Positions 1-50,096 of a stretch of DNA of 50,096 nucleotides are shown one piece after another (position 1 is the first letter of the stretch; each line of letters opens with the position of its first letter). The notes below the pieces were generated by a model that saw only the letters and a list, made by a program, of their open reading frames with translations, had not been told where the DNA came from and searched no databases. Source of the DNA: a virus; the IMG/VR virus record IMGVR_UViG_3300042115_000030, positions 1 to 50,096 of that record; one strand, 5' to 3'. The position numbers and the translations under genes were made by a program.

Positions 1-292
1 GCCCGCTTTCCTGATCCGGCAACCAGGCGTGAACGTTGTAAATATCGCCGTTGTGCAAAATGCGTTGCTTGGCATTCAGGCCGGGGCGCTGGCGGATTAC
101 AATGCGCGCGATGATCTCGGACTGAATCGCCGCAGCGGCCAAGAATTCCCGACCGCTGGCCGGAGCAATGCGCGCCGGGACGTTAGCGAAAACCGTTACC
201 CAAGCTTCGGTGAAGCCGCCGGTCTCTTCGTCGCGGACCTCTGTCCAATCCTGGATATCCACCCTATGGCGGTACTGGCCGGCGCGACTCAT
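1..292 (-). CDS. Head-tail adaptor (phage head-tail joining family), 3' end cut by window edge
   Basis: Reading leftward from the ATG at 292-290, the frame stays open to the window edge (97 codons). It begins MSRAGQYRHRVDIQDW and continues through PARIAPASGREFLAAAA and RPGLNAKQRILHNG, the pattern of the SPP1 gp16/HK97-type head-tail joining family (usually about 110 residues): an N-terminal RHRV strand, an S-x-R-E centre and a final LPD-x-ESG turn. The start overlaps the stop of the upstream gene as ATGA. The protein is expected to sit between the connector ring and the tail. Only the last residues of a normal-length protein are missing. If the window is circular, the frame runs on into the gene at the right edge. 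Confidence 0.8.
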   Translation of the reverse strand, partial: MSRAGQYRHRVDIQDWTEVRDEETGGFTEAWVTVFANVPARIAPASGREFLAAAAIQSEIIARIVIRQRPGLNAKQRILHNGDIYNVHAWLPDQESG

Positions 293-933
293 GGACGTTC
301 CTCGACGATCAGAGTGTAGACGCCGGACGATGCACCCGAGACTCCGGCGAGCTTGGAGAAGACCAGGTAATAGGTATCGAATAGCAGGCCCCGCTCCCCG
401 AAAGCACTTTCGCCGACAGTCGTTTGCTGTGCTGTCGCTCCAGAAGTTCTAACGCGGATAGTTTCCACCGCTGGCGCAGCCGGGGTGAACGTACCCCCTG
501 TAGTGACCGACGCCTGGAACGCGTACGCCGGCTTTTCATTCATGAAGTTGACGGAGTACATGAGAACAGAAGTAGCGAATGTTCCTCCCTCAGTCCCCTG
601 CCCGGTGCGGTAAGCCCGCAGAGCTACCCCACCCTCATCAATCGTGAGTTGTTGGTGGTGAATAATGAAGTTAACAGGGACGATGACCTTGAACACCATT
701 GGCGTAGCGTCAAGCCCTGTGAATTCGTGAGATAGTCGCCACATATGGCGCGAGAAGAATCCGGTCTGGCCATTATCGACACGGAGTCGGCGACTTGCAC
801 CAGTTCCGCCGTCGGTCAGCAGATCAAAAGGTGGATGCGCAATAACCCGCTCGGCGTGGGTCGTGTCGCCCATGGCCGTTTCTTTGCGGTACGGGCCGCC
901 GAACAGCTTCCGTATGTAGTCGCCTACTGGCAT
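289..933 (-). CDS. Virion-associated hypothetical protein between connector and adaptor
   Basis: A 214-residue protein between the gp6-like connector and the head-tail adaptor, so probably part of the head or neck. No family was recognised. It has a polar, glycine-rich N-terminus, then a beta-rich stretch (VFKVIVPVNFIIHHQQLTI) and Ala/Thr-rich strands, compatible with a head decoration or fibre protein, but that is a guess from position. An upstream ATG lies at 942, but the purine-rich AAGGA at 947-943 is correctly spaced (9 nt) only for the ATG at 933. The stop overlaps the adaptor start. Confidence 0.7.
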   Translation of the reverse strand: MPVGDYIRKLFGGPYRKETAMGDTTHAERVIAHPPFDLLTDGGTGASRRLRVDNGQTGFFSRHMWRLSHEFTGLDATPMVFKVIVPVNFIIHHQQLTIDEGGVALRAYRTGQGTEGGTFATSVLMYSVNFMNEKPAYAFQASVTTGGTFTPAAPAVETIRVRTSGATAQQTTVGESAFGERGLLFDTYYLVFSKLAGVSGASSGVYTLIVEERP

Positions 934-947
934 TTTCGGCATTCCTT

Positions 948-1322
948 TTAGACTAAGGCGGGGTCACGTAATGGGAACAGCAAAGCCGTCACTGGCTTAG
1001 GCAGATAGCCGCGGTCATAACCGCCGTCTGCGTTCTCGTCGCGGTCTTTGTACAGAAAGCCGAGCTGCAGCAGCACTGCGGCCTGTACAGCGTACTTGAC
1101 GAGCTTATCGCCGGAGCTATCGACGACGTAAGTCGGATCGCCCGAGCTATCAAGGATCGGATCGTCGTTGCTGTCGCGCTCGACCTCGTAGGGGCTAGCG
1201 GACTTCAAGTAGTTTTTCACCGCTTCAGAAGCTGCGCCGATGTATGCCTCGATCAATATGTCATCTTGGTCGTGGTCCATGTTCAAGTGTCGCTTAGCGC
1301 GGTCAAGCGTGACGTACATCAT
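948..1322 (-). CDS. Head-tail connector protein, gp6-like
   Basis: A 124-residue protein matching the HK97 gp6/SPP1 gp15 connector family. It begins YVTLDRAKRHLNMDHDQDD, followed by an amphipathic helix (AYIGAASEAVKNYL) and a C-terminal helix ending with the aromatic/proline motif typical of the family (LPKPVTALLFPLRDP). These proteins form a dodecameric ring under the portal. The start overlaps the previous stop as ATGA. An AAGG lies 9 nt upstream of the first of two consecutive ATGs. Confidence 0.85.
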   Translation of the reverse strand: MMYVTLDRAKRHLNMDHDQDDILIEAYIGAASEAVKNYLKSASPYEVERDSNDDPILDSSGDPTYVVDSSGDKLVKYAVQAAVLLQLGFLYKDRDENADGGYDRGYLPKPVTALLFPLRDPALV

Positions 1323-2353
1323 AATTTCACGCCTTTTGCCGGGTCGAAGGTGCTCGCGTTCTCGCGAAGGTCTTTGCCATTCCGGCCCGCTTTCACTACC
1401 AAAATCCAGGCGTCGCTAGAACCTGGCTTGTCAGTGTTATCGGCTTTGGTCGATGTCCACTGGCTGCCCGCCCATGTCACGTTGTCGTGCGCGTCGTAGG
1501 CTTGCTCCTCTCGGAACACCCCTTTGTAAATCTGGATCGGTAGCGCGAACTTCTGCGCGACTTCCTGACCGCTGGACTTCATCAGCTTGACGGAGAACTC
1601 CCGATCGCCGTCCTGCGTGATGCTCACGCCATCCACGCCATCCACGATGCATTCCCATCCGCGCATCCCGTGAGTGCGCTCGTACGACTTCCACAGGCCG
1701 CCGCGGTGCGCAGCGTAAGTGCCTCGCGGATACTGTTTCGCTTCCTCGATCGCCGGCAGGATCTCCAAGTCGATCGCGTCCCGCCCGTGCTCCGGCTCGG
1801 GGATTACCGGAACCGGGATTAGCGCGGCGGCGGCGCGGGCGATGGCGTCTACGTCGACCTTCTCGGGCTCCGGTAGTTTCACGAGTGCAGCGACGGCTTC
1901 AAGGTCTACTTCGGCAGCGTCTTTGCCGTCTTTCACTTCCGGCAGCTTCACGAGGGCCGCTACCGCTTCGAGGTCTACGCGTTCTGCTTCCGGCACGACG
2001 ATAAGCGCCGCGGCGGCTTTCGCCAATACTTCCAGGTCGACAGGTTCCGCGTCTTTGCCGTCCTTCACTTCAGGCAGTACGACGAGCGCCGCAGCGGCCT
2101 TAGCCAACGCTTCCAGGTCGACCGGCTCTGCGTCTTTGCCGTCCTTCACTTCAGGCAGTACGACGAGCGCCGCAGCGGCCTGCGCGATAGCGTCTACGTC
2201 GACAGGTTCCGGCTCGACTGGCATCGGCCGATCAGCTAAGCACTTACGCAGGTCGGCCAGTTCAAGATTCAGCGGTGCGACAGCCTTTGCCACCGCTGCG
2301 GCGATAACCGGCGCGAGGAATTCGGCTTGCGCTTCAAGTTCACGCAGGTTCAT
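1319..2353 (-). CDS. Repeat-containing virion protein with C-terminal carbohydrate-binding-like module
   Basis: 344 residues. An N-terminal helix is followed by about five degenerate copies of a unit with the core VDLEALAKAAAAL and VLPEVKDGKDA (residues about 50-200). These probably form a rod or helical stalk. The last 130 residues contain a compact aromatic module (YKGVFREEQAYDAHDNVTW, then GSQWTSTKADNT and SDAWILV) resembling CBM5/12-type or other phage carbohydrate-binding folds. The gene overlaps the portal stop and the connector start, so it is co-translated with head genes. A surface fibre or decoration protein that binds glycans is inferred from architecture. The function is otherwise unknown. 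Confidence 0.7.
   Translation of the reverse strand: MNLRELEAQAEFLAPVIAAAVAKAVAPLNLELADLRKCLADRPMPVEPEPVDVDAIAQAAAALVVLPEVKDGKDAEPVDLEALAKAAAALVVLPEVKDGKDAEPVDLEVLAKAAAALIVVPEAERVDLEAVAALVKLPEVKDGKDAAEVDLEAVAALVKLPEPEKVDVDAIARAAAALIPVPVIPEPEHGRDAIDLEILPAIEEAKQYPRGTYAAHRGGLWKSYERTHGMRGWECIVDGVDGVSITQDGDREFSVKLMKSSGQEVAQKFALPIQIYKGVFREEQAYDAHDNVTWAGSQWTSTKADNTDKPGSSDAWILVVKAGRNGKDLRENASTFDPAKGVKL
2049..2181. repeat. 81-bp period coding direct repeat
   Basis: Bases 2049-2100 recur without mismatch at 2130-2181 (52 bp, offset 81 bp, i.e. 27 codons). More diverged copies extend on the low-coordinate side to about 1860. The period is a multiple of three, so copy number can change without breaking the frame of the host gene at 1319-2353. 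Confidence 0.85.
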
Positions 2354-3713
2354 TAGCGAGCCTCTTTTCGATCAGCAGGGCGAGCATTTTCGCGCTGTCT
2401 TGGATTTGTTCGTCGGTTGGTTCTGTCGGTGCGGTCCCGGGCGCAGCCGCGGGCTGCGCCGTGCCGAATGGGTCGGCCTGCGCGTCGCGCTTAGCCAATG
2501 CTTCAACAGAGTAGTTCTGTTGTTGCGACAATACTGAGTCGCCGCCGGGCACTGGGGGTAGGTTCATCCGGTAACGTGCCTCATTCGGGGACATGATAGT
2601 GCCGCCTACCGCAAGTTTCAGCGTTTCGACCAGGGTTCCCATGTCCATGCGCAGCAAGCCGTCAAGATCCAGCTCGACGCCGTAGCCATTCGGCAGAGAC
2701 AAACCGTCGTCCATGCACGCTTCGTACTCTTCGCAAAGGATCTGCAAGCAGTCGGAGTAATACTTCTGGTTTTCCTGCTCTGCTGTTACGCCGTTCGCCG
2801 CGGTTGTTACGCCGACCTTCGAAGCCGGTACGTGAAACGCGGTACAGATCATTTCAGCCGTAAGCTTGAACTGCTCGATCAACTGCGAATCGGTTGCAGA
2901 CATCTTCATCTGCTGGAACTTGAGATCGTCGCCGACCACCGCAACGCGTCCGGCGTTTTCACCGGTGTAGTTCGCGTCCCAGTGTGCTTTCAGCCGTGCT
3001 GCGGTTTCATCACTGATCGCGCCGGGCGCACTCAGGATGCCGCCAGGTCGTGCGCCGTTCTCAAAGAAGGTCGAGCTATCATTTTGCATCTTCAACGACT
3101 GACACGCGGCTAGAGCGCAGGCGTAGAGTGGACTCACGCCGACCAGGGGGTGGAAGAGGCAATTCATTCGATCATGAATAATTTCTGACGCCGGAACAGT
3201 GACACCTTCACTGCCAATCTCATTCAAGTCGTCGCCGTTGCACTGGTAGTACACGTCGCCATTCTCCGCTACGAGGACGGTCACGCGATCAGGGTCGAGC
3301 AAATAGATAGCTGTGACGACGCCGCGGTTATCCCGCTGCTTGAGACCGTAGGCGTTGCCCTTGGTCAACTTGCTGGTCTGCCACCATTGCTTATGCTGGA
3401 TATGGTTCTGATAGCCGTTAGGCTTACGCAGGACCGGGCTAAACGAGGGGCTGGAAGTCTCTTTCCAGATGCCGTTCGCATCCAGTTTCATAAGGCGCTG
3501 CCGGAGCTTGCCGATGTCGTTTGCGATTAGCGTGACGCAGGCGTACACCGCGTAATGCGCCAACACGGTCGGCGATTTCCATTCGTCGTTGCGCTGCCAG
3601 GCGCCGGTATACGGCTCATGAATCCAGGGGAACCATCCGCCGCCTCGGCTACCCGTTACGGCCGAAGACACTGGCGCTCGCTTGAAGGTCAGCTCTCGGC
3701 CGAAGATACGCAT
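2340..3713 (-). CDS. Portal protein, HK97 family
   Basis: 457 residues with typical HK97-type portal features: VYACVTLIANDIGKLRQRL near residue 60, LLDPDRVTVLVAENGDVYY in the wing, GVSPLYACALAACQSLK, the FFENGARPGGIL motif, and a crown/C-terminus ending in low-complexity Pro/Ala/Thr sequence. It forms the dodecameric ring through which DNA enters the prohead. The start overlaps the stop of the small upstream gene. It is followed directly by the repeat protein and connector, a normal head-gene order. Confidence 0.92.
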   Translation of the reverse strand: MRIFGRELTFKRAPVSSAVTGSRGGGWFPWIHEPYTGAWQRNDEWKSPTVLAHYAVYACVTLIANDIGKLRQRLMKLDANGIWKETSSPSFSPVLRKPNGYQNHIQHKQWWQTSKLTKGNAYGLKQRDNRGVVTAIYLLDPDRVTVLVAENGDVYYQCNGDDLNEIGSEGVTVPASEIIHDRMNCLFHPLVGVSPLYACALAACQSLKMQNDSSTFFENGARPGGILSAPGAISDETAARLKAHWDANYTGENAGRVAVVGDDLKFQQMKMSATDSQLIEQFKLTAEMICTAFHVPASKVGVTTAANGVTAEQENQKYYSDCLQILCEEYEACMDDGLSLPNGYGVELDLDGLLRMDMGTLVETLKLAVGGTIMSPNEARYRMNLPPVPGGDSVLSQQQNYSVEALAKRDAQADPFGTAQPAAAPGTAPTEPTDEQIQDSAKMLALLIEKRLANEPA

Positions 3714-4009
3714 TAGGCGAGATCCTGATCCGCGATTACCGCTTCGACATCAGATTTCTTGATTCTGCCGTCTTTACCGGTGCCGACGACTTTATCCAGG
3801 TCGACGCCATGCTCTTTAGCGAACTCGATAACCGCTTCAGAGGCACGCGGTTCATCGGCTACCGGAGGATGGCCTGCGGACAGCATGCGAGTGTTGTAGC
3901 CATCGTCGGCATAAGTACCGTGGCCCAGCTTGCGCAGGGTCTCCGCGTAGCGGCGGGCCATCATGACCTTTTTGCCGCCCTTGCCATAAATAAATTCAAC
4001 TTTAGACAT
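3713..4009 (-). CDS. Small head-module protein with peripheral-subunit-binding-like domain
   Basis: 98 residues. The C-terminal half, ASEAVIEFAKEHGVDLDK followed by VVGTGKDGRIKKSDVEAVI, closely resembles the E3/peripheral-subunit-binding domain of 2-oxoacid dehydrogenases (xAxxxAxExGVDLxxVxGTGxxGRIxxxDV). The N-terminal half is basic (FIYGKGGKKVMMARRYAETL). A good ribosome binding site (AAGGGGAA) precedes the ATG. It lies between the capsid and portal genes, with a homing endonuclease upstream. A small protein-protein docking role in head assembly is plausible but unproven. Confidence 0.75.
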   Translation of the reverse strand: MSKVEFIYGKGGKKVMMARRYAETLRKLGHGTYADDGYNTRMLSAGHPPVADEPRASEAVIEFAKEHGVDLDKVVGTGKDGRIKKSDVEAVIADQDLA

Positions 4010-4021
4010 AGGGGTTCCCCT

Positions 4022-5074
4022 TTAAGATGATTCAGTGTACGGGGTGGCCGTGGTTGCGGCAAGTATGGCGGCTTTCCTCGCGGCTCGACGTTCTGCTAAT
4101 CGCTGCTCACGGGCTTCCGGATCTTCCAGCAAACGCTTCTCTCGCTTCTTAGCGTTACGCCTATCACGCATCATAGCTAAATGTTCTGGAGTATGCGTTC
4201 TGTCGTACAGGGCTTGCTGGCGTGCTGCCATCTTGGCGCGGAATTCAGGATCTTCCCAATTTGCTTTCGTCTTCGCGGACTGATTGGCTAAATATTCTGG
4301 ATCGTTTTGGATACGAGCCATCTTCGCCGCCCGTTTGGCTTTTGCTTCAGGGCTGTGCGCCGCTGTCTGCATAGCCTCCTGTCTGTCGGGATCAAGTAAC
4401 GCGAGGCGTACTTTCTCTTTTTCCTGAGGATCGGCCCAACGTTTCGCTAAGCCCTCCTTACGCCGCGAGACAAAGTGCTCCGAGAATCGCAAGGTATCCA
4501 AGGCGCTGCCGGGGTAGTGCTTTTTCATCTTCTCCGAACGCTTTTTAAGCACTTCTGGCCTACTGGCGATCTCCTTTGCTGCTGCTACGCGCTTTTCGTA
4601 ATGTCCTGGTTTCAAGCGTGCCTGTGCCATCGCCGCGAGCCTGGAAGCCCTGATTTCGGGATTTCTCCATGGGCGTGCAAAGCTATCTTTTGTCCTCTCT
4701 TTGTATTCGGCGCTGGCTTTCGTAATTAGCGCTTTACGAACTCGTTCTTCTACAGCCTCAGGACTCATATCGAACGTACCTTCGCCGCCTTCTCCTACGT
4801 TGGTAAGGTTAAAACCTAATTCTTTGAAGAAGGAGATCATATGAATTTCGTGGGCTTTCCAATCCTCGCCCTCTGGCACCTGGTAAAGCACATCCATGCT
4901 AGGCAAGGTATCTGCTCGTAGAAGGCTTCTTATCCAGTTTGCGCAGTGATGTTTAGCGGCGCGGCTACGCGCAGCACTTATGTGCTGATTCAATCTTTTT
5001 TGAGGGGAATTGGTTTTTCCGATGTAACGAATTTCGCCTTTAGGGCAAAGCAGAGCGTAGATGTAATTCGGCAT
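4022..5074 (-). CDS. GIY-YIG homing endonuclease
   Basis: 350 residues. The N-terminus IYALLCPKGEIRYIGKT is a GIY-YIG catalytic core (IYAL...RYIGKT, with spacing and the downstream Arg/His as in the family), followed by the helix RLNQHISAARS and the conserved HEIHMISFF glutamate region. Residues about 105-350 are highly basic with repeated short segments of the NUMOD3-like type (EDPEFRAKMAARQQAL, NDPEYLANQSAKTKANW), expected to bind DNA. It separates the capsid gene from the small head gene. A structured non-coding segment lies just upstream. A selfish mobile gene; no effect on virion function is expected. Confidence 0.85.
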   Translation of the reverse strand: MPNYIYALLCPKGEIRYIGKTNSPQKRLNQHISAARSRAAKHHCANWIRSLLRADTLPSMDVLYQVPEGEDWKAHEIHMISFFKELGFNLTNVGEGGEGTFDMSPEAVEERVRKALITKASAEYKERTKDSFARPWRNPEIRASRLAAMAQARLKPGHYEKRVAAAKEIASRPEVLKKRSEKMKKHYPGSALDTLRFSEHFVSRRKEGLAKRWADPQEKEKVRLALLDPDRQEAMQTAAHSPEAKAKRAAKMARIQNDPEYLANQSAKTKANWEDPEFRAKMAARQQALYDRTHTPEHLAMMRDRRNAKKREKRLLEDPEAREQRLAERRAARKAAILAATTATPYTESS

Positions 5075-5100
5075 TTCACAATCACTCCCATGATTGACGT

Positions 5101-5178
5101 CCTCCCAGAATAGGAAAAGTCCGCCACATCGGCCGCTGGGAGACGGCGCTCGGGAGCAACCCCGGATGTGGCGGACTT
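5101..5178 (-). terminator. Long inverted repeat between capsid and homing-endonuclease genes (terminator or attenuator)
   Basis: Perfect 14-bp arms AAGTCCGCCACATC (5117-5130) and GATGTGGCGGACTT (5165-5178) enclose a 34-nt loop that can fold further. On the - strand the hairpin is followed by TTTT, as in a Rho-independent terminator. A competing pairing exists between CTCCCAG (5102-5108) and CTGGGAG (5136-5142), which would use the loop and disrupt the main stem. This gives the geometry of an attenuator. It lies after the capsid stop and before the GIY-YIG gene. Confidence 0.6.
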
Positions 5179-5211
5179 CAGTTTACCGCATTCCTTCGCG
5201 GTGTCTAGGCC

Positions 5212-7137
5212 TTAACTCCCGTATGCGGCTCCGGAAATGTAGGCAACTGCCTGAGGACGGCGCTTCCGCCAGGTGATCATGCGTTCTGCACGAATCCCCA
5301 GAAGATTGTTGGCCCACAAGCTCGTAAGAACGGTGGAGGCAGTAGCAGGATCATCCGGAGTGGAGTTCATCTGTACGGAAGCCTCACGACTTACGTCTAC
5401 TGTTACTCCGCCTTCGTCTGCCAAGAGAATCTCGCTTTGCTTGGCGAGGACGATGATCGAGCCGCTGGAATCACTTGGTACAGTTTCGCTGACAATGACG
5501 TTCAGGCCGAGGAGAGTGCCCCCAGTTGCGCTGATACCTGGGAACTCAGGCTGCCCTAGTGGGTTCATCATCATGCCAATCGCCATCGCCATGGTGGAAG
5601 TCATAATCCATACGGCGCCGGCGGTGCTCATGTTAGCGGCGATGAACGTCGCGTACAGGGCGCGCACGTCGGCACGCAAAGCGTCTGCATCAGTACCCGA
5701 AGCCGGGATAGCAGTCGCGGTGTTAGTCACCGACGCTGGTCGAACATCAGTCACCGCTGCGTAAGCAGGGTTGATGAACGAATCGTCAGTGAACTGCGCG
5801 ATCTGTGCGACCAGGTCGCCACGGATGATTGCTTCAGCCGAAGGAGTCGACAATCGCGCCAGCTCGTCGGAGATAACCACAATGCCCGCGATCTTATTGA
5901 AACGCAGGGTGATGTCTTCGAACGCGAGGGCGGAAACTGGCTTAGGTTTCGTTTCCCCTACCCAATTTACGGTCGAACCCTGCGTTTGGCCGGGGATTCT
6001 TACGTTAAACGGAACTTGTCGCAATTGAGACATTTTCCCAACAATCGTCTCGGGGCGCAACAGCTCGATCAGCTCATTTGACATTTGCTGATATGGAACC
6101 AGCGGAGCAGCCCAGGTGGCGTCGGTGGTAGTACCGGCGGCTACAGCGGCCTTCAGAACCTGTTCCACTTCAGGGGTGTCGGTCCATTGCTTGGCGATCT
6201 CTGCGGCCTGCATCAGGTTGCCTTTGGCGCGGCACTGGGCGATCACGTAGCGAGTGAAGGCGGTGCCCTTGGCGACAGGGTTAGTCGCTTTTACAGTAAT
6301 CGAAGAACGCTCACGCATACCGGAAGCGTCAACAACAGGCTTGGCGGTAGCGATCGCGGCTTTCTGCATAGCTTCTAGGCGGCCGATGTGAACTTCGGCG
6401 GCTTTGATTTCGTCGACCAGGGTGTCGAACTCTTCCGACTCTGCGCCGTCCAAGGTGCGACCTTCCGCGCTGGTCATCAGCTCGGTTTGTCGCGCGGCCT
6501 TCTGTTCCAGTGCTGCTTGGAACGATTTGATTTGTTCAGCAATGTTCATGTCTTGGCCCTCCTCGGGCTTCGGAGTAACGGGTAGTTTTTTCGTAACGGT
6601 TGCCGAAGCGCCGGCGGGTTTGGCGAGCCGAACGACAGGGACTTCCTTTTTGCCTAACGCGGCAGGTAGACCCACATCGAAACTTTTCACCGTGGAAATT
6701 ACGGCCTGGGAATTGCATGGAATTGTGACTAACGACAATTCGTACACTTCCGTTTCAATATAACGAGTGCCCCAAGTGCCGGCGATGTTCTCCGACTCGA
6801 GCGAGCGAAAACCGATAGAGACCGCCCGAACAATCTGCGCTTTCACGGATTGCCAAGCTTCGTCTACCCGATCCTTCAAAGTCCCTGGTTCAGCGATGTT
6901 CGCGATCGTAGCGGTGAAGGTAACACCTTTCGCGGTCGGCTTATCAAATACGACGGTGCCAATCGGCTTGTCGTGCTGGTGCTGCCACAGGAGCGCCAAA
7001 GGGTTCTGGAACTTCACGCCTAACGGCTCGATAACATCACCGACGCGGTCCACGGAGGGATTTGTTGCGATCCCCGTAATGACTCGGGCCTCGTCATCGA
7101 CCGCCTTGATCTCAAGAAAACTGTAGGCTCTGTTCAT
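5212..7137 (-). CDS. Prohead protease-major capsid protein fusion
   Basis: 641 residues. Residues 1-165 are a herpes-assemblin/S78-type prohead protease: DRVGDVIEP, catalytic His region LLWQHQHDKPIG, catalytic Ser region RAVSIGF, and the EVYELSLVTIP motif. A linker (PKPEEGQD) and a coiled-coil delta-like segment (about 200-275) lead into an HK97-fold capsid protein (LRQVPFNVRIPGQTQG, VNWVGETKPKPVS, GIVVISDELARLS, and a C-terminal VLTSLWANNLLGIRAER). Fusions of this type occur in HK97-like phages. A strong internal start at 6549 may also yield unfused capsid protein of 445 residues. It is preceded by the large terminase gene. Confidence 0.93.
   Translation of the reverse strand: MNRAYSFLEIKAVDDEARVITGIATNPSVDRVGDVIEPLGVKFQNPLALLWQHQHDKPIGTVVFDKPTAKGVTFTATIANIAEPGTLKDRVDEAWQSVKAQIVRAVSIGFRSLESENIAGTWGTRYIETEVYELSLVTIPCNSQAVISTVKSFDVGLPAALGKKEVPVVRLAKPAGASATVTKKLPVTPKPEEGQDMNIAEQIKSFQAALEQKAARQTELMTSAEGRTLDGAESEEFDTLVDEIKAAEVHIGRLEAMQKAAIATAKPVVDASGMRERSSITVKATNPVAKGTAFTRYVIAQCRAKGNLMQAAEIAKQWTDTPEVEQVLKAAVAAGTTTDATWAAPLVPYQQMSNELIELLRPETIVGKMSQLRQVPFNVRIPGQTQGSTVNWVGETKPKPVSALAFEDITLRFNKIAGIVVISDELARLSTPSAEAIIRGDLVAQIAQFTDDSFINPAYAAVTDVRPASVTNTATAIPASGTDADALRADVRALYATFIAANMSTAGAVWIMTSTMAMAIGMMMNPLGQPEFPGISATGGTLLGLNVIVSETVPSDSSGSIIVLAKQSEILLADEGGVTVDVSREASVQMNSTPDDPATASTVLTSLWANNLLGIRAERMITWRKRRPQAVAYISGAAYGS
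6549..6563 (-). promoter_or_regulatory. Internal Shine-Dalgarno and in-frame ATG within the protease-capsid gene
   Basis: On the - strand AGGAGG (6563-6558) lies 8 nt upstream of an in-frame ATG (6551-6547 region, first base 6549). It opens the segment MNIAEQIKSFQ, exactly where the scaffold-like delta domain of the capsid part begins. This is the best-spaced ribosome binding site in the gene and suggests that separate capsid protein is made alongside the fusion. Confidence 0.6.
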
Positions 7138-7171
7138 GTATACAGCTCCGGTAAATTACGCGCACTGTAAC

Positions 7172-8839
7172 TCATAAAAAGAGCATCGTAAATTTTTTGT
7201 GCGCTGCCGGCGGGTTAAGTGCCATCAGACTGACTGCGTTGAAGAGCGCCATAACCGGGTCAATCTTGGCTGAGCCCGAAGCCTGTTTGGTGATCAGGAT
7301 AGAGTTCGCCCGTGGCTCAACACGGCAGTTGGAGACGCACCACGACATCAAAGGCTGCTCGGCGTGCTTCAACTTCCCTTCAGCTAGGCGTCGCTCCGTG
7401 GTCTTGATCGCGCCCCCGAGCTTCCAACCCTGGCTGATACCGACGATCTTGTCTTCGGGAATTCCCCTTGAGACTAGTTCGTCGAAGATGGCCCCGATCC
7501 CGACCGGGTCTACGCCGATTTTATCCAGGAGGCCGGATTCGTAAACGCGCTCTACGATGTCGCACACTTCCGTGACATCTTCGCCTATGCGTTTCACTAG
7601 AACTAAATCTTTGTCTCTGCTGAAATCGTGGAAGCGCGAGGCCTCCTGCTTGTTCCGGGCAAGCGCGGAAGGATGCGCCCATGCGCCGGCCCACGTAAGC
7701 CAGTTTCCGGTGTCCTTCTCCCTCCCGACCAGGGAGAGCCCTAGCAAGTCGTCCAGGCCGCCGCCGTCGATCCCTACGTCGATCACCTCGCAGCGGTCGA
7801 GCATTGAATCGAGCGTAACGCTCTTGTCGGACTGCTCCTGCCAGAAGTCCGCGCCGGCCCACCGGTCAGAGCGCAGCGCCAGGCCGATCTCAATGTTCAG
7901 AAATTTGCTCAAGAAGCCGAGGACCGATTCTTCGCCGGTCTCCTGAGCTTTGGAATATTCGCGCTCCAGGTAACCGCGATCGACGGAATAACCCATGTTC
8001 GGGTTGACGACGTGAAAGTTTTCCGCGTTGCGCGCTTCGCCGGAATCCAGCATGTGCTGTGGGAATTCGTAGATCACCGGCAGGAAGCGTTTGTCGTCGA
8101 TCCGACCGTCGCGCACGCCTCGGGCGTACATAAGCTTTTGGCGGAACACTCCCGCAGGCGGTTTATCAGATTGCGTGGTCAAGTAGATGATGCAACCCTC
8201 GGGCCGGGCAATCAGCCCGCCTGTCGCTTCACGGAACATGTTTTCCGCGTTTGGCATGGCGCCGAACTGATGAATCTCGTCGATCAGCACGAAACTGGCT
8301 TTCTTGCCCGACACGGTGTTCGAGTCAGCCGCTACCACTTTCAGCGTGGCGCCTGTGCCGCGGTGGGTGATCGTGCGCAAGTGGTCCTGCACCTGCAGCA
8401 GTTCGGCCAGTTCGGGGTCGTGCTTCACCATGTCGCGCGCGGGCGCATACGCGTTATTAGCTACTTCAATAGTCGGCGCGAGGATGATCATTTCCGCAGA
8501 CGTTCGCCAGTTGCGGATCAGCAGCGTCAACATGATGGCCGCCGCGATCGTCGACTTGGAATTCTTCTTCGGGATCGTCAGCATGAATTCTTTGATGTGC
8601 CGGATACCCGAGTCCGGGTCGTAGGCCCCGAACACAGAACCCGCGAAGTCACTGACCCACGGGGCACATGCTTCGCCGATGGTCGGGCTACCCGGCGCGT
8701 CGACGATCCGAAGCTGCTGCATAACGTCCAGTCCGGCTAGGGCTTCATCAGGGAAAAGTGGCGCACACGGCAGGAGGCTACGCCCTGCGACGATATCGGC
8801 TTCCCATGTTGGGTTCCACGTAGTCCACTCAAGCTGCAT
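7172..8839 (-). CDS. terL: Terminase large subunit
   Basis: 555 residues. The N-terminal ATPase has a Walker A-type loop in LTIPKKNSKST (about 87-97), the adenine-side segment MIILAPTIEVANNAY, Walker B FVLIDEIHQF and the coupling motif IYLTTQSDKPP. The C-terminal RNase H-like nuclease begins around DVGIDGGGLDDLLGL and includes VDPVGIGAIFDEL. It is the motor and nuclease that cuts concatemers and fills the prohead, docking on the portal. The start overlaps the end of an inserted HNH gene that separates it from TerS. GAGG sits 9 nt upstream of the ATG. Confidence 0.93.
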   Translation of the reverse strand: MQLEWTTWNPTWEADIVAGRSLLPCAPLFPDEALAGLDVMQQLRIVDAPGSPTIGEACAPWVSDFAGSVFGAYDPDSGIRHIKEFMLTIPKKNSKSTIAAAIMLTLLIRNWRTSAEMIILAPTIEVANNAYAPARDMVKHDPELAELLQVQDHLRTITHRGTGATLKVVAADSNTVSGKKASFVLIDEIHQFGAMPNAENMFREATGGLIARPEGCIIYLTTQSDKPPAGVFRQKLMYARGVRDGRIDDKRFLPVIYEFPQHMLDSGEARNAENFHVVNPNMGYSVDRGYLEREYSKAQETGEESVLGFLSKFLNIEIGLALRSDRWAGADFWQEQSDKSVTLDSMLDRCEVIDVGIDGGGLDDLLGLSLVGREKDTGNWLTWAGAWAHPSALARNKQEASRFHDFSRDKDLVLVKRIGEDVTEVCDIVERVYESGLLDKIGVDPVGIGAIFDELVSRGIPEDKIVGISQGWKLGGAIKTTERRLAEGKLKHAEQPLMSWCVSNCRVEPRANSILITKQASGSAKIDPVMALFNAVSLMALNPPAAHKKFTMLFL

Positions 8840-9737
8840 ATCGGTTCGCCTCGTAATAGAGTTCGTTCCACAGCTCAGTGAAGTTGGCCGGGAGGGTATC
8901 GCGCTTCAGGCGATTATCTAAACGCCAGAGCGGTTGCAAGTTTTTCAGGTTCCAGCACATCTTGAATTCCAAGGAATCCTCTGATTTAGGGCGGAAGAAA
9001 GACACAGGGATTATGTGATCTATCTCTATTTCGCCCGCCATGAAACGTTCCCACGTCATACCTTCGGTGAATTGCCGTTCAAGATGTTTATGCAAATCCG
9101 CCGCACTAAAAGATAGGAGTTTAATCCACGAAGCGTCTAGCCTAGCTCTTCCAAGGCTGTTTCGCACGGAGCTGGAAACCCGCATATGAATAGCAAAGGC
9201 TGGATCCGTACGCCTCTTGATTTTCTGCTGGGCGAGTTTACGCGGAGCATTTTTAGCGTAATAGGCTCTTGCTCGTTCCCTTAATTCTTCGGGGTTCTCC
9301 CTAGCCCTCTTAGCGTGCGCCGCCCGTAGACAATCGACGCATGAAGCCGTAAGCCCATAGCTGCCGCAGGAAGATTTATTGAAATACGCGCGAGTGGCCG
9401 GGAGAATACTTGCGCACTTAGAGCAACACTTTTCCAGGGGCATGCTGCTTGAGATTCTCTCCTGTAGACGTGCTGCAGCCTCTATCTTGCGCACCTGCTT
9501 TAGCGCCTGCCATTCGTCCGTAGCTTTTCTAGCCCTCCTCTTGGCGACCTCCGAATCTCTCTGGGTATGGTATTTCGCCTTGGTTTGAGCATTCCTGCAA
9601 ACTTTACACAAGGCTTTCCTCCCGTCCGGGTATTCTTTCCCTACGGGGTACTCAATTCGTGGTTTTGCTTCGGAACACTTTGTGCAAACTTTTAGTTCGC
9701 TGAGGAGGGTTGGTTGTGTAGAATTCGCTGCAGCCAT
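8829..9737 (-). CDS. HNH endonuclease inserted between terminase subunit genes
   Basis: 302 residues from the ATG at 9737 (GAGGTG upstream); an open frame extends further to 9803 but would run through a hairpin. Two zinc-ribbon-like cysteine sets (CTKCSEAKP...CKVC and CCSKCASILP...CVDC) and a basic helical linker precede a C-terminal HNH nuclease, EIEIDHIIPVSFF then NLKNLQPLWRLDNRLK. Such free-standing nucleases are typical homing genes. It overlaps the TerL start by 11 bp, so TerL translation may be coupled to it. Confidence 0.8.
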   Translation of the reverse strand: MAAANSTQPTLLSELKVCTKCSEAKPRIEYPVGKEYPDGRKALCKVCRNAQTKAKYHTQRDSEVAKRRARKATDEWQALKQVRKIEAAARLQERISSSMPLEKCCSKCASILPATRAYFNKSSCGSYGLTASCVDCLRAAHAKRARENPEELRERARAYYAKNAPRKLAQQKIKRRTDPAFAIHMRVSSSVRNSLGRARLDASWIKLLSFSAADLHKHLERQFTEGMTWERFMAGEIEIDHIIPVSFFRPKSEDSLEFKMCWNLKNLQPLWRLDNRLKRDTLPANFTELWNELYYEANRYAA

Positions 9738-9764
9738 GAAGCACCTCAGATGCGGATCGGTAAG

Positions 9765-9797
9765 AAACCCCGTAGGTGTTAGCGCACCGCGGGGTTT
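9765..9797. terminator. Hairpin downstream of terS
   Basis: Arms AAACCCCG (9765-9772) and CGGGGTTT (9790-9797) pair perfectly. The loop can extend the stem (GGTG with CACC). On the - strand the hairpin follows the TerS stop by about 8 nt and is trailed by TTTCTT. On the + strand it is trailed by TTTTGT. It may terminate or attenuate transcription between TerS and the inserted HNH-TerL pair. Confidence 0.55.
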
Positions 9798-9804
9798 TGT
9801 CATT

Positions 9805-10302
9805 CTACTTCTCGGTGTTGTTCACGACAAGCTTCGGCGGTGCGGCCAGGGCGAATCTTCCGCCGGCCGACGCGCCTTTCGCTGCATCCGTTAGTTTTTC
9901 CTTCTTGCCCTTCTCCCCCATCTTGGCGTGCTCAAAGGGCAGCAGCGCTTTCGCTGCTTCGAGCCTAGCCTTTACCCCGGCCTTCGGGCAATTCATCAGT
10001 GCGGCCAGGAAGACTTTCGGATCGTCAGTTTCCGGAATTTCGACCGTCACAATATCCGGTTCGGAAGGGTCGCCGGTAGCCTCCGGCTTACCCGCGGTTC
10101 CCGCCTTAGTACCAATGCCGATGGCGGCTAGTGCCGCCACGATTGCTGGGTGTTTACGCATACGATGGCCCGCAGCTTTGGCGGTCTTGGCGCTGAGTCC
10201 CGCGCTGATTGCGGCTTGCTCAGGCTTCTCGCCACGCAGAGTCGCCTTGAAGAAAAGTTCTTGCGTTTCGTTGAGCATTGCGTCGGTCCTGTTGTTACTC
10301 AT
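9805..10302 (-). CDS. terS: Terminase small subunit
   Basis: 165 residues. The N-terminal part LNETQELFFKATLRGEKPEQ then AAISAGLSAKTAKAAGHRM is the helix-turn-helix of small terminases that binds the packaging start site. Residues 90-140 are helical (KVFLAALMNCPKAGVKARLE), the oligomerisation region, with a basic Lys/Gly-rich tail. It lies upstream of TerL as usual, but an HNH gene and a hairpin intervene. The 309-bp non-coding stretch just upstream is a natural place for its binding site. Confidence 0.88.
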   Translation of the reverse strand: MSNNRTDAMLNETQELFFKATLRGEKPEQAAISAGLSAKTAKAAGHRMRKHPAIVAALAAIGIGTKAGTAGKPEATGDPSEPDIVTVEIPETDDPKVFLAALMNCPKAGVKARLEAAKALLPFEHAKMGEKGKKEKLTDAAKGASAGGRFALAAPPKLVVNNTEK

Positions 10303-10611
10303 GCGCCTAGGCTAACACGGGTAACAAAGCATGCAGGTTTTATTCCCTCTCGAAGGGGTCGGCGCGATCAGGGCAGGAGGTCGGCCCGTAGCACGCCAAC
10401 TCCCCCCGGTAGTGAGAATCCGTCGCATTTGGACGCCATTTTGCACCAAATCCGTGCAGAAACGCGCTTGAAGCACGTCACTCACGTCGTTGCATGGGTT
10501 TCACTCGCATTTGAGTCATGCATTTTGCACGAAGGCTGCGTCGAACGCGCAACCGTTGCGGATTGGTAGGTGGTGTGGGGGTGGCGCAGCGTAGGAGCTG
10601 CGCCTTTGGTG
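10303..10611. other. 309-bp non-coding region upstream of terS with direct repeats; candidate packaging site
   Basis: No convincing gene on either strand. It contains a diverged pair of direct repeats at 10423-10446 and 10505-10530. Both begin TCGCATTTG and end CATTTTGCAC; the latter 10-mer is identical at 10437-10446 and 10521-10530. Further GTGCA words lie between. Iterated motifs beside the terminase small subunit gene are characteristic of cos/pac regions. The assignment is by position only. The promoter for terS may also lie here, but no convincing -35/-10 pair was found. Confidence 0.5.
10583..10604. other. Perfect 8-bp stem hairpin after HNH gene
   Basis: GGCGCAGC (10583-10590), a 6-nt loop and GCTGCGCC (10597-10604). 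It follows the stop of the HNH gene on the - strand by 7 nt. No T-run follows on that strand and only TTT on the other, so termination strength is uncertain. Confidence 0.5.
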
Positions 10612-11214
10612 TCAGGCGGGGAGGGCTCGGTAGGCCTGCATCTGCTCTACGAAGACGGGGAACGCCTCGGTGCGCATACGGCGTAGGAAGGGCAGCAAAG
10701 AGCCTCTAGCCCTGTTGCAGTCATTGCACGACACCACGAGGTTGGAGGGGGTGTTGTTGGCCTTCTGTTCGTCCAGGTGGTCGACTACCGCGGTCTTCCA
10801 CTCTAGATCCACACCACACCAGAAGCAGCCCGGGCATTGGCCCTTATGCTCGACATAGGCAACGTGCCTGTGCTCGTACACACAGCCTTTGGTGTCAGAT
10901 AGCGGGTGCGTCTGATCGAGCAGCTTGATGTACCCGGCTGATGTGGTGTAGCGGCCGCCAGCGTGGCGCGGTGTAGCTACACCGGTGCGGCGTATGCGGA
11001 TGTAGTGCTTCTCGCAGTGCTGCGCCTTACGTGTCGCCTTCCCCTCGCAACCCTCAATAGCGCACGGGCCTAGCAGAGCAACTCGGGCCGCAGCGTGTCT
11101 CTTCTTAAGCTTCTCACGGCAGGGTGCCGAGCAATGCTTACGATCCGCGCCTTTGCGTATTTCGTAGGAGAAGTGCTCACCACATTCCGGGCAAGTCTTA
11201 GTCCTGATTCGCAT
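10612..11214 (-). CDS. HNH homing endonuclease
   Basis: 200 residues. N-terminal zinc-finger-like cysteines (CPECGEHF...CSAPC) and a second Cys/His set (CAIEGCEG...CEKH) precede an HNH core: CFWCGVDLEWKTAVVDHLDE, NNTPSNLVVSCNDCN. It is the HNH arrangement with DH, N and paired cysteines seen in free-standing homing nucleases. It sits between the packaging HNH gene and terS, separated from them by 3 bp and by the non-coding region respectively. Confidence 0.8.
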   Translation of the reverse strand: MRIRTKTCPECGEHFSYEIRKGADRKHCSAPCREKLKKRHAAARVALLGPCAIEGCEGKATRKAQHCEKHYIRIRRTGVATPRHAGGRYTTSAGYIKLLDQTHPLSDTKGCVYEHRHVAYVEHKGQCPGCFWCGVDLEWKTAVVDHLDEQKANNTPSNLVVSCNDCNRARGSLLPFLRRMRTEAFPVFVEQMQAYRALPA

Positions 11215-11217
11215 CGT

Positions 11218-11571
11218 CTATCCTCGTCTGTTAACGCCTAATCCGCCTTCATCGGCGGTTTTCTTATTGTGGCATGACACGCATAAACTTTGCCAATTAT
11301 TTTGACTATCCCAGAACAGCTTCATGTCACCTCGATGGTCAACGATGTGATCAACCACGGTGGCCTCAGTCACCTTGCCCTGCGCCTGGCACATCACGCA
11401 GAGAACGTTCCTCTCCAAGAACTTCAGCCTGTAGCGCTGCCACTTCCCACCGTAACCGCGCTGCGCTGTGGTCAGCCCTTCACGCCATGCGTCAGGGTTC
11501 AGCATCTGCACCGACTGCGTACTGACCTCACGCGCACGAGTGGGCTGCATGGTGACCCTAGATTTTGTCAT
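11218..11571 (-). CDS. Packaging-associated HNH endonuclease
   Basis: 117 residues with a compact HNH fold: GGKWQRYRLKFLERN, CVMCQAQGKVTEATVVDHI, DHRGDMKLFWDSQNNWQSLC, SCHNKKTADE. Small HNH proteins with this RG-x(4)-W...HRGD...LFWD signature lie beside terminase genes in many HK97-like phages, and in HK97 (gp74) the nuclease is needed for packaging-linked DNA cleavage. It probably works with TerS/TerL rather than being a homing enzyme. The start coincides with the stop of the next HNH-like gene. Confidence 0.85.
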   Translation of the reverse strand: MTKSRVTMQPTRAREVSTQSVQMLNPDAWREGLTTAQRGYGGKWQRYRLKFLERNVLCVMCQAQGKVTEATVVDHIVDHRGDMKLFWDSQNNWQSLCVSCHNKKTADEGGLGVNRRG

Positions 11572-12038
11572 TACTCAGTATCCTTCAACATGCCAAGCAC
11601 CGCGCGGTATCCACCTCGGTATTCGATCCGACGTATCAAGGACTCCGTCTTACGCATGGCCGAACCAACGTGGCTACGCAGGTTTCGACCGAGGTCTTCT
11701 AAGTCCTCCTCAGCCCACGTGTAGCCAACGTCCCTTCTGCCTAGCTTCTTGCGTAGCAGACTCTTGGCCTCGTCAATTCGGGAGAGGATATCCGTCTGTA
11801 GCGTAGAGCCGAGCATTTGGTTGCAAGGCCGACATGTCTTGGCTAGCAGGTACATCTCTCGGTTAACGCCGAGGCCCCGGTACTGGACGATCTTGGATAG
11901 CGGCGGGACGTGGTCTACAGCATCAGCAGGATCACCGCAGTACACGCACAAAGGCCATCCCATTTCGGATCTTTCAGCCGGAGCCGAGGAGTAGAGAAAG
12001 TTGTAGACCTTGTAGAGTTCATCTCTATTTTGACTCAT
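11571..12038 (-). CDS. HNH-like zinc-binding nuclease, putative
   Basis: 155 residues. CVYCGDPADAVDHVPPLS and the later CRPCNQMLG give the Cys-x2-Cys, Asp-His and Cys-x2-Cys arrangement of an HNH/beta-beta-alpha-metal domain. The rest is a helical basic region (EAKSLLRKKLGRRDVGY...SLIRRIEYRGGY). It is close to the packaging genes and overlaps the small zinc-finger gene upstream by 14 bp. It could be a second packaging-related nuclease or a mobile one. Activity is unverified. Confidence 0.65.
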   Translation of the reverse strand: MSQNRDELYKVYNFLYSSAPAERSEMGWPLCVYCGDPADAVDHVPPLSKIVQYRGLGVNREMYLLAKTCRPCNQMLGSTLQTDILSRIDEAKSLLRKKLGRRDVGYTWAEEDLEDLGRNLRSHVGSAMRKTESLIRRIEYRGGYRAVLGMLKDTE

Positions 12039-12189
12039 TGCGCAGCTCCCGAAGCTCAGCCAATTCCTTTTTTACTTTGGCGTAATGCGCTCGGCTACGG
12101 CATGCACCGCAGCAGAAGAGCGCATCAGATCGGGAGTTTTTGAACTGGCCTTGGCATGTAGGGCAGGTACGCGTTGTTTTTTGCTTCAT
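12025..12189 (-). CDS. Small zinc-finger protein
   Basis: 54 residues: MKQKTTRTCPTCQGQF, then FCCGACRSRAHY and a Lys/Glu-rich helix. It has the paired cysteines of a treble-clef/zinc ribbon. It is the first gene after the strong leftward promoter at 12233-12261. AGGA lies upstream of the ATG, and its 3' end overlaps the HNH-like gene by 14 bp, so the two are probably co-translated. Function unknown. Confidence 0.65.
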   Translation of the reverse strand: MKQKTTRTCPTCQGQFKNSRSDALFCCGACRSRAHYAKVKKELAELRELRNESK

Positions 12190-12232
12190 CTTGGGCATCC
12201 TAGGCGCGTAAGAGACGTTTAAACGGGTCTTA

Positions 12233-12261
12233 AGTATCTAGCCTAGGGTTTCCGTTGTCAA
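12233..12261 (-). promoter_or_regulatory. Leftward promoter for packaging/structural operon
   Basis: On the - strand the consensus -35 TTGACA (12261-12256), a 17-nt spacer and -10 GATACT (12238-12233) precede the small zinc-finger gene by about 45 nt. It is the best sigma70-like match noticed in the left arm. The TGA stop of the upstream gene lies inside the -35 box. Confidence 0.65.
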
Positions 12262-12563
12262 CGGCTATTCAAGCCTGAAGGACGGCGATTGAGTACCGGC
12301 GTCTCAACCTGTTCCGCGGAGACCTCTGGTGCCCTACCTTGGGCGGCGATCTCCTCTAGCGCCACGCATACGCGCTCCAGCAAAGCGTGGTGGCCTGTCT
12401 GTAGCTCAACGTCGACGCCTGCCGGCAGAACCAAGGGTTCAACGCCCAAGGCATCAGCTGTCGGGCTGATCACCGATAACAGGCTGTCGATCAGGTCCGC
12501 TGTCGCGGCGCCTTTCAACTTCAGCACCAGTAATCCGTTGCTTGAGTTCTTCGAATCGTTCAT
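12258..12563 (-). CDS. Small hypothetical protein
   Basis: 101 residues. A core resembling a conserved small phage protein (LLVLKLKGAATADLIDSLLS, then ADALGVEPLVLPAGVDVELQ) precedes a helical tail. No catalytic motif. It overlaps the upstream small cysteine protein by 110 bp in another frame. The protein-like beta-alpha pattern supports this frame. The ATG at 12563 follows no obvious strong ribosome binding site. Confidence 0.6.
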   Translation of the reverse strand: MNDSKNSSNGLLVLKLKGAATADLIDSLLSVISPTADALGVEPLVLPAGVDVELQTGHHALLERVCVALEEIAAQGRAPEVSAEQVETPVLNRRPSGLNSR

Positions 12564-12624
12564 TGGCTAAGTCCAATAGTTTTTTGAGTTTCGCCCGACG
12601 TCGAGCGCATCCGGAACATGCCAT
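12454..12624 (-). CDS. Small cysteine-motif protein
   Basis: 56 residues from the ATG at 12624, which is preceded by GGAG at 8 nt; the frame also permits starts at 12711 or 12720. It begins MACSGCARRRAKLKKLLDLA (a CxxC knuckle followed by a basic amphipathic helix). Its 3' half overlaps the next gene in a different frame. Probably real but the start and the extent of the overlap are uncertain. Confidence 0.45.
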   Translation of the reverse strand: MACSGCARRRAKLKKLLDLANERFEELKQRITGAEVERRRDSGPDRQPVIGDQPDS

Positions 12625-12782
12625 GGGTTCCGCTCCATGTGGTGAGTGATCAGCGTACCCGTAAACCGCGAACCAGTGGAAGGCGTCTCGGCCAGTGGTC
12701 GTGATCTGCATTACGCGCAATTCTTGCGGGTTTATGTAATCTGCATTTCTTGCGTCTTCAGTGTTGCGTTGCTCGAAAACAG

Positions 12783-12871
12783 GGTTGCACGTTGCACACC
12801 CCTAAAGGGGAGTGTGTGCAATGCAACCTTAACCGAGTTGCAAATAAGCAATTTGCAACCCTATTTGCAAC
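12783..12871. repeat. Iteron cluster with nested inverted repeats; candidate replication origin
   Basis: In 89 bp the word TTGCA or its complement TGCAA occurs at least seven times. GGTTGCACGTTGCACA (12783-12798) is mirrored by GTGTGCAATGCAACC (12814-12828) around CCCC-TAAA-GGGG. GTTGCAAAT (12837-12845) is mirrored by ATTTGCAAC (12851-12859), which repeats directly at 12863-12871. It lies immediately downstream of the primase-helicase gene. Iterons with hairpins beside a replication initiator gene suggest an origin; a regulatory or termination role is the alternative. Confidence 0.6.
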
Positions 12872-12881
12872 GCAACCTTCA

Positions 12882-14852
12882 TCATTCTGCATTTTCTGCG
12901 GATAAGAAAAGGCTCCCGTTTTCCTCGAAAATAGCGCCTTTCTCCAAAAGCGTTTCCATTGCGCGTTTAAAAGCTTGATTTTTGTAGCTCTGCCGCTTGC
13001 TAGGATCGAACTGTGCGCAGAATTCAGCTTGAACCCTGGCCGTTTCGACCCCTGCTTTCTCGTCTGACAAGCCAAAAACGTTATGAAGAGCGTCCAAGAA
13101 TGCCAGTTCGTTAGCTCCGGTCTTCTTTTTAGGCTCCGGTTTAGCCTGTCCGGCGCCCTTGAATTCGACGATACAGCTAGTGATATCGTCGCCGTCCTCG
13201 TCTTCTCCGAGGATGACGGTGTGAAGTTTGAATAGATAACCGATGCCCTCAACGCCGTCCTTCATCTTGCTGGTAGTGATGCTGCGGGTGTCGTTGCTCC
13301 GCTCTACCTTGATCTCTACGTCACAAGCCGCCTTGATACTGGAGTGCCCGCGGGAACCCTTAGAGGCGTCCTTACCGCTGTGGTGCACCAGAAGAACCAT
13401 GGCGTCGCAACGGCGGGCTATGCGCTTGCACTCGGCCAAGGCGATACCTACGTCCATGCCATTGTTCTCATCGGCGCCAGACATAACCTGGGCGAAGGTA
13501 TCCATGACAATAAGGTCGTAGGGCTCACGTTGTCGAATCTCGCTAATCAGGTCGGTGATCTGCGCCACATTAGTAAGGTTAGGCGTGATGTCGTAAATGA
13601 CGTCCATACCAATCCGAGGGATCGCCTGCTGATGGCAGTAGGCCTTGATGCGCTGCCGGAAGCCCGAGACGCCTTCAGCGACCACGTAGAGGACGCGACC
13701 TTTAGATACCCGATGACCGTTCCAGAACTCCATGCCGCGGCATATAGCGGCACTCAGGTCTAACATGGCGAAGGACTTGCCGGAACCGGATTCGCCGAAC
13801 AGCACCCCAAGGTTAGCTTTAGGCAAGAAGCCCTTGACTAACCATTTTAGGCTCGACTCTTGCGCTGCGAAATCGTCGTCCGAGGTGATCTTGAACTTGC
13901 CGCCTTTCTGCTCCGGCAGGACTTCAAACTCGTCCGCGGAAGCCGTCTCCAATCCCGTTTCGCCGCCGGCTTCACGGATCATCTTCAAGACCGTACCCAT
14001 GGTTGTGTATTCGGCGGTCGTGTTGATTCCAAAGGAATCCCAACGCGCTTTGCCGAACTCCATGCCGCCATACTTAGGCGAATGGGCGGACCAGTCGTCC
14101 CACAGGTCGAAGCCGTCACCAAACGTCTGGTGATGGACAGCCATGCCGATGTTGCGCCAGTCCTCGTACCCGAGATCATCGGGCAGCTTGTGCAGCAGCT
14201 CTGTTACCTGCTCCGGCGAAAGCGGCAAAGGTGGCTTGCCGTCGCCCTCGTATTTATCCCGTAGCTCTTTGACGCGAAGGAAGCGTTTTAGGCTATAGGC
14301 GCGGTGGATATCCTTAACAGGCGCTAGGGTGTTCTGATCACCCATCAGCTCAGTCAGGTCGGTGATGTTCCCTGTGAACGTAACGAACCCCTTTGAGTGG
14401 AAGACCTCATATCCGAACTTGTCCTCAGGATTGCGTGCAGGGCTGTCCTTGTCGTCTGGGATCACGCCAGAGAAGAAAGCCCGAATGCCATTGCCGGAGG
14501 GGCTGTACTCAGCGTAGGAGCCTTCGGTCAGCTCTTCGACCAGGGTGTCTACCTTGCCGTCGATCACGCAGTCGTCGAAGTCCAAGGCGGTTATGCCGAA
14601 CTCAGGCATCAATGCGAAGCCCACGCCCGCGAAGTCATGCTTCTCCGCAGCCGCTTTAGCCTCTTCAAATGTGACGAGCAAAGCCCGGTCTTCATCGGAG
14701 CAATGGGTGTGCTTGCGGACAATTCCTGAAACGTAGTAAGGCATTTTTGCGGCTTTCGGGCGGCCAGGTTTGCGCACCCACCTCCAGACAAGCCAGCCTT
14801 TCAAATCCCGCATAGCGTCGGGCGCCTGCAGGTTCTCAAATTTCTTTGCCAT
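12882..14852 (-). CDS. Primase-helicase (prim-pol-like domain plus RepA-type AAA ATPase)
   Basis: 656 residues from the ATG at 14852 (a GTG at 14867 is possible). Residues 1-190 resemble the NrS-1/prim-pol-like primase domain: GWLVWRW, GVGFALMPEFGITALDFDDC (acidic catalytic pair), and YSPSGNGIRAFF. Residues 205-300 resemble PriCT-2 (DDLGYEDWRNIGMAVHH...WDDWS). Then a RecA-like helicase follows, with Walker A GESGSGKS at about 353-360, Walker B YDLIVMDTFAQ at about 445-455, and LLVHHSGKDASKGSRG. It is expected to prime and unwind phage DNA, acting with the polymerase on the right arm. The candidate origin lies directly after it. Confidence 0.88.
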   Translation of the reverse strand: MAKKFENLQAPDAMRDLKGWLVWRWVRKPGRPKAAKMPYYVSGIVRKHTHCSDEDRALLVTFEEAKAAAEKHDFAGVGFALMPEFGITALDFDDCVIDGKVDTLVEELTEGSYAEYSPSGNGIRAFFSGVIPDDKDSPARNPEDKFGYEVFHSKGFVTFTGNITDLTELMGDQNTLAPVKDIHRAYSLKRFLRVKELRDKYEGDGKPPLPLSPEQVTELLHKLPDDLGYEDWRNIGMAVHHQTFGDGFDLWDDWSAHSPKYGGMEFGKARWDSFGINTTAEYTTMGTVLKMIREAGGETGLETASADEFEVLPEQKGGKFKITSDDDFAAQESSLKWLVKGFLPKANLGVLFGESGSGKSFAMLDLSAAICRGMEFWNGHRVSKGRVLYVVAEGVSGFRQRIKAYCHQQAIPRIGMDVIYDITPNLTNVAQITDLISEIRQREPYDLIVMDTFAQVMSGADENNGMDVGIALAECKRIARRCDAMVLLVHHSGKDASKGSRGHSSIKAACDVEIKVERSNDTRSITTSKMKDGVEGIGYLFKLHTVILGEDEDGDDITSCIVEFKGAGQAKPEPKKKTGANELAFLDALHNVFGLSDEKAGVETARVQAEFCAQFDPSKRQSYKNQAFKRAMETLLEKGAIFEENGSLFLSAENAE

Positions 14853-14870
14853 CTTCGAGGCACCCACGGC

Positions 14871-15098
14871 TTATAGCTCTGACGAGATGTCGATCTCGAC
14901 TAATTCTTTACGGGCTTCCATCATGGAATCCGCCATATAGAAGGACAAACGCGCAAGCGAGCGTCTGTGTCCATCGGAGTATGAGACCGTCGGGTCTTTT
15001 TCCTTTAGCTCTTTGAACCGTACCATCCATTGACTCAAAGCCACGGCGGCGAACTGATCGCGAATCAGCATCTCTTCTCGGGTGTATTTCTTACTCAT
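14871..15098 (-). CDS. Small hypothetical protein
   Basis: 75 residues, mostly helical and charged (MSKKYTREEMLIRDQFAAVA, then MVRFKELKEKDPTVSYSD and ARLSFYMADSMMEARKEL). No known motif. It sits between the Cro-like regulator and the primase-helicase gene in the same transcription unit, with short gaps on both sides. A replication or regulatory accessory role can only be guessed. Confidence 0.6.
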   Translation of the reverse strand: MSKKYTREEMLIRDQFAAVALSQWMVRFKELKEKDPTVSYSDGHRRSLARLSFYMADSMMEARKELVEIDISSEL

Positions 15099-15109
15099 GT
15101 CGGGAATCC

Positions 15110-15424
15110 TTACACGTCAGACGAGAAGTTAGGCTCGGCGAGGGCAGCAGCATATTTCGGGTTCATCAGTTCATCACGGGGCACGCCGTAAAGCGTCTCG
15201 ATCTCCGGGATACGCGCCAGGGGAACAAAGCCGCGCTTCAACCACTGCTGGGCGCACTGGTGGGAAACGCCGAGCTGCTTAGCCAGGTGTGTGATGCCGC
15301 CGGCACACGAGACAGCTTTAAGGATGCCGGTGTATTTGTCCGCGGCCATAACAGTGTTCAGGAGGTGTGCCGGGGCGCCGCCGTTTACGAGTTGATCGCG
15401 CAATGTGGAAAGCTTCTTGTCCAT
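15110..15424 (-). CDS. Cro/YdaS-like transcriptional regulator
   Basis: 104 residues. ILKAVSCAGGITHLAKQLGV followed by SHQCAQQWLKRGFVPLARIP is the helix-turn-helix of the Cro/YdaS family (G-x-LA-x-LGVS-x-x-AV-x-QW-x-RG). IETLYGVPRDELMNP is its usual C-terminal end, a signature seen in Gram-negative phages and prophages. It is the first gene of the leftward unit and lies next to two identical 12-bp boxes, each set in one of the divergent promoters, so it probably represses both. No CI-like partner was found on the other side. Confidence 0.8.
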   Translation of the reverse strand: MDKKLSTLRDQLVNGGAPAHLLNTVMAADKYTGILKAVSCAGGITHLAKQLGVSHQCAQQWLKRGFVPLARIPEIETLYGVPRDELMNPKYAAALAEPNFSSDV

Positions 15425-15458
15425 CGGTAATTCTCTTTAGGTGGGGTAACGTGAGCGC

Positions 15459-15487
15459 ACCTTAACCTGTAAAGCAACAAAGCGCAA
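15459..15487 (-). promoter_or_regulatory. Leftward promoter of the cro-like gene
   Basis: On the - strand TTGCGC (15487-15482), 17 nt, TAAGGT (15464-15459), about 35 nt upstream of the ATG. It is a moderate sigma70-like match. One of the two 12-bp boxes (15474-15485) covers part of the -35 and the spacer. Confidence 0.45.
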
Positions 15488-15533
15488 CAGAGTGCCGTTC
15501 GTCGCGGGGCAGTAAAAGAATGCAACAAAGCGC
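15474..15533. promoter_or_regulatory. Pair of identical 12-bp operator-like boxes
   Basis: GCAACAAAGCGC occurs at 15474-15485 and again at 15522-15533, 48 bp apart, in the same orientation. The first lies in the leftward promoter and the second abuts the -35 of the rightward promoter. This is the expected placing for operators of the adjacent Cro-like protein. Confidence 0.6.
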
Positions 15534-15562
15534 TAGACATGGCAACTATAGGACCGTATATT
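15534..15562 (+). promoter_or_regulatory. Rightward early promoter
   Basis: TAGACA (15534-15539), a 17-nt spacer and TATATT (15557-15562), each one mismatch from the sigma70 consensus. Transcription would start near 15569, after the ATG at 15539, so the first gene must start at the later ATG at 15602. It should drive the whole early + strand operon. Confidence 0.7.
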
Positions 15563-15601
15563 GAACCCATCGAAAGCAAACAACCAAAGGGAAATACGGA
15601 A

Positions 15602-15757
15602 ATGACTTACAAGAACTTCGAATTCAAAGGCAAACAGTACCAAGCGTCGTTCGGTATGAATGTTGAGATTCGTCGCATGATTGACGGCAAAGGCGCCGGC
15701 TACCTGAAACGCGGCAGCGTTCTCTACCTCAAACTTACGGCACATATCGGAGCTTAA
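15602..15757 (+). CDS. First early gene, small basic protein
   Basis: 51 residues beginning MTYKNFEFKGKQYQASF, with AAGGGA 9 nt before the ATG. The in-frame ATG at 15539 is inside the -35 box and cannot be used. Beta-hairpin-like and basic, no recognised family. As the first product after infection it is a candidate host-takeover protein, on position alone. Confidence 0.6.
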   Translation: MTYKNFEFKGKQYQASFGMNVEIRRMIDGKGAGYLKRGSVLYLKLTAHIGA

Positions 15758-15812
15758 CTCGCAGAGCCCCTTAATTGGGGCTTCGTCAGTACCAACACAG
15801 AGGATTCTTCCG

Positions 15813-15935
15813 ATGCGCAAGCCTAAGAAACCCAAGATGTCCAAAGTCAACACCAGCGACTGCGCCAAAGGTCAGATGCACCAGCCGGCGGCACAGCGTG
15901 TCGTTCGAACCATGCCAGGAGGATTTATAGCGTGA
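15813..15935 (+). CDS. Very small basic peptide
   Basis: 40 residues, MRKPKKPKMSKVNTSDCAKG at the start, strongly basic N-terminus. Its TGA overlaps the GTG start of the next gene (GTGA), and the next gene's ribosome binding site lies within it. That favours a translated coupling peptide, but the evidence is thin. Confidence 0.4.
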   Translation: MRKPKKPKMSKVNTSDCAKGQMHQPAAQRVVRTMPGGFIA

Positions 15936-16099
15936 AGCCTCACATCAAGAAATTCGACCCGTGGATGTACATCTGCGAGAGCACGTTCTACGGAACAGTT
16001 GGGCACCGGCATAGCGCTTTCGGCTTCGGCAAGACTCCAGAACAGGCGTACGCAAAGTGGAAAGAGCACTGGGGCGTAAAGAAGGCTCTCGGCAAATGA
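15932..16099 (+). CDS. Small hypothetical protein, GTG start
   Basis: 55 residues (MKPHIKKFDPWMYICESTFY, then GFGKTPEQAYAKWKEHWGVK). A perfect AGGAGG lies about 9 nt before the GTG. The C-terminal PEQAYAKWKEHW helix is a common ending of small phage proteins. No function known. It overlaps both neighbours by 4 bp. Confidence 0.6.
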   Translation: MKPHIKKFDPWMYICESTFYGTVGHRHSAFGFGKTPEQAYAKWKEHWGVKKALGK

Positions 16100-16254
16100 C
16101 CCTCCAATGCCCAAAGTGCGGTAACCCGGACGTGATACGCATGAGCAGCCTGCGCATTATCCACTGTCCCGATTGCCATACCGAATCACCCTGGCCGTTG
16201 AAGGACGGCCAGAAGCCTTTGATCAATACGTCGAGAGGAGATCGCAAGAAATGA
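16096..16254 (+). CDS. Small zinc-ribbon protein
   Basis: 52 residues with two CxxC knuckles (LQCPKCGNPDVIRM and IIHCPDCHTES), the classic zinc ribbon. The ATG at 16096 overlaps the previous stop (ATGA). The next gene begins in its last codon. An upstream ATG at 16057 is less likely. It probably binds nucleic acid or protein through a single Zn site. Confidence 0.65.
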   Translation: MTLQCPKCGNPDVIRMSSLRIIHCPDCHTESPWPLKDGQKPLINTSRGDRKK

Positions 16255-16455
16255 GCCACGTAACCTGCATCACAGATACGCATGGCGCTACCTGGCGCTA
16301 CCTGGTGCGGCAAGCCTGCGGATCGAATGGACTTCCGGTTCATGGAGATCGATCACGCAGCGATGAACGGGCGTAATGGCGGTCGCCTGACAGTTTGCCC
16401 TCAATGCCGGAAAGCGATAATCGCCGGCCTCAAGAACGAACAGCTGAAACCCTAA
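16251..16455 (+). pseudogene. Small Cys-motif gene broken by a 10-bp tandem duplication
   Basis: The 5' frame (ATG 16251) reads MSHVTCITDTHGATW and then goes out of frame, ending at 16376. The 3' frame (from about 16303, ATG 16327) reads CGKPADRMDFRFMEIDHAAM and LTVCPQCRKAIIAGL, ending at 16455. Removing one copy of the duplicated TGGCGCTACC (16283-16302) restores a single 64-residue protein with a sensible join, GATWCGKPADRMDF, and balanced cysteines. It is either a mutated gene, a phase-variable gene or a sequence error. The two halves might also be separate overlapping products. Confidence 0.6.
16283..16302. repeat. 10-bp tandem duplication
   Basis: TGGCGCTACC at 16283-16292 is followed at once by the same ten bases at 16293-16302 and then by TGGTGCGG. 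Ten is not a multiple of three, so the second copy shifts the reading frame of the surrounding gene. Confidence 0.9.
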
Positions 16456-16534
16456 CCGTTCGTCGGGCCTACAAGCAATCGCAAGTTTCGTGTTGTATAG
16501 TGCAGTCACACAGTAAACGAATAGGAGAAGGGAA

Positions 16535-16741
16535 ATGGCACGATTTGAAATCAAAGCAGTGACTCTAGGGTTCGCCGGGCTCTACGCGAATCTCCACTTT
16601 ACCGACGGCTCGAAGAAAGAAGTAACGGCCGGTTGGTACAACCAGAATTTCCCTGTAGTTGGTGATTTCGTCGACGTGGAACAGGGTAGTGAACCAGTAT
16701 TGGTTAAAAGCTGGATGCTCGAAGACGAGGCCGACGTATGA
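16535..16741 (+). CDS. Small beta-rich hypothetical protein
   Basis: 68 residues, MARFEIKAVTLGFAGLYANL, then VTAGWYNQNFPVVGDFVDVE. A strong purine-rich ribosome binding site (AGGAGAAGGG) precedes the ATG. It reads like a small beta-barrel. Overlaps the next gene by 4 bp. Function unknown. Confidence 0.65.
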   Translation: MARFEIKAVTLGFAGLYANLHFTDGSKKEVTAGWYNQNFPVVGDFVDVEQGSEPVLVKSWMLEDEADV

Positions 16742-16908
16742 ACCGCTTCAAACCCGAACAGACCGTCCGCATTAACGACACGCAGAGCGAGTACCACAAG
16801 TGCCTGGCGCGTGTCGTGAAGGTCGGTACGAAGAGCTACGACGTAACGGTAGGTGCCGCCCGCCTGCGCGTCGTCCCCGAACAACTGCTAGGAGTACGCA
16901 AGCCGTGA
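16738..16908 (+). CDS. Small hypothetical protein
   Basis: 56 residues, MNRFKPEQTVRIND, later ARVVKVGTKSYDVTVGAARL and VVPEQLLGV. The pattern suggests a small SH3-like or KOW-like beta-barrel (a protein that keeps returning to short Val-rich strands). Overlaps by 4 bp on both sides (ATGA and GTGA). Function unknown. Confidence 0.6.
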   Translation: MNRFKPEQTVRINDTQSEYHKCLARVVKVGTKSYDVTVGAARLRVVPEQLLGVRKP

Positions 16909-17153
16909 AAGCCATTATCGTTTTACTCGCCATATCCGTTTTGGCCGGCTGCTGGAAGAGCCCCGAAGCAACGCAGGATGTCGACGGTACTAAAGTTGGC
17001 CGACTATTCACCGTTGAAGGCTGCAGCGTCTACCGCTTCTGGGACGGCGCTAAACCTATCTACTTCACCAACTGCAAAGGCAGTACTCACACCTCAGAGA
17101 GTTGTGGGAAGAACTGCACTTACGATCGCACTATCAGTGGGGGTGCGCAATGA
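16905..17153 (+). CDS. Small phage lipoprotein
   Basis: 82 residues from a GTG overlapping the previous stop. A signal peptide, MKAIIVLLAISVLAGC, ends in a lipobox with Cys16 as the lipidated residue. The mature part has VGRLFTVEGCSVYRFWDGAK and four further cysteines, a pattern I associate with small phage-encoded lipoproteins of the DUF4884 type. It is expected to anchor in a host membrane. An early envelope protein might act in superinfection exclusion; that is inference. Confidence 0.7.
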   Translation: MKAIIVLLAISVLAGCWKSPEATQDVDGTKVGRLFTVEGCSVYRFWDGAKPIYFTNCKGSTHTSESCGKNCTYDRTISGGAQ

Positions 17154-17350
17154 TCACCCGCGAGCAGGCTGAAGCATTACTGACCCTGGCCGAGTCGCTG
17201 GAAGCGTGCGAGCAGCTAGGTTTGCAGATGAGTGGCGGCGAGGATGGCGAGTGGATCTTCTTTAGCGGTGGCGCTGAGCGCGTCGGCAATCTAACAGGGA
17301 TGAACGTCCGGCTCGCTGTAAACGCGCTGATCCCAAAGCAGGAGTCCTGA
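17150..17350 (+). CDS. Small hypothetical protein
   Basis: 66 residues, MITREQAEALLTLAESLEAC, then WIFFSGGAERVGNLTGMNVR. Helical N-terminus, compact C-terminus. The ATG overlaps the previous stop. No recognised domain. Confidence 0.6.
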   Translation: MITREQAEALLTLAESLEACEQLGLQMSGGEDGEWIFFSGGAERVGNLTGMNVRLAVNALIPKQES

Positions 17351-17351
17351 C

Positions 17352-17420
17352 ATGGACGACGCCGACTTCATGTTCCTGACGATCCTTCTGCTTATCCTGA
17401 TTGGCTTCTACTTCTCCTAG
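17352..17420 (+). CDS. Tiny single-span membrane peptide
   Basis: 22 residues: two acidic residues at the start, then a fully hydrophobic stretch (FMFLTILLLILIGFYF) that would span the membrane once. It sits in a 1-bp gap after the previous gene and directly before the ribosome binding site of the next. Short, so only moderately convincing. Confidence 0.4.
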   Translation: MDDADFMFLTILLLILIGFYFS

Positions 17421-17428
17421 GAGGCGCC

Positions 17429-17614
17429 ATGCTTCAGCCGCCAGTATCTGACTTAACCCCATGGCTGCCCGGCCACTGGATCACGCAAACCGGGTACGCA
17501 CTTAACGAACGTGACTTGACGGTCGCTCTACGAAACGACCCGGTAGACAGAATGAATAAGCAAGCCGCTGTCTTCGAAGTGGATCTGATAATTGCCGAGG
17601 TGATGCGCAAATGA
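17429..17614 (+). CDS. Small hypothetical protein
   Basis: 61 residues starting MLQPPVSDLTPWLPGHWITQ, ending in an amphipathic helix (QAAVFEVDLIIAEVMRK). TAGGAGG immediately upstream is a strong ribosome binding site. Overlaps the next gene by 4 bp. Function unknown. Confidence 0.55.
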   Translation: MLQPPVSDLTPWLPGHWITQTGYALNERDLTVALRNDPVDRMNKQAAVFEVDLIIAEVMRK

Positions 17615-17895
17615 ATAATCCAGTTCGCGAGGGCTATAAACTGGTCCATACGGAATGGCTTACGCCATTCCAAAGTGCCAATACCGAATACAGGATCGCC
17701 GCAGGAGCGCTCTGTGTACGTACGGGGGAAAGATTCAGTATTTACATCCCTGATGCCAAAGAATTGAAAACCCATGGAATTCGTACCGCAGAAGTAGACG
17801 AAATAATCGAACTTTGCGGAGTTTCAAGTTGTGACGCCGAAAGAATTTACGACGCCGGCTACCGTAAATTCGAAATCGTCGAGGAGGACGTATGA
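17611..17895 (+). CDS. Hypothetical protein
   Basis: 94 residues, MNNPVREGYKLVHTEWLTPF, with C-terminal IYDAGYRKFEIVEEDV. More A/T in codon third positions than its neighbours. A beta-alpha pattern but no known motif. Overlaps both neighbours by 4 bp. The ribosome binding site of the CsrA-like gene lies in its last codons. Confidence 0.6.
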   Translation: MNNPVREGYKLVHTEWLTPFQSANTEYRIAAGALCVRTGERFSIYIPDAKELKTHGIRTAEVDEIIELCGVSSCDAERIYDAGYRKFEIVEEDV

Positions 17896-18182
17896 CCAAT
17901 CTCGTACTGACACGCAAAGCCGGAACGTCCGTTCGCATTCTGATCGGCGACAAGACGGAATACGTTGACATCCTCGATGTGTGCGGCGGGTTCTGCAAAA
18001 TGCGGATCTTGTCCACGCTCCAGGTTGAACGCGTCCGGTTCCGTGACTCCCTGCAAATTGCTGAAGGGATCAGCGTCCAGGTTGTGGACCTCGCCAAAGG
18101 CCATGCAAAGCTCAATTTCACCGCACCGCGGGAAGTACAGATCCTGCGTACCGAACTGATAAAGGAGAAGGAAAGTGATTAA
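17892..18182 (+). CDS. CsrA/RsmA-like RNA-binding protein with internal insertion or duplication
   Basis: 96 residues. LVLTRKAGTSVRI (4-16) matches the first strand of CsrA (LILTRKVGE). ISVQVVDLAKGHAKLNFT with APREVQILRTEL (60-89) matches the rest (VTVTVLGVKG...APKEVAVHREEI), keeping Arg86 at the position of the key RNA-contact Arg44 of CsrA. Between them, residues 17-55 (GDKTEYVDILDVCGGFCKMR) look like another copy of the central strands, so the protein may be a partial tandem CsrA. Canonical CsrA is about 60 residues and dimeric. A GAGGAGG ribosome binding site precedes it. It probably targets A(N)GGA motifs in host or phage mRNAs. Confidence 0.7.
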   Translation: MTNLVLTRKAGTSVRILIGDKTEYVDILDVCGGFCKMRILSTLQVERVRFRDSLQIAEGISVQVVDLAKGHAKLNFTAPREVQILRTELIKEKESD

Positions 18183-18456
18183 AGACCAAACGATTGATGA
18201 GGCGCTGATTGAGATCATGCGCACCAAGAAAGCCCTGGAAGCGCTGCGCAAGTTTCGCAAGACCTGCGACCGCCGCTGCCCGAATAATTCCTGCTCAGCA
18301 GCCTGGAAGCCAAGATCGTTCCGACTTGGCGACCAGTGCGTGCACTGCGATACCAAGATGACGCTGTGCATGAACCCAGTTGTCGAGCACGCAGTAGCCA
18401 AGCGCGCTTCACTCGACCTGACGCGCAAACTTGCGGATCTGAGGGCAGGGCGATGA
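18175..18456 (+). CDS. Cysteine-rich small protein, GTG start
   Basis: 93 residues. A helical start (MIKDQTIDEALIEIMRTKKA) then CDRRCPNNSCSAAW and CVHCDTKMTLC, enough cysteines for one or two zinc sites, and a basic helical end. AAAGGAGAAGG precedes the GTG. Overlaps the CsrA-like gene by 8 bp and the next gene by 4 bp. Function unknown. Confidence 0.6.
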   Translation: MIKDQTIDEALIEIMRTKKALEALRKFRKTCDRRCPNNSCSAAWKPRSFRLGDQCVHCDTKMTLCMNPVVEHAVAKRASLDLTRKLADLRAGR

Positions 18457-18548
18457 CTGAAACAGAAAAGCTCTACCTTTGGTGCGGCCTAGCCACTGGA
18501 ATCGCTGCGATGGAATTCATTTGGCTGATCCACGAATTAAACCGATGA
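18453..18548 (+). CDS. Tiny membrane peptide
   Basis: 31 residues with one hydrophobic segment (LYLWCGLATGIAAMEFIWLI) flanked by charged ends. ATGA overlaps on both sides support translation. Could modulate a host membrane protein, but nothing specific can be said. Confidence 0.45.
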   Translation: MTETEKLYLWCGLATGIAAMEFIWLIHELNR

Positions 18549-18862
18549 ACCGCTACCCATGCCGCTGCCGGTCTTGCGATGGCCGCAGAACGCTTACACA
18601 GCTACCCGAGAACATGCGCAACGGCTGCAAGTGCAAGGCGTGCCGAGAAGCACGAGCAAAAGGCATAGAGCCGATCGTGCATTGCGACTGCGGCGGCACG
18701 TACCGGGTAGACCGTTACCGCATGAAGGTCGAACACAAACAACTCGGGTGCTACTGCTCCGGCTTCCCCTGGGAGCTGTACGGCGCACCCCACCGCAAAG
18801 GCAGTTCCAGCCCATCGAACGGTTGGTACTGCAACCACTGGAAAGGAGAAGGAAATGCTTGA
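18545..18862 (+). CDS. Cysteine-rich zinc-binding protein
   Basis: 105 residues with paired motifs CRCRSCDGRR, CKCKACREAR, CDCGGTYRV and CYCSGF, plus a C-terminal WYCNHW. At least two zinc sites are likely, and the fold is rubredoxin/ribbon-like. Start at ATG 18545 overlapping the previous stop. Its last codons form the ribosome binding site of the next gene, a coupling cassette repeated at 29042-29063. Confidence 0.65.
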   Translation: MNRYPCRCRSCDGRRTLTQLPENMRNGCKCKACREARAKGIEPIVHCDCGGTYRVDRYRMKVEHKQLGCYCSGFPWELYGAPHRKGSSSPSNGWYCNHWKGEGNA

Positions 18863-19250
18863 TTATAAAATTGAAGACCTGCTGCGCTATGCAACTCGAT
18901 ACGAACTCGTCGGCTCGCGGGTTACCTGCAATCCGCCACCTGTCGATACCGATCAAGACATCCTGGTTTTCGTCGATGCTGAACGCGCGAACCAGTTCGT
19001 CTTCGAGATGGAGAACATCGGCTTTGTCGTCGAACTGGGCGAGGGCTACGCAGCCGACGCGCTGAACTCGGAAGAAAGCGACCGCTTCCAGTCCTATCGT
19101 CTTGATGACGTAAACCTGATCGTGACCGTCGACGAGAAGTTCTATAAGCGCTTCGCCTTTGCTACGGCTCAAGCCAAACGCGCCAACCTGCTCGATAAAG
19201 CGGAACGCATCGCGCTGTTCCAAGCTGTGCTCTATGGCAATATCGAATAG
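18855..19250 (+). CDS. Hypothetical protein, possibly nucleotidyltransferase-like
   Basis: 131 residues, MLDYKIEDLLRYATRYELVG, then DVNLIVTVDEKFYKRFAFAT and AERIALFQAVLYGN. The pattern of an acidic strand (NLIVT) followed by an FYKRF helix recurs in phage proteins distantly like minimal nucleotidyltransferases, but the catalytic GS-x-DxD motif is not evident, so the assignment is weak. It is the last gene of the first early block. A promoter follows. Confidence 0.5.
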   Translation: MLDYKIEDLLRYATRYELVGSRVTCNPPPVDTDQDILVFVDAERANQFVFEMENIGFVVELGEGYAADALNSEESDRFQSYRLDDVNLIVTVDEKFYKRFAFATAQAKRANLLDKAERIALFQAVLYGNIE

Positions 19251-19275
19251 CTACAAGTATTAGCAACTAAACCAC

Positions 19276-19304
19276 TTGACGTACCTTGTGCCGCTCTCTA
19301 CCAT
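19276..19304 (+). promoter_or_regulatory. Promoter before the replication-module genes
   Basis: TTGACG (19276-19281), 17-nt spacer, TACCAT (19299-19304), in the 89-bp gap between genes. One -35 and two -10 mismatches from consensus. It would drive the DUF2800/DUF2815 genes separately from the small-gene block. Confidence 0.55.
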
Positions 19305-19339
19305 CTGCGGCACACCTTAACCGAAAAGGAACTTGCAAC

Positions 19340-19768
19340 ATGTCGATCGAAGCCCTGATCCAAGCCCATACCGAAGCCCTGCTCGCGAACACCGAAGCCG
19401 TCAAGCTGCTGACCCTTTCCTTGGCCGGACGTACGCCTACCAAGTCGGAAGAGAAGCCGAAGGCTGAAAAGGCTGCGGCGAAAGTCGAGGACAAAAAGCC
19501 TGACCCAAAGGTGGAAGAGTCCGACACAGCTTCGGATGCGGACGCAAATGCCGACACCGCGGCTGAAGCAAACATCGCTTACGAAACCGTCCGCGCATTG
19601 GTGCTCAAGCTGGCCCCGACGCAGCGTGAAGCGATCAAGGCGCTCAACGCCAAGCACGGTATCGCGAACCTGAAAGTCCTTCTGGACAAAGAAGACGACT
19701 TCAGTACCGTGAACGACCAGGCGAAGCTGGAAGCTGTCTATGCCGATCTGCAGGCGCTGGAGGCGTAA
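19340..19768 (+). CDS. Hypothetical protein upstream of the DUF2800 nuclease
   Basis: 142 residues. Helical N-terminus (MSIEALIQAHTEALLANTEA), a Lys/Glu/Ala-rich disordered linker (residues about 35-80), and a compact C-terminal helical domain (YETVRALVLKLAPTQREAIK, KHGIANLKVLLD). Small proteins with this layout often precede DUF2800 genes in phages. A replication or recombination accessory role is inferred from the neighbourhood. AAAAGGA lies 9 nt before the ATG. Confidence 0.65.
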   Translation: MSIEALIQAHTEALLANTEAVKLLTLSLAGRTPTKSEEKPKAEKAAAKVEDKKPDPKVEESDTASDADANADTAAEANIAYETVRALVLKLAPTQREAIKALNAKHGIANLKVLLDKEDDFSTVNDQAKLEAVYADLQALEA

Positions 19769-19771
19769 GCC

Positions 19772-21181
19772 ATGGCCCATGCATTCTTTTCACCAAGCGG
19801 TGCGCCGGCAGCGATGCTGTGCAACGCTAAGCCATGGCGGGAGAAAGACTTCCCCGATCAAGGTAACGACGCCTCGGACGAGGGAACCGCCGCCCACTTT
19901 CTGCAAGAGCAATGCCTTGAGAAAGGCGTAGAGGCTAAGCACTTCCTCGGTACGCGAATCCAAGTCAAAGACGGCAAGACTGAGTTTCACACCTCCGGCC
20001 AGTGGCCGGTAGGAAACGACTTCGCCCATGAAGTTCAGAAGTCGCTCGACGTGATTTACTCTCTAGCAGATGGCGCGACCATCTACCCTGAGCAAACACT
20101 TTCGATTGAGTTCATTACCGGCGAGGAAGGCGCTACCGGCACCAGCGACGTAATTATCGTCAAAGGTAAAACCTTGATATGCGCCGATTTGAAATTTGGC
20201 CGTGGCGTTCAGGTCTTCGCCGAAGGCAACGAACAGTTGCTGATGTATGGCGCTTCGGCGGTGCAGGATTTCGACGCGCTTGGGGAGATCGAGGAAGTGG
20301 AACTGCATATTTTGCAGCCTCGATTGAATCACTTCGATTGCTGGAAACTCAGCATCGCCGAGATGAATGAACGCATCGAACAGATTCGCCAGGTGTCTAA
20401 AAAGATCCTGGCGGGCCCTGAGGGGTTGACTGCTGTACCGGGCGACAAGCAGTGCCGTTTCTGTAAAGCGTCGGCTACATGCCCGGAGCGTACCGACTTC
20501 ACGCTGCAGCTAATCACCGATACCTTCACGGATCTCGACAAAGGCTTCATTAAAGTCGAAATGCCGCAGGCCGAAAAGCTATTGGCTCTAGCGTTCGACG
20601 TGAAGCCGGCGGCGATCAACTATCACGCAGGTGAAGAACGAGACGACGCGTATTACGAAGGCCACTTCACCGTCAAGAAGCCGAACATTCGGCCGAGTCT
20701 AGAAGCCGCGGAAGCCAAGTTGCCGGACGCATCGGATGAGCGATTGGCAACGCTGATGGACGCGGCCGACATGATTGAAGGCTTCGCCAAAGCGGTACGC
20801 GCTGAGGTTGAGCGGCGCCTCCTGACCGGTAAGTTTACCGATGCCCGCTATAAGCTGGTCGAAGGTCGGCAGGGTGCGCGTAGCTGGACCAGCGAGGAGG
20901 AAGCTGAAGCCGCGCTGAAGGCGATGCGTCTGAAGGTCGATCAAATGTACGACTTCAAGCTGATCAGCCCCACAACGGCGGAGAAGGTCTTGAAGGAAGC
21001 CAACCCACGCAAGTGGAACAAGCTCCAGCCTTTGATTGGCCGTAGTGATGGCAAGCCATCCGTAGCCCCGGCCAGCGACAAGCGTCCAGCGTTGAGCATG
21101 GCGATTGCCGAGCAGTTCGAAGAGCTGCCGGCGGAAGTAGAACAACCGGTTGCCGAAGACAACTTCGACGATCTCGTGTAA
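19772..21181 (+). CDS. DUF2800 family PD-(D/E)XK (RecB/Cas4-like) nuclease
   Basis: 469 residues. N-terminal SPSGAPAAMLCNAKPW and SDEGTAAHFLQEQCLEKG are family hallmarks. The nuclease core GATGTSDVIIVKGKTLICAD then LKFGRGVQVFAEGNEQLLMY gives D...DLK and the QL-x-x-Y helix of RecB-type enzymes. CRFCKASATCPER is the C-terminal cysteine cluster, possibly an Fe-S site as in Cas4. In phages the family pairs with DUF2815 and a family A polymerase, as here, and is presumed to process DNA ends in replication or recombination. Confidence 0.88.
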   Translation: MAHAFFSPSGAPAAMLCNAKPWREKDFPDQGNDASDEGTAAHFLQEQCLEKGVEAKHFLGTRIQVKDGKTEFHTSGQWPVGNDFAHEVQKSLDVIYSLADGATIYPEQTLSIEFITGEEGATGTSDVIIVKGKTLICADLKFGRGVQVFAEGNEQLLMYGASAVQDFDALGEIEEVELHILQPRLNHFDCWKLSIAEMNERIEQIRQVSKKILAGPEGLTAVPGDKQCRFCKASATCPERTDFTLQLITDTFTDLDKGFIKVEMPQAEKLLALAFDVKPAAINYHAGEERDDAYYEGHFTVKKPNIRPSLEAAEAKLPDASDERLATLMDAADMIEGFAKAVRAEVERRLLTGKFTDARYKLVEGRQGARSWTSEEEAEAALKAMRLKVDQMYDFKLISPTTAEKVLKEANPRKWNKLQPLIGRSDGKPSVAPASDKRPALSMAIAEQFEELPAEVEQPVAEDNFDDLV

Positions 21182-21212
21182 TTCAAACATAAACTGATAC
21201 TGAGGATTTACC

Positions 21213-21761
21213 ATGAAACATACTTTCCAAAACGTCCGCATCTCCTTTCCTAACATCTTCGAACCGAAGGCTTCGGAGAACGGCAATCTGCAGTTCAGCG
21301 CTGCATTCCTGTTCGCCCCAGATCACCCGGGTATCCCGGGCCTTGAAGCCGTGATCGAGCAGGTGGGGAAAGCCAAGTGGGGCGACAAGTGGGCGACCGT
21401 GAAAAAGGAACTCAAGGCGGGCGATAAGCTTCTGACTCACGACGGCGATAGCAAGGCCTCGCTGGCGGGCTATGAAGGTAATCTGTTCTTCAACGCCTAC
21501 AACACTGTGCGCCCTACCGTTGTAGACCGCGATCGCACCCCGCTGACTAAGCAAGACGGCAAGCCTTATTCAGGCTGCTATGTCAACGTGATCATCGACG
21601 TATGGGCGCAGAGCAACGACTACGGCAAGCGGGTCAACGCTCAACTCCAAGGCATCCAGTTCGTCAAAGACGGCGAAGCGTTCTCCGGAGGAGGCACCTC
21701 GGCTGATGCTAGCGACTTCGAAGAGATCGCAGACGGCGCTGATGCGGACGACCTGGCCTAA
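21213..21761 (+). CDS. DUF2815 family protein, probable single-stranded DNA-binding protein
   Basis: 182 residues. FQNVRISFPNIFEPKASENG, FSAAFLFAPDHPGI, and GYEGNLFFNAYNTVRPTVVD are typical of DUF2815, a beta-barrel family found beside DUF2800 and PolA in phage replication modules. The C-terminus is acidic (ASDFEEIADGADADDLA), like the tails of SSB proteins. GAGG lies 7 nt before the ATG. A hairpin follows the stop. Confidence 0.88.
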   Translation: MKHTFQNVRISFPNIFEPKASENGNLQFSAAFLFAPDHPGIPGLEAVIEQVGKAKWGDKWATVKKELKAGDKLLTHDGDSKASLAGYEGNLFFNAYNTVRPTVVDRDRTPLTKQDGKPYSGCYVNVIIDVWAQSNDYGKRVNAQLQGIQFVKDGEAFSGGGTSADASDFEEIADGADADDLA

Positions 21762-21768
21762 ATCAATC

Positions 21769-21786
21769 GCCCGGCGAAAGCCGGGC
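21769..21786 (+). other. Perfect GNRA-capped hairpin after the DUF2815 gene
   Basis: GCCCGGC (21769-21775), loop GAAA, GCCGGGC (21780-21786). A 7-bp all-GC stem with a stable tetraloop lies 8 nt after the stop and 20 nt before the next start. It lacks a T-run, so it is more likely an mRNA-stabilising or processing element than a terminator. Confidence 0.6.
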
Positions 21787-21805
21787 AGCTTCAAGGAGAT
21801 AAGCG

Positions 21806-21976
21806 ATGTTCCTGATTATTTTTGAGGACGGTGAGGTTAAACGCGCCGATGCGGTAGGTGAAGACGATAAACAATCGGCGGACGACGGATACCTCGACCT
21901 GATCGACATCACGGACCCTTCAGTGCCCAAGCGCTTTATCAGCGGCGCATGGTCCCATATCGAAGACCTAGTCTAA
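21806..21976 (+). CDS. Small acidic protein
   Basis: 56 residues, MFLIIFEDGEVKRADAVGED, then GYLDLIDITDPSVPKRFISG. Strongly acidic. The N-terminal MFLIIFEDGEV start is seen in several small phage proteins. AAGGAG precedes the ATG. It ends the upstream + strand block before a terminator. Function unknown. Confidence 0.6.
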   Translation: MFLIIFEDGEVKRADAVGEDDKQSADDGYLDLIDITDPSVPKRFISGAWSHIEDLV

Positions 21977-21997
21977 AAGGTTATCCGAATAGCCTTT

Positions 21998-22027
21998 CAA
22001 AAAGTCCGACAAGAGCCGGGCTTTTTG
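21998..22027. terminator. Bidirectional Rho-independent terminator
   Basis: An 11-bp stem: CAAAAAGTCCG (21998-22008) pairs with CGGGCTTTTTG (22017-22027) with one G-T wobble and an 8-nt loop. T-rich tails lie on both sides (TTTT after it, and the A-run on the - strand). It separates the convergent + strand early genes from the - strand fibre-like gene ending at 22031. Confidence 0.75.
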
Positions 22028-22030
22028 TTT

Positions 22031-23242
22031 TCATGCTTCCATCATTCCAATGATCCAGGCGTTACCCAGTGGAAAGTCAACATCGTTCATATCAACCTGA
22101 ACCGTACCCAAATCTACTATAAGTTTACCGTTTGGAGTTTTATCAATCGCGTTTAGCCCTCGGTCGAAATAGAAACCCATGTCGGTTGGGGTGCCTACCG
22201 GAATTGACCCATCAGATAACTTTCTAAATTTAACCTGAAATCCAGTACCCGTAGACGCAAAAGGTAGAGCCACATAGTCTACAGCAGCGTTTCCGTATGG
22301 CGTTATGTCAGGCTGCACGTTACCGTCAATTGTCGGGTGGGTAACAGTAAGTATCCCCGTAACGGTATCGTATGCGAACGTATAATCGCTATTCGGAAAC
22401 GGTGTGTTTGAAGCAGCCCACGCAGACCCCGTGTAATTAATACGACCAGCCATCCGGCGCTTGAGATAAAGAGTTGAAACACCAACCGAAGAGGCTCTAA
22501 TGTCGAAAGGGAACGCTATTTCAGCGCTGCTGCTATCCGTAAAATGCTGGATCACAGGACCGAGTGCTAATTGTCGTTGCGGATGCGTTAGGGTTATAAG
22601 ACCCGACGCAGCGATACTGACGCCAAACCGACCAACTCTAAAGACTCGTAAGTCTGTAGCTATCGCCAAAGTATCCAGATCCACGGTAAAGGTGCATGGG
22701 GCACCCATTCTTAAAGTTGCAGAAGACGCGCCAACTGATGCACCGATTGTAATACCGGCAGACGCCCAGCGTTCATCAGAGCCGCAAATCAAGGCAATGA
22801 TTTTGGAGCCGTTGTAGGTAATTACTGCCTCAACACCATTGGTTATGGTCAGGAGGTTGGATTGGTGGTGCGCCCCATCGGATATAATCTGCCAATCGGG
22901 AGATTGGGCCGTATCGCGGCGTATCGCGCCACCTATCATATTGTAAGTAACGCCGGGGTTTCCCTTTACGCGAGTAATTAACGCCTCTTGAACCGTCGGT
23001 TGATCGCCTTCGAAGCCGATACTATCAGCCCCGGAAGGTGCGGCCAGTTCATCGCGCAATACCTGGACGACTCCGCCAGCTGCCGAGGCAGAGTTTGCCG
23101 CAGCCAGGGCGGCGGCTTCGGCGTCATCGCGGGCCTGTTCTGCTTCCGGTGTCACATCCCCAGTATCGCCTTTGATAAAAGCCGCAACCTCAACCGGAAT
23201 GACTGTCGGCTGCCCAGGGATCAATTCGAGTTCTGTACTCAT
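22031..23242 (-). CDS. Tail-fibre-like protein, oriented against the early genes
   Basis: 403 residues from the ATG at 23242, which overlaps the upstream stop (ATGA). The N-terminus MSTELELIPGQPTVIPVEVA leads to a short collagen-like GDTGD and a helical linker (QARDDAEAAALAAANSASAA), as in phage tail fibres. Residues 120-403 are Gly/Thr/Ser-rich beta-strands typical of fibre shafts and tips. A receptor-binding role is inferred. The gene looks richer in A/T than its surroundings and lies in a separately controlled reverse cassette, suggesting recent acquisition or exchange. No chaperone-like domain was seen. Confidence 0.65.
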   Translation of the reverse strand: MSTELELIPGQPTVIPVEVAAFIKGDTGDVTPEAEQARDDAEAAALAAANSASAAGGVVQVLRDELAAPSGADSIGFEGDQPTVQEALITRVKGNPGVTYNMIGGAIRRDTAQSPDWQIISDGAHHQSNLLTITNGVEAVITYNGSKIIALICGSDERWASAGITIGASVGASSATLRMGAPCTFTVDLDTLAIATDLRVFRVGRFGVSIAASGLITLTHPQRQLALGPVIQHFTDSSSAEIAFPFDIRASSVGVSTLYLKRRMAGRINYTGSAWAASNTPFPNSDYTFAYDTVTGILTVTHPTIDGNVQPDITPYGNAAVDYVALPFASTGTGFQVKFRKLSDGSIPVGTPTDMGFYFDRGLNAIDKTPNGKLIVDLGTVQVDMNDVDFPLGNAWIIGMMEA

Positions 23243-23550
23243 GGACGGGTTACCTTTTCCACGATGCTCATCGACAATGTAGAGCTGGGAATAATTGATA
23301 GAGGAGATTCGCGGCGCAGGCTGACATCGAACATCGCCGTACCAATGCGCCATGCGGAGGTATCAGCTTCATGCAGCGCGATAGCCATGGTCGTCAAAGG
23401 GTCGACCCATCCGGCCTGCACCGAAGCGATTAGCCGGTAATCGAAATCACGGAGCTGACAAGTCGGAACGTAGTCAACGAAAGAGCCCTCCGGTATCGCT
23501 GCGTCCAGTAGCAGTATGAGATCGAACGTGGCGCCGCGCTTATGTTCCAT
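23239..23550 (-). CDS. Small tail/fibre-associated protein (BppU-N-like), putative
   Basis: 103 residues: MEHKRGATFDLILLLDAAIP, SQ-type segment YVPTCQLRDFDYRLIASVQA, and WRIGTAMFDVSLRRESP. The R-G-x-T-F start with a beta-sandwich pattern resembles the N-terminal adaptor domains of baseplate/fibre proteins. It overlaps the fibre-like gene by 4 bp, so the pair is co-translated and probably one structural unit. Confidence 0.55.
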   Translation of the reverse strand: MEHKRGATFDLILLLDAAIPEGSFVDYVPTCQLRDFDYRLIASVQAGWVDPLTTMAIALHEADTSAWRIGTAMFDVSLRRESPLSIIPSSTLSMSIVEKVTRP

Positions 23551-23579
23551 GGGAGTTTGCTCTGTAGGTCTTGCGCGCG

Positions 23580-23608
23580 AGTATGCGGCTTTACGTCTTT
23601 TCTATCAA
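23580..23608 (-). promoter_or_regulatory. Leftward promoter of the reverse fibre cassette
   Basis: On the - strand TTGATA (23608-23603), a 17-nt spacer and CATACT (23585-23580), about 30 nt upstream of the start at 23550. One -35 and two -10 mismatches. It would let the cassette be expressed independently of both arms. Confidence 0.5.
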
Positions 23609-23623
23609 CCTGATGCGTTTTTG

Positions 23624-23653
23624 TTGACCGCTCGTCGGGATACGCAAGACAAT
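23624..23653 (+). promoter_or_regulatory. Rightward promoter after the reverse cassette
   Basis: TTGACC (23624-23629), 18 nt, GACAAT (23648-23653), about 55 nt before the next + strand gene. It would restart early transcription downstream of the terminator at 21998-22027. Moderate match. Confidence 0.45.
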
Positions 23654-23708
23654 ACAAGTAATGCGTTGTACATTTGCTTTAACGAAAACAAACACGGAGC
23701 AAGACGCG

Positions 23709-23897
23709 ATGATCCCCGAACTCGAACATCACTGCGGCAGTTGGGTTGTTTGCAACAAGGCTTCCGGCGCTGTGATTCTTGAGACCTTTGACCGCCGCAC
23801 CGCAGAGCGCGTCAACCAGTCGAAATACAGCGTAGAAACTGCCGCTCAATACCTCGGGCGTCTAAACAATAAAATACGTTCGGAGCAAACCAAATGA
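23709..23897 (+). CDS. Small hypothetical protein
   Basis: 62 residues from the ATG at 23709 (GGAG upstream); an open frame extends upstream without a good start. MIPELEHHCGSWVVCNKASG then ILETFDRRTAERVNQSKYSV: a common form of small phage protein in which a strand pair is followed by an amphipathic helix. Overlaps the lipoprotein gene by 4 bp. Confidence 0.55.
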   Translation: MIPELEHHCGSWVVCNKASGAVILETFDRRTAERVNQSKYSVETAAQYLGRLNNKIRSEQTK

Positions 23898-24274
23898 AAA
23901 CCCTTATCGCCGCTGCACTGCTCGTTAGCCTTACCGGCTGCTCTACCATCATGAACGATCGCATTACCGATGTCAGCGTGCTGTCCGAGCCCTCCGGCCA
24001 GCGCTACAGCATCACGGACGAAGACGGCCAGCGTGTGCGCACCGGCACTACGCCCGACAACATCAAGCTGGACGCAGCGGCCGGGTTCTTCGACGGGCAG
24101 ACCTACCAGGTCAAGTACGAAGACGGCAAGACAACCGAACTCGACTCGCACACCACGCCTTGGTACTGGGTCGGGTTCTGCATCACGGTCGTCTCCGGCT
24201 TCATCGTCGACCCGCTGACCGGCGATATGTTCAGCCTTCCTTCTGAAGTATCGAACGTAAGGAGAACCGAGTAA
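23894..24274 (+). CDS. Lipoprotein
   Basis: 126 residues. Signal peptide MKTLIAAALLVSLTGC with lipobox Cys16. Mature segment ITDVSVLSEPSGQRYSITDE, RTGTTPDNIKLDAAAGFFDG and a C-terminal hydrophobic stretch (WYWVGFCITVVSGFIVDP). It resembles host-type small lipoproteins rather than phage Rz1. A surface role such as blocking superinfection is possible. Ends with TAATG, linking to the next small frame. Confidence 0.7.
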   Translation: MKTLIAAALLVSLTGCSTIMNDRITDVSVLSEPSGQRYSITDEDGQRVRTGTTPDNIKLDAAAGFFDGQTYQVKYEDGKTTELDSHTTPWYWVGFCITVVSGFIVDPLTGDMFSLPSEVSNVRRTE

Positions 24275-24354
24275 TGCTAGCCTTTTCCGTTTTCTGCCTT
24301 TTCATGGCGCGTCACCGAAAGCCGACCCGTCTCCCAGTTCGCCGAGGTGTGTAA
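24274..24354 (+). CDS. Tiny peptide linking two genes
   Basis: 26 residues (MLAFSVFCLFMARHRKPTRL then PVRRGV). A hydrophobic start followed by a basic end. TAATG overlaps at both ends, and AAGGAG lies upstream, so ribosomes could translate it. It may simply be a coupling frame. Confidence 0.35.
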   Translation: MLAFSVFCLFMARHRKPTRLPVRRGV

Positions 24355-24506
24355 TGAACATCCTTACCCCGATCATTTCTGACGGTTACGTCCAGTGGGT
24401 TCACCCGTGGCGTGTAGTCACCGGCGCGCCCGTATTCGCCTACGGTGAAGACTTCAATTCGCCGTACTGCCCGGTCAACTTCGAGGTGTGCAATGACGCC
24501 CTTTGA
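24354..24506 (+). CDS. Small hypothetical protein
   Basis: 50 residues, MNILTPIISDGYVQWVHPWR, then VTGAPVFAYGEDFNSPYCPV. Aromatic-rich, no family recognised. Overlaps the RMF-like gene by 14 bp in another frame. Confidence 0.5.
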   Translation: MNILTPIISDGYVQWVHPWRVVTGAPVFAYGEDFNSPYCPVNFEVCNDAL

Positions 24507-24645
24507 ACTCGGCTACGCGGCCTTCCTGAAAGGCTTGAAGCGCGACGAGAACCCGTTCAACGACGAGACCTCCCCGCACTCCATGAAGCGTTGGGCGGAA
24601 GGCTGGAACAAGGCGTACCGCGCCAGGGTGGAGAAGCAAGTATGA
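24493..24645 (+). CDS. Ribosome-modulation-factor-like small protein
   Basis: 50 residues with the RMF-type pattern: GYAAFLKGLKRDENPFNDET then HSMKRWAEGWNKAYRAR, i.e. GYxAxxxGxxxxxNPF...W..GW. RMF (about 55 residues) binds the 30S subunit and promotes ribosome dimerisation in stationary phase. A phage homologue might alter host translation, but binding residues cannot be confirmed here. Similar small RMF-like frames are found in phages of pseudomonads. It overlaps both neighbours. Confidence 0.6.
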   Translation: MTPFELGYAAFLKGLKRDENPFNDETSPHSMKRWAEGWNKAYRARVEKQV

Positions 24646-25073
24646 ATTATTATATCCATACGCCCCCAGCAAGTTGGGTCGGCTGGGAATACTCGATACA
24701 AGGTTGCAGCGTAATCGACAAGCAGGTAGAGAATTACGAAACCATGGGTACGCCTGAAGTTCACGCCGTGCGGATCGTGCTAGACGGCGAAGAGTTCAAA
24801 TTCAGGACTATGGCGGATTTTAAGAATGCGCTTTCGCGGGATGAGCATCCGACGATTAAAGCACGCAGCATTGGCGCCGACCTACACTGGCCGGCCGGTA
24901 ATATTTTGCCGAGGGGCCGCGGCAAGCTGACCTATCACAAGGCACTGGGATCTCCAGTAGTGTTGCCGGAGCGTGACAGTGCGCAAGATCCGGATGCTAG
25001 GAATCTTGACGAATCATCCTACGCAGAAGGCTGGAACGCCTGCCTCGACAAGGTCAAGGAGCTGAATCCATGA
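24642..25073 (+). CDS. Hypothetical protein
   Basis: 143 residues from the ATG at 24642, overlapping the RMF-like stop. MNYYIHTPPASWVGWEYSIQ, later GEEFKFRTMADFKNALSRDE, and a C-terminal helix SSYAEGWNACLDKVKEL that echoes the W..GW helix of the RMF-like protein. No known domain. Confidence 0.6.
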   Translation: MNYYIHTPPASWVGWEYSIQGCSVIDKQVENYETMGTPEVHAVRIVLDGEEFKFRTMADFKNALSRDEHPTIKARSIGADLHWPAGNILPRGRGKLTYHKALGSPVVLPERDSAQDPDARNLDESSYAEGWNACLDKVKELNP

Positions 25074-25363
25074 ATATCGACACAGACCTGGCTATCGACA
25101 TGCGCAAGCAGGGCATGACGTGGAAGACCCTGGCCGCTGAATTCCACACGACCGTCTACCTGCTGCGCAAAGAGCTTACCGCCGCCGGCAAGAAGCACTG
25201 GAAGCGTTATACCGACGGCGGACGCTACGCGCCGAAGCTTTTAACGCCGCACCAACTGCAGCGCATGAAACGCCTGAAAGCGGCCGGCGCAACGTGGAAA
25301 GAACTGGGCAAGCTGATGGGTATAGATCCGACCAGGTTAGAGCGATATGTCAATCACCACTAG
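25070..25363 (+). CDS. Helix-turn-helix protein
   Basis: 97 residues with two similar segments, MRKQGMTWKTLAAEFHTTVY and LKAAGATWKELGKLMGIDPT. Both fit an x-x-G-x-TWKxLAxxx HTH (resolvase/homeodomain type). It may bind DNA with two HTHs. The 16-bp overlap with the next gene, also HTH-like, suggests a pair of small regulators just before the polymerase. Confidence 0.65.
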   Translation: MNIDTDLAIDMRKQGMTWKTLAAEFHTTVYLLRKELTAAGKKHWKRYTDGGRYAPKLLTPHQLQRMKRLKAAGATWKELGKLMGIDPTRLERYVNHH

Positions 25364-25505
25364 CGGCCGCCCGGCGATCCCCCTGGCCGACCTAGCCTTC
25401 GCCTACGAGCTACGCGGCCAAGGGCTATCGTGGAAGGCCATAACGCGCCACTTGCCCTGGGAACGAACCGCGCTGATCAAGGGCATCGCCCGGCGCATGA
25501 ATTAA
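25347..25505 (+). CDS. Small helix-turn-helix protein
   Basis: 52 residues, LADLAFAYELRGQGLSWKAI and TRHLPWERTALIKGIARRM: the same RxxGLSWKxIxR HTH pattern as the upstream protein. Probably arose by duplication of that motif. Ends 9 bp before the polymerase N-terminal gene. A regulatory role is inferred. Confidence 0.55.
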   Translation: MSITTSGRPAIPLADLAFAYELRGQGLSWKAITRHLPWERTALIKGIARRMN

Positions 25506-25514
25506 GGGAACATG

Positions 25515-26618
25515 ATGGACCTATCTAAATGCATTTTCCTCGACACAGAAACCTTCTGCGAAACGCCGATCAATAACGGGACGCACCGTTATGCAGAAGG
25601 CGCCGAGATCATCATGTGGCAGTGGGTGGTCGGCGATGGGGAAGTAATCATTCGCGACGGGGATGAAGATATCAGCGACTTGCTCGCTTTGCTTGAGGAT
25701 GAAAGTTATGAAGTGGTTATCCACAATTCGGCGTTTGATCGGAATGTCATCCGACACGCCACCGGAATCATTATCCCTGTCGAGCGAGTCTTCGACACCA
25801 TGGTCTGCGCGATGGCCCACTCACTCCCCGGGAGCCTTTCTACTGTTGGAACCATCCTTGGCGTTGCCCAAGACAAAGCGAAGGATAAAGAGGGCAGAAC
25901 GTGGATCTCCCTTTTCTGTAAGCCACAGCCGAAGGGGCGCAAGATTCGTCGTGCGACGAAGGTTACTCATCCGATAGAGTGGCAACGCTTCCGCGACTAC
26001 GGCGGCCTTGACATCGAGGCGATGCGCGAGATCTACAAGAAGCTTCCCCGCTGGAACTACCGTGGCGCCGAGCGTGAGCTGTGGATGCTCGACCAGAAGA
26101 TCAACGAGCGCGGCGTGCTAATGGATCTAGACTTGGCGCACGCTGCTATTCGCGCTTCAGATCGAGCGCAGAAGCTGTTAGGCGCTCGAACGCAGAAGCT
26201 GACCGGCTACGTAGACGATGAGGGTGAACTGACCGGCCAGGGTGTTGCCAGTGCCAACCAGCGCGACAAGATGCTGGAACACATCCTGGAGGCTTACGGC
26301 GTAGGGCTTCCCGATCTGCAGATTAGCACCTTAGAGCGCCGCATTGACGATCCAGATTTACCGGTCGAGTTGCGCGAACTACTGGCCGTACGGCTGCAGG
26401 CTTCCAAAACCAGTGTTTCCAAGTACAAACGCGTTCTGAACGGTGTTAGTGCCGACGGCAGGCTGCGGGGGCTTCTTGCGTTCTGTGGTGCGCTGCGCAC
26501 TGGCCGGTGGGCGGGTCGCTTGATTCAACCGCAGAACCTTAGCAGGGGCACGCTTACGCCGGAAGGTGTCGAGCACGCCATTGAAGAGCTTTTGAACGAC
26601 GCGGAGGACTTACTGTGA
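25515..26618 (+). CDS. DNA polymerase family A, N-terminal fragment (3'-5' exonuclease and thumb)
   Basis: 367 residues (ATG at 25515 fits the AAGGGA ribosome binding site better than the one at 25512). Exo I CIFLDTETF, Exo II VVIHNSAFDRNVI and Exo III RDYGGLDIEAMREI are all present, so proofreading should be active. The thumb follows, then GALRTGRWAGRLIQPQNL, the segment that precedes motif A in this phage polymerase group. It stops at AEDLL, before motif A. The remaining half is encoded at 27858-28853. The stop overlaps the GTG of the methyltransferase-like gene (GTGA). Confidence 0.9.
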   Translation: MDLSKCIFLDTETFCETPINNGTHRYAEGAEIIMWQWVVGDGEVIIRDGDEDISDLLALLEDESYEVVIHNSAFDRNVIRHATGIIIPVERVFDTMVCAMAHSLPGSLSTVGTILGVAQDKAKDKEGRTWISLFCKPQPKGRKIRRATKVTHPIEWQRFRDYGGLDIEAMREIYKKLPRWNYRGAERELWMLDQKINERGVLMDLDLAHAAIRASDRAQKLLGARTQKLTGYVDDEGELTGQGVASANQRDKMLEHILEAYGVGLPDLQISTLERRIDDPDLPVELRELLAVRLQASKTSVSKYKRVLNGVSADGRLRGLLAFCGALRTGRWAGRLIQPQNLSRGTLTPEGVEHAIEELLNDAEDLL

Positions 26619-27328
26619 AAGCTATTTTTCTTTACGACTATACCGGTCTTATGGCGCGGCCTTGGCTTGACGCAGGATATGAATGTTGGCTGTTTGATGG
26701 GCAGCACCCGGGTGGCATTACGCGCGAAGGAAATCTGGTAAGGGTCGGAATGTGGTTCCATCACGACCAGGTTGAAGCGCAGGCGGCCGAGATCGCCGCG
26801 ATGGTAGGGCCTGAAGTCGTGTTCGTGTTCGGCTTTCCGGAATGCACCCACCTGACCGTGGCCGGCGCCCGCCACTTCGAGGCCAAGGCATCCGCCAATC
26901 CTGAATTCCAGAACGAGGCGGTCAACTTGGCCAAGCTGATCCCGGCGGTAGCGCAAGCCGCTAGATGCCCGGTGTGGGCATTAGAGAACCCCGTGGGCGT
27001 CATGTCCTCGATCTGGCGTAAACCTGATTTCATGTTCAACCCGTGCGACTTCGGCGGCTATCTTCCGGAGGACGATCTGCACCCGGTTTATCCGGATGTT
27101 TACCCCGGCCGCGATGCCTACAACAAAGGCACCTGCATTTGGCACGGCGAAGAATTTCGCGAGCCCTTGCGCCGGCTGATTCAACCCTTGCACAAAGCAA
27201 ATCCCGGATGGGCGAAGTGCGGAGGGAAATCAACGCGCACCAAAAACATCCGCAGCGCCACGCCACGAGGCTTCGCCCAAGCCGTCTTCGAGGCGAACGG
27301 GCCGCATTTGAGGGACTTACTTTGAAAG
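26606..27328 (+). repeat. 16-bp direct repeats flanking the methyltransferase-like gene
   Basis: GGACTTACTGTGAAAG at 26606-26621 and GGACTTACTTTGAAAG at 27313-27328 differ at one base. Both encode DLL followed by a stop overlapping the next start: GTG at 26615 and TTG at 27322. They bracket the methyltransferase-like gene within the split polymerase locus and look like an insertion or recombination footprint. Confidence 0.8.
26615..27325 (+). CDS. DNA cytosine methyltransferase-like protein
   Basis: 236 residues, GTG start. PEVVFVFGFPECTHLTVAGA carries a Cys in the place of the catalytic PPC motif of C5-methyltransferases. CPVWALENPVGVMSSIWRKP matches their ENV motif. The C-terminal KNIRSATPRGFAQAVFEAN is shared with a phage group often annotated as DNA methylase. 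The classical N-terminal SAM motif (FxGxG) is weak or absent: the start is MKAIFLYDYTGLMARPWLDA. It may modify phage DNA against restriction. It sits between the halves of the polymerase and is flanked by short direct repeats. Confidence 0.65.
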   Translation: MKAIFLYDYTGLMARPWLDAGYECWLFDGQHPGGITREGNLVRVGMWFHHDQVEAQAAEIAAMVGPEVVFVFGFPECTHLTVAGARHFEAKASANPEFQNEAVNLAKLIPAVAQAARCPVWALENPVGVMSSIWRKPDFMFNPCDFGGYLPEDDLHPVYPDVYPGRDAYNKGTCIWHGEEFREPLRRLIQPLHKANPGWAKCGGKSTRTKNIRSATPRGFAQAVFEANGPHLRDLL

Positions 27329-27861
27329 ATACTATCAGCCATGAAAAGCTGCTTGAGCTTTTCGACTATGACGCCGAGACGGGGGAACTTGTCCGGCGTT
27401 GCAACGTTCGCGGTTTAGGCCCAAATCGTATAGGCGGCCGCCCAAGGTTTGAAGGCCCGAACGGCTACGCTGCTATCGGGGCGGATTCCCTTAAATACCT
27501 CTATCACCGTTTGGTTTGGTTCTGGCACCACAACGAATGGCCGGAAGTAATCGACCACGTTGACGGCGATAAACAAAACAACCGCATCGAGAACCTGCGC
27601 GCCTGTACCCAGTCGCAAAACCTTTGCAACGCGCAGATTCCAAGCGACAACAAATCGGGCTTCAAAGGCGTTAGCTGGAGTTCTTCGGCCAATAAGTGGC
27701 GGGCGCGTTGCGGGCTGCACAAAGTTCAGCACAACTTAGGCGTATTCGACACGAGAGAGGAGGCGGCCGAAGCAGTTCGAGCTTTCCGCTCCGGCTTGCA
27801 TGGCGCGTACACAAACCACGGAATCCACTTGAAGGATCTACGACAGGAGCTAGTCGGATGA
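27322..27861 (+). CDS. HNH homing endonuclease with AP2-like domain
   Basis: 179 residues from a TTG overlapping the previous stop (TTGA). FDYDAETGELVRRCNVRG is an NUMOD-like start. LYHRLVWFWHHNEWPEVIDH then VDGDKQNNRIENLRACTQ is the HNH core (H...DH..GD..NN...NLR). GFKGVSWSSSANKWRARCGL with LGVFDTREEAAEAVRAF is the AP2-like DNA-binding end. It probably mobilised into the polymerase gene. Its last codons overlap the ATG of the polymerase C-terminal fragment. Confidence 0.88.
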   Translation: MKDTISHEKLLELFDYDAETGELVRRCNVRGLGPNRIGGRPRFEGPNGYAAIGADSLKYLYHRLVWFWHHNEWPEVIDHVDGDKQNNRIENLRACTQSQNLCNAQIPSDNKSGFKGVSWSSSANKWRARCGLHKVQHNLGVFDTREEAAEAVRAFRSGLHGAYTNHGIHLKDLRQELVG

Positions 27862-28853
27862 GCGCTACCGTAATGGAAAAATGCTCCAGCGCCGTGCGCG
27901 GGGTGTTCATAGCGCCGAAGGGCAAAAAGTTTGTGATTGCCGACCTGGCCGGTATCGAGAACCGCGTATTGGCATGGCTGGCCGGTGAAGCCTGGAAGCT
28001 TGAAGCCTTCCTTGACTTCGACCTACGCGACGGCCACGACATGTACAAACTGGCCTACGCGAAGGCCTTCGGTATCGACCCTGCCGACGTAGGCAAGCAC
28101 GAACGAAGCATAGGCAAGGTTTTGGAACTCATGCTGGGCTATGCCGGCGGTGTAGGGGCGTACATCACAGGAGCGTTAACCTACCGTATCGACCTGGAGG
28201 ACATGGCCGAGAAGGCATGGGACGCAATCCCGGACGCTACCCGGCTAGAAGCGGCTGACTTCCTTGAATGGCAGCTCGGCCAGGGGCGTACGCAACACGG
28301 CTTGACGGATCGCGCTTTCATCGTCTGCGAGAGCTTCAAGCGCCTGTGGAGGGGTTCCAATCCGGCGATTAGCAGTTGGTGGAAAGAGCTTGAGGAAGTA
28401 GTCCGCCGCGCTATAAACAGTCCCGGCCAAACGCTGACCTGCCGTATGCACAAGATACGCCGTGACGGCGCGTGGCTCCGCATCATGCTGCCTTCCGGCC
28501 GGTATCTCTGCTACCCGTCACCGCGCGTCGAGGACGACGGAAAAATCACCTTTATGGGCGTGAACCAGTACACCCGAAAGTGGGAGCGCCTTAACACATT
28601 TGGGGGCAAAATTTGTGAAAATATTTGCCAGGCAGTCGCCCGCGATGTCCTAGCGTCTTCCATGCAGCCGATTGAATCCGCCGGTTACGAAATCGTTCTG
28701 ACCGTCCACGATGAGATCATCAGCGAAGCGCCGGACACCGACGACTACACGCACGAACACCTGGCCGAACTGATGTCCGCCGGTTGCGAATGGACAGAAG
28801 GCTTACCGCTCGCCGCCGCCGGCTTCGAAGCGTATCGCTACCGGAAAGGTTGA
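27858..28853 (+). CDS. DNA polymerase family A, C-terminal fragment (palm and fingers)
   Basis: 331 residues. Starts MSATVMEKCSSAVRGVFIAP, then motif A VIADLAGIENRVLAWLAGE, motif B RSIGKVLELMLGYAGG and motif C VLTVHDEIISE. The catalytic Asp and Asp-Glu are intact, so the polymerase centre should be functional. An intact homologue would run from LIQPQNL straight to this start, so the two fragments add up to about 700 residues, the normal size. They probably associate as a split enzyme. ATGA overlap with the HNH gene gives this half its own initiation site. Confidence 0.9.
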   Translation: MSATVMEKCSSAVRGVFIAPKGKKFVIADLAGIENRVLAWLAGEAWKLEAFLDFDLRDGHDMYKLAYAKAFGIDPADVGKHERSIGKVLELMLGYAGGVGAYITGALTYRIDLEDMAEKAWDAIPDATRLEAADFLEWQLGQGRTQHGLTDRAFIVCESFKRLWRGSNPAISSWWKELEEVVRRAINSPGQTLTCRMHKIRRDGAWLRIMLPSGRYLCYPSPRVEDDGKITFMGVNQYTRKWERLNTFGGKICENICQAVARDVLASSMQPIESAGYEIVLTVHDEIISEAPDTDDYTHEHLAELMSAGCEWTEGLPLAAAGFEAYRYRKG

Positions 28854-28862
28854 CGGCGAGTT

Positions 28863-28903
28863 CTATCTAGGAATACTATCTAGATTCTACGGTTTCTAGA
28901 TAG
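28863..28903. repeat. Inverted and direct CTATCTAG repeats after the polymerase gene
   Basis: CTATCTAGA (28876-28884) and TCTAGATAG (28895-28903) are perfect 9-bp inverted arms, and a third CTATCTAG lies at 28863-28870. They occupy the 60-bp gap between the polymerase stop and the next small gene. The segment is A/T-rich compared with its surroundings. An operator or a transcript-processing hairpin is possible. There is no T-run for termination. Confidence 0.6.
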
Positions 28904-28913
28904 GTTAAATGTG

Positions 28914-29063
28914 ATGCGCGAACAAGTATATTTCGGTCGGCTTTGCCCGAAACACCCTGAGCTAAAGGGCGAACGCTGGATCAAGTCCTACCGCTGCGTT
29001 GAATGCCTGCGGATTTACCAGAAGTCTTACCGCGATGCGAAAAAGGAGAAGGGCAATGCTTGA
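28914..29063 (+). CDS. Small zinc-finger-like protein
   Basis: 49 residues, YFGRLCPKHPELKGERW, YRCVECLRIYQKSYRD and a basic end. Cys-x-x-His/Cys-x-x-Cys as in the small finger modules often found with HNH nucleases. Its 3' end forms the AAAGGAGAAGG ribosome binding site and overlaps the next start. Function unknown. Confidence 0.55.
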   Translation: MREQVYFGRLCPKHPELKGERWIKSYRCVECLRIYQKSYRDAKKEKGNA

Positions 29064-29280
29064 CGCCAAAGATCTCACGTTCACACGGAACGCACACTAC
29101 AACGGCGGTAAAGAGTGGTTCGGCCACGGGTATCAGTGCCTTCAGGATACTCGGATCACCATGATTCGCCGCTACTACAGGAAAACACGATCGCACGAAG
29201 ATACTTGGCGCTTCTGTGGGAAGGACATGCTGGGTTTAGCAGCCTGCGTTGAAGCTGCGAACAGGAGCGAGAAGCCATGA
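29056..29280 (+). CDS. Small hypothetical protein
   Basis: 74 residues, MLDAKDLTFTRNAHYNGGKE, RITMIRRYYRKTRSHEDTWR. Basic, aromatic, with cysteines near the end (AACVEA). No family recognised. Overlaps the HNH gene by 4 bp. Confidence 0.5.
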   Translation: MLDAKDLTFTRNAHYNGGKEWFGHGYQCLQDTRITMIRRYYRKTRSHEDTWRFCGKDMLGLAACVEAANRSEKP

Positions 29281-29813
29281 CTCCGAACTTGAAGGGCTTT
29301 ACGCGCGAGTATTTGGCGTCCTTGTTTTCTTACGATCCCGAAACCGGGCGGATTACTCGCTTAGTGACGCGAGGATATCAGGCGCTAGCCGGGGACGTAA
29401 TTGACTGTCTGCACAGCGCGGGGTATTTCCACCTCTCGCTAGACGGTAAACGTCTGTTAGCGCATCGTTTGGCCTACTTCCTGCATACAGGGCAAACGCC
29501 ACAAGAAGTTGATCATCACGACGGCGATAAACAGAACAATAAGTTCAGCAACCTTCGCCCTGCGACCAGTTCGCTGAATAAATACAACGTCCCTCGTAAG
29601 CGCACGAACCTCTCAGGTTTCAAAGGCGTCGGCTATGACCGTGCGCGGGGCAAATTCAGAGCGCAGCTACAGTTCGCTGGCAGGAACATAAACCTTGGCC
29701 GTTTCGATACCGCCGAAGACGCAGCTAGAGCCTACGACAAAGCGGCAGTAGAGGCTGTAGGTGAATTCGCTTTGACTAACGCAAAAATGGGTTTGCTTAA
29801 GGAGTGCGCGTGA
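29277..29813 (+). CDS. HNH homing endonuclease with AP2-like domain
   Basis: 178 residues. FSYDPETGRITRLVTRG, HRLAYFLHTGQTPQEVDHHD with GDKQNNKFSNLRPATSSLNK (HNH), and SGFKGVGYDRARGKFRAQLQ, LGRFDTAEDAARAYDKAAVE (AP2-like). A close relative of the HNH genes at 27322 and 48962. It sits between small genes and the VRR-NUC gene, overlapping by 1 bp at its 3' end. Confidence 0.88.
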   Translation: MTPNLKGFTREYLASLFSYDPETGRITRLVTRGYQALAGDVIDCLHSAGYFHLSLDGKRLLAHRLAYFLHTGQTPQEVDHHDGDKQNNKFSNLRPATSSLNKYNVPRKRTNLSGFKGVGYDRARGKFRAQLQFAGRNINLGRFDTAEDAARAYDKAAVEAVGEFALTNAKMGLLKECA

Positions 29814-30130
29814 TGTTGGAAAGAGATATTGAAGCGTATTTGGTGAAACGGTGTAAGGAGATCGGAGCACTTTGCTGCAAGTTCACTTCGCCCCAGCGTC
29901 GTTCGGTGCCTGATCGGCTGATTACGTTCGGCGGGCGCGTGTTGTTCGTTGAGCTGAAGGCGACCGGCAAAAAGCCTACCGAAGCTCAGGTGCGCGACCA
30001 TGATCGTCGACGTGCTGCGGGTGCCGAAGTGGTTTGGCTGGACGCGGTTGAGGGAGTCGTATACGTGATAGACGACCTCAAAAGAAATCAACCTATTACG
30101 GTCGATAAATATTTCAGGGTGGATGCTTGA
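29813..30130 (+). CDS. VRR-NUC domain nuclease
   Basis: 105 residues. IEAYLVKRCKEIGALCCKF, RSVPDRLITFGGRVLFVELK and TEAQVRDHDRRRAAGAEVVW: the PD...ExK core (PDRL...ELK) of the VRR-NUC restriction-endonuclease fold. Such small enzymes accompany SNF2 helicases and PolA in phage replication modules and probably act on branched or broken DNA. AAGGAG 8 nt upstream supports the ATG at 29813. Confidence 0.85.
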   Translation: MLERDIEAYLVKRCKEIGALCCKFTSPQRRSVPDRLITFGGRVLFVELKATGKKPTEAQVRDHDRRRAAGAEVVWLDAVEGVVYVIDDLKRNQPITVDKYFRVDA

Positions 30131-30375
30131 TGGAAATAAAAATTACGTTGCTCGACGCTAAAGACCTGCCTGCGCACATCAGCGAAATGGACCGGGTAAC
30201 TCGCGAGTGGACTGAACGGGCTGCGCGTGGCGAATGCGGCTGGGTTTGTTCAGATTGCTGCTACACGTTCAACGAAGGTATGCCGAATAAGTGCGAGCAC
30301 GGCAACCAGTGGTGCACTGACATCATTATTCGCGACAAGCAGCGCGCTATGAAAGAAGGAAACGAGCCATGCTAG
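30130..30375 (+). CDS. Small Cys/His-rich protein
   Basis: 81 residues. GWVCSDCCYTFNEGMPNKCE and HGNQWCTD supply a zinc ribbon. An N-terminal strand/helix (MEIKITLLDAKDLPAHISEM). TGATG coupling to the VRR-NUC gene. Function unknown. Confidence 0.55.
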   Translation: MEIKITLLDAKDLPAHISEMDRVTREWTERAARGECGWVCSDCCYTFNEGMPNKCEHGNQWCTDIIIRDKQRAMKEGNEPC

Positions 30376-30403
30376 AAGGCGATGCAGCAGGGAGTCTTGT
30401 CTG

Positions 30404-31798
30404 ATGGCAATTGACTTCATCCCGCGCCGCTATCAGGAACTGATCGGCGGCTTCATCGTCGGCAATAAGCGTTGCGCTGTCTGGTCTAGCCCGGGTACCG
30501 GAAAGACCGGTGCAACGCTATCGGCGCTCGAAGACCTAACCTTCGTCGAAGACGTGTACCCATGCCTAATAGTGGCACCTCTCAGGGTCGCGCGTACCAC
30601 ATGGCCGAACGAGGTGCGCAAGTGGAACCACCTCAAGCACCTGCGCGTCGTTGTCGTCACTGGCGCGTTAAAGGAGCGGCGCGCAGCGTTACGCATTCCA
30701 GCGGACATCTACACGACAAACTTCGAGCAATTACCGTGGTTGGTCGAGGAGTTGGGCGACCGCTGGCCCTTCAAGACCGTCGTAGTCGATGAGGCGACCA
30801 AGTTGAAGGGCTTTCGCTTACGGCAGGGCACGCAGCGCGCCAAGGCACTTGCACGGGTCGCGCACACCAAGATCAAGCGGATCATCCTCTTGACCGGTAC
30901 GCCCAGCCCTAACGGCTTACAGGATCTTTGGGGGCAGATGTGGTTCGTCGATAAGGGCGATCGCCTCGGCCGAACCTTCGATGCTTTCAAGCAGCGCTGG
31001 TTTCACGCTTCGCACACCGGGTTCGGCGTAGAGGCGAACGATAACGCCCAGGTGCAGATGCAGGAAGCTTTGCGCGATGTATGTATCACGATTGATGCCG
31101 CCGACTGGTTCGACCTTGAAGCGCCGATCATCAACAAGATAATGGTCGATCTGCCACCCTCGGCCAAAGTGATGTACAAGCAGATGGAAAAGCAATTCTT
31201 CATGGAGCTGGAAGGCGGACAGCAGATCGAAGCGCTAAACGCTGCGGCCAAGTCGATGAAGCTTTTGCAGATCGCGAACGGCGCAGCCTATTTGGAAGGC
31301 GGGCAAGACTGGGAAAAGATCCACGATGAGAAGCTGGACGCACTGGAGGAGATCATCGAGGAAGCCGCCGGTATGCCGGTATTGACGGCCTACAACTTTC
31401 GCTCAGATCTCGCCCGGCTCAAGAAGCGTTTCCCGGACGGCATAGACCTGGCTGAGAAGGGCGGCCTCGAGAGAGCGCAAGCCGGGGAAGGTCGAGTATG
31501 GTTCGCTCACCCTGCGTCGGTAGGACACGGCGTGGATGGTTTGCAGAACCACACGAATATTATGGCGTTCTTCGGCTACTCGTGGAGCTTGGAGAACTAC
31601 CTGCAGTTCATCGAGCGGATAGGCCCAACGCGCCAATTCCAAGCGGGCTTCAAGCGGCCGGTGTTCATGCACATGATCATGGCAGCCGATACCCTGGACG
31701 AATTGGTCTTGGAACGCCTGCATAGCAAGCGAGAGGTTCAAGACATACTCATGGCCGCGCTAAAAGAACGCGGCTACCTAAAGGATGCCGCAGCATGA
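30404..31798 (+). CDS. SNF2/DEAD-like helicase
   Basis: 464 residues. Walker A VWSSPGTGKTGATLSAL (about 27-43), motif Ia PCLIVAPLRVARTTWPNE, Walker B TVVVDEATKLKG, motif III LTGTPSPNGLQDLWGQ, motif IV-V around MPVLTAYNFRSDLARLKK and VGHGVDGLQNHTN, motif VI QFIERIGPTRQ. All key motifs are present. In phage modules such proteins work with VRR-NUC nuclease and polymerase, perhaps remodelling forks. GGGAG 9 nt upstream of the ATG. Confidence 0.88.
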   Translation: MAIDFIPRRYQELIGGFIVGNKRCAVWSSPGTGKTGATLSALEDLTFVEDVYPCLIVAPLRVARTTWPNEVRKWNHLKHLRVVVVTGALKERRAALRIPADIYTTNFEQLPWLVEELGDRWPFKTVVVDEATKLKGFRLRQGTQRAKALARVAHTKIKRIILLTGTPSPNGLQDLWGQMWFVDKGDRLGRTFDAFKQRWFHASHTGFGVEANDNAQVQMQEALRDVCITIDAADWFDLEAPIINKIMVDLPPSAKVMYKQMEKQFFMELEGGQQIEALNAAAKSMKLLQIANGAAYLEGGQDWEKIHDEKLDALEEIIEEAAGMPVLTAYNFRSDLARLKKRFPDGIDLAEKGGLERAQAGEGRVWFAHPASVGHGVDGLQNHTNIMAFFGYSWSLENYLQFIERIGPTRQFQAGFKRPVFMHMIMAADTLDELVLERLHSKREVQDILMAALKERGYLKDAAA

Positions 31799-32301
31799 AA
31801 TTCAGAGAAAACGATCCCCTGACTTTAGAAGTTCTGAACGATCGCCTGAGGTACGAACCGGATACCGGATTGTTCCGGTGGAACTACGAACGCAGCTACA
31901 GAGCTAAGAAAGACGCTCTAGCCGGGTATACCCGCGAAGATGGATACGCTCGTCTACGAATAAACGGACTTGAGTATTTCGCGCACCGCGTAGCTTGGTT
32001 TGCTACCCACGGCAAGTGGCCGGAAGCTGAGCTAGACCACGTAAACGGTCTAAAGGACGACAACCGACTTTGCAATCTGCGTGAAGCCGATCGGGTCTTT
32101 AACATGCAAAACCAGAAGAGAGCCCACCGCGGTCAGCAGACGGGCCTTCTAGGCGTTTACCCGGTAAACACAGGAGGGTTTACGTCGTTCATCCAAGTGG
32201 ACCGGAAGCGAATCTACCTCGGCTACTTCAAAACCGCCGAAGCGGCGCACGAAACCTACCTAGCGGCTAAACGTGAACTTCATCCAGGTAACACGATATG
32301 A
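31795..32301 (+). CDS. HNH homing endonuclease
   Basis: 168 residues. LRYEPDTGLFRWNYERSYRA (NUMOD-like), HRVAWFATHGKWPEAELDHV with NGLKDDNRLCNLREADRVFN (HNH), and a C-terminal LGVYPVNTGGFTSFIQVDRK, LGYFKTAEAAHETYLAAKR. Same architecture as the other three in this genome, but more diverged. Sits between the helicase and the DUF3310-like gene, overlapping each by 4 bp. Confidence 0.83.
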   Translation: MKFRENDPLTLEVLNDRLRYEPDTGLFRWNYERSYRAKKDALAGYTREDGYARLRINGLEYFAHRVAWFATHGKWPEAELDHVNGLKDDNRLCNLREADRVFNMQNQKRAHRGQQTGLLGVYPVNTGGFTSFIQVDRKRIYLGYFKTAEAAHETYLAAKRELHPGNTI

Positions 32302-32582
32302 GCGAACAGAAAACCGGTGGCAGCGTCGACTATTACAAATGCCACGTCGCTGATCCCATCGACGAAAATAACCCTCCATACACCGCCGAGAGCATCGACA
32401 TTATCGAAGCGCTCGGGATGACCTTTGCGGAAGGCGAAGCGTTTAAAGCGATCTGGCGTACCTGCACTGGTCGCATGGGCGGCGCGGTAAAGGCGGACAA
32501 CAAAGCGTTATACAACGCTGAGAAAGTCGAGTTCTTCGGCGCTCGCATGGTGCGGGCCGCGAAAAGGAGTGAAGCGGAATGA
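32298..32582 (+). CDS. DUF3310-like protein
   Basis: 94 residues. PPYTAESIDIIEALGMTFAE, GEAFKAIWRTCTGRMGGAVK and DNKALYNAEKVEFFGARMV fit the DUF3310 arrangement (ieAi...G...KYiwR...e...Da.Ka.wY). The family is widespread in phages and sometimes called nucleotide kinase-like, without firm proof. Probably a nucleotide-metabolism helper. Confidence 0.65.
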   Translation: MSEQKTGGSVDYYKCHVADPIDENNPPYTAESIDIIEALGMTFAEGEAFKAIWRTCTGRMGGAVKADNKALYNAEKVEFFGARMVRAAKRSEAE

Positions 32583-32773
32583 GTAAGCCTAATCACAGGA
32601 TGCGCGGAAAAGGTTATTACATCGGCTACGGATATACGTCGACCGACCTAAACGCCAAGAAAGGCGCAGCGCCCTATCACGAGTATCTGTTGTCGGAGAT
32701 CGGTAGTTTGCCGGATCGTAGGTGCCCCGACCATTACGACAAGCTCTGCCGGTACTTGGAGCGCACTAAATGA
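32579..32773 (+). CDS. Small basic hypothetical protein
   Basis: 64 residues, MSKPNHRMRGKGYYIGYGYT, LPDRRCPDHYDKLCRYLERT. Basic and Tyr/Gly-rich, no known domain. 4-bp overlaps on both sides. Confidence 0.5.
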   Translation: MSKPNHRMRGKGYYIGYGYTSTDLNAKKGAAPYHEYLLSEIGSLPDRRCPDHYDKLCRYLERTK

Positions 32774-32916
32774 AAATCCTAGTCATGCTCTACATGCTAA
32801 CTGCAAACGGCCCGGCGCCAGTGGCCGCGTACTTCACGCAGGACGCCCAGGTTATCTGCCAGGCGACAGCCGCTGCGCAAAATGCAACTGAGGAAGAGGA
32901 GTATTACTGTGAGTGA
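32770..32916 (+). CDS. Small protein with hydrophobic N-terminus
   Basis: 48 residues, MKILVMLYMLTANGPAPVAA, then YFTQDAQVICQATAAAQNAT and an acidic end. Possibly exported or membrane-bound. It contains the ribosome binding site of the next gene, which starts 8 bp before its stop. Confidence 0.45.
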   Translation: MKILVMLYMLTANGPAPVAAYFTQDAQVICQATAAAQNATEEEEYYCE

Positions 32917-33295
32917 AACGGTAGAAGTAAAAACAGCGGACCTTAGGGGCAGACTTCTGGATTGCCTCGTCGCTATGGTTCTGAACGCCCAAGAGAAGCT
33001 GTTCTTCAACAGTGACGGTTACACCAACCGCTGGCACCATATTCCGCCGTGCTACTCCTCAGATTGGGACTTCGGCGGTCCGCTCGTTCAGAGTTTCCAA
33101 GTTGCTCTTACGCCGGAAGCGCACGACGGGCGAGAAGGTACAGAGATGTCGGAACGTTGGCTCGCAAATATTTATTACGGAGGTGGCGATCAGTATTCTA
33201 CTGACGCCTGTGACCACGCTTTGATCGCGGCGTGTCAAGCAATCGTAGCTACAAAATTCGGGGACACGATCACCGTACCGAAAGAATTTACTTAG
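32909..33295 (+). CDS. DUF2591-like phage protein
   Basis: 128 residues from a GTG with AGAGGAG upstream. TADLRGRLLDCLVAMVLNAQ, HHIPPCYSSDWDFGGPLVQS, and DHALIAACQAIVATKFGDTI: the order L-x-G-x-x-LD...YSTDW..GGPLI...A..R...GD of DUF2591 (unknown function, common in phages of Gram-negatives). Last gene of the right arm; its 3' end overlaps the Rz gene of the opposite strand by 8 bp. Confidence 0.7.
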   Translation: MSETVEVKTADLRGRLLDCLVAMVLNAQEKLFFNSDGYTNRWHHIPPCYSSDWDFGGPLVQSFQVALTPEAHDGREGTEMSERWLANIYYGGGDQYSTDACDHALIAACQAIVATKFGDTITVPKEFT

Positions 33296-33749
33296 CTGAA
33301 CGCTTCCTCAATTCCGACCGGCAGAACTGCAACTCGGCGAACTGCCGGTCGAGTCCTCTTCGCAAGGCGTAATAATCTTGTCTAACAGAGGCGTCAAGTT
33401 CTGCGGTTCCGCTGACAGCTCCGCCGGGAACGGTTCCATCGGCGCGCACTGCTGGACAACTGGCTTTGACACGCAGCCGCTTAGTGCCATTAGCAACAGC
33501 CCGCTCAAGACGATTAGTCTCATTTTCTTTACCCGCCTTGTACTCTATGAACGTCTGCCGGATGGCTTCCGTCTGTGCGCGTGACGCGATTAGCTGTTGG
33601 TTCACTGCGTCCACGTTCGCTGCTATGGCGACATCGGTGTCGTGTTGAATGTCGGCCAGGTTGTTATCCCAACGCAACCCCTGGACGTACCACGCGCTAC
33701 TGGCGCCGATCAGTGCGGCCAGGGCGTAGCCGTATCCGCTAAAGGTCAT
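33288..33749 (-). CDS. Rz-like i-spanin
   Basis: 153 residues. One N-terminal membrane span (YGYALAALIGASSAWYVQGL) followed by a long coiled coil (AVNQQLIASRAQTEAIRQTF, KENETNRLERAVANG) and a periplasmic C-terminus. This is the inner-membrane partner of the spanin complex, which fuses the membranes in the last step of lysis. An Rz1-like gene is nested within it. The start overlaps the endolysin stop by 11 bp. Confidence 0.85.
   Translation of the reverse strand: MTFSGYGYALAALIGASSAWYVQGLRWDNNLADIQHDTDVAIAANVDAVNQQLIASRAQTEAIRQTFIEYKAGKENETNRLERAVANGTKRLRVKASCPAVRADGTVPGGAVSGTAELDASVRQDYYALRRGLDRQFAELQFCRSELRKRSAK
33308..33523 (-). CDS. Rz1-like o-spanin lipoprotein, nested in Rz
   Basis: 71 residues in the +1 frame of the Rz gene. 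Signal peptide and lipobox MRLIVLSGLLLMALSGC (Cys17), then a short Pro/Glu-rich part (CAPMEPFPAELSAEP). Nested Rz1 is a classic arrangement (lambda). The lipoprotein is anchored in the outer membrane and binds Rz across the periplasm, which indicates a Gram-negative host. Confidence 0.85.
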   Translation of the reverse strand: MRLIVLSGLLLMALSGCVSKPVVQQCAPMEPFPAELSAEPQNLTPLLDKIITPCEEDSTGSSPSCSSAGRN

Positions 33750-34221
33750 ATGCTTTCATCGCGTCTGCGTAGTTCTTTTTCCACTTCGCCCTAAGCTCTT
33801 CCGGCTGTCGTGCGTAAGCACCCGGGCGCCAGGTACGCAGATACAAAGCCCATGCTCCGGCTTCGTCTCCGGCGGTCGGTAGCGCTTTCGGATCGGTGTA
33901 GTAGAGGAGGCGAGCCAGTGCGGCGGCCAGAATCTCGTCAGTCTTTATCGCTTGGTAAATCGATCCGGCGTCGAAAGCGACTTTTCGCGCCGTGCAAACT
34001 GCACGACAGAGATCGATCGAAGCTCTATGCGTCATCACACCTTTTACACCGCCACCGCGTTCGAACTGATAATCGCCCACGGCAGGGCCGCCGACTTGCT
34101 GCGCCAGTCGTTGCGGGTTTTCTTGACGGTTGGTGGCGTAGAGCAGGACTGCAGCGTCAATCGAATTCATCTTGGCCGGCAAGAGCGCGAGCCCCGCGGC
34201 GATATCGGTCTTGAGGGTCAC
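33739..34221 (-). CDS. Endolysin, putative (lysozyme-like)
   Basis: 160 residues without a signal peptide. NRQENPQRLAQQVGGPAVGD, YQFERGGGVKGVMTHRASID and AWALYLRTWRPGAYARQP. The QE...G..G.YQFE layout fits a lysozyme/transglycosylase-like fold (Glu in RQENP as a candidate acid). It lies between holin-like genes and Rz, so it is the best candidate for the cell-wall hydrolase. Enzyme class cannot be fixed from sequence alone. Confidence 0.7.
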   Translation of the reverse strand: MTLKTDIAAGLALLPAKMNSIDAAVLLYATNRQENPQRLAQQVGGPAVGDYQFERGGGVKGVMTHRASIDLCRAVCTARKVAFDAGSIYQAIKTDEILAAALARLLYYTDPKALPTAGDEAGAWALYLRTWRPGAYARQPEELRAKWKKNYADAMKAYDL

Positions 34222-34523
34222 AGAAACATCCTCGTATTGAGCGGCGGTATCATCTTCGCCACGTTGCCCTTCGCTCTAATCAGCAAACCTAACACGCAGC
34301 CGAAAGCCAGGATCATCAAGGCGTGAACCATGGCCGGACCGGGTTTTACGATGTGGAAGAGGATAAGGGTAAAGAGTCCGACGTTCGCCGCGGCGAGCCC
34401 TACGGCTAGCATAGAGACGCCCCAGCGTTGTCGTGAGTGTGAACCGTTGTAAGCGAAGAGTATCAGGAAGGTTGCGAAGTGGATCACGCACTCTACCCAA
34501 AGCAGAATCACGTTAAGCTCCAT
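34218..34523 (-). CDS. Holin-like membrane protein
   Basis: 101 residues from the ATG at 34523 (a longer frame exists). Three predicted spans: VILLWVECVIHFATFLILF, WGVSMLAVGLAAANVGLF and MVHALMILAFGCVLGLLI, then a short tail. The layout is that of a three-span holin. It overlaps the upstream membrane gene by 11 bp and the endolysin by 4 bp. Confidence 0.7.
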   Translation of the reverse strand: MELNVILLWVECVIHFATFLILFAYNGSHSRQRWGVSMLAVGLAAANVGLFTLILFHIVKPGPAMVHALMILAFGCVLGLLIRAKGNVAKMIPPLNTRMFL

Positions 34524-34896
34524 CGTTGCCACCCCGGCTTTTGAAAAATGGAATGAGACCGATGATTGTCTTAATCCATTCTGGCACTGGGCCATCTTTC
34601 TCTACCATGTAGCCTAAAGCGGTGAACACGACAGCAATAAGCGCACCGATAGCCCCGGATACGAATAACGCTTTCTCGTCGTATGGAGGACCGCCGCCGT
34701 AGAAGTACACGCCGCCGCCGTACGCCATACCCCATGAGAACAGAGTAAGCATGAATCGTTCCCTGAATGATGTGGCCTTGGGCGCGGCCAGGTAGAAACA
34801 ACAACCTATCGCGGCGCCGGCGGCGGCGTAACCATTCATCCCGGCTAGCAAAGCACAGACCCAAAGGTATGCGTACGTCTCGCACTGATCCCGCAT
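34513..34896 (-). CDS. Membrane protein, holin or antiholin
   Basis: 127 residues. Hydrophobic segments YLWVCALLAGMNGYAAAGAA, MLTLFSWGMAYGGGVYF and FVSGAIGALIAVVFTALGYM, with a charged C-terminus (PEWIKTIIGLIPFFKSRGGN). First gene of the lysis cassette. With the next gene it could form a holin/antiholin pair. AGGGG lies upstream of the ATG. Confidence 0.65.
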   Translation of the reverse strand: MRDQCETYAYLWVCALLAGMNGYAAAGAAIGCCFYLAAPKATSFRERFMLTLFSWGMAYGGGVYFYGGGPPYDEKALFVSGAIGALIAVVFTALGYMVEKDGPVPEWIKTIIGLIPFFKSRGGNDGA

Positions 34897-34934
34897 GGTC
34901 TAACCCCTATGTGTTTCACCCATGATACCACCCT

Positions 34935-37643
34935 TCAGGATGGCGGGAAGTTGTCGTCGTCTGCGTACATCCGGGGATCGTAGTTCACCGCCGTAACGCT
35001 GCACGACCTCGTGCCGCTCGGCTTCACTTCAGTGATCAGCGCGGGGAAGCACCACGTCGATTCATGCCCGAACTGGATGATCGGCGGGGTATCGATTTGC
35101 CCTGACAAATCCGGTACGAAGTCCAGGGTTGGGATAGTAAACGTGTAATCGTCTACGCGAGTCGCATTGTATGGCCCTGAAGCGCTACCGTCCAAACGGC
35201 GCACAACGACTTTGTAGATTCCAGGTACTGACCAGTCGAGTGGCTGCGACGATTCCAGCGTGACCGGTGGACCCGCGGTGTACCCGACGACTTCCGCACT
35301 CTGCCCATACCCTGGCGTCGCAACGCCAAGCGCTACATAGTCGAAGTAAGCGCTGTTCAACGCGTCCAGTTCCGTTCTGAAGCTGTATTGGCGCTGCCGG
35401 TAGATATGACCGCGGCGGCGGCGCATACCCCACTGCCACGCTTTGGTGCGGTTGCCGACACCTTCCAGTTTCAGCTTCTCGACTCGCTCTCCGGCGTCGC
35501 CGGATAAACGGCATTCGACTGTCTCGTCTTGCTTCGTAACATGGTCGTAATACTCCACGTCCACGCCGTCGAAGTCGTCCGGCTGATCCGGCATGGTGAA
35601 CTCATAGGACAAGGGCTCTAACATGACGTGCGGGTTGTAGACGTGATCAAAGGAAGGTCCACGGGGTTCGTCGCGGACCGGGACGAGTAGGCCGCGATCG
35701 ATCGTCAGTTCCGAGAAGCCGACACTCAGCGCGTCCAGGAGGTTCGACTTAACGGTCTTCGAATCCATGACGATGCGGTCGTAGGTGTCGCCGCGCGGCG
35801 TCCAGCGGGTCGACTCAAGCCGATCCAGCTCGACCAGGTCGATGTCAGCGGTGTCCGAGTACCCTACGTTACGGATGATGTGCCCTACCGCCGCGGAGAT
35901 CTCACGGGTAGGTTCAGGGTCTTGCCATACGCCGCCACGGAGTACCGGCAGAATCCGGGTGCAGGCCAGGTTCACCAGGCTTTCGCTTTGCGACGAGATG
36001 CGGTCACCGCCACGGATGTCGCAGGTCATGACCGTCATACCGGGATAGCTACCCGGGGAAGATGTTTGAACGAGGCCTTTTAGTCGAAGCCACATTGTGA
36101 CGTCATGGATCTCCTCCGGGCGCAGACTGCCCTGCGGGATATTCAGCTTCTTCATTCGGCATTCAGGCCGCATCGAGTAAGGCAAAGCTACTCGGTGGGA
36201 CTTGCCGATGGCGTCAAGCGAGTTGTTGATCGTGAAAAACGTGGCCGCCGTCCACGCGCCGCCGATTGCCATGTCGCGATATTCAAAAGAGTAGTTCGCT
36301 TGGATGAAGATGTATTCGCCCTGCGACCCAAGACCGACGATGCCGCTCGGGAAGAACATGTCGAACTCGATATCGGTAACGACTTCACCTTCAGGACACG
36401 CCGGGAACGGGCCGCGATAACCACCCTGCAGGTTAGAGCTGTCCAGTCGGACTTGCGCTACGTTGGACGAAAGGCTATCCCACCCTGGCCAGTCGTCGTC
36501 ATCTGCACCACCGGCGGTAAGCCGCTTAACTTGAAGCGCTTGAGCCGCGTAGCTCAGGATGCGGAACCGGAAGCCGCGATAAGACATGCCCATAACCACC
36601 GGCCCGATGACCAGGCCGACGCCTGGCGCGCCACCTTCATAGTCCAGTTCCAGCGTCGTCGCCGTCACGTCGCTTACGACATAAAATCCTTCGTTGTCAC
36701 CGATGATCTGGATCTCGTCACCGATCACGAAGTTGAACTGGGCGATAGGCCCGTTGATTACGTCGCGACCCCCCGTACCAGTGCCATCGTCAATGGTGAA
36801 GCTGTAAGGCGCTACTGGGTTGATTAGCGTTCCTGCTACCCAGTCAGCAGGGAACGTGCCGGCGCCTACGGGGATACCTACCACGTCGCCGTTAAACGTG
36901 AAGACAGACGCTGAGGCCGATGCGGTCAAGGTAGTTTCTACCGTCAGTTCCAATCCGGCAGCCCCGGTGTTACTGGCCCCCACTTCAGGCGCCGTGTACC
37001 AGAAAAAGTGCGCCGGTTCGGAGGAGATATCTGCCCCCGGCGCGTGGATCGTGAATGAAGCATCCGCGCCGAGGGATAGAAGCGGCGTCTGTCCGGTCTT
37101 TACGTCTTCAAGGTCGATCTGGTACGAACCCTGGCCGACACCCAAGCACATCTCAGTGCGGGGCTCGCGAAGGCTAGCAAAGTACGCCCGGGGCGGTATC
37201 AGGTAATCCGGGAAGCGCTGTGGGTTGTAGCCGAAAAGCTCTGGCCGCACGTCGTTAATCTTGACCTTGTTGCCCTTACTGCTCCCCTGATCCAGCGGGT
37301 TGCCGCCAGTAGAGCGCGACGCGCTGATGCCGGGGATTTTAGGCGTAAGCAAGGCGATAGCGGCAGTGGCCGCGAAGATCAGCGCGAAGGTAATCGTGAA
37401 AGGGTCCGTGCCTTTCGGCTCCCGGTAGATTTCGACTTTATCTTCGGCTGAGATTCGGGTTGTCTTCCACTGGCGCGGCAAAAGGCGTTCGCCGTTCACG
37501 TAGAGGCTGATCGCCAGCTTACCCAAATCTATATCGCGGGAAATACCATGGCGGTACAGCCACTCGGCCATCGTCTGCGGCTTACGGATTTTGTAGGTCT
37601 CTTTGCCTTCGTCCGACAAGCGACTGGCGTAAATCTCGATCAT
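34935..37643 (-). CDS. Tail tip/central fibre protein, lambda J-like
   Basis: 902 residues from the ATG at 37643. N-terminal MIEIYASRLSDEGKETYKIR, a hydrophobic segment (FTITFALIFAATAAIALLTP) and then PRAYFASLREPRTEMCLGVG typical of J/TipA-type tail proteins. The middle (ESTRWTPRGDTYDRIVMDSK, ..LLDALSVGFSELTIDRG) and QPDDFDGVDVEYYD continue the phage-tail tip pattern. It caps the tail below the tape measure and attaches to the receptor, acting with the upstream NlpC/P60 and DUF1833 proteins. Overlaps the NlpC/P60 gene by 4 bp. Confidence 0.88.
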   Translation of the reverse strand: MIEIYASRLSDEGKETYKIRKPQTMAEWLYRHGISRDIDLGKLAISLYVNGERLLPRQWKTTRISAEDKVEIYREPKGTDPFTITFALIFAATAAIALLTPKIPGISASRSTGGNPLDQGSSKGNKVKINDVRPELFGYNPQRFPDYLIPPRAYFASLREPRTEMCLGVGQGSYQIDLEDVKTGQTPLLSLGADASFTIHAPGADISSEPAHFFWYTAPEVGASNTGAAGLELTVETTLTASASASVFTFNGDVVGIPVGAGTFPADWVAGTLINPVAPYSFTIDDGTGTGGRDVINGPIAQFNFVIGDEIQIIGDNEGFYVVSDVTATTLELDYEGGAPGVGLVIGPVVMGMSYRGFRFRILSYAAQALQVKRLTAGGADDDDWPGWDSLSSNVAQVRLDSSNLQGGYRGPFPACPEGEVVTDIEFDMFFPSGIVGLGSQGEYIFIQANYSFEYRDMAIGGAWTAATFFTINNSLDAIGKSHRVALPYSMRPECRMKKLNIPQGSLRPEEIHDVTMWLRLKGLVQTSSPGSYPGMTVMTCDIRGGDRISSQSESLVNLACTRILPVLRGGVWQDPEPTREISAAVGHIIRNVGYSDTADIDLVELDRLESTRWTPRGDTYDRIVMDSKTVKSNLLDALSVGFSELTIDRGLLVPVRDEPRGPSFDHVYNPHVMLEPLSYEFTMPDQPDDFDGVDVEYYDHVTKQDETVECRLSGDAGERVEKLKLEGVGNRTKAWQWGMRRRRGHIYRQRQYSFRTELDALNSAYFDYVALGVATPGYGQSAEVVGYTAGPPVTLESSQPLDWSVPGIYKVVVRRLDGSASGPYNATRVDDYTFTIPTLDFVPDLSGQIDTPPIIQFGHESTWCFPALITEVKPSGTRSCSVTAVNYDPRMYADDDNFPPS

Positions 37644-38035
37644 GGTTTGTCCCGGTGAAAAGTAACCGTTGAGTGATCCCGCAGCCAGCGGTGCAGGGGG
37701 AGACAGCGCGGCCCCCTGGCCGGATTGATCTCCAGAATCCGCAGGCCATCCGGCGACTCTACCACTAGTGCAACGTGTGTGCAGATGCGTCCGATCATTA
37801 CCGAAGCGATGGCGCCCGGCTCCGGATCGCACAACTCCATCTGAGAGGATTCGGCTTCGTAGGCACGGGTGAACTCTCGCGGATCTGTGTTGCGCAAGCT
37901 TCCGTATTCGGCCAGGAGCCGCTTTCCTAGTTCCGCGTGCCGGACGTGCCGGACGAGGCCCCAGCAATCGTAAAGGTGCGGTCCCCTGGCACCGTCCTCG
38001 TACGCGCATGAGAGGTACTTATTCACGAAGTCCAT
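37640..38035 (-). CDS. NlpC/P60 family tail peptidase
   Basis: 131 residues from the ATG at 38035. LYDCWGLVRHVRHAELG supplies the catalytic Cys24, RICTHVALVVE the His87, and RILEINP the third polar residue. This cysteine peptidase domain is common at the tail tip (lambda K homologues), where it may cut peptidoglycan during DNA entry. It overlaps the DUF1833 gene and the J-like gene, the usual order. Confidence 0.85.
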   Translation of the reverse strand: MDFVNKYLSCAYEDGARGPHLYDCWGLVRHVRHAELGKRLLAEYGSLRNTDPREFTRAYEAESSQMELCDPEPGAIASVMIGRICTHVALVVESPDGLRILEINPARGPRCLPLHRWLRDHSTVTFHRDKP

Positions 38036-38529
38036 CACAGATACCTGAGTGCCGGTGCGAAGGTCGTAGTGTACAACGCTCGCGGCCAAGCGACACCGAT
38101 CATGTTGTAATACCCGGTTTGCAACTGCGCCTCTTGCCCCTGGATGGAACCGGACAGCAACGTCAGGAAGTAAGGCCTTTCCGCCGGGGCGGATAGGTTG
38201 GTGTTCAGATACGTCCGGTAAACGGCGGTGACCCGGGCATTCGCGGAGATGGCCGCGTCGATTAGGCGTGACGCTTCGCCGGTCGTGTTGTCTACCGCGA
38301 AGGCCAGGGTTTGGTTCCCCTTGTTGTTCTTAGCGGCCAGGGCGATGTCAATGTTAGCCCCGATGAACGTAACGGTGCGCGCGTCTTCCGTGACTGCCAT
38401 TACGTCCTCGAAACCGTTGCAGATGAACACAGGTTCGGCCCATGCGTCGCAGTTAAGCTCAAGCGTCCTGATGATCGCATCAAGACGCCCGTTTGCCCCT
38501 GCGTTTACCTCAGCGAGGATTTGGCTCAT
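38035..38529 (-). CDS. DUF1833 tail protein
   Basis: 164 residues. ILAEVNAGANGRLDAIIRTL, RTVTFIGANIDIALAAKNNK, ANARVTAVYRTYLNTNLSAP and LQTGYYNMIGVAWPRALYTT belong to the DUF1833 family, located in siphophages directly before the NlpC/P60 gene (lambda L position). Likely tail-tip component. TGATG overlap with the spike gene. Confidence 0.8.
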   Translation of the reverse strand: MSQILAEVNAGANGRLDAIIRTLELNCDAWAEPVFICNGFEDVMAVTEDARTVTFIGANIDIALAAKNNKGNQTLAFAVDNTTGEASRLIDAAISANARVTAVYRTYLNTNLSAPAERPYFLTLLSGSIQGQEAQLQTGYYNMIGVAWPRALYTTTFAPALRYL

Positions 38530-40568
38530 CAGATGATCATATCCAACGGGGTCATGATTACGCGGCAGCTCAGCAGGTTTCGGTTCGTTGTCCCGTTATG
38601 CTTGATGTTGAGCTGCCAGTAGGAATCTGGCACCCCGTAAACGTCTGCGGTGAAGTGGATGCTGTCACCGAACGGGTTCGCCTTCCCATCATAGCCGTAA
38701 ATGGCACTCACGCCTTTCCAGCGAGTGCCTCCAGAGTCCTGAAGCTGGACGGTGATCGCCTTGGCGAGGCTATCGCCGGCGTCGAGTACTGCTTCGACTT
38801 CGATCCGCATCTTGGAACAGCCGTTCGGCATGATCAGACGGCTCGGCGTGGCGGCCACGAAGGCGCCCAGTACCGCGTCATACTCCGGCGTTGTGCCGAA
38901 AGAAATGATGTTGTTCGCCGAACCGTTAACCATGGCTGGTGTGCCGAGCGTTGCGACTCGGGTGTTCCGGCCTTGAATCAAGTATTTGTACATCTCATTC
39001 GGCAGCATCGGACGCGTAGGCGAGAACGCCCGAACGTTGGTGATGATGTCGCTGATGTCATATTTGAAGTACTCCGTAGCCGACCGACCGGTAGCCGTTT
39101 CGAAGGCCGCGTAGTACGCCGGCAGATCTAGGGAAGACAGGTTGCGGACGATGGGGCTGCTGACCGTACCGCTGAACCCACCGATGTTCATCCGCTGCGG
39201 CGCCTGGCCCTGAAGGCCGACGATGCAGGCCGTGGTGTCCGCGTCTGGGCCGCAGAAAACCAGTCCGCCGCGAATGGTGACTTCGGTCGTGTTCCATGGC
39301 AGCGCTGTATCCAACACGGCCAGGTGGTCCACGATCCTCATACCCGCAAACTCGCCGCCGTAACGGACGTCATGCGAGATAAAGGAGCCCCAATTGTCGA
39401 CCCAACGAATGTTAGCTGGGCGGTCTACGCCGAAGGTACCGACATCCGGGATAAAGAACCCTCGGTTGAAGAACAAGCGGGTCTGCGCGTCTAGGTCCGT
39501 AGCCGAAGCGCCTTTATTGTTGAATTGCGCGGTGCTGGCAGTCAGGTTGGTTACGCTCGGCTGCACCCAAGCATCGTTGACGACCATGGAGTCGCAGCAG
39601 TTGTCCATAACCTTGTTATTCGATACCCAACGACAGTGGTTGAGCACCGCATTGCAGGACATGTGGGTGAAGGTGCCACCAGTGGCGAACGTCTTGATCG
39701 AGTAGCTGCGCGAAAGGAAAAACTGACAGTAGTCGACCTTGATCATTGAAGAGTTGATGTTCGCGTTCGAGAATACCAGATGGTGCCGGCCGCCGACGAA
39801 CTGAACGCCGGTCATCTCGAACTGGTACTGATCGACAACGAAGCCGTCGGTATCGTTGTCGATCTCTTTGATGATCGCATTATCGCCAACGATTTTGGTA
39901 TATGGCCCCCAGGGGATCGCGCCGTTTTTCAGGTACGTGCCCGGCGGGATGTATGCAGTCGGGAAGGTACCGGTATAAGACGAAGTCAGCGGTCCCGAAG
40001 CGGTAGGCCCCGACTGGCGTACAGAGTCCAGATAGGCCGCAAAGGCAATCAAGCCGGCGGTATCGTCTGCCACGCCGTCGCCCACGCAGTTAAACGGGGC
40101 GTCCTTGCAGCTGACGTGTTCGCCCAGTTTATCGAACAGCGTCCGGTTACCGAAACCGATTATGGTAGTGCCGTTGGAAGCCGCCAGGGCTGCACGCAAT
40201 GAAGCATCACCGGTCGATACGAACTTCGGCTGATCGATTACCCAGTTGTCAACGGTCGTGTACGGGAGCGCTAGTTCAGGCCCTGGGCGCCAGTATTCGC
40301 CATCCTTAGACATGATCTGGTTAGGGCGCGTAAAGGTCAGCTCGCCCACGTCGTCATAGTCGCCGATGAATTCGTACCCGCTCGCCAACAGGAAGTTTTC
40401 AAAGTCGAGCTCGATCCCCGCCCACGACTTACGGACGTTGCCGAATCGGTCGACCCAAGTTACTGGCGTGCCGTTTACCGCGTCGTCCAGGTTGGAGGCG
40501 TTGTTGTACAACACCTTGACTTCGGTCGACCCGAGCGGGAACTGTGTGGTTGGGTACGTGTTCGCCAT
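38529..40568 (-). CDS. Tail spike with pectate-lyase-like beta-helix
   Basis: 679 residues. The N-terminus TQFPLGSTEVKVLYNNASNL, DDAVNGTPVTWVDRFGNVRK with TWAG-type SWAGIE is the conserved virion-attachment part shared by many tail spikes. From residue 150, CVGDGVADDTAGLIAFAAYL is the GDG-x-x-DDT start of a pectate-lyase-like beta-helix, followed by many short strands (..FVVDQYQFEMTGVQFVGGR). The C-terminal 150 residues are beta-sandwich-like. It likely binds or cleaves surface polysaccharide. The catalytic acids cannot be named from the sequence alone. Confidence 0.85.
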   Translation of the reverse strand: MANTYPTTQFPLGSTEVKVLYNNASNLDDAVNGTPVTWVDRFGNVRKSWAGIELDFENFLLASGYEFIGDYDDVGELTFTRPNQIMSKDGEYWRPGPELALPYTTVDNWVIDQPKFVSTGDASLRAALAASNGTTIIGFGNRTLFDKLGEHVSCKDAPFNCVGDGVADDTAGLIAFAAYLDSVRQSGPTASGPLTSSYTGTFPTAYIPPGTYLKNGAIPWGPYTKIVGDNAIIKEIDNDTDGFVVDQYQFEMTGVQFVGGRHHLVFSNANINSSMIKVDYCQFFLSRSYSIKTFATGGTFTHMSCNAVLNHCRWVSNNKVMDNCCDSMVVNDAWVQPSVTNLTASTAQFNNKGASATDLDAQTRLFFNRGFFIPDVGTFGVDRPANIRWVDNWGSFISHDVRYGGEFAGMRIVDHLAVLDTALPWNTTEVTIRGGLVFCGPDADTTACIVGLQGQAPQRMNIGGFSGTVSSPIVRNLSSLDLPAYYAAFETATGRSATEYFKYDISDIITNVRAFSPTRPMLPNEMYKYLIQGRNTRVATLGTPAMVNGSANNIISFGTTPEYDAVLGAFVAATPSRLIMPNGCSKMRIEVEAVLDAGDSLAKAITVQLQDSGGTRWKGVSAIYGYDGKANPFGDSIHFTADVYGVPDSYWQLNIKHNGTTNRNLLSCRVIMTPLDMII

Positions 40569-40852
40569 TACGCGGCCCCTTCAGTGAATCGGCTTTTCAG
40601 CAGAGCATGACATTCCTTGATGAAGTCGATTTCTTCCTGCGGCAATGCAGGCATCGGCGGTTCCATCACGGCCAAGTGGGCGTTAACGGCGGCCATCTGC
40701 TGCTGTACATCGCCGGTAAGCTCGACGGCTGTGCGGTGCCACTGGCAGGACAATTCTACATCGTCCTCTACCAACAGGAGTCCGAGTCTAATCTGGAGAA
40801 GACCCGAGCGATGCAGTTCGGGTTGGTCCAATACTGTTTTTCTGTAAATCAT
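40568..40852 (-). CDS. Small tail-module hypothetical protein
   Basis: 94 residues, MIYRKTVLDQPELHRSGLLQ, DVELSCQWHRTAVELTGDVQ, ending in QEEIDFIKECHALLKSRFTE. Helical C-terminus. Between a fibre gene and the spike gene, with TAATG overlap to the spike. Perhaps an adaptor or assembly factor for one of them. Confidence 0.5.
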   Translation of the reverse strand: MIYRKTVLDQPELHRSGLLQIRLGLLLVEDDVELSCQWHRTAVELTGDVQQQMAAVNAHLAVMEPPMPALPQEEIDFIKECHALLKSRFTEGAA

Positions 40853-40862
40853 TGGTAGCCCC

Positions 40863-41768
40863 TTATGCGGACGGGAAGTGACCAGTTAGGAAAATGCTTT
40901 TCTGCACGCCACTCGCGGCATTAGCCTGCGTTAGCGACGCCGCAGTGCCTGCAGCAACGTTCATCACTTCAAGCAAAATGTTGGACGAACTTACCATCGC
41001 AACGATCTGCGGGGTAGCGACAGCCGATACTACGCCTGTCCATCGCGAGAGGGCGACCGCAGGTATACCGCTAGCGGGCGCGAGTGGCAGACCGCTAATA
41101 CGAAGCGAACCTGTCGCTGTCGTGAAAGTAAATGTCGAAGTAGTGACGGTTGCGTCGAACATGTACGCACGCCCGATCTTCGTGTAGCGGCCACTTTGGG
41201 TGCTGTAAACAACACTGAGATCCCCCGGTGTGGCGAAACTAATCGTCGGTGTCCAGGTCCCTTCCTCGTAATCGTCCAGGGTGTTGGGGTCCGCCGAAGG
41301 GATTTGCGTAGCAGGGAACGCTGCCTGCCCTCCGGTAAGACTCAGCAGGCCGGATACCGTCGGGGTGACCAGAGTCAGTGCGTCCGGCAGGGTCAGCGTC
41401 GGGTTCCCGGAAACGCCGTCACCGTTAGATACGGTGACCTTGTTGGTCGTGCCGGTAAGCGTTCGAGCGGCAGCAGTGCCTGCGCCCGTGCGAGCCAACA
41501 GGCCCGCGGTGCCGATCCCCGCCAGGGCGGCTAGATCGGTATCATAAGCTTGGACATCTGTGCCGATCGTAACGCCAAGCGCGGTGCGCGCATTCGCTGG
41601 CGTGGAGGACGCAAGGAAGGTACGGATAAACGTTTGCCACGCGCTGAGAATCGCCGTGCGAAGCTGGGCGCGGGTTTGCTTACGGCTCTGGACGGCTTGA
41701 ACGACTAGATAGAGATCGTCCTCTGTGCCTGCGCCGGCAACTGGCTGCTCTGTTAGTTTTCCAGCCAT
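40863..41768 (-). CDS. Tail fibre-like protein
   Basis: 301 residues. LTEQPVAGAGTEDDLYLVVQ, KQTRAQLRTAILSAWQTFIR, ANARTALGVTIGTDVQAYDT and LAALAGIGTAGLLARTG are typical of N-terminal and shaft regions of phage tail fibres. The C-terminus (EEGTWTPTISFATPGDLSV, ..GRYTKIGRAYMFDATVT) resembles a fibre tip with receptor-binding strands. It is located before the spike gene. Confidence 0.75.
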   Translation of the reverse strand: MAGKLTEQPVAGAGTEDDLYLVVQAVQSRKQTRAQLRTAILSAWQTFIRTFLASSTPANARTALGVTIGTDVQAYDTDLAALAGIGTAGLLARTGAGTAAARTLTGTTNKVTVSNGDGVSGNPTLTLPDALTLVTPTVSGLLSLTGGQAAFPATQIPSADPNTLDDYEEGTWTPTISFATPGDLSVVYSTQSGRYTKIGRAYMFDATVTTSTFTFTTATGSLRISGLPLAPASGIPAVALSRWTGVVSAVATPQIVAMVSSSNILLEVMNVAAGTAASLTQANAASGVQKSIFLTGHFPSA

Positions 41769-42310
41769 TAGGAGTTCTCCAGATAAAAAGGTGAGCCGTC
41801 TTCGAGAAGCATTGGTGTGCCGTCCTCAAGCAACATTTGAACAACAGAGCCTTGATCGAACAAAGGCCATTCGCGGTTCATCGCGTAGTCAAAAATCTCC
41901 GGGTTCAGCACAAACGATGGTAGCAATTCGGCCCACCCTGGCGGCAATAATGGTCTGTTACGCAATTCGCACGTAGTTCGGTAGCGCCAAAGGAATTTCC
42001 CGGTTAGCTCACCGCCCACGGGCACTTCGGTAAACCGGATCTCGTGTTCGTTATACCCCATCGGGCTGAGAAGCGTCATCATGAACCAGCCGGCGCCTAC
42101 GACCTGTGCGGCCCACGCTTCAAACAACATGGCCTGGGGTCCCGTCATGACCCAGCTAAGCGACACCATGGCCGGAGCGTTAGGAAACTCTATCCGCTGC
42201 CGGGCGCGGCCGCTATCCATCGGCGTACGCCGGATATTATTGACCGGCGTAAACCCGTAGTTCTCCCTCAGCGGGCAGGGCAGCCCTTCCGGGTAGACTG
42301 GAATCGCCAT
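41768..42310 (-). CDS. Minor tail protein
   Basis: 180 residues. VYPEGLPCPLRENYGFTPVN, GRARQRIEFPNAPAMVSLSW and GWFMMTLLSPMGYNEHEIRF are found in a family of phage proteins just downstream of the tape measure. Probably a distal tail ring component. The C-terminus contains tandem MLLEDGTP/MLLEDGSP, a short repeat. TAATG overlaps on both sides. Confidence 0.65.
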   Translation of the reverse strand: MAIPVYPEGLPCPLRENYGFTPVNNIRRTPMDSGRARQRIEFPNAPAMVSLSWVMTGPQAMLFEAWAAQVVGAGWFMMTLLSPMGYNEHEIRFTEVPVGGELTGKFLWRYRTTCELRNRPLLPPGWAELLPSFVLNPEIFDYAMNREWPLFDQGSVVQMLLEDGTPMLLEDGSPFYLENS

Positions 42311-45090
42311 TAACGCCCCACGCCTTGCAAGCCGGTTTTGCGGTTGAGTGCTTCCATCACATCGTCATCCGAATAGAGTTTGGCGATCCACAGGTCGATA
42401 AATTTCTGACCGTCCTCTTCGCGCGTCTCTTGCTGCCCGGCGCGCGATGCGTCTTCGATCAAGTTTACCGTAGTGTTGCCCGTCCCGGTTGGGGTTTTCA
42501 TATCGTTTAGCGTTTTGTCCAGCTTAGCGCTGGTCTGCGCTGTGGTCACGCGTTCGCCTTTCTGAAGCAGCCATGTGCCAGTTTGCGGTACAGAATCGAT
42601 GCCGTCGTGAGCCATACCGGCGAGCCCCGCGATCTGCGAGGACAGTCCGCCGGCGAAGGCCAGGGCAGAGGCAGCGGCTGCCGGCGCGGCGAGCGGCCCG
42701 ACAACGGGGATCGCAGCAGTGGACGAGAACGCGTTAAGGCCGGCGGAGATTGCTTGCGCCGCAGCGTACTGGATAAGCATTTTCAAAGCAGTTTGCGCGA
42801 AGCTGGCGGCCAGGTCTTGGAACGACAATTTGCCGGTGGTCACAAAGTTGTACAGCGCGTCCGTCAAGCCGCTGAAAGCACCATCGAAAAGCGTTTGGGT
42901 TTGCGCGGCTACGTCCGTCGCTTCCGTCAGGTAATTGTTCCACGATTCAGAAGCGCCGAGGAAGAACGAACCGGACGCTTCGTCGACCTGATTGTAATAG
43001 TCCTGCTGCAGCACCAAACGGGCGGCCAGTGCTTCCTCTAAGATGTCGGTCTCTTGTTGATACAGGTCTTCGCTGATCTGCCCTTTGTTAAGCTGAGCGT
43101 TCAGCTTGTCGAGCTCGGACTGATACTCCTTGCGGATCGCCAAGTCTTCTTTCAACCGTTCGCGCAGCTTCTCGCCGGAGCCAAGTCCGGCCAGTTGCGA
43201 GTCAAGACCCTCCTGCGCACTCTGCAGCTTCGACGCTTGGTTCTCTTGGAACGCAGCCAGCTTGCCGGCTTCCTCCGTCGCCTGCTTACGCGCAGCGACT
43301 TCCTGCTCTAGTGCCACGTTGCGCTTTAGCTGGGCAGTGATCAGCGCTTCGCTCGCAAGGAGCGACTTCTGGTCAGCGGTTTGGATGTCCTTCGATTTGA
43401 TGTCGGCGATCTGTTGTTCAAAGCGCGCCAAGGCTTGCGCCTGGGTGCCGAGCTTTTCGCTGGTCTCCGACTGGAGTTGAAGCGCGGCGGCCTGCTGACG
43501 CAAGCTGTCGAGCATCTTCTGGCCGGCGTCTTCACGAACGGCTTTAACCTTCGGCGCAGCGGCGGCTTTGTACTGCTCTTCAGCGGCCTTACGCAACTGG
43601 GCGATCTGCGCTTCGCTGTACTGCACTCCCCGGGCGGCTGCCGCGGCGACCTGCTTATCGATCTCTGCGAAACGCTTGGCGAGCTTGTCAGTCTTCGGTG
43701 CCGTTTCGTCCAGGGACTTGTTCAACGCTTCAACAGCGGCAATGCCGCGTTTGTCCTGCGCAACAACGTTCGCCTGAACGGCGGCGCGCTTTCGGCTCTC
43801 TTCCTGCTGCACGAGCAAGTCGGTGATCTGCCTTTCCGTGGCTTCGCGTCGGAAGTCGTCGTTTGGGGTGGCGCCAAATCCGCTGCCCGGGGCGTTGTTG
43901 ATCGCGTCCGCGTTGGCGATGTCCTGCAGCCGGTCGTTCAGCACTTTGAGTTTCTGCTCGAGCGTAGACTCACGCCCGATGTCGAGGAACGCGTCCCACG
44001 CGTCCTTAGCCGCGTTCTTCACAGCCGTCCAGGCAGATTCGACGTATCCGAGGTTATCGCGTACACGGTCGGCACGGGTAGTCAGCGCCTCAGCGTAGGC
44101 CTGTTCGGCCAGGTTGGCGGCGCCCTGCGCATCGCCTTGGCGTTGCAGCGCTTCGATCTGCGCGTAGGTCGAAGCGGTCAAATAGTTCAGGGAGTCGTTC
44201 AACTCTTTTGAGAACTTGACCGGATCTTTCGCCAGTTTCTCGAAGTCCTTGACGGTTTCAGACGCAGCTTTGCCGGTGGCTTCCTGCATCTTCAACGCGG
44301 CGATAGCGATGCTGTCGAACGAGGATGCAGGGATCTTCCCGGAGGCTGCCAGTTGCGCCAAGACAGCGGCGGCCGCGCCGATAGTCCCTACGGACTGGCT
44401 GACCGCTTGCGCTTGACTGGCGAGCGCATCAGCGTTGGTGCCGGCGGCGTTGCCGCTAAGGATCAGCGCTTTGGTGAATGCAGTCGCTTCGTCGCTACCC
44501 TGCTTATAGGCCAGGGCGAGTACAGCAGCGGCAGCGGCAGCTACGGTGAAAGGGTTGACGAGGCCGAGGACGTAACCGCCGAGAGCTTTCGCCGCAGGGC
44601 CGATGCCGCCGAACATGTCCTTGAGCTGGCCGCCCTGTTGGAGCAGAACGGTAAGTGGGGCTTGCCCGGATTGGAGCGAGACGGCGATGTCAGTGAACTG
44701 TGCCGGCACGCCGCGCAAGTTGGCGGCGAGCTGCTTGGCCGACAGGCCGTTTGCATCCAGTTGCTTGGCGTTCTTACCGATCGCGGTACCGGTCTGCTCT
44801 ACGGCCTTGCGGGTTTCGTTGAGCTTGGCGAGGTACGCATTGTAGTCGTCGACAGGAAGGCGCCCCGCATCGCGGTGCGCTTTGAGCTGCTGCTCCATCT
44901 TGTCGAGGCGGGAATAAGCGGCGATGGTCGGGTCGATCTGCCCGACCAGTTTGTCCAGGGCGTTGCCTTGGCGCTGCGCTTCCTTGGTCGCAGAAGCCAA
45001 AGCGCGTTCGGCCTGATTCATACCGCGCTCGAAGCCTGCGGTATTAGCCACGAGATCAACAGTTAATTGCCCGAGGCTGCCTACCGCCAT
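42310..45090 (-). CDS. Tape measure protein
   Basis: 926 residues. Long helical coiled-coil sequence (FERGMNQAERALASATKEAQ, TLEQKLKVLNDRLQDIANAD, SEKLGTQAQALARFEQQIAD), an Ala/Gly hydrophobic segment near 180-200 (AAAAAAVLALAYKQ) and another near 800-860 (ISAGLNAFSSTAAIPVVGPL). From known ratios of about 0.15 nm per residue this implies a tail of roughly 140 nm. It sets tail length and is ejected ahead of DNA. The start lies 2 bp after the end of the frameshifted chaperone. Confidence 0.9.
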   Translation of the reverse strand: MAVGSLGQLTVDLVANTAGFERGMNQAERALASATKEAQRQGNALDKLVGQIDPTIAAYSRLDKMEQQLKAHRDAGRLPVDDYNAYLAKLNETRKAVEQTGTAIGKNAKQLDANGLSAKQLAANLRGVPAQFTDIAVSLQSGQAPLTVLLQQGGQLKDMFGGIGPAAKALGGYVLGLVNPFTVAAAAAAVLALAYKQGSDEATAFTKALILSGNAAGTNADALASQAQAVSQSVGTIGAAAAVLAQLAASGKIPASSFDSIAIAALKMQEATGKAASETVKDFEKLAKDPVKFSKELNDSLNYLTASTYAQIEALQRQGDAQGAANLAEQAYAEALTTRADRVRDNLGYVESAWTAVKNAAKDAWDAFLDIGRESTLEQKLKVLNDRLQDIANADAINNAPGSGFGATPNDDFRREATERQITDLLVQQEESRKRAAVQANVVAQDKRGIAAVEALNKSLDETAPKTDKLAKRFAEIDKQVAAAAARGVQYSEAQIAQLRKAAEEQYKAAAAPKVKAVREDAGQKMLDSLRQQAAALQLQSETSEKLGTQAQALARFEQQIADIKSKDIQTADQKSLLASEALITAQLKRNVALEQEVAARKQATEEAGKLAAFQENQASKLQSAQEGLDSQLAGLGSGEKLRERLKEDLAIRKEYQSELDKLNAQLNKGQISEDLYQQETDILEEALAARLVLQQDYYNQVDEASGSFFLGASESWNNYLTEATDVAAQTQTLFDGAFSGLTDALYNFVTTGKLSFQDLAASFAQTALKMLIQYAAAQAISAGLNAFSSTAAIPVVGPLAAPAAAASALAFAGGLSSQIAGLAGMAHDGIDSVPQTGTWLLQKGERVTTAQTSAKLDKTLNDMKTPTGTGNTTVNLIEDASRAGQQETREEDGQKFIDLWIAKLYSDDDVMEALNRKTGLQGVGR

Positions 45091-45092
45091 AG

Positions 45093-45404
45093 CTATTGTT
45101 TCCTTGAGGCTTGCAGAATTTTCATGAAGTCTTGCGGCGTAGCATAACGCAGTTCGTCGTCAGATTCCCTGTTAGGGATAAAGTCAGCGACCTTTACGTT
45201 TTTGTTGCCCATTAGTTGCGCGCCAGTGCTGCAGATCAATGCGGCGGCTTGCTCTACGCGTTCAGCGATGTTCAGGCCCCCATGGCGCTTGATGTACTGA
45301 GCCCATTGTCGCGCTTCGACCAGTGACAGGTTCTGTTGGGCTTCGGCGATCGTTCGACCGCCTACGCCATTCAGAACTAGTTCGAACCAGAGGTCTTCGG
45401 GGGC
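45093..45404 (-). CDS. Tail assembly chaperone, -1 frameshift extension
   Basis: No start codon of its own. It is open from the zero-frame chaperone gene into this frame: IGKDEAPEDLWFELVLNG, VGGRTIAEAQQNLSLVEARQ, WAQYIKRHGGLNIAERVEQA, ending QASRKQ. This matches the GT-type extensions of siphophage chaperones (W-x-x-Y...R-G-x-L). A -1 slip near GCCCCCG (45404-45398) would join it to the 45377-45754 gene, giving a 220-residue product (662 bp plus one re-read base, divisible by three). It sits immediately before the tape measure, the standard place. Confidence 0.75.
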   Translation of the reverse strand, partial: APEDLWFELVLNGVGGRTIAEAQQNLSLVEARQWAQYIKRHGGLNIAERVEQAAALICSTGAQLMGNKNVKVADFIPNRESDDELRYATPQDFMKILQASRKQ

Positions 45405-45754
45405 TTCGTCTTTGCCGATTGCGCTTCGTTAACCGCGGTGATCAGTGCGAGGAACAGCGTATCGCACATCGCACCGCGGCCTTCGATACCAGTTGTGCCG
45501 AGGATGTCAGCTGTGGAGAAGATCGGGCCGCCCTCGTCGTCACATACCATGGTCGCAATCCGCGCGGCCAGGTGTTCTTGGTTACCTTCGGCGGCTTTCC
45601 ACGTGTTGGTGATCGTGTGGTACGACGCCAGGCGCACGCAGATGTCGGCTTCCAGCTCTTCGCCTTCCGTGTTGTGCCATTTGATTTGGCGCTTCACGAA
45701 AGGCTCTTTTACGAAGGCGCCTTGAGCAACGAGGTCTTTAAGGTTCAGGGCCAT
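45377..45754 (-). CDS. Tail assembly chaperone, zero-frame product (G-like)
   Basis: 125 residues. LKDLVAQGAFVKEPFVKRQI, KWHNTEGEELEADICVRLAS and GRGAMCDTLFLALITAVNEA are typical of the short form of the tail chaperone family. It coats the tape measure during tail assembly and is absent from the virion. The longer form is made by frameshifting (see 45093-45404). Between the tail tube and the tape measure genes as expected. Confidence 0.8.
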   Translation of the reverse strand: MALNLKDLVAQGAFVKEPFVKRQIKWHNTEGEELEADICVRLASYHTITNTWKAAEGNQEHLAARIATMVCDDEGGPIFSTADILGTTGIEGRGAMCDTLFLALITAVNEAQSAKTKPPKTSGSN

Positions 45755-45757
45755 TGG

Positions 45758-46240
45758 TTAGCTCGACGACTTAGGAATGAGAACCGGCTCGCCCGATACC
45801 TGAATGCCAACGGTCGAGGTGACCATCGTGTTCAGTGCGAAGGTGAACGGATAGCTGTTCATGTAACCTTCGAAGGTCAGCCAGCTGCGGGTTGGCGGCA
45901 GAACGAATTCATCTTCGCCCGAGCTGTCGGTGCCAGTGGTTGGGTTCGCGGTGCCATCAGAAAAGCCGATCGCCCATTTCAGGGTGATGCCGGAGGTCTT
46001 CAGTTGGTGCAGACGGATGTGATTCACGTCGGCCGGATCGAACTGCAGACCGAAGGTCGCGGCGCCCGGGGTAGCCAAGCCGGCTTCGTAGGTGCGCGAC
46101 AGGTCGTTCAGGCAGGTCGTTTCGATCTGGTCGATCGCGGTGTCAATACCGTCGATGGAAGTGATGCAGCCCACGTCAAGCAGGGCGCCGGTGTCGGGGT
46201 CGATCGTAAAAAGATCCGTGCCCTGGCTTTTGATGGTCAT
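45758..46240 (-). CDS. Major tail tube protein
   Basis: 160 residues. IDPDTGALLDVGCITSIDGI, DTAIDQIETTCLNDLSRTYE, GAATFGLQFDPADVNHIRLH and a beta-sandwich C-terminus (WLTFEGYMNSYPFTFALNTM) match siphophage tail tube proteins. Hexameric rings stack to form the tube. GAGG precedes the ATG. A 65-bp gap separates it from the tail completion gene. Confidence 0.85.
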   Translation of the reverse strand: MTIKSQGTDLFTIDPDTGALLDVGCITSIDGIDTAIDQIETTCLNDLSRTYEAGLATPGAATFGLQFDPADVNHIRLHQLKTSGITLKWAIGFSDGTANPTTGTDSSGEDEFVLPPTRSWLTFEGYMNSYPFTFALNTMVTSTVGIQVSGEPVLIPKSSS

Positions 46241-46305
46241 GGTGTAGCCTCATGAGAGAAATGAACGTTCGACGGAAGCATATCATGTGCGGGGCGATTC
46301 GCAAA

Positions 46306-46674
46306 TCAGGTGCGATCGACCAGCCAGGTTAAGTCGAACCCTGTGCGGTAGAGCAGAGTTTCCTCCTCGCGGATCGTGCCGCGGTAGTTGGTCACGTTGC
46401 AGTCGCGCTCCACCGCGTAGCGGATCGCTTCAGCTACGGCTGTACTTGACGCCTGGGTCAACCCATAAACGTCGATCTGCAGATCCTGGCTATCAGCGTC
46501 CGGCCGGCAGTTGAGCATGTTCAGCGGAAAACCCCCGGCGCTTTGGTAGACGACGTAGGGCTTGGCCACGTTCTGAGGAGCAGCTCCGAACGGGTAAATC
46601 CGGGGGAGCGCGCCGCCGAGAAGGGCTTGCACAGTGGCGTCGGCTTTACATACGACGAAGAACGGCGTGTCCAT
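46306..46674 (-). CDS. Tail completion protein (DUF3168)
   Basis: 122 residues. CKADATVQALLGGALPRIYP, PYVVYQSAGGFPLNMLNCRP and LQIDVYGLTQASSTAVAEAI follow the DUF3168/gpU-like pattern. Caps the head-proximal end of the tail tube. Adjacent to the gp10-like gene, overlapping by 1 bp. Confidence 0.82.
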   Translation of the reverse strand: MDTPFFVVCKADATVQALLGGALPRIYPFGAAPQNVAKPYVVYQSAGGFPLNMLNCRPDADSQDLQIDVYGLTQASSTAVAEAIRYAVERDCNVTNYRGTIREEETLLYRTGFDLTWLVDRT

Positions 46675-47120
46675 TAATTAAGTCCCAATTCAACGAGCCT
46701 GAATTTTGCAACTGAGAGGAATTCTTGAAACACCGCCGCCTGGTTCTCGGACAGCGCGCGACGCATGAAGGGTTGCGCCCGACTGCGGGATGTCCCGAGC
46801 TCCACAAATAGGGCTGCATAGTAGGTGTTGCCGCCGCCTACTCCGCGTTTGCGTTTGCGTACCCCTACCGAGACCTTGGTGGAACCGGTCTCCTCGAAAT
46901 ACTTCGTGTCTTCGATTAGATCGAGGTTCTTCGGAATGTAGTTCTTCGTTTCCGGTCGGTCGATACGAGAAGCATTATCCTTGGCGGCTGCGAGGACGAT
47001 CTGCATAGCTTCCTTTGCGGCAGGCACGACAACCTGGCGCTGCATTTCCTGCGGCAAGGTCTTGAACACTTTGGAAAGTGCGTCTGCGCCTGTCAGCTTG
47101 TATGTGATCCAGTCTGCCAT
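46674..47120 (-). CDS. HK97 gp10-like tail-joining protein
   Basis: 148 residues from the ATG at 47120, with GAGGG upstream (a longer frame to 47252 lies across a terminator). ALSKVFKTLPQEMQRQVVVP, AAKEAMQIVLAAAKDNASRI and YAALFVELGTSRSRAQPFMR are family signatures (FVE-x-GT...QPFMRPA). It joins the head connector to the tail. Confidence 0.85.
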   Translation of the reverse strand: MADWITYKLTGADALSKVFKTLPQEMQRQVVVPAAKEAMQIVLAAAKDNASRIDRPETKNYIPKNLDLIEDTKYFEETGSTKVSVGVRKRKRGVGGGNTYYAALFVELGTSRSRAQPFMRRALSENQAAVFQEFLSVAKFRLVELGLN

Positions 47121-47161
47121 GTCGTCGCCCTCGGTTTGTTGGGAGTTTATCACAGGCAAGA

Positions 47162-47192
47162 AAAAGCCCTGAGTTTTTAGGCCAGGGCTTTT
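47162..47192. terminator. Rho-independent terminator upstream of the gp10-like gene
   Basis: AAAAGCCCTG (47162-47171) pairs perfectly with CAGGGCTTTT (47183-47192), loop 11 nt. On the - strand it is followed by TTTTTCTT, a good terminator, and it follows the exported-protein gene. It closes the modification cassette off from the tail genes, or is partly read through. Confidence 0.7.
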
Positions 47193-47214
47193 CAATCGGT
47201 GCTGCTCGTATGGT

Positions 47215-47517
47215 TTAAGCGGCAGAACCGCTATCCCAATCAGGAACGCCAAACGGTGCCGCGCGGGCCATGCCGAAGTGGTTGCTCAAAGCGATCAGGT
47301 TTGAAGCGACTGCGGTATTACCCGGCTGACTTTCCGTTCGCCATTCGGCCAGGGTGAGTTCATGCTTGACGTGCTCGCCGCCGTACGGCTGAACGTAAGC
47401 CACAGCGCGGTAAATGCTCTCTCCGAAGCCAACAAGCTCGGAAGCGTAGGCACCGAATGAAGCGCAGCACAGCGCCAGGGCGAGACCGATAAAACTTAGA
47501 CAGCGCTTGATCATCAT
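47215..47517 (-). CDS. Secreted small protein
   Basis: 100 residues from the ATG at 47517, with GGAG 7 nt upstream. The signal peptide MMIKRCLSFIGLALALCCAS then FGAYA|SE, probably cleaved after AYA. The mature part (FGESIYRAVAYVQPYGGEHV, EWRTESQPGNTAVASNLIAL) has no known domain. Last gene of the cassette, directly before the terminator. Phage-encoded exported proteins may act on the host envelope. Confidence 0.6.
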   Translation of the reverse strand: MMIKRCLSFIGLALALCCASFGAYASELVGFGESIYRAVAYVQPYGGEHVKHELTLAEWRTESQPGNTAVASNLIALSNHFGMARAAPFGVPDWDSGSAA

Positions 47518-47563
47518 TTTGAAACTCCATTGCAATGGTATGTATTCCGGAACGTGCAAATTA

Positions 47564-48184
47564 CTACGCCACACGCTTGAACGCAAACGACGTAATGCCT
47601 TCTCGCCCGAGTTCCGTTTCCGCGTGGTTGACTTCCATGACTTGGAAGCCCTGATCCTCGGCCCACCTGATCAGCCCGGGGATGCTGAAATACCAGAGGT
47701 GTTCTGCCGGCTTGAAATGCTTCGACTGTAGAGCCTCCTCAGCGCTTTCAAACGTCGGTAACGAAACGAAGAACCAGTCGCGCACGTTCGCCAAAAGCTT
47801 TTCAGGTTCGGGGATGTGCTCCAGGCTATCCCAGCATGTGATGTGATCGACCGGCGCTGCGTAAGGGTCTACGTAGGAGTAGATACGCTGCAGCCACTCT
47901 ACAGCCTCGCTGCTTACGTCGTACCCATTGCCCCACGACTCCTTGACGTAGCGGCCGCCGCCAATGCCGATGTCCACGCCGAGCGAAGCCTTCGTGTACT
48001 TCTCGACCAGGGTTAGGCGCGCCCGGGTTAGGGCGGCACCCATCGGTGTGTCGTCGAGCTTCTGGTAATGCGCGAAGTACTCCCCACTGTACTGCATCGG
48101 CGGCGATGAATGCCAACCGTAGCCTAGTTCCTCAGACCACCACAGGGAGGGCTTTGTTAGCCCAGTCGGCAAGCTTAGCGTCAT
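47564..48184 (-). CDS. SAM-dependent methyltransferase
   Basis: 206 residues. ASLGVDIGIGGGRYVKES is the glycine-rich SAM motif I, and ITCWDSLEHIPEPEKLLANV the motif II/IV region with an acidic residue, both as in class I methyltransferases of the Methyltransf_11/23 type. Substrate unknown; sugars or lipids are common for the relatives. Overlaps the glycosyltransferase-like gene by 53 bp, so the two are tightly coupled. Confidence 0.75.
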   Translation of the reverse strand: MTLSLPTGLTKPSLWWSEELGYGWHSSPPMQYSGEYFAHYQKLDDTPMGAALTRARLTLVEKYTKASLGVDIGIGGGRYVKESWGNGYDVSSEAVEWLQRIYSYVDPYAAPVDHITCWDSLEHIPEPEKLLANVRDWFFVSLPTFESAEEALQSKHFKPAEHLWYFSIPGLIRWAEDQGFQVMEVNHAETELGREGITSFAFKRVA

Positions 48185-48965
48185 AATTCGAAATCCTCTT
48201 ATTGCAAGAATGTTGCTTCAATTTACAGAGACAGAAATTGTCTGGCACCGCAAAGGTAATTGTACTGCCGTCCGGGCAGATCTGCTTCGGCGAATTGAAT
48301 CCCCCCTGACCGCCGCAGATGACCCACGCGGGAACCTTGGCCGCGAGCGCTGCCGGGACCAGCCAGCCGATGCCGCCGATCACGGCAGCAGCACCCTTGA
48401 CGAGCGCCAGTAGTTGTTCGATTGGCAGTTCGCCTTTGTGGTAGACCTTATCGGCTGAATAGGCGTGGCCGTCTACCATCCACTCTTGCCCGTCTACCAG
48501 GTCGGCTACGCTGATAACCCGATAGCCTCGGCGCATGGCTTCTGCGGCGGCCCAAGCGATGTACTCAGGATCAGGGTTACGTGTATCGGCGCGCCACTCG
48601 CTGCGCACCGTGGCCGGGCGCACAACGACGTACGGGCTAGTTTCTGGCGAAGGCGGTAGCGGCGGAAGGTCGAACTCGCCCGGCATTACGCCGAAGCTGG
48701 CAATCATCCCGGGGATAATCCCTTCGGCGCCGTAGCGGATCTGCCGAGTCGGTTGACGCCCGGGTGGCATCGTCCATGTTGTGTGGCGCGCGATGTTCTT
48801 CGCCTGGGTGCGCAGATTGGTTTGCGGTCGGATGAAATGGACGTTTGGCAGATCGGCCAGTAGTTCGGGCCACGGGGTATCGACGTAGAGCTGGCCGGGT
48901 AGCTGCTTGATAAAGGCGCGACTGTATATCGAGTCGCCCAAACCGCGCATTCCGTGGATGATCAT
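48132..48965 (-). CDS. Glycosyltransferase family 9-like protein
   Basis: 277 residues from the ATG at 48965, overlapping the HNH gene as ATGA. MIIHGMRGLGDSIYSRAFIK is the G-x-GD start of heptosyltransferase-type (GT9/GT-B) enzymes. PYVVVRPATVRSEWRADTRN and LLALVKGAAAVIGGIGWLVP then PAALAAKVPAWVICGG give the second Rossmann-like domain with the nucleotide-sugar binding loop. The cysteine-rich C-terminus (FCLCKLKQHSC) is unusual. Likely transfers a sugar; whether to virion or host glycan is unknown. Confidence 0.7.
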   Translation of the reverse strand: MIIHGMRGLGDSIYSRAFIKQLPGQLYVDTPWPELLADLPNVHFIRPQTNLRTQAKNIARHTTWTMPPGRQPTRQIRYGAEGIIPGMIASFGVMPGEFDLPPLPPSPETSPYVVVRPATVRSEWRADTRNPDPEYIAWAAAEAMRRGYRVISVADLVDGQEWMVDGHAYSADKVYHKGELPIEQLLALVKGAAAVIGGIGWLVPAALAAKVPAWVICGGQGGFNSPKQICPDGSTITFAVPDNFCLCKLKQHSCNKRISNYDAKLADWANKALPVVV

Positions 48966-49474
48966 GATTTCGCGAACTCCCCGAAATGCGCCGAGCAAGC
49001 TTCTGAGTAGGCTTTAGCCGCGTCTTCGATGGTTTTAAAATACCCCAGATGAATACTTTTATAAGCAACCATTATTTGCGCTCTCCATCGCCCGCTCGGT
49101 TTGTGCAGATACACACCCTTTACCCCTGAGGTAGATTTAAGCGTGGGCCCTCGATTGGCCATGTTTTGGCTCATGTTGCAAGCTCTCAAATTTTCCCAAC
49201 GGTTATTGGCCTTGTCACCGTCCTTATGGTCGATATACGCTGGTATCTCGCCGGTCATTATCAGAAACGCCAGTCTGTGGGCAAAACATCTTCTTTTCCC
49301 GAGATTTATTTCTACATACCCGTTATCGCAAACACTTCCGGCTTGTTTACCGAGAAAGTCAGGACGGTTCCGCTTCATTGACTCTTCAAAGAAATCTATG
49401 CGTGTGAATACGCCCGTCTTTGGGTCGTAGGACAAAGCGGCTGTAACGGATTCTTTAGTAAGTTTTTTCTTCAT
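48962..49474 (-). CDS. HNH homing endonuclease with AP2-like domain
   Basis: 170 residues. LSYDPKTGVFTRIDFFEESM, HRLAFLIMTGEIPAYIDHKD with GDKANNRWENLRACNMSQNM (HNH), GVKGVYLHKPSGRWRAQIMV and LGYFKTIEDAAKAYSEACSA. Close relative of the genes at 27322 and 29277. Sits between the sugar-enzyme gene and the GPSL protein gene, with GGAG before the ATG. Confidence 0.88.
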   Translation of the reverse strand: MKKKLTKESVTAALSYDPKTGVFTRIDFFEESMKRNRPDFLGKQAGSVCDNGYVEINLGKRRCFAHRLAFLIMTGEIPAYIDHKDGDKANNRWENLRACNMSQNMANRGPTLKSTSGVKGVYLHKPSGRWRAQIMVAYKSIHLGYFKTIEDAAKAYSEACSAHFGEFAKS

Positions 49475-49557
49475 GGTGCGCTCCGGTCGAGAGGCAGTCG
49501 TGGGGTAATGCGGAAACCAGTGACTAGCTGGCTTGTCGGGTGCCCCCTATCCGCACT

Positions 49558-50096
49558 TCAGATTCTAGCGTCCGCGCCGGCCGCCGTCAATTCTGCTTCG
49601 AGATAACCTAGCTTGTAGCACTCCAAGGATGTGGAGCGACTGCAGTTTACAACGTCGCTTTTTCTCGCCAAGCGTGCGTGCTGTTTTGCCCACTCTCTGC
49701 ACCGTACCTCATCTGGGTTTTTCGTCCCCTTGTGGTCACCGTGCCAATGCGTGCCATTCTCTACCGTGCAATCAAAACCGATGAGCAAAACTTTATCGGC
49801 GCCAAGTTTAAAGGCTAATTCTATGGCGCGCAGTCCGGAGTTATAGGGTCCGTAGCTCTCATGCCAGTTCAGATTGTGCTTCGCCACCGCCTGGCGCGTA
49901 CAGCTCCACCGCTTAGGCCCCGACGTAACCCACTGGACGTTCGCGTCCCACCACGCGAGATCGCCTGCGTAAAGGTGATCGCACCATGGGGCTAGCTGCC
50001 AGGAGTTGTTCACGGCGATTGTTGGAAGCCCGGCCCGCCGCACCAGTTCGCAGTCGTGCGCATTGAGGCTCGGGCCGGAGGCGATGCAGACGAAGG
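49558..50096 (-). CDS. GPSL-motif protein (DUF115/MptE-like), 5' end cut by window edge
   Basis: Open to the right window edge, at least 179 residues. FVCIASGPSLNAHDCELVRR carries the GPSL motif seen in phage proteins related to DUF115/6-hydroxymethylpterin pyrophosphokinase-like and sialyltransferase-type folds. TIAVNNSWQLAPWCDHLYAG, ALEL-type AFKLGADKVLLIGFDCTVEN and HWHGDHKG follow in family order. Function unsettled, perhaps a transferase acting with the nearby GT9-like enzyme. If the window is circular it continues in frame from the head-tail adaptor (codon shared by base 1 and 50096-50095). Confidence 0.65.
   Translation of the reverse strand, partial: FVCIASGPSLNAHDCELVRRAGLPTIAVNNSWQLAPWCDHLYAGDLAWWDANVQWVTSGPKRWSCTRQAVAKHNLNWHESYGPYNSGLRAIELAFKLGADKVLLIGFDCTVENGTHWHGDHKGTKNPDEVRCREWAKQHARLARKSDVVNCSRSTSLECYKLGYLEAELTAAGADARI

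Follow-up and report, generated by a model that had tools for sequence, protein, structure and literature searches.

Can a family A DNA polymerase still be produced from a gene interrupted by two other complete genes? The question is raised by a virus-derived stretch of 50,096 nucleotides (IMG/VR record IMGVR_UViG_3300042115_000030, hereafter the window). An initial annotation, made from its sequence alone, had described separate exonuclease and palm/fingers cistrons, predicted a two-chain enzyme and blamed the split on an intervening methyltransferase-like gene and HNH gene. We propose, with a probability of roughly 0.8, that the window encodes a working two-chain family A polymerase whose cut is inherited and whose seam is an exchange slot for gene cassettes.

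Organization of the polymerase locus

The gene order is polN, a methyltransferase-like gene, an HNH_3/AP2 gene and polC, all on the plus strand and joined by GTGA, TTGA and ATGA overlaps, so that two complete genes with 4-bp stop–start overlaps do lie at the cut, as first described. The N-terminal half, polN (25512..26618; 368 aa), starts at ATG 25512 or the next ATG at 25515, stops at TGA 26618 and spans the 3'-5' exonuclease and thumb, ending in the loop ahead of motif A. It matches PF01612 (5.7e-7, above cut-off) and positions 668-989 of phrog_17 (DNA polymerase; 4e-49), and its exonuclease residues D11, E13, D76 and D167 are invariant among relatives. The C-terminal half, polC (27858..28853; 331 aa), runs from ATG 27858 to the stop at 28853 and comprises palm and fingers with motifs A, B and C, matching PF00476 (2.4e-12, above cut-off) and phrog_17 positions 993-1232 (1.5e-54). 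Because the two phrog_17 matches adjoin, polN and polC are contiguous pieces of one family. Within polC, motif A (VIADLAGIENR) occupies 27933..27965 and motif C (LTVHDEI) 28698..28718; D29, R83, K87, Y95 and H284-D285-E286 are invariant among relatives, and our reading of the alignment places a Leu in the O-helix at the position equivalent to Klenow F762. The exonuclease carboxylates, motif A Asp, O-helix Arg/Lys and motif C His-Asp-Glu together characterize a family A (PolI) enzyme with proofreading. Two ORFs with their own starts, jointly covering one polymerase with every motif kept, characterize a split gene, and a split family A polymerase with all catalytic residues was thus borne out. 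A second complete polymerase had been named as evidence that would count against a two-chain enzyme; no other family A polymerase occurs within the window record, a linear IMG/VR fragment that may be incomplete.

Passenger genes and translation signals

The first passenger (26615..27325, plus strand; 236 aa, GTG start 26615) matches phrog_757, named ‘DNA methyltransferase’ (7e-75). Its product gave no sequence match in Pfam, NCBIfam or PDB and none in a profile comparison with Dcm-type neighbours. A C5 methyltransferase identity was suggested by the fold search alone, whose top PDB matches were enzymes of this kind with weak TM-scores of 0.38-0.45, the best being M.HaeIII (E 1.3e-4, TM 0.38, likewise weak). 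The PEC and ENP motifs are invariant and dN/dS is 0.045-0.067. Taken with the phage family name, the weak fold match suggests that the product may be a methyltransferase. The same gene was also found in L056.

The second passenger (27322..27861, plus strand; 179 aa, TTG start 27322) matches PF13392 (HNH_3; 1.4e-13, above cut-off) and phrog_99 (3e-62) and carries an AP2 domain scoring 4.6e-5, under its own cut-off. This pairing of HNH with a DNA-binding AP2 domain is that of free-standing HNH homing endonucleases, which makes the product homing-type by sequence. The gene occupies the same slot in L003, L004, L009 and L010. A candidate direct repeat, shared with the methyltransferase cassettes and bordering this insert, was rejected since its 8/16 matches are equalled by many windows inside the insert.

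Each joint carries a predicted ribosome-binding site: GGAGGACTTACTGTGA (26603..26618), a Shine-Dalgarno site with the GTGA start/stop overlap (anti-SD duplex -9.5 kcal/mol); GAGGGACTTACTTTGA (27310..27325), a Shine-Dalgarno-like site with the TTGA overlap (-6.1 kcal/mol); and GGAGCTAGTCGGATGA (27846..27861), a Shine-Dalgarno site with the ATGA overlap (-6.6 kcal/mol), all on the plus strand. Across split junctions, Shine-Dalgarno strength averages -6.5 kcal/mol and is -5.5 or lower in 26/33, whereas at the same position in fused homologues 9/91 reach -5.5, against an 18% same-phase background, in a comparison that ignores kinship. A promoter and terminator scan of 25000-29200 returned counts no higher than shuffles, with no candidate on the coding strand within the polymerase genes.

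Distribution and evolution of the split

The polymerase is cut at the window's point in 34 related phage genomes and is a single ORF in 119 others. All relatives in the split clade are uncultivated contigs; L159, with a stop inside polC, was excluded, and the bacterial genome collection yielded one partial match only, in a Sodalis contig. The seam is occupied in 24 of the 34 split genomes by one of about ten unrelated inserts, comprising DNA methyltransferases (15 genomes), HNH endonucleases (seven) and otherwise small ORFs; the window holds both main kinds. Inserts consist of complete ORFs, take up precisely the space between the halves and share stop/start overlaps with the flanking genes on either side. 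In the remaining ten genomes, L013 and L006 among them and scattered on the tree, the seam is empty and the halves simply overlap stop to start at this position. Junctions holding HNH only, methyltransferase only, nothing or a fused frame each recur in independent contigs, which argues that the split is not a chance occurrence.

Whichever half is used to build the tree, the split genomes come out as monophyletic (100/100 and 99/96) and sit within the fused polymerases. Purifying selection acts on both halves (dN/dS 0.02-0.12 for polN and 0.005-0.17 for polC, ignoring kinship). The uninterrupted homologue that the initial annotation expected in related genomes exists in L005 and L007, as single 688-689-aa ORFs reading ...AEDLIGGPTVMDKCSSAIRG... 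These two lie deep within the split clade, and since their exclusion from it is rejected (AU p 2.9e-6 and 7e-60), the split state appears to have been reversed in them. Trees built from polN and from polC disagree (AU p 1.7e-4, 0.0054 and 8.6e-53), indicating that halves of different ancestry were combined by recombination. The C-tree clade of the window, L010, L003 and L004 was not rejected on polN data (p 0.38), nor was the L018 and L088 grouping (p 0.16); recombination rests on the other tests.

In the predicted structure of fused L007 (pLDDT 92.8), Klenow-like by Foldseek, the cut maps to loop 351-361, which is flanked by helices 339-350 and 362-373 and followed by the motif A strand (380-387). 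The cut region spans about 30 residues, compared with about five in Klenow. A second cut is present in seven relatives, where motif C resides on a 61-65-residue ORF, of 65 residues in L056; dN/dS of this third piece is far below 1.

A proposed two-chain polymerase with an exchangeable seam

We suggest that one operon yields both chains, each start overlapping the preceding stop and being served by a Shine-Dalgarno site within the last codons of the upstream gene. polN would bring the proofreading exonuclease and thumb, and polC the palm active site and fingers. Non-covalent assembly of the two into a Klenow-like enzyme is expected because the cut falls in an inter-helix loop just ahead of motif A. 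The two-chain enzyme first predicted from the sequence is thereby supported comparatively, by selection, Shine-Dalgarno sites, recombination, re-fusion and the modelled loop.

The cut itself would be an old state inherited across the phage clade. The seam would then constitute a neutral operon site flanked by polymerase sequence usable for homologous recombination, and such a site, with polymerase arms on both sides, could work as an exchange slot. Cassettes made up of a gene or two, for the most part encoding DNA methyltransferases and HNH homing-type endonucleases, would have moved in and out of it repeatedly. In the window the slot has two tenants, the HNH gene common to L010, L003 and L004 and the methyltransferase-like gene common to L056; they probably act in anti-restriction DNA modification and promote their own spread rather than serving the polymerase.

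With confidence only slightly better than even, we extend this to a clade that replicates its genome with a modular multi-chain polymerase whose seams are reversible. Its first seam, with a Shine-Dalgarno site and a stop/start overlap, would permanently offer interchangeable DNA-modification cassettes a place to dock. At least seven relatives have the second seam, and in these the catalytic acidic residues of motif C would sit on the separate 61-65-residue chain, making a three-chain polymerase.

Alternative explanations

The initial annotation's view of the two passengers as splitters fared less well. Had the HNH gene, the methyltransferase gene or both created the split by homing, here or in the clade ancestor, that origin would be compatible with a two-chain enzyme today, and there is precedent in T4-like phages, where splitting of this kind has been documented in nrdA and is suspected in gene 43 (PMC2988022). 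HNH homing-type genes occupy the seven seams noted above and also adjoin replication genes outside the seam, and empty seams could represent clean losses via short repeats. However, with ten bare seams scattered on the tree and interchangeable inserts of unrelated families, the passengers need not have caused the split. The outgroup L191 was split independently at the same point without an insert, and of the deepest split branches L082 contains just a 40-aa ORF, L102 an ORF that is very short, and L047 nothing. We consider this origin unlikely, though the strongest of the alternatives: the passengers look like later tenants of an existing seam, with insertion as the very first event still conceivable.

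It is improbable that the methyltransferase belongs to the polymerase complex as a functional partner and methylates the DNA at the fork. Sequence-unrelated methyltransferase groups do recur in the slot (15/24 occupied seams), and a short C-terminal tail, GPHLRDLL, is restricted to polymerase-linked copies of the window's group, but the tail is accounted for by its DNA, which forms the ribosome site for polC. Moreover, ten seams are empty, others contain endonucleases only, and kin of the seam methyltransferases also sit downstream of polC in L006, L008, L013, L017, L031 and L112.

It is very unlikely that the halves are rejoined as a single chain, whether through splicing of RNA or protein, through frameshifting or through ribosome bypassing. 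Phage polymerase genes often carry group I introns and inteins, and polC of L060, L064, L112 and L220 has intein-like inserts at other positions, but an Rfam search of 25000-29500 at E<=1 gave no match, hence no group I/II intron RNA, and the seam inserts are complete ORFs with stop/start overlaps and ribosome sites, from many unrelated families, none intein-like, out of frame with polN. An intein or split intein at the window's seam was rejected, as stops separate the inserts from polN and the inserts match HNH and phrog_757 families. Empty seams with an ATGA overlap place the second half in the -1 frame, where a frameshift is formally possible, but the 1.2 kb insert exceeds what one could bridge.

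Least credible of all is a polymerase left dead by insertion in a phage that relies on its host's or some other polymerase. The window record is a fragment, but catalytic residues are kept clade-wide, dN/dS stays far below 1 for each half and for the relatives' third piece, the split state is deeply monophyletic, and re-fusion into an intact ORF in L005 and L007 requires halves that were functional while split.

Implications and comparison with known systems

If the two-chain reading is true, a family A replicative polymerase tolerates cuts before motif A and before motif C under strong selection, and can be rebuilt from halves of different ancestry and re-fused. The natural series from fused to split, split with cargo and three-piece would make it possible to test how a single enzyme turns into a complex, and could guide split-polymerase design. 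It also suggests a route by which phages swap anti-restriction methyltransferases, the bisected conserved gene supplying homologous arms round a neutral slot. The literature searched contained no report of a reversible methyltransferase slot or of a three-piece family A polymerase.

The description of a family A split as unusual stands, but one with an inserted ORF is already on record in the OM43 phages MEP401 and MEP402, whose authors considered an intron (PMC10580990). These Zobellviridae (ORF13, ORF14 and ORF15; OP830906) likewise have two polymerase ORFs with an unrelated ORF between them, and gp15 begins MILNADAKALEW, so that the cut there too falls between the LQN motif and motif A. They differ in belonging to another lineage, in a cut slightly later in the chain, in a small function-unassigned ORF and in having no stop/start overlap.

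The closest cultured polymerases (52-61% identity) are those of BPP-1-like and related phages (Bordetella BPP-1, Yersinia YeP5, Acinetobacter 4316 and Burkholderia BcepC6B), which have a similar replication module but, in these top matches, encode the polymerase in one ORF; in BcepC6B a methyltransferase gene lies just upstream of it. In Hamiltonella phage APSE-1 (P45/P46), a related family A polymerase gene has been invaded by an HNH ORF, but the frame is continuous and the HNH ORF lies inside it in another frame, resembling the intein-like inserts of L060, L064, L112 and L220 and not the seam.

Split essential replication genes are also known in other enzymes. The split NrdA of Aeromonas phage Aeh1 (mobE) forms an active enzyme of two chains (PMC2988022), differing from the present case in the enzyme and in its single HNH insertion. 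In Aeromonas phages 25 and 44RR, which are T4-like, the replicative polymerase also consists of two chains (gene 43A/43B) and is associated with a homing endonuclease; it is of family B, untranslated DNA or a seg gene lies between its halves, and the 43A and 43B chains of phage 25 co-purify and are active (PMC2988022).

Organization of the polymerase genes in the window

The family A DNA polymerase of the window is genuinely split. The exonuclease/thumb half, polN (25512–26618, + strand, 368 aa), carries PF01612 (3'–5' exonuclease family), and the palm/fingers half with motifs A–C, polC (27858–28853, + strand, ATG start), carries PF00476; both match a common phage polymerase family, phrog_17, at positions 668–989 and 993–1232, respectively. 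Between them lie the methyltransferase-like, or METHYLTRANSFERASE-like, gene (26615–27325, + strand, GTG start; phrog_757, 'DNA methyltransferase') and an HNH gene (27322–27861, + strand, TTG start; HNH_3 and a weak AP2 domain), with four-base start/stop overlaps (GTGA, TTGA and ATGA) at the three internal junctions. These coordinates agree with the initial annotation; polN opens with two ATGs in a row, and 25515, the start given there, is the later one.

The window is also rich in other homing-type endonuclease genes, with one GIY-YIG and three further HNH_3/AP2-type genes at 4022–5074 (−), 29277–29813, 31795–32301 and 48962–49474 (−). The two on the + strand have 4-bp start overlaps, as in the polymerase seam.

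Fused and split relatives

Viral contigs were scanned with polN and polC, both singly and as alignments, yielding 155 non-redundant loci (designated L plus a number) that hold both halves. The polymerase is a single ORF in 119 of these, and the cultured phages nearest to the window (BPP-1, YeP5, Acinetobacter 4316 and BcepC6B; 52–61% identity) likewise have an uninterrupted gene. In BcepC6B (L238, 1814–4993), a gene annotated as a DNA methyltransferase lies directly upstream of the intact polymerase. The gene is cut in 34 loci, the window included, after ...(A/C)EDL(L/V/I)*, with a restart at a Met slightly ahead of the VM(E/D) of homologues, at the position initially predicted. L159 was excluded because its polC is interrupted by a stop. 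Distant relatives are all single-ORF except the outgroup L191 (3420–5487), split at the same spot without an insert (...AAHLFYE* / MSNVMALAAS, ATGAGTAA overlap); this split is independent of that of the clade.

The model of the natural fused protein of L007, built from 70 sequences (mean pLDDT 92.8), has a Klenow-like fold and places the cut in a loop (351–361) between helices 339–350 and 362–373, shortly before the motif A strand (380–387). In alignment to solved polymerases, the stretch separating the LQNIP-like from the RRIRQAF-like segment spans about 30 residues, compared with about five in Klenow; the loop is therefore part of an insertion relative to Klenow.

Evidence for a likely two-chain enzyme

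Several lines of sequence evidence indicate that a two-chain enzyme is likely, with assembly and activity predicted. Split loci form one clade in both the polN (100/100) and polC (99/96) trees, nested within fused polymerases, and dN/dS is 0.02–0.12 for polN, 0.005–0.17 for polC and low for the passengers as well. Predicted anti-Shine-Dalgarno pairing before the start at the polN stop averages −6.5 kcal/mol (≤ −5.5 in 26/33), compared with −3.2 at the equivalent position of fused homologues (≤ −5.5 in 9/91) and a background of −2.9 (18% ≤ −5.5), although these rows share ancestry and computed p-values overstate their independence. The three internal starts of the window have predicted values of −9.5, −6.1 and −6.6 kcal/mol.

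Two loci, L005 and L007, are re-fused through a new linker, LIGGPTVMD, inside the split clade, and their exclusion from it is rejected (AU p 2.9e-6 for polN and 7e-60 for polC); the polymerase was therefore no pseudogene while split. The two trees also conflict: polC data reject the polN-supported groups {window, L010, L088} (p 1.7e-4) and {L003, L004, L013, L014} (p 8.6e-53), and polN data reject a ten-row polC clade containing the window (p 0.0054). Halves of differing lineages have been brought together.

A second seam ahead of motif C

In seven loci, polC has a second cut, after the helix that ends in ...MPRIE and ahead of the motif C strand, leaving a final 61–65-aa ORF with VHDE(V/I)I (L056:4918–5115; L064:5830 on; L082:4000–4185; L112:7370–7564; L220:5145–5339; and in L057 and L058). 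GAGGA precedes this ORF at constant spacing (−5.9 kcal/mol in 7/7), and its dN/dS is 0.014–0.026 within the four closest loci, rising to as much as 0.34 when subgroups are compared. A −1 frameshift is a formal possibility, although these loci show no slippery heptamer. Separate translation of this ORF would place catalytic acidic residues on a chain only about 65 residues long.

Intein-like inserts occur at two different polC sites, neither at the seam: after ...EN in L060 and L064 (CIAEG...HN) and after ...MELA in L112 and L220 (CLGGD...HN). Each has an HNH-like ORF over the same DNA in another reading frame, the arrangement annotated for APSE-1 P45/P46.

Contents of the seam

Seam contents differ widely among loci. 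Ten have a bare stop/start junction (L006, L013, L022, L025, L027, L031, L047, L057, L112 and L236), four hold the HNH gene of the window as sole tenant (L003, L004, L009 and L010), two a NUMOD4-HNH gene (L012 and L014) and three small ORFs (L008, L082 and L102). Others hold N6/N4 methyltransferases (PF01555) of one kind (L015, L018, L032 and L064) or another (L017 and L029), or a Dcm-type PF00145 gene (L026, L088 and L095), the classes of L018, L032, L064, L029, L088 and L095 being assigned by tblastn similarity to Pfam-tested members. The seam of L024 encodes a short C5-like protein that matches no Pfam family, and those of L056, L058, L220 and, after a DUF7220 ORF, L060 hold the methyltransferase-like gene of the window. 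Among the genomes seen, only the window holds two larger tenants together. Contents change at least 23–25 times on the polN and polC trees, and kin of the seam methyltransferases also lie downstream of polC (L006, L008, L013, L017, L031 and L112). Behaviour as a slot is well supported across genomes. The Dcm-type cargo DNA of L026 (2840–3998), L088 (5601–6390) and L095 (5786–6575) carries a second long open frame ending YGDLV* at the polC start; that of L026 has no match in Pfam or NCBIfam.

The 236-aa methyltransferase-like protein has no sequence match in Pfam, NCBIfam or PDB. Its model (pLDDT 85.7) best matches M.HaeIII, weakly (E 1.3e-4, TM 0.38), with other C5 methyltransferases also among the weak matches, and its invariant Pro-Glu-Cys and Glu-Asn-Pro motifs are compatible with a C5-type enzyme, short of proof. 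Since the gene is common across other phages, it is no polymerase accessory by descent; its likeliest role would be to modify phage DNA and so protect it from restriction. The C-terminal tail APHLRDLV is retained by the downstream copy in L008 but absent from the copies in other phages; in the seam, the tail DNA provides the ribosome site and overlapping start of the next gene. The terminal DNA of most methyltransferase cassettes resembles the polN end (10–14/16 bases, with few or no windows inside cassettes scoring as well), forming short direct repeats that may offer a route for cassette gain or loss. No such repeat was found for the HNH_3/AP2 insert.

ALTERNATIVES

Insertion of a homing gene as first cause of the split is possible, though not needed; the initial attribution of the split to the methyltransferase-like and HNH genes is not supported, while the accompanying two-chain prediction remains likely. 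Splicing that rejoins the halves is unlikely because Rfam yields no intron family match across 25000–29500 and the inserts are complete genes, each ending exactly where the next starts. A dead polymerase is at odds with the low dN/dS, the re-fusion in L005 and L007 and the combined halves of different lineages.

Comparison with known split polymerases

Split phage polymerases are already known; in the open-licence literature we found no report of a split polymerase that offers a slot to methyltransferases, of re-fusion or of a three-piece family A enzyme. Aeromonas phages 25 and 44RR have split family B polymerases, the two chains of the phage 25 enzyme being active and co-purifying, and Aeh1 has an NrdA that is active despite being split (PMC2988022). 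In phage MIJ3, PolB is likewise split and carries a split intein (PMC6892783). In the OM43 phages MEP401/402, the family A polymerase comprises two ORFs separated by a small ORF of unknown function, which the authors suspected might be an intron (PMC10580990). As in the window, the cut in their sequence record lies just ahead of motif A.
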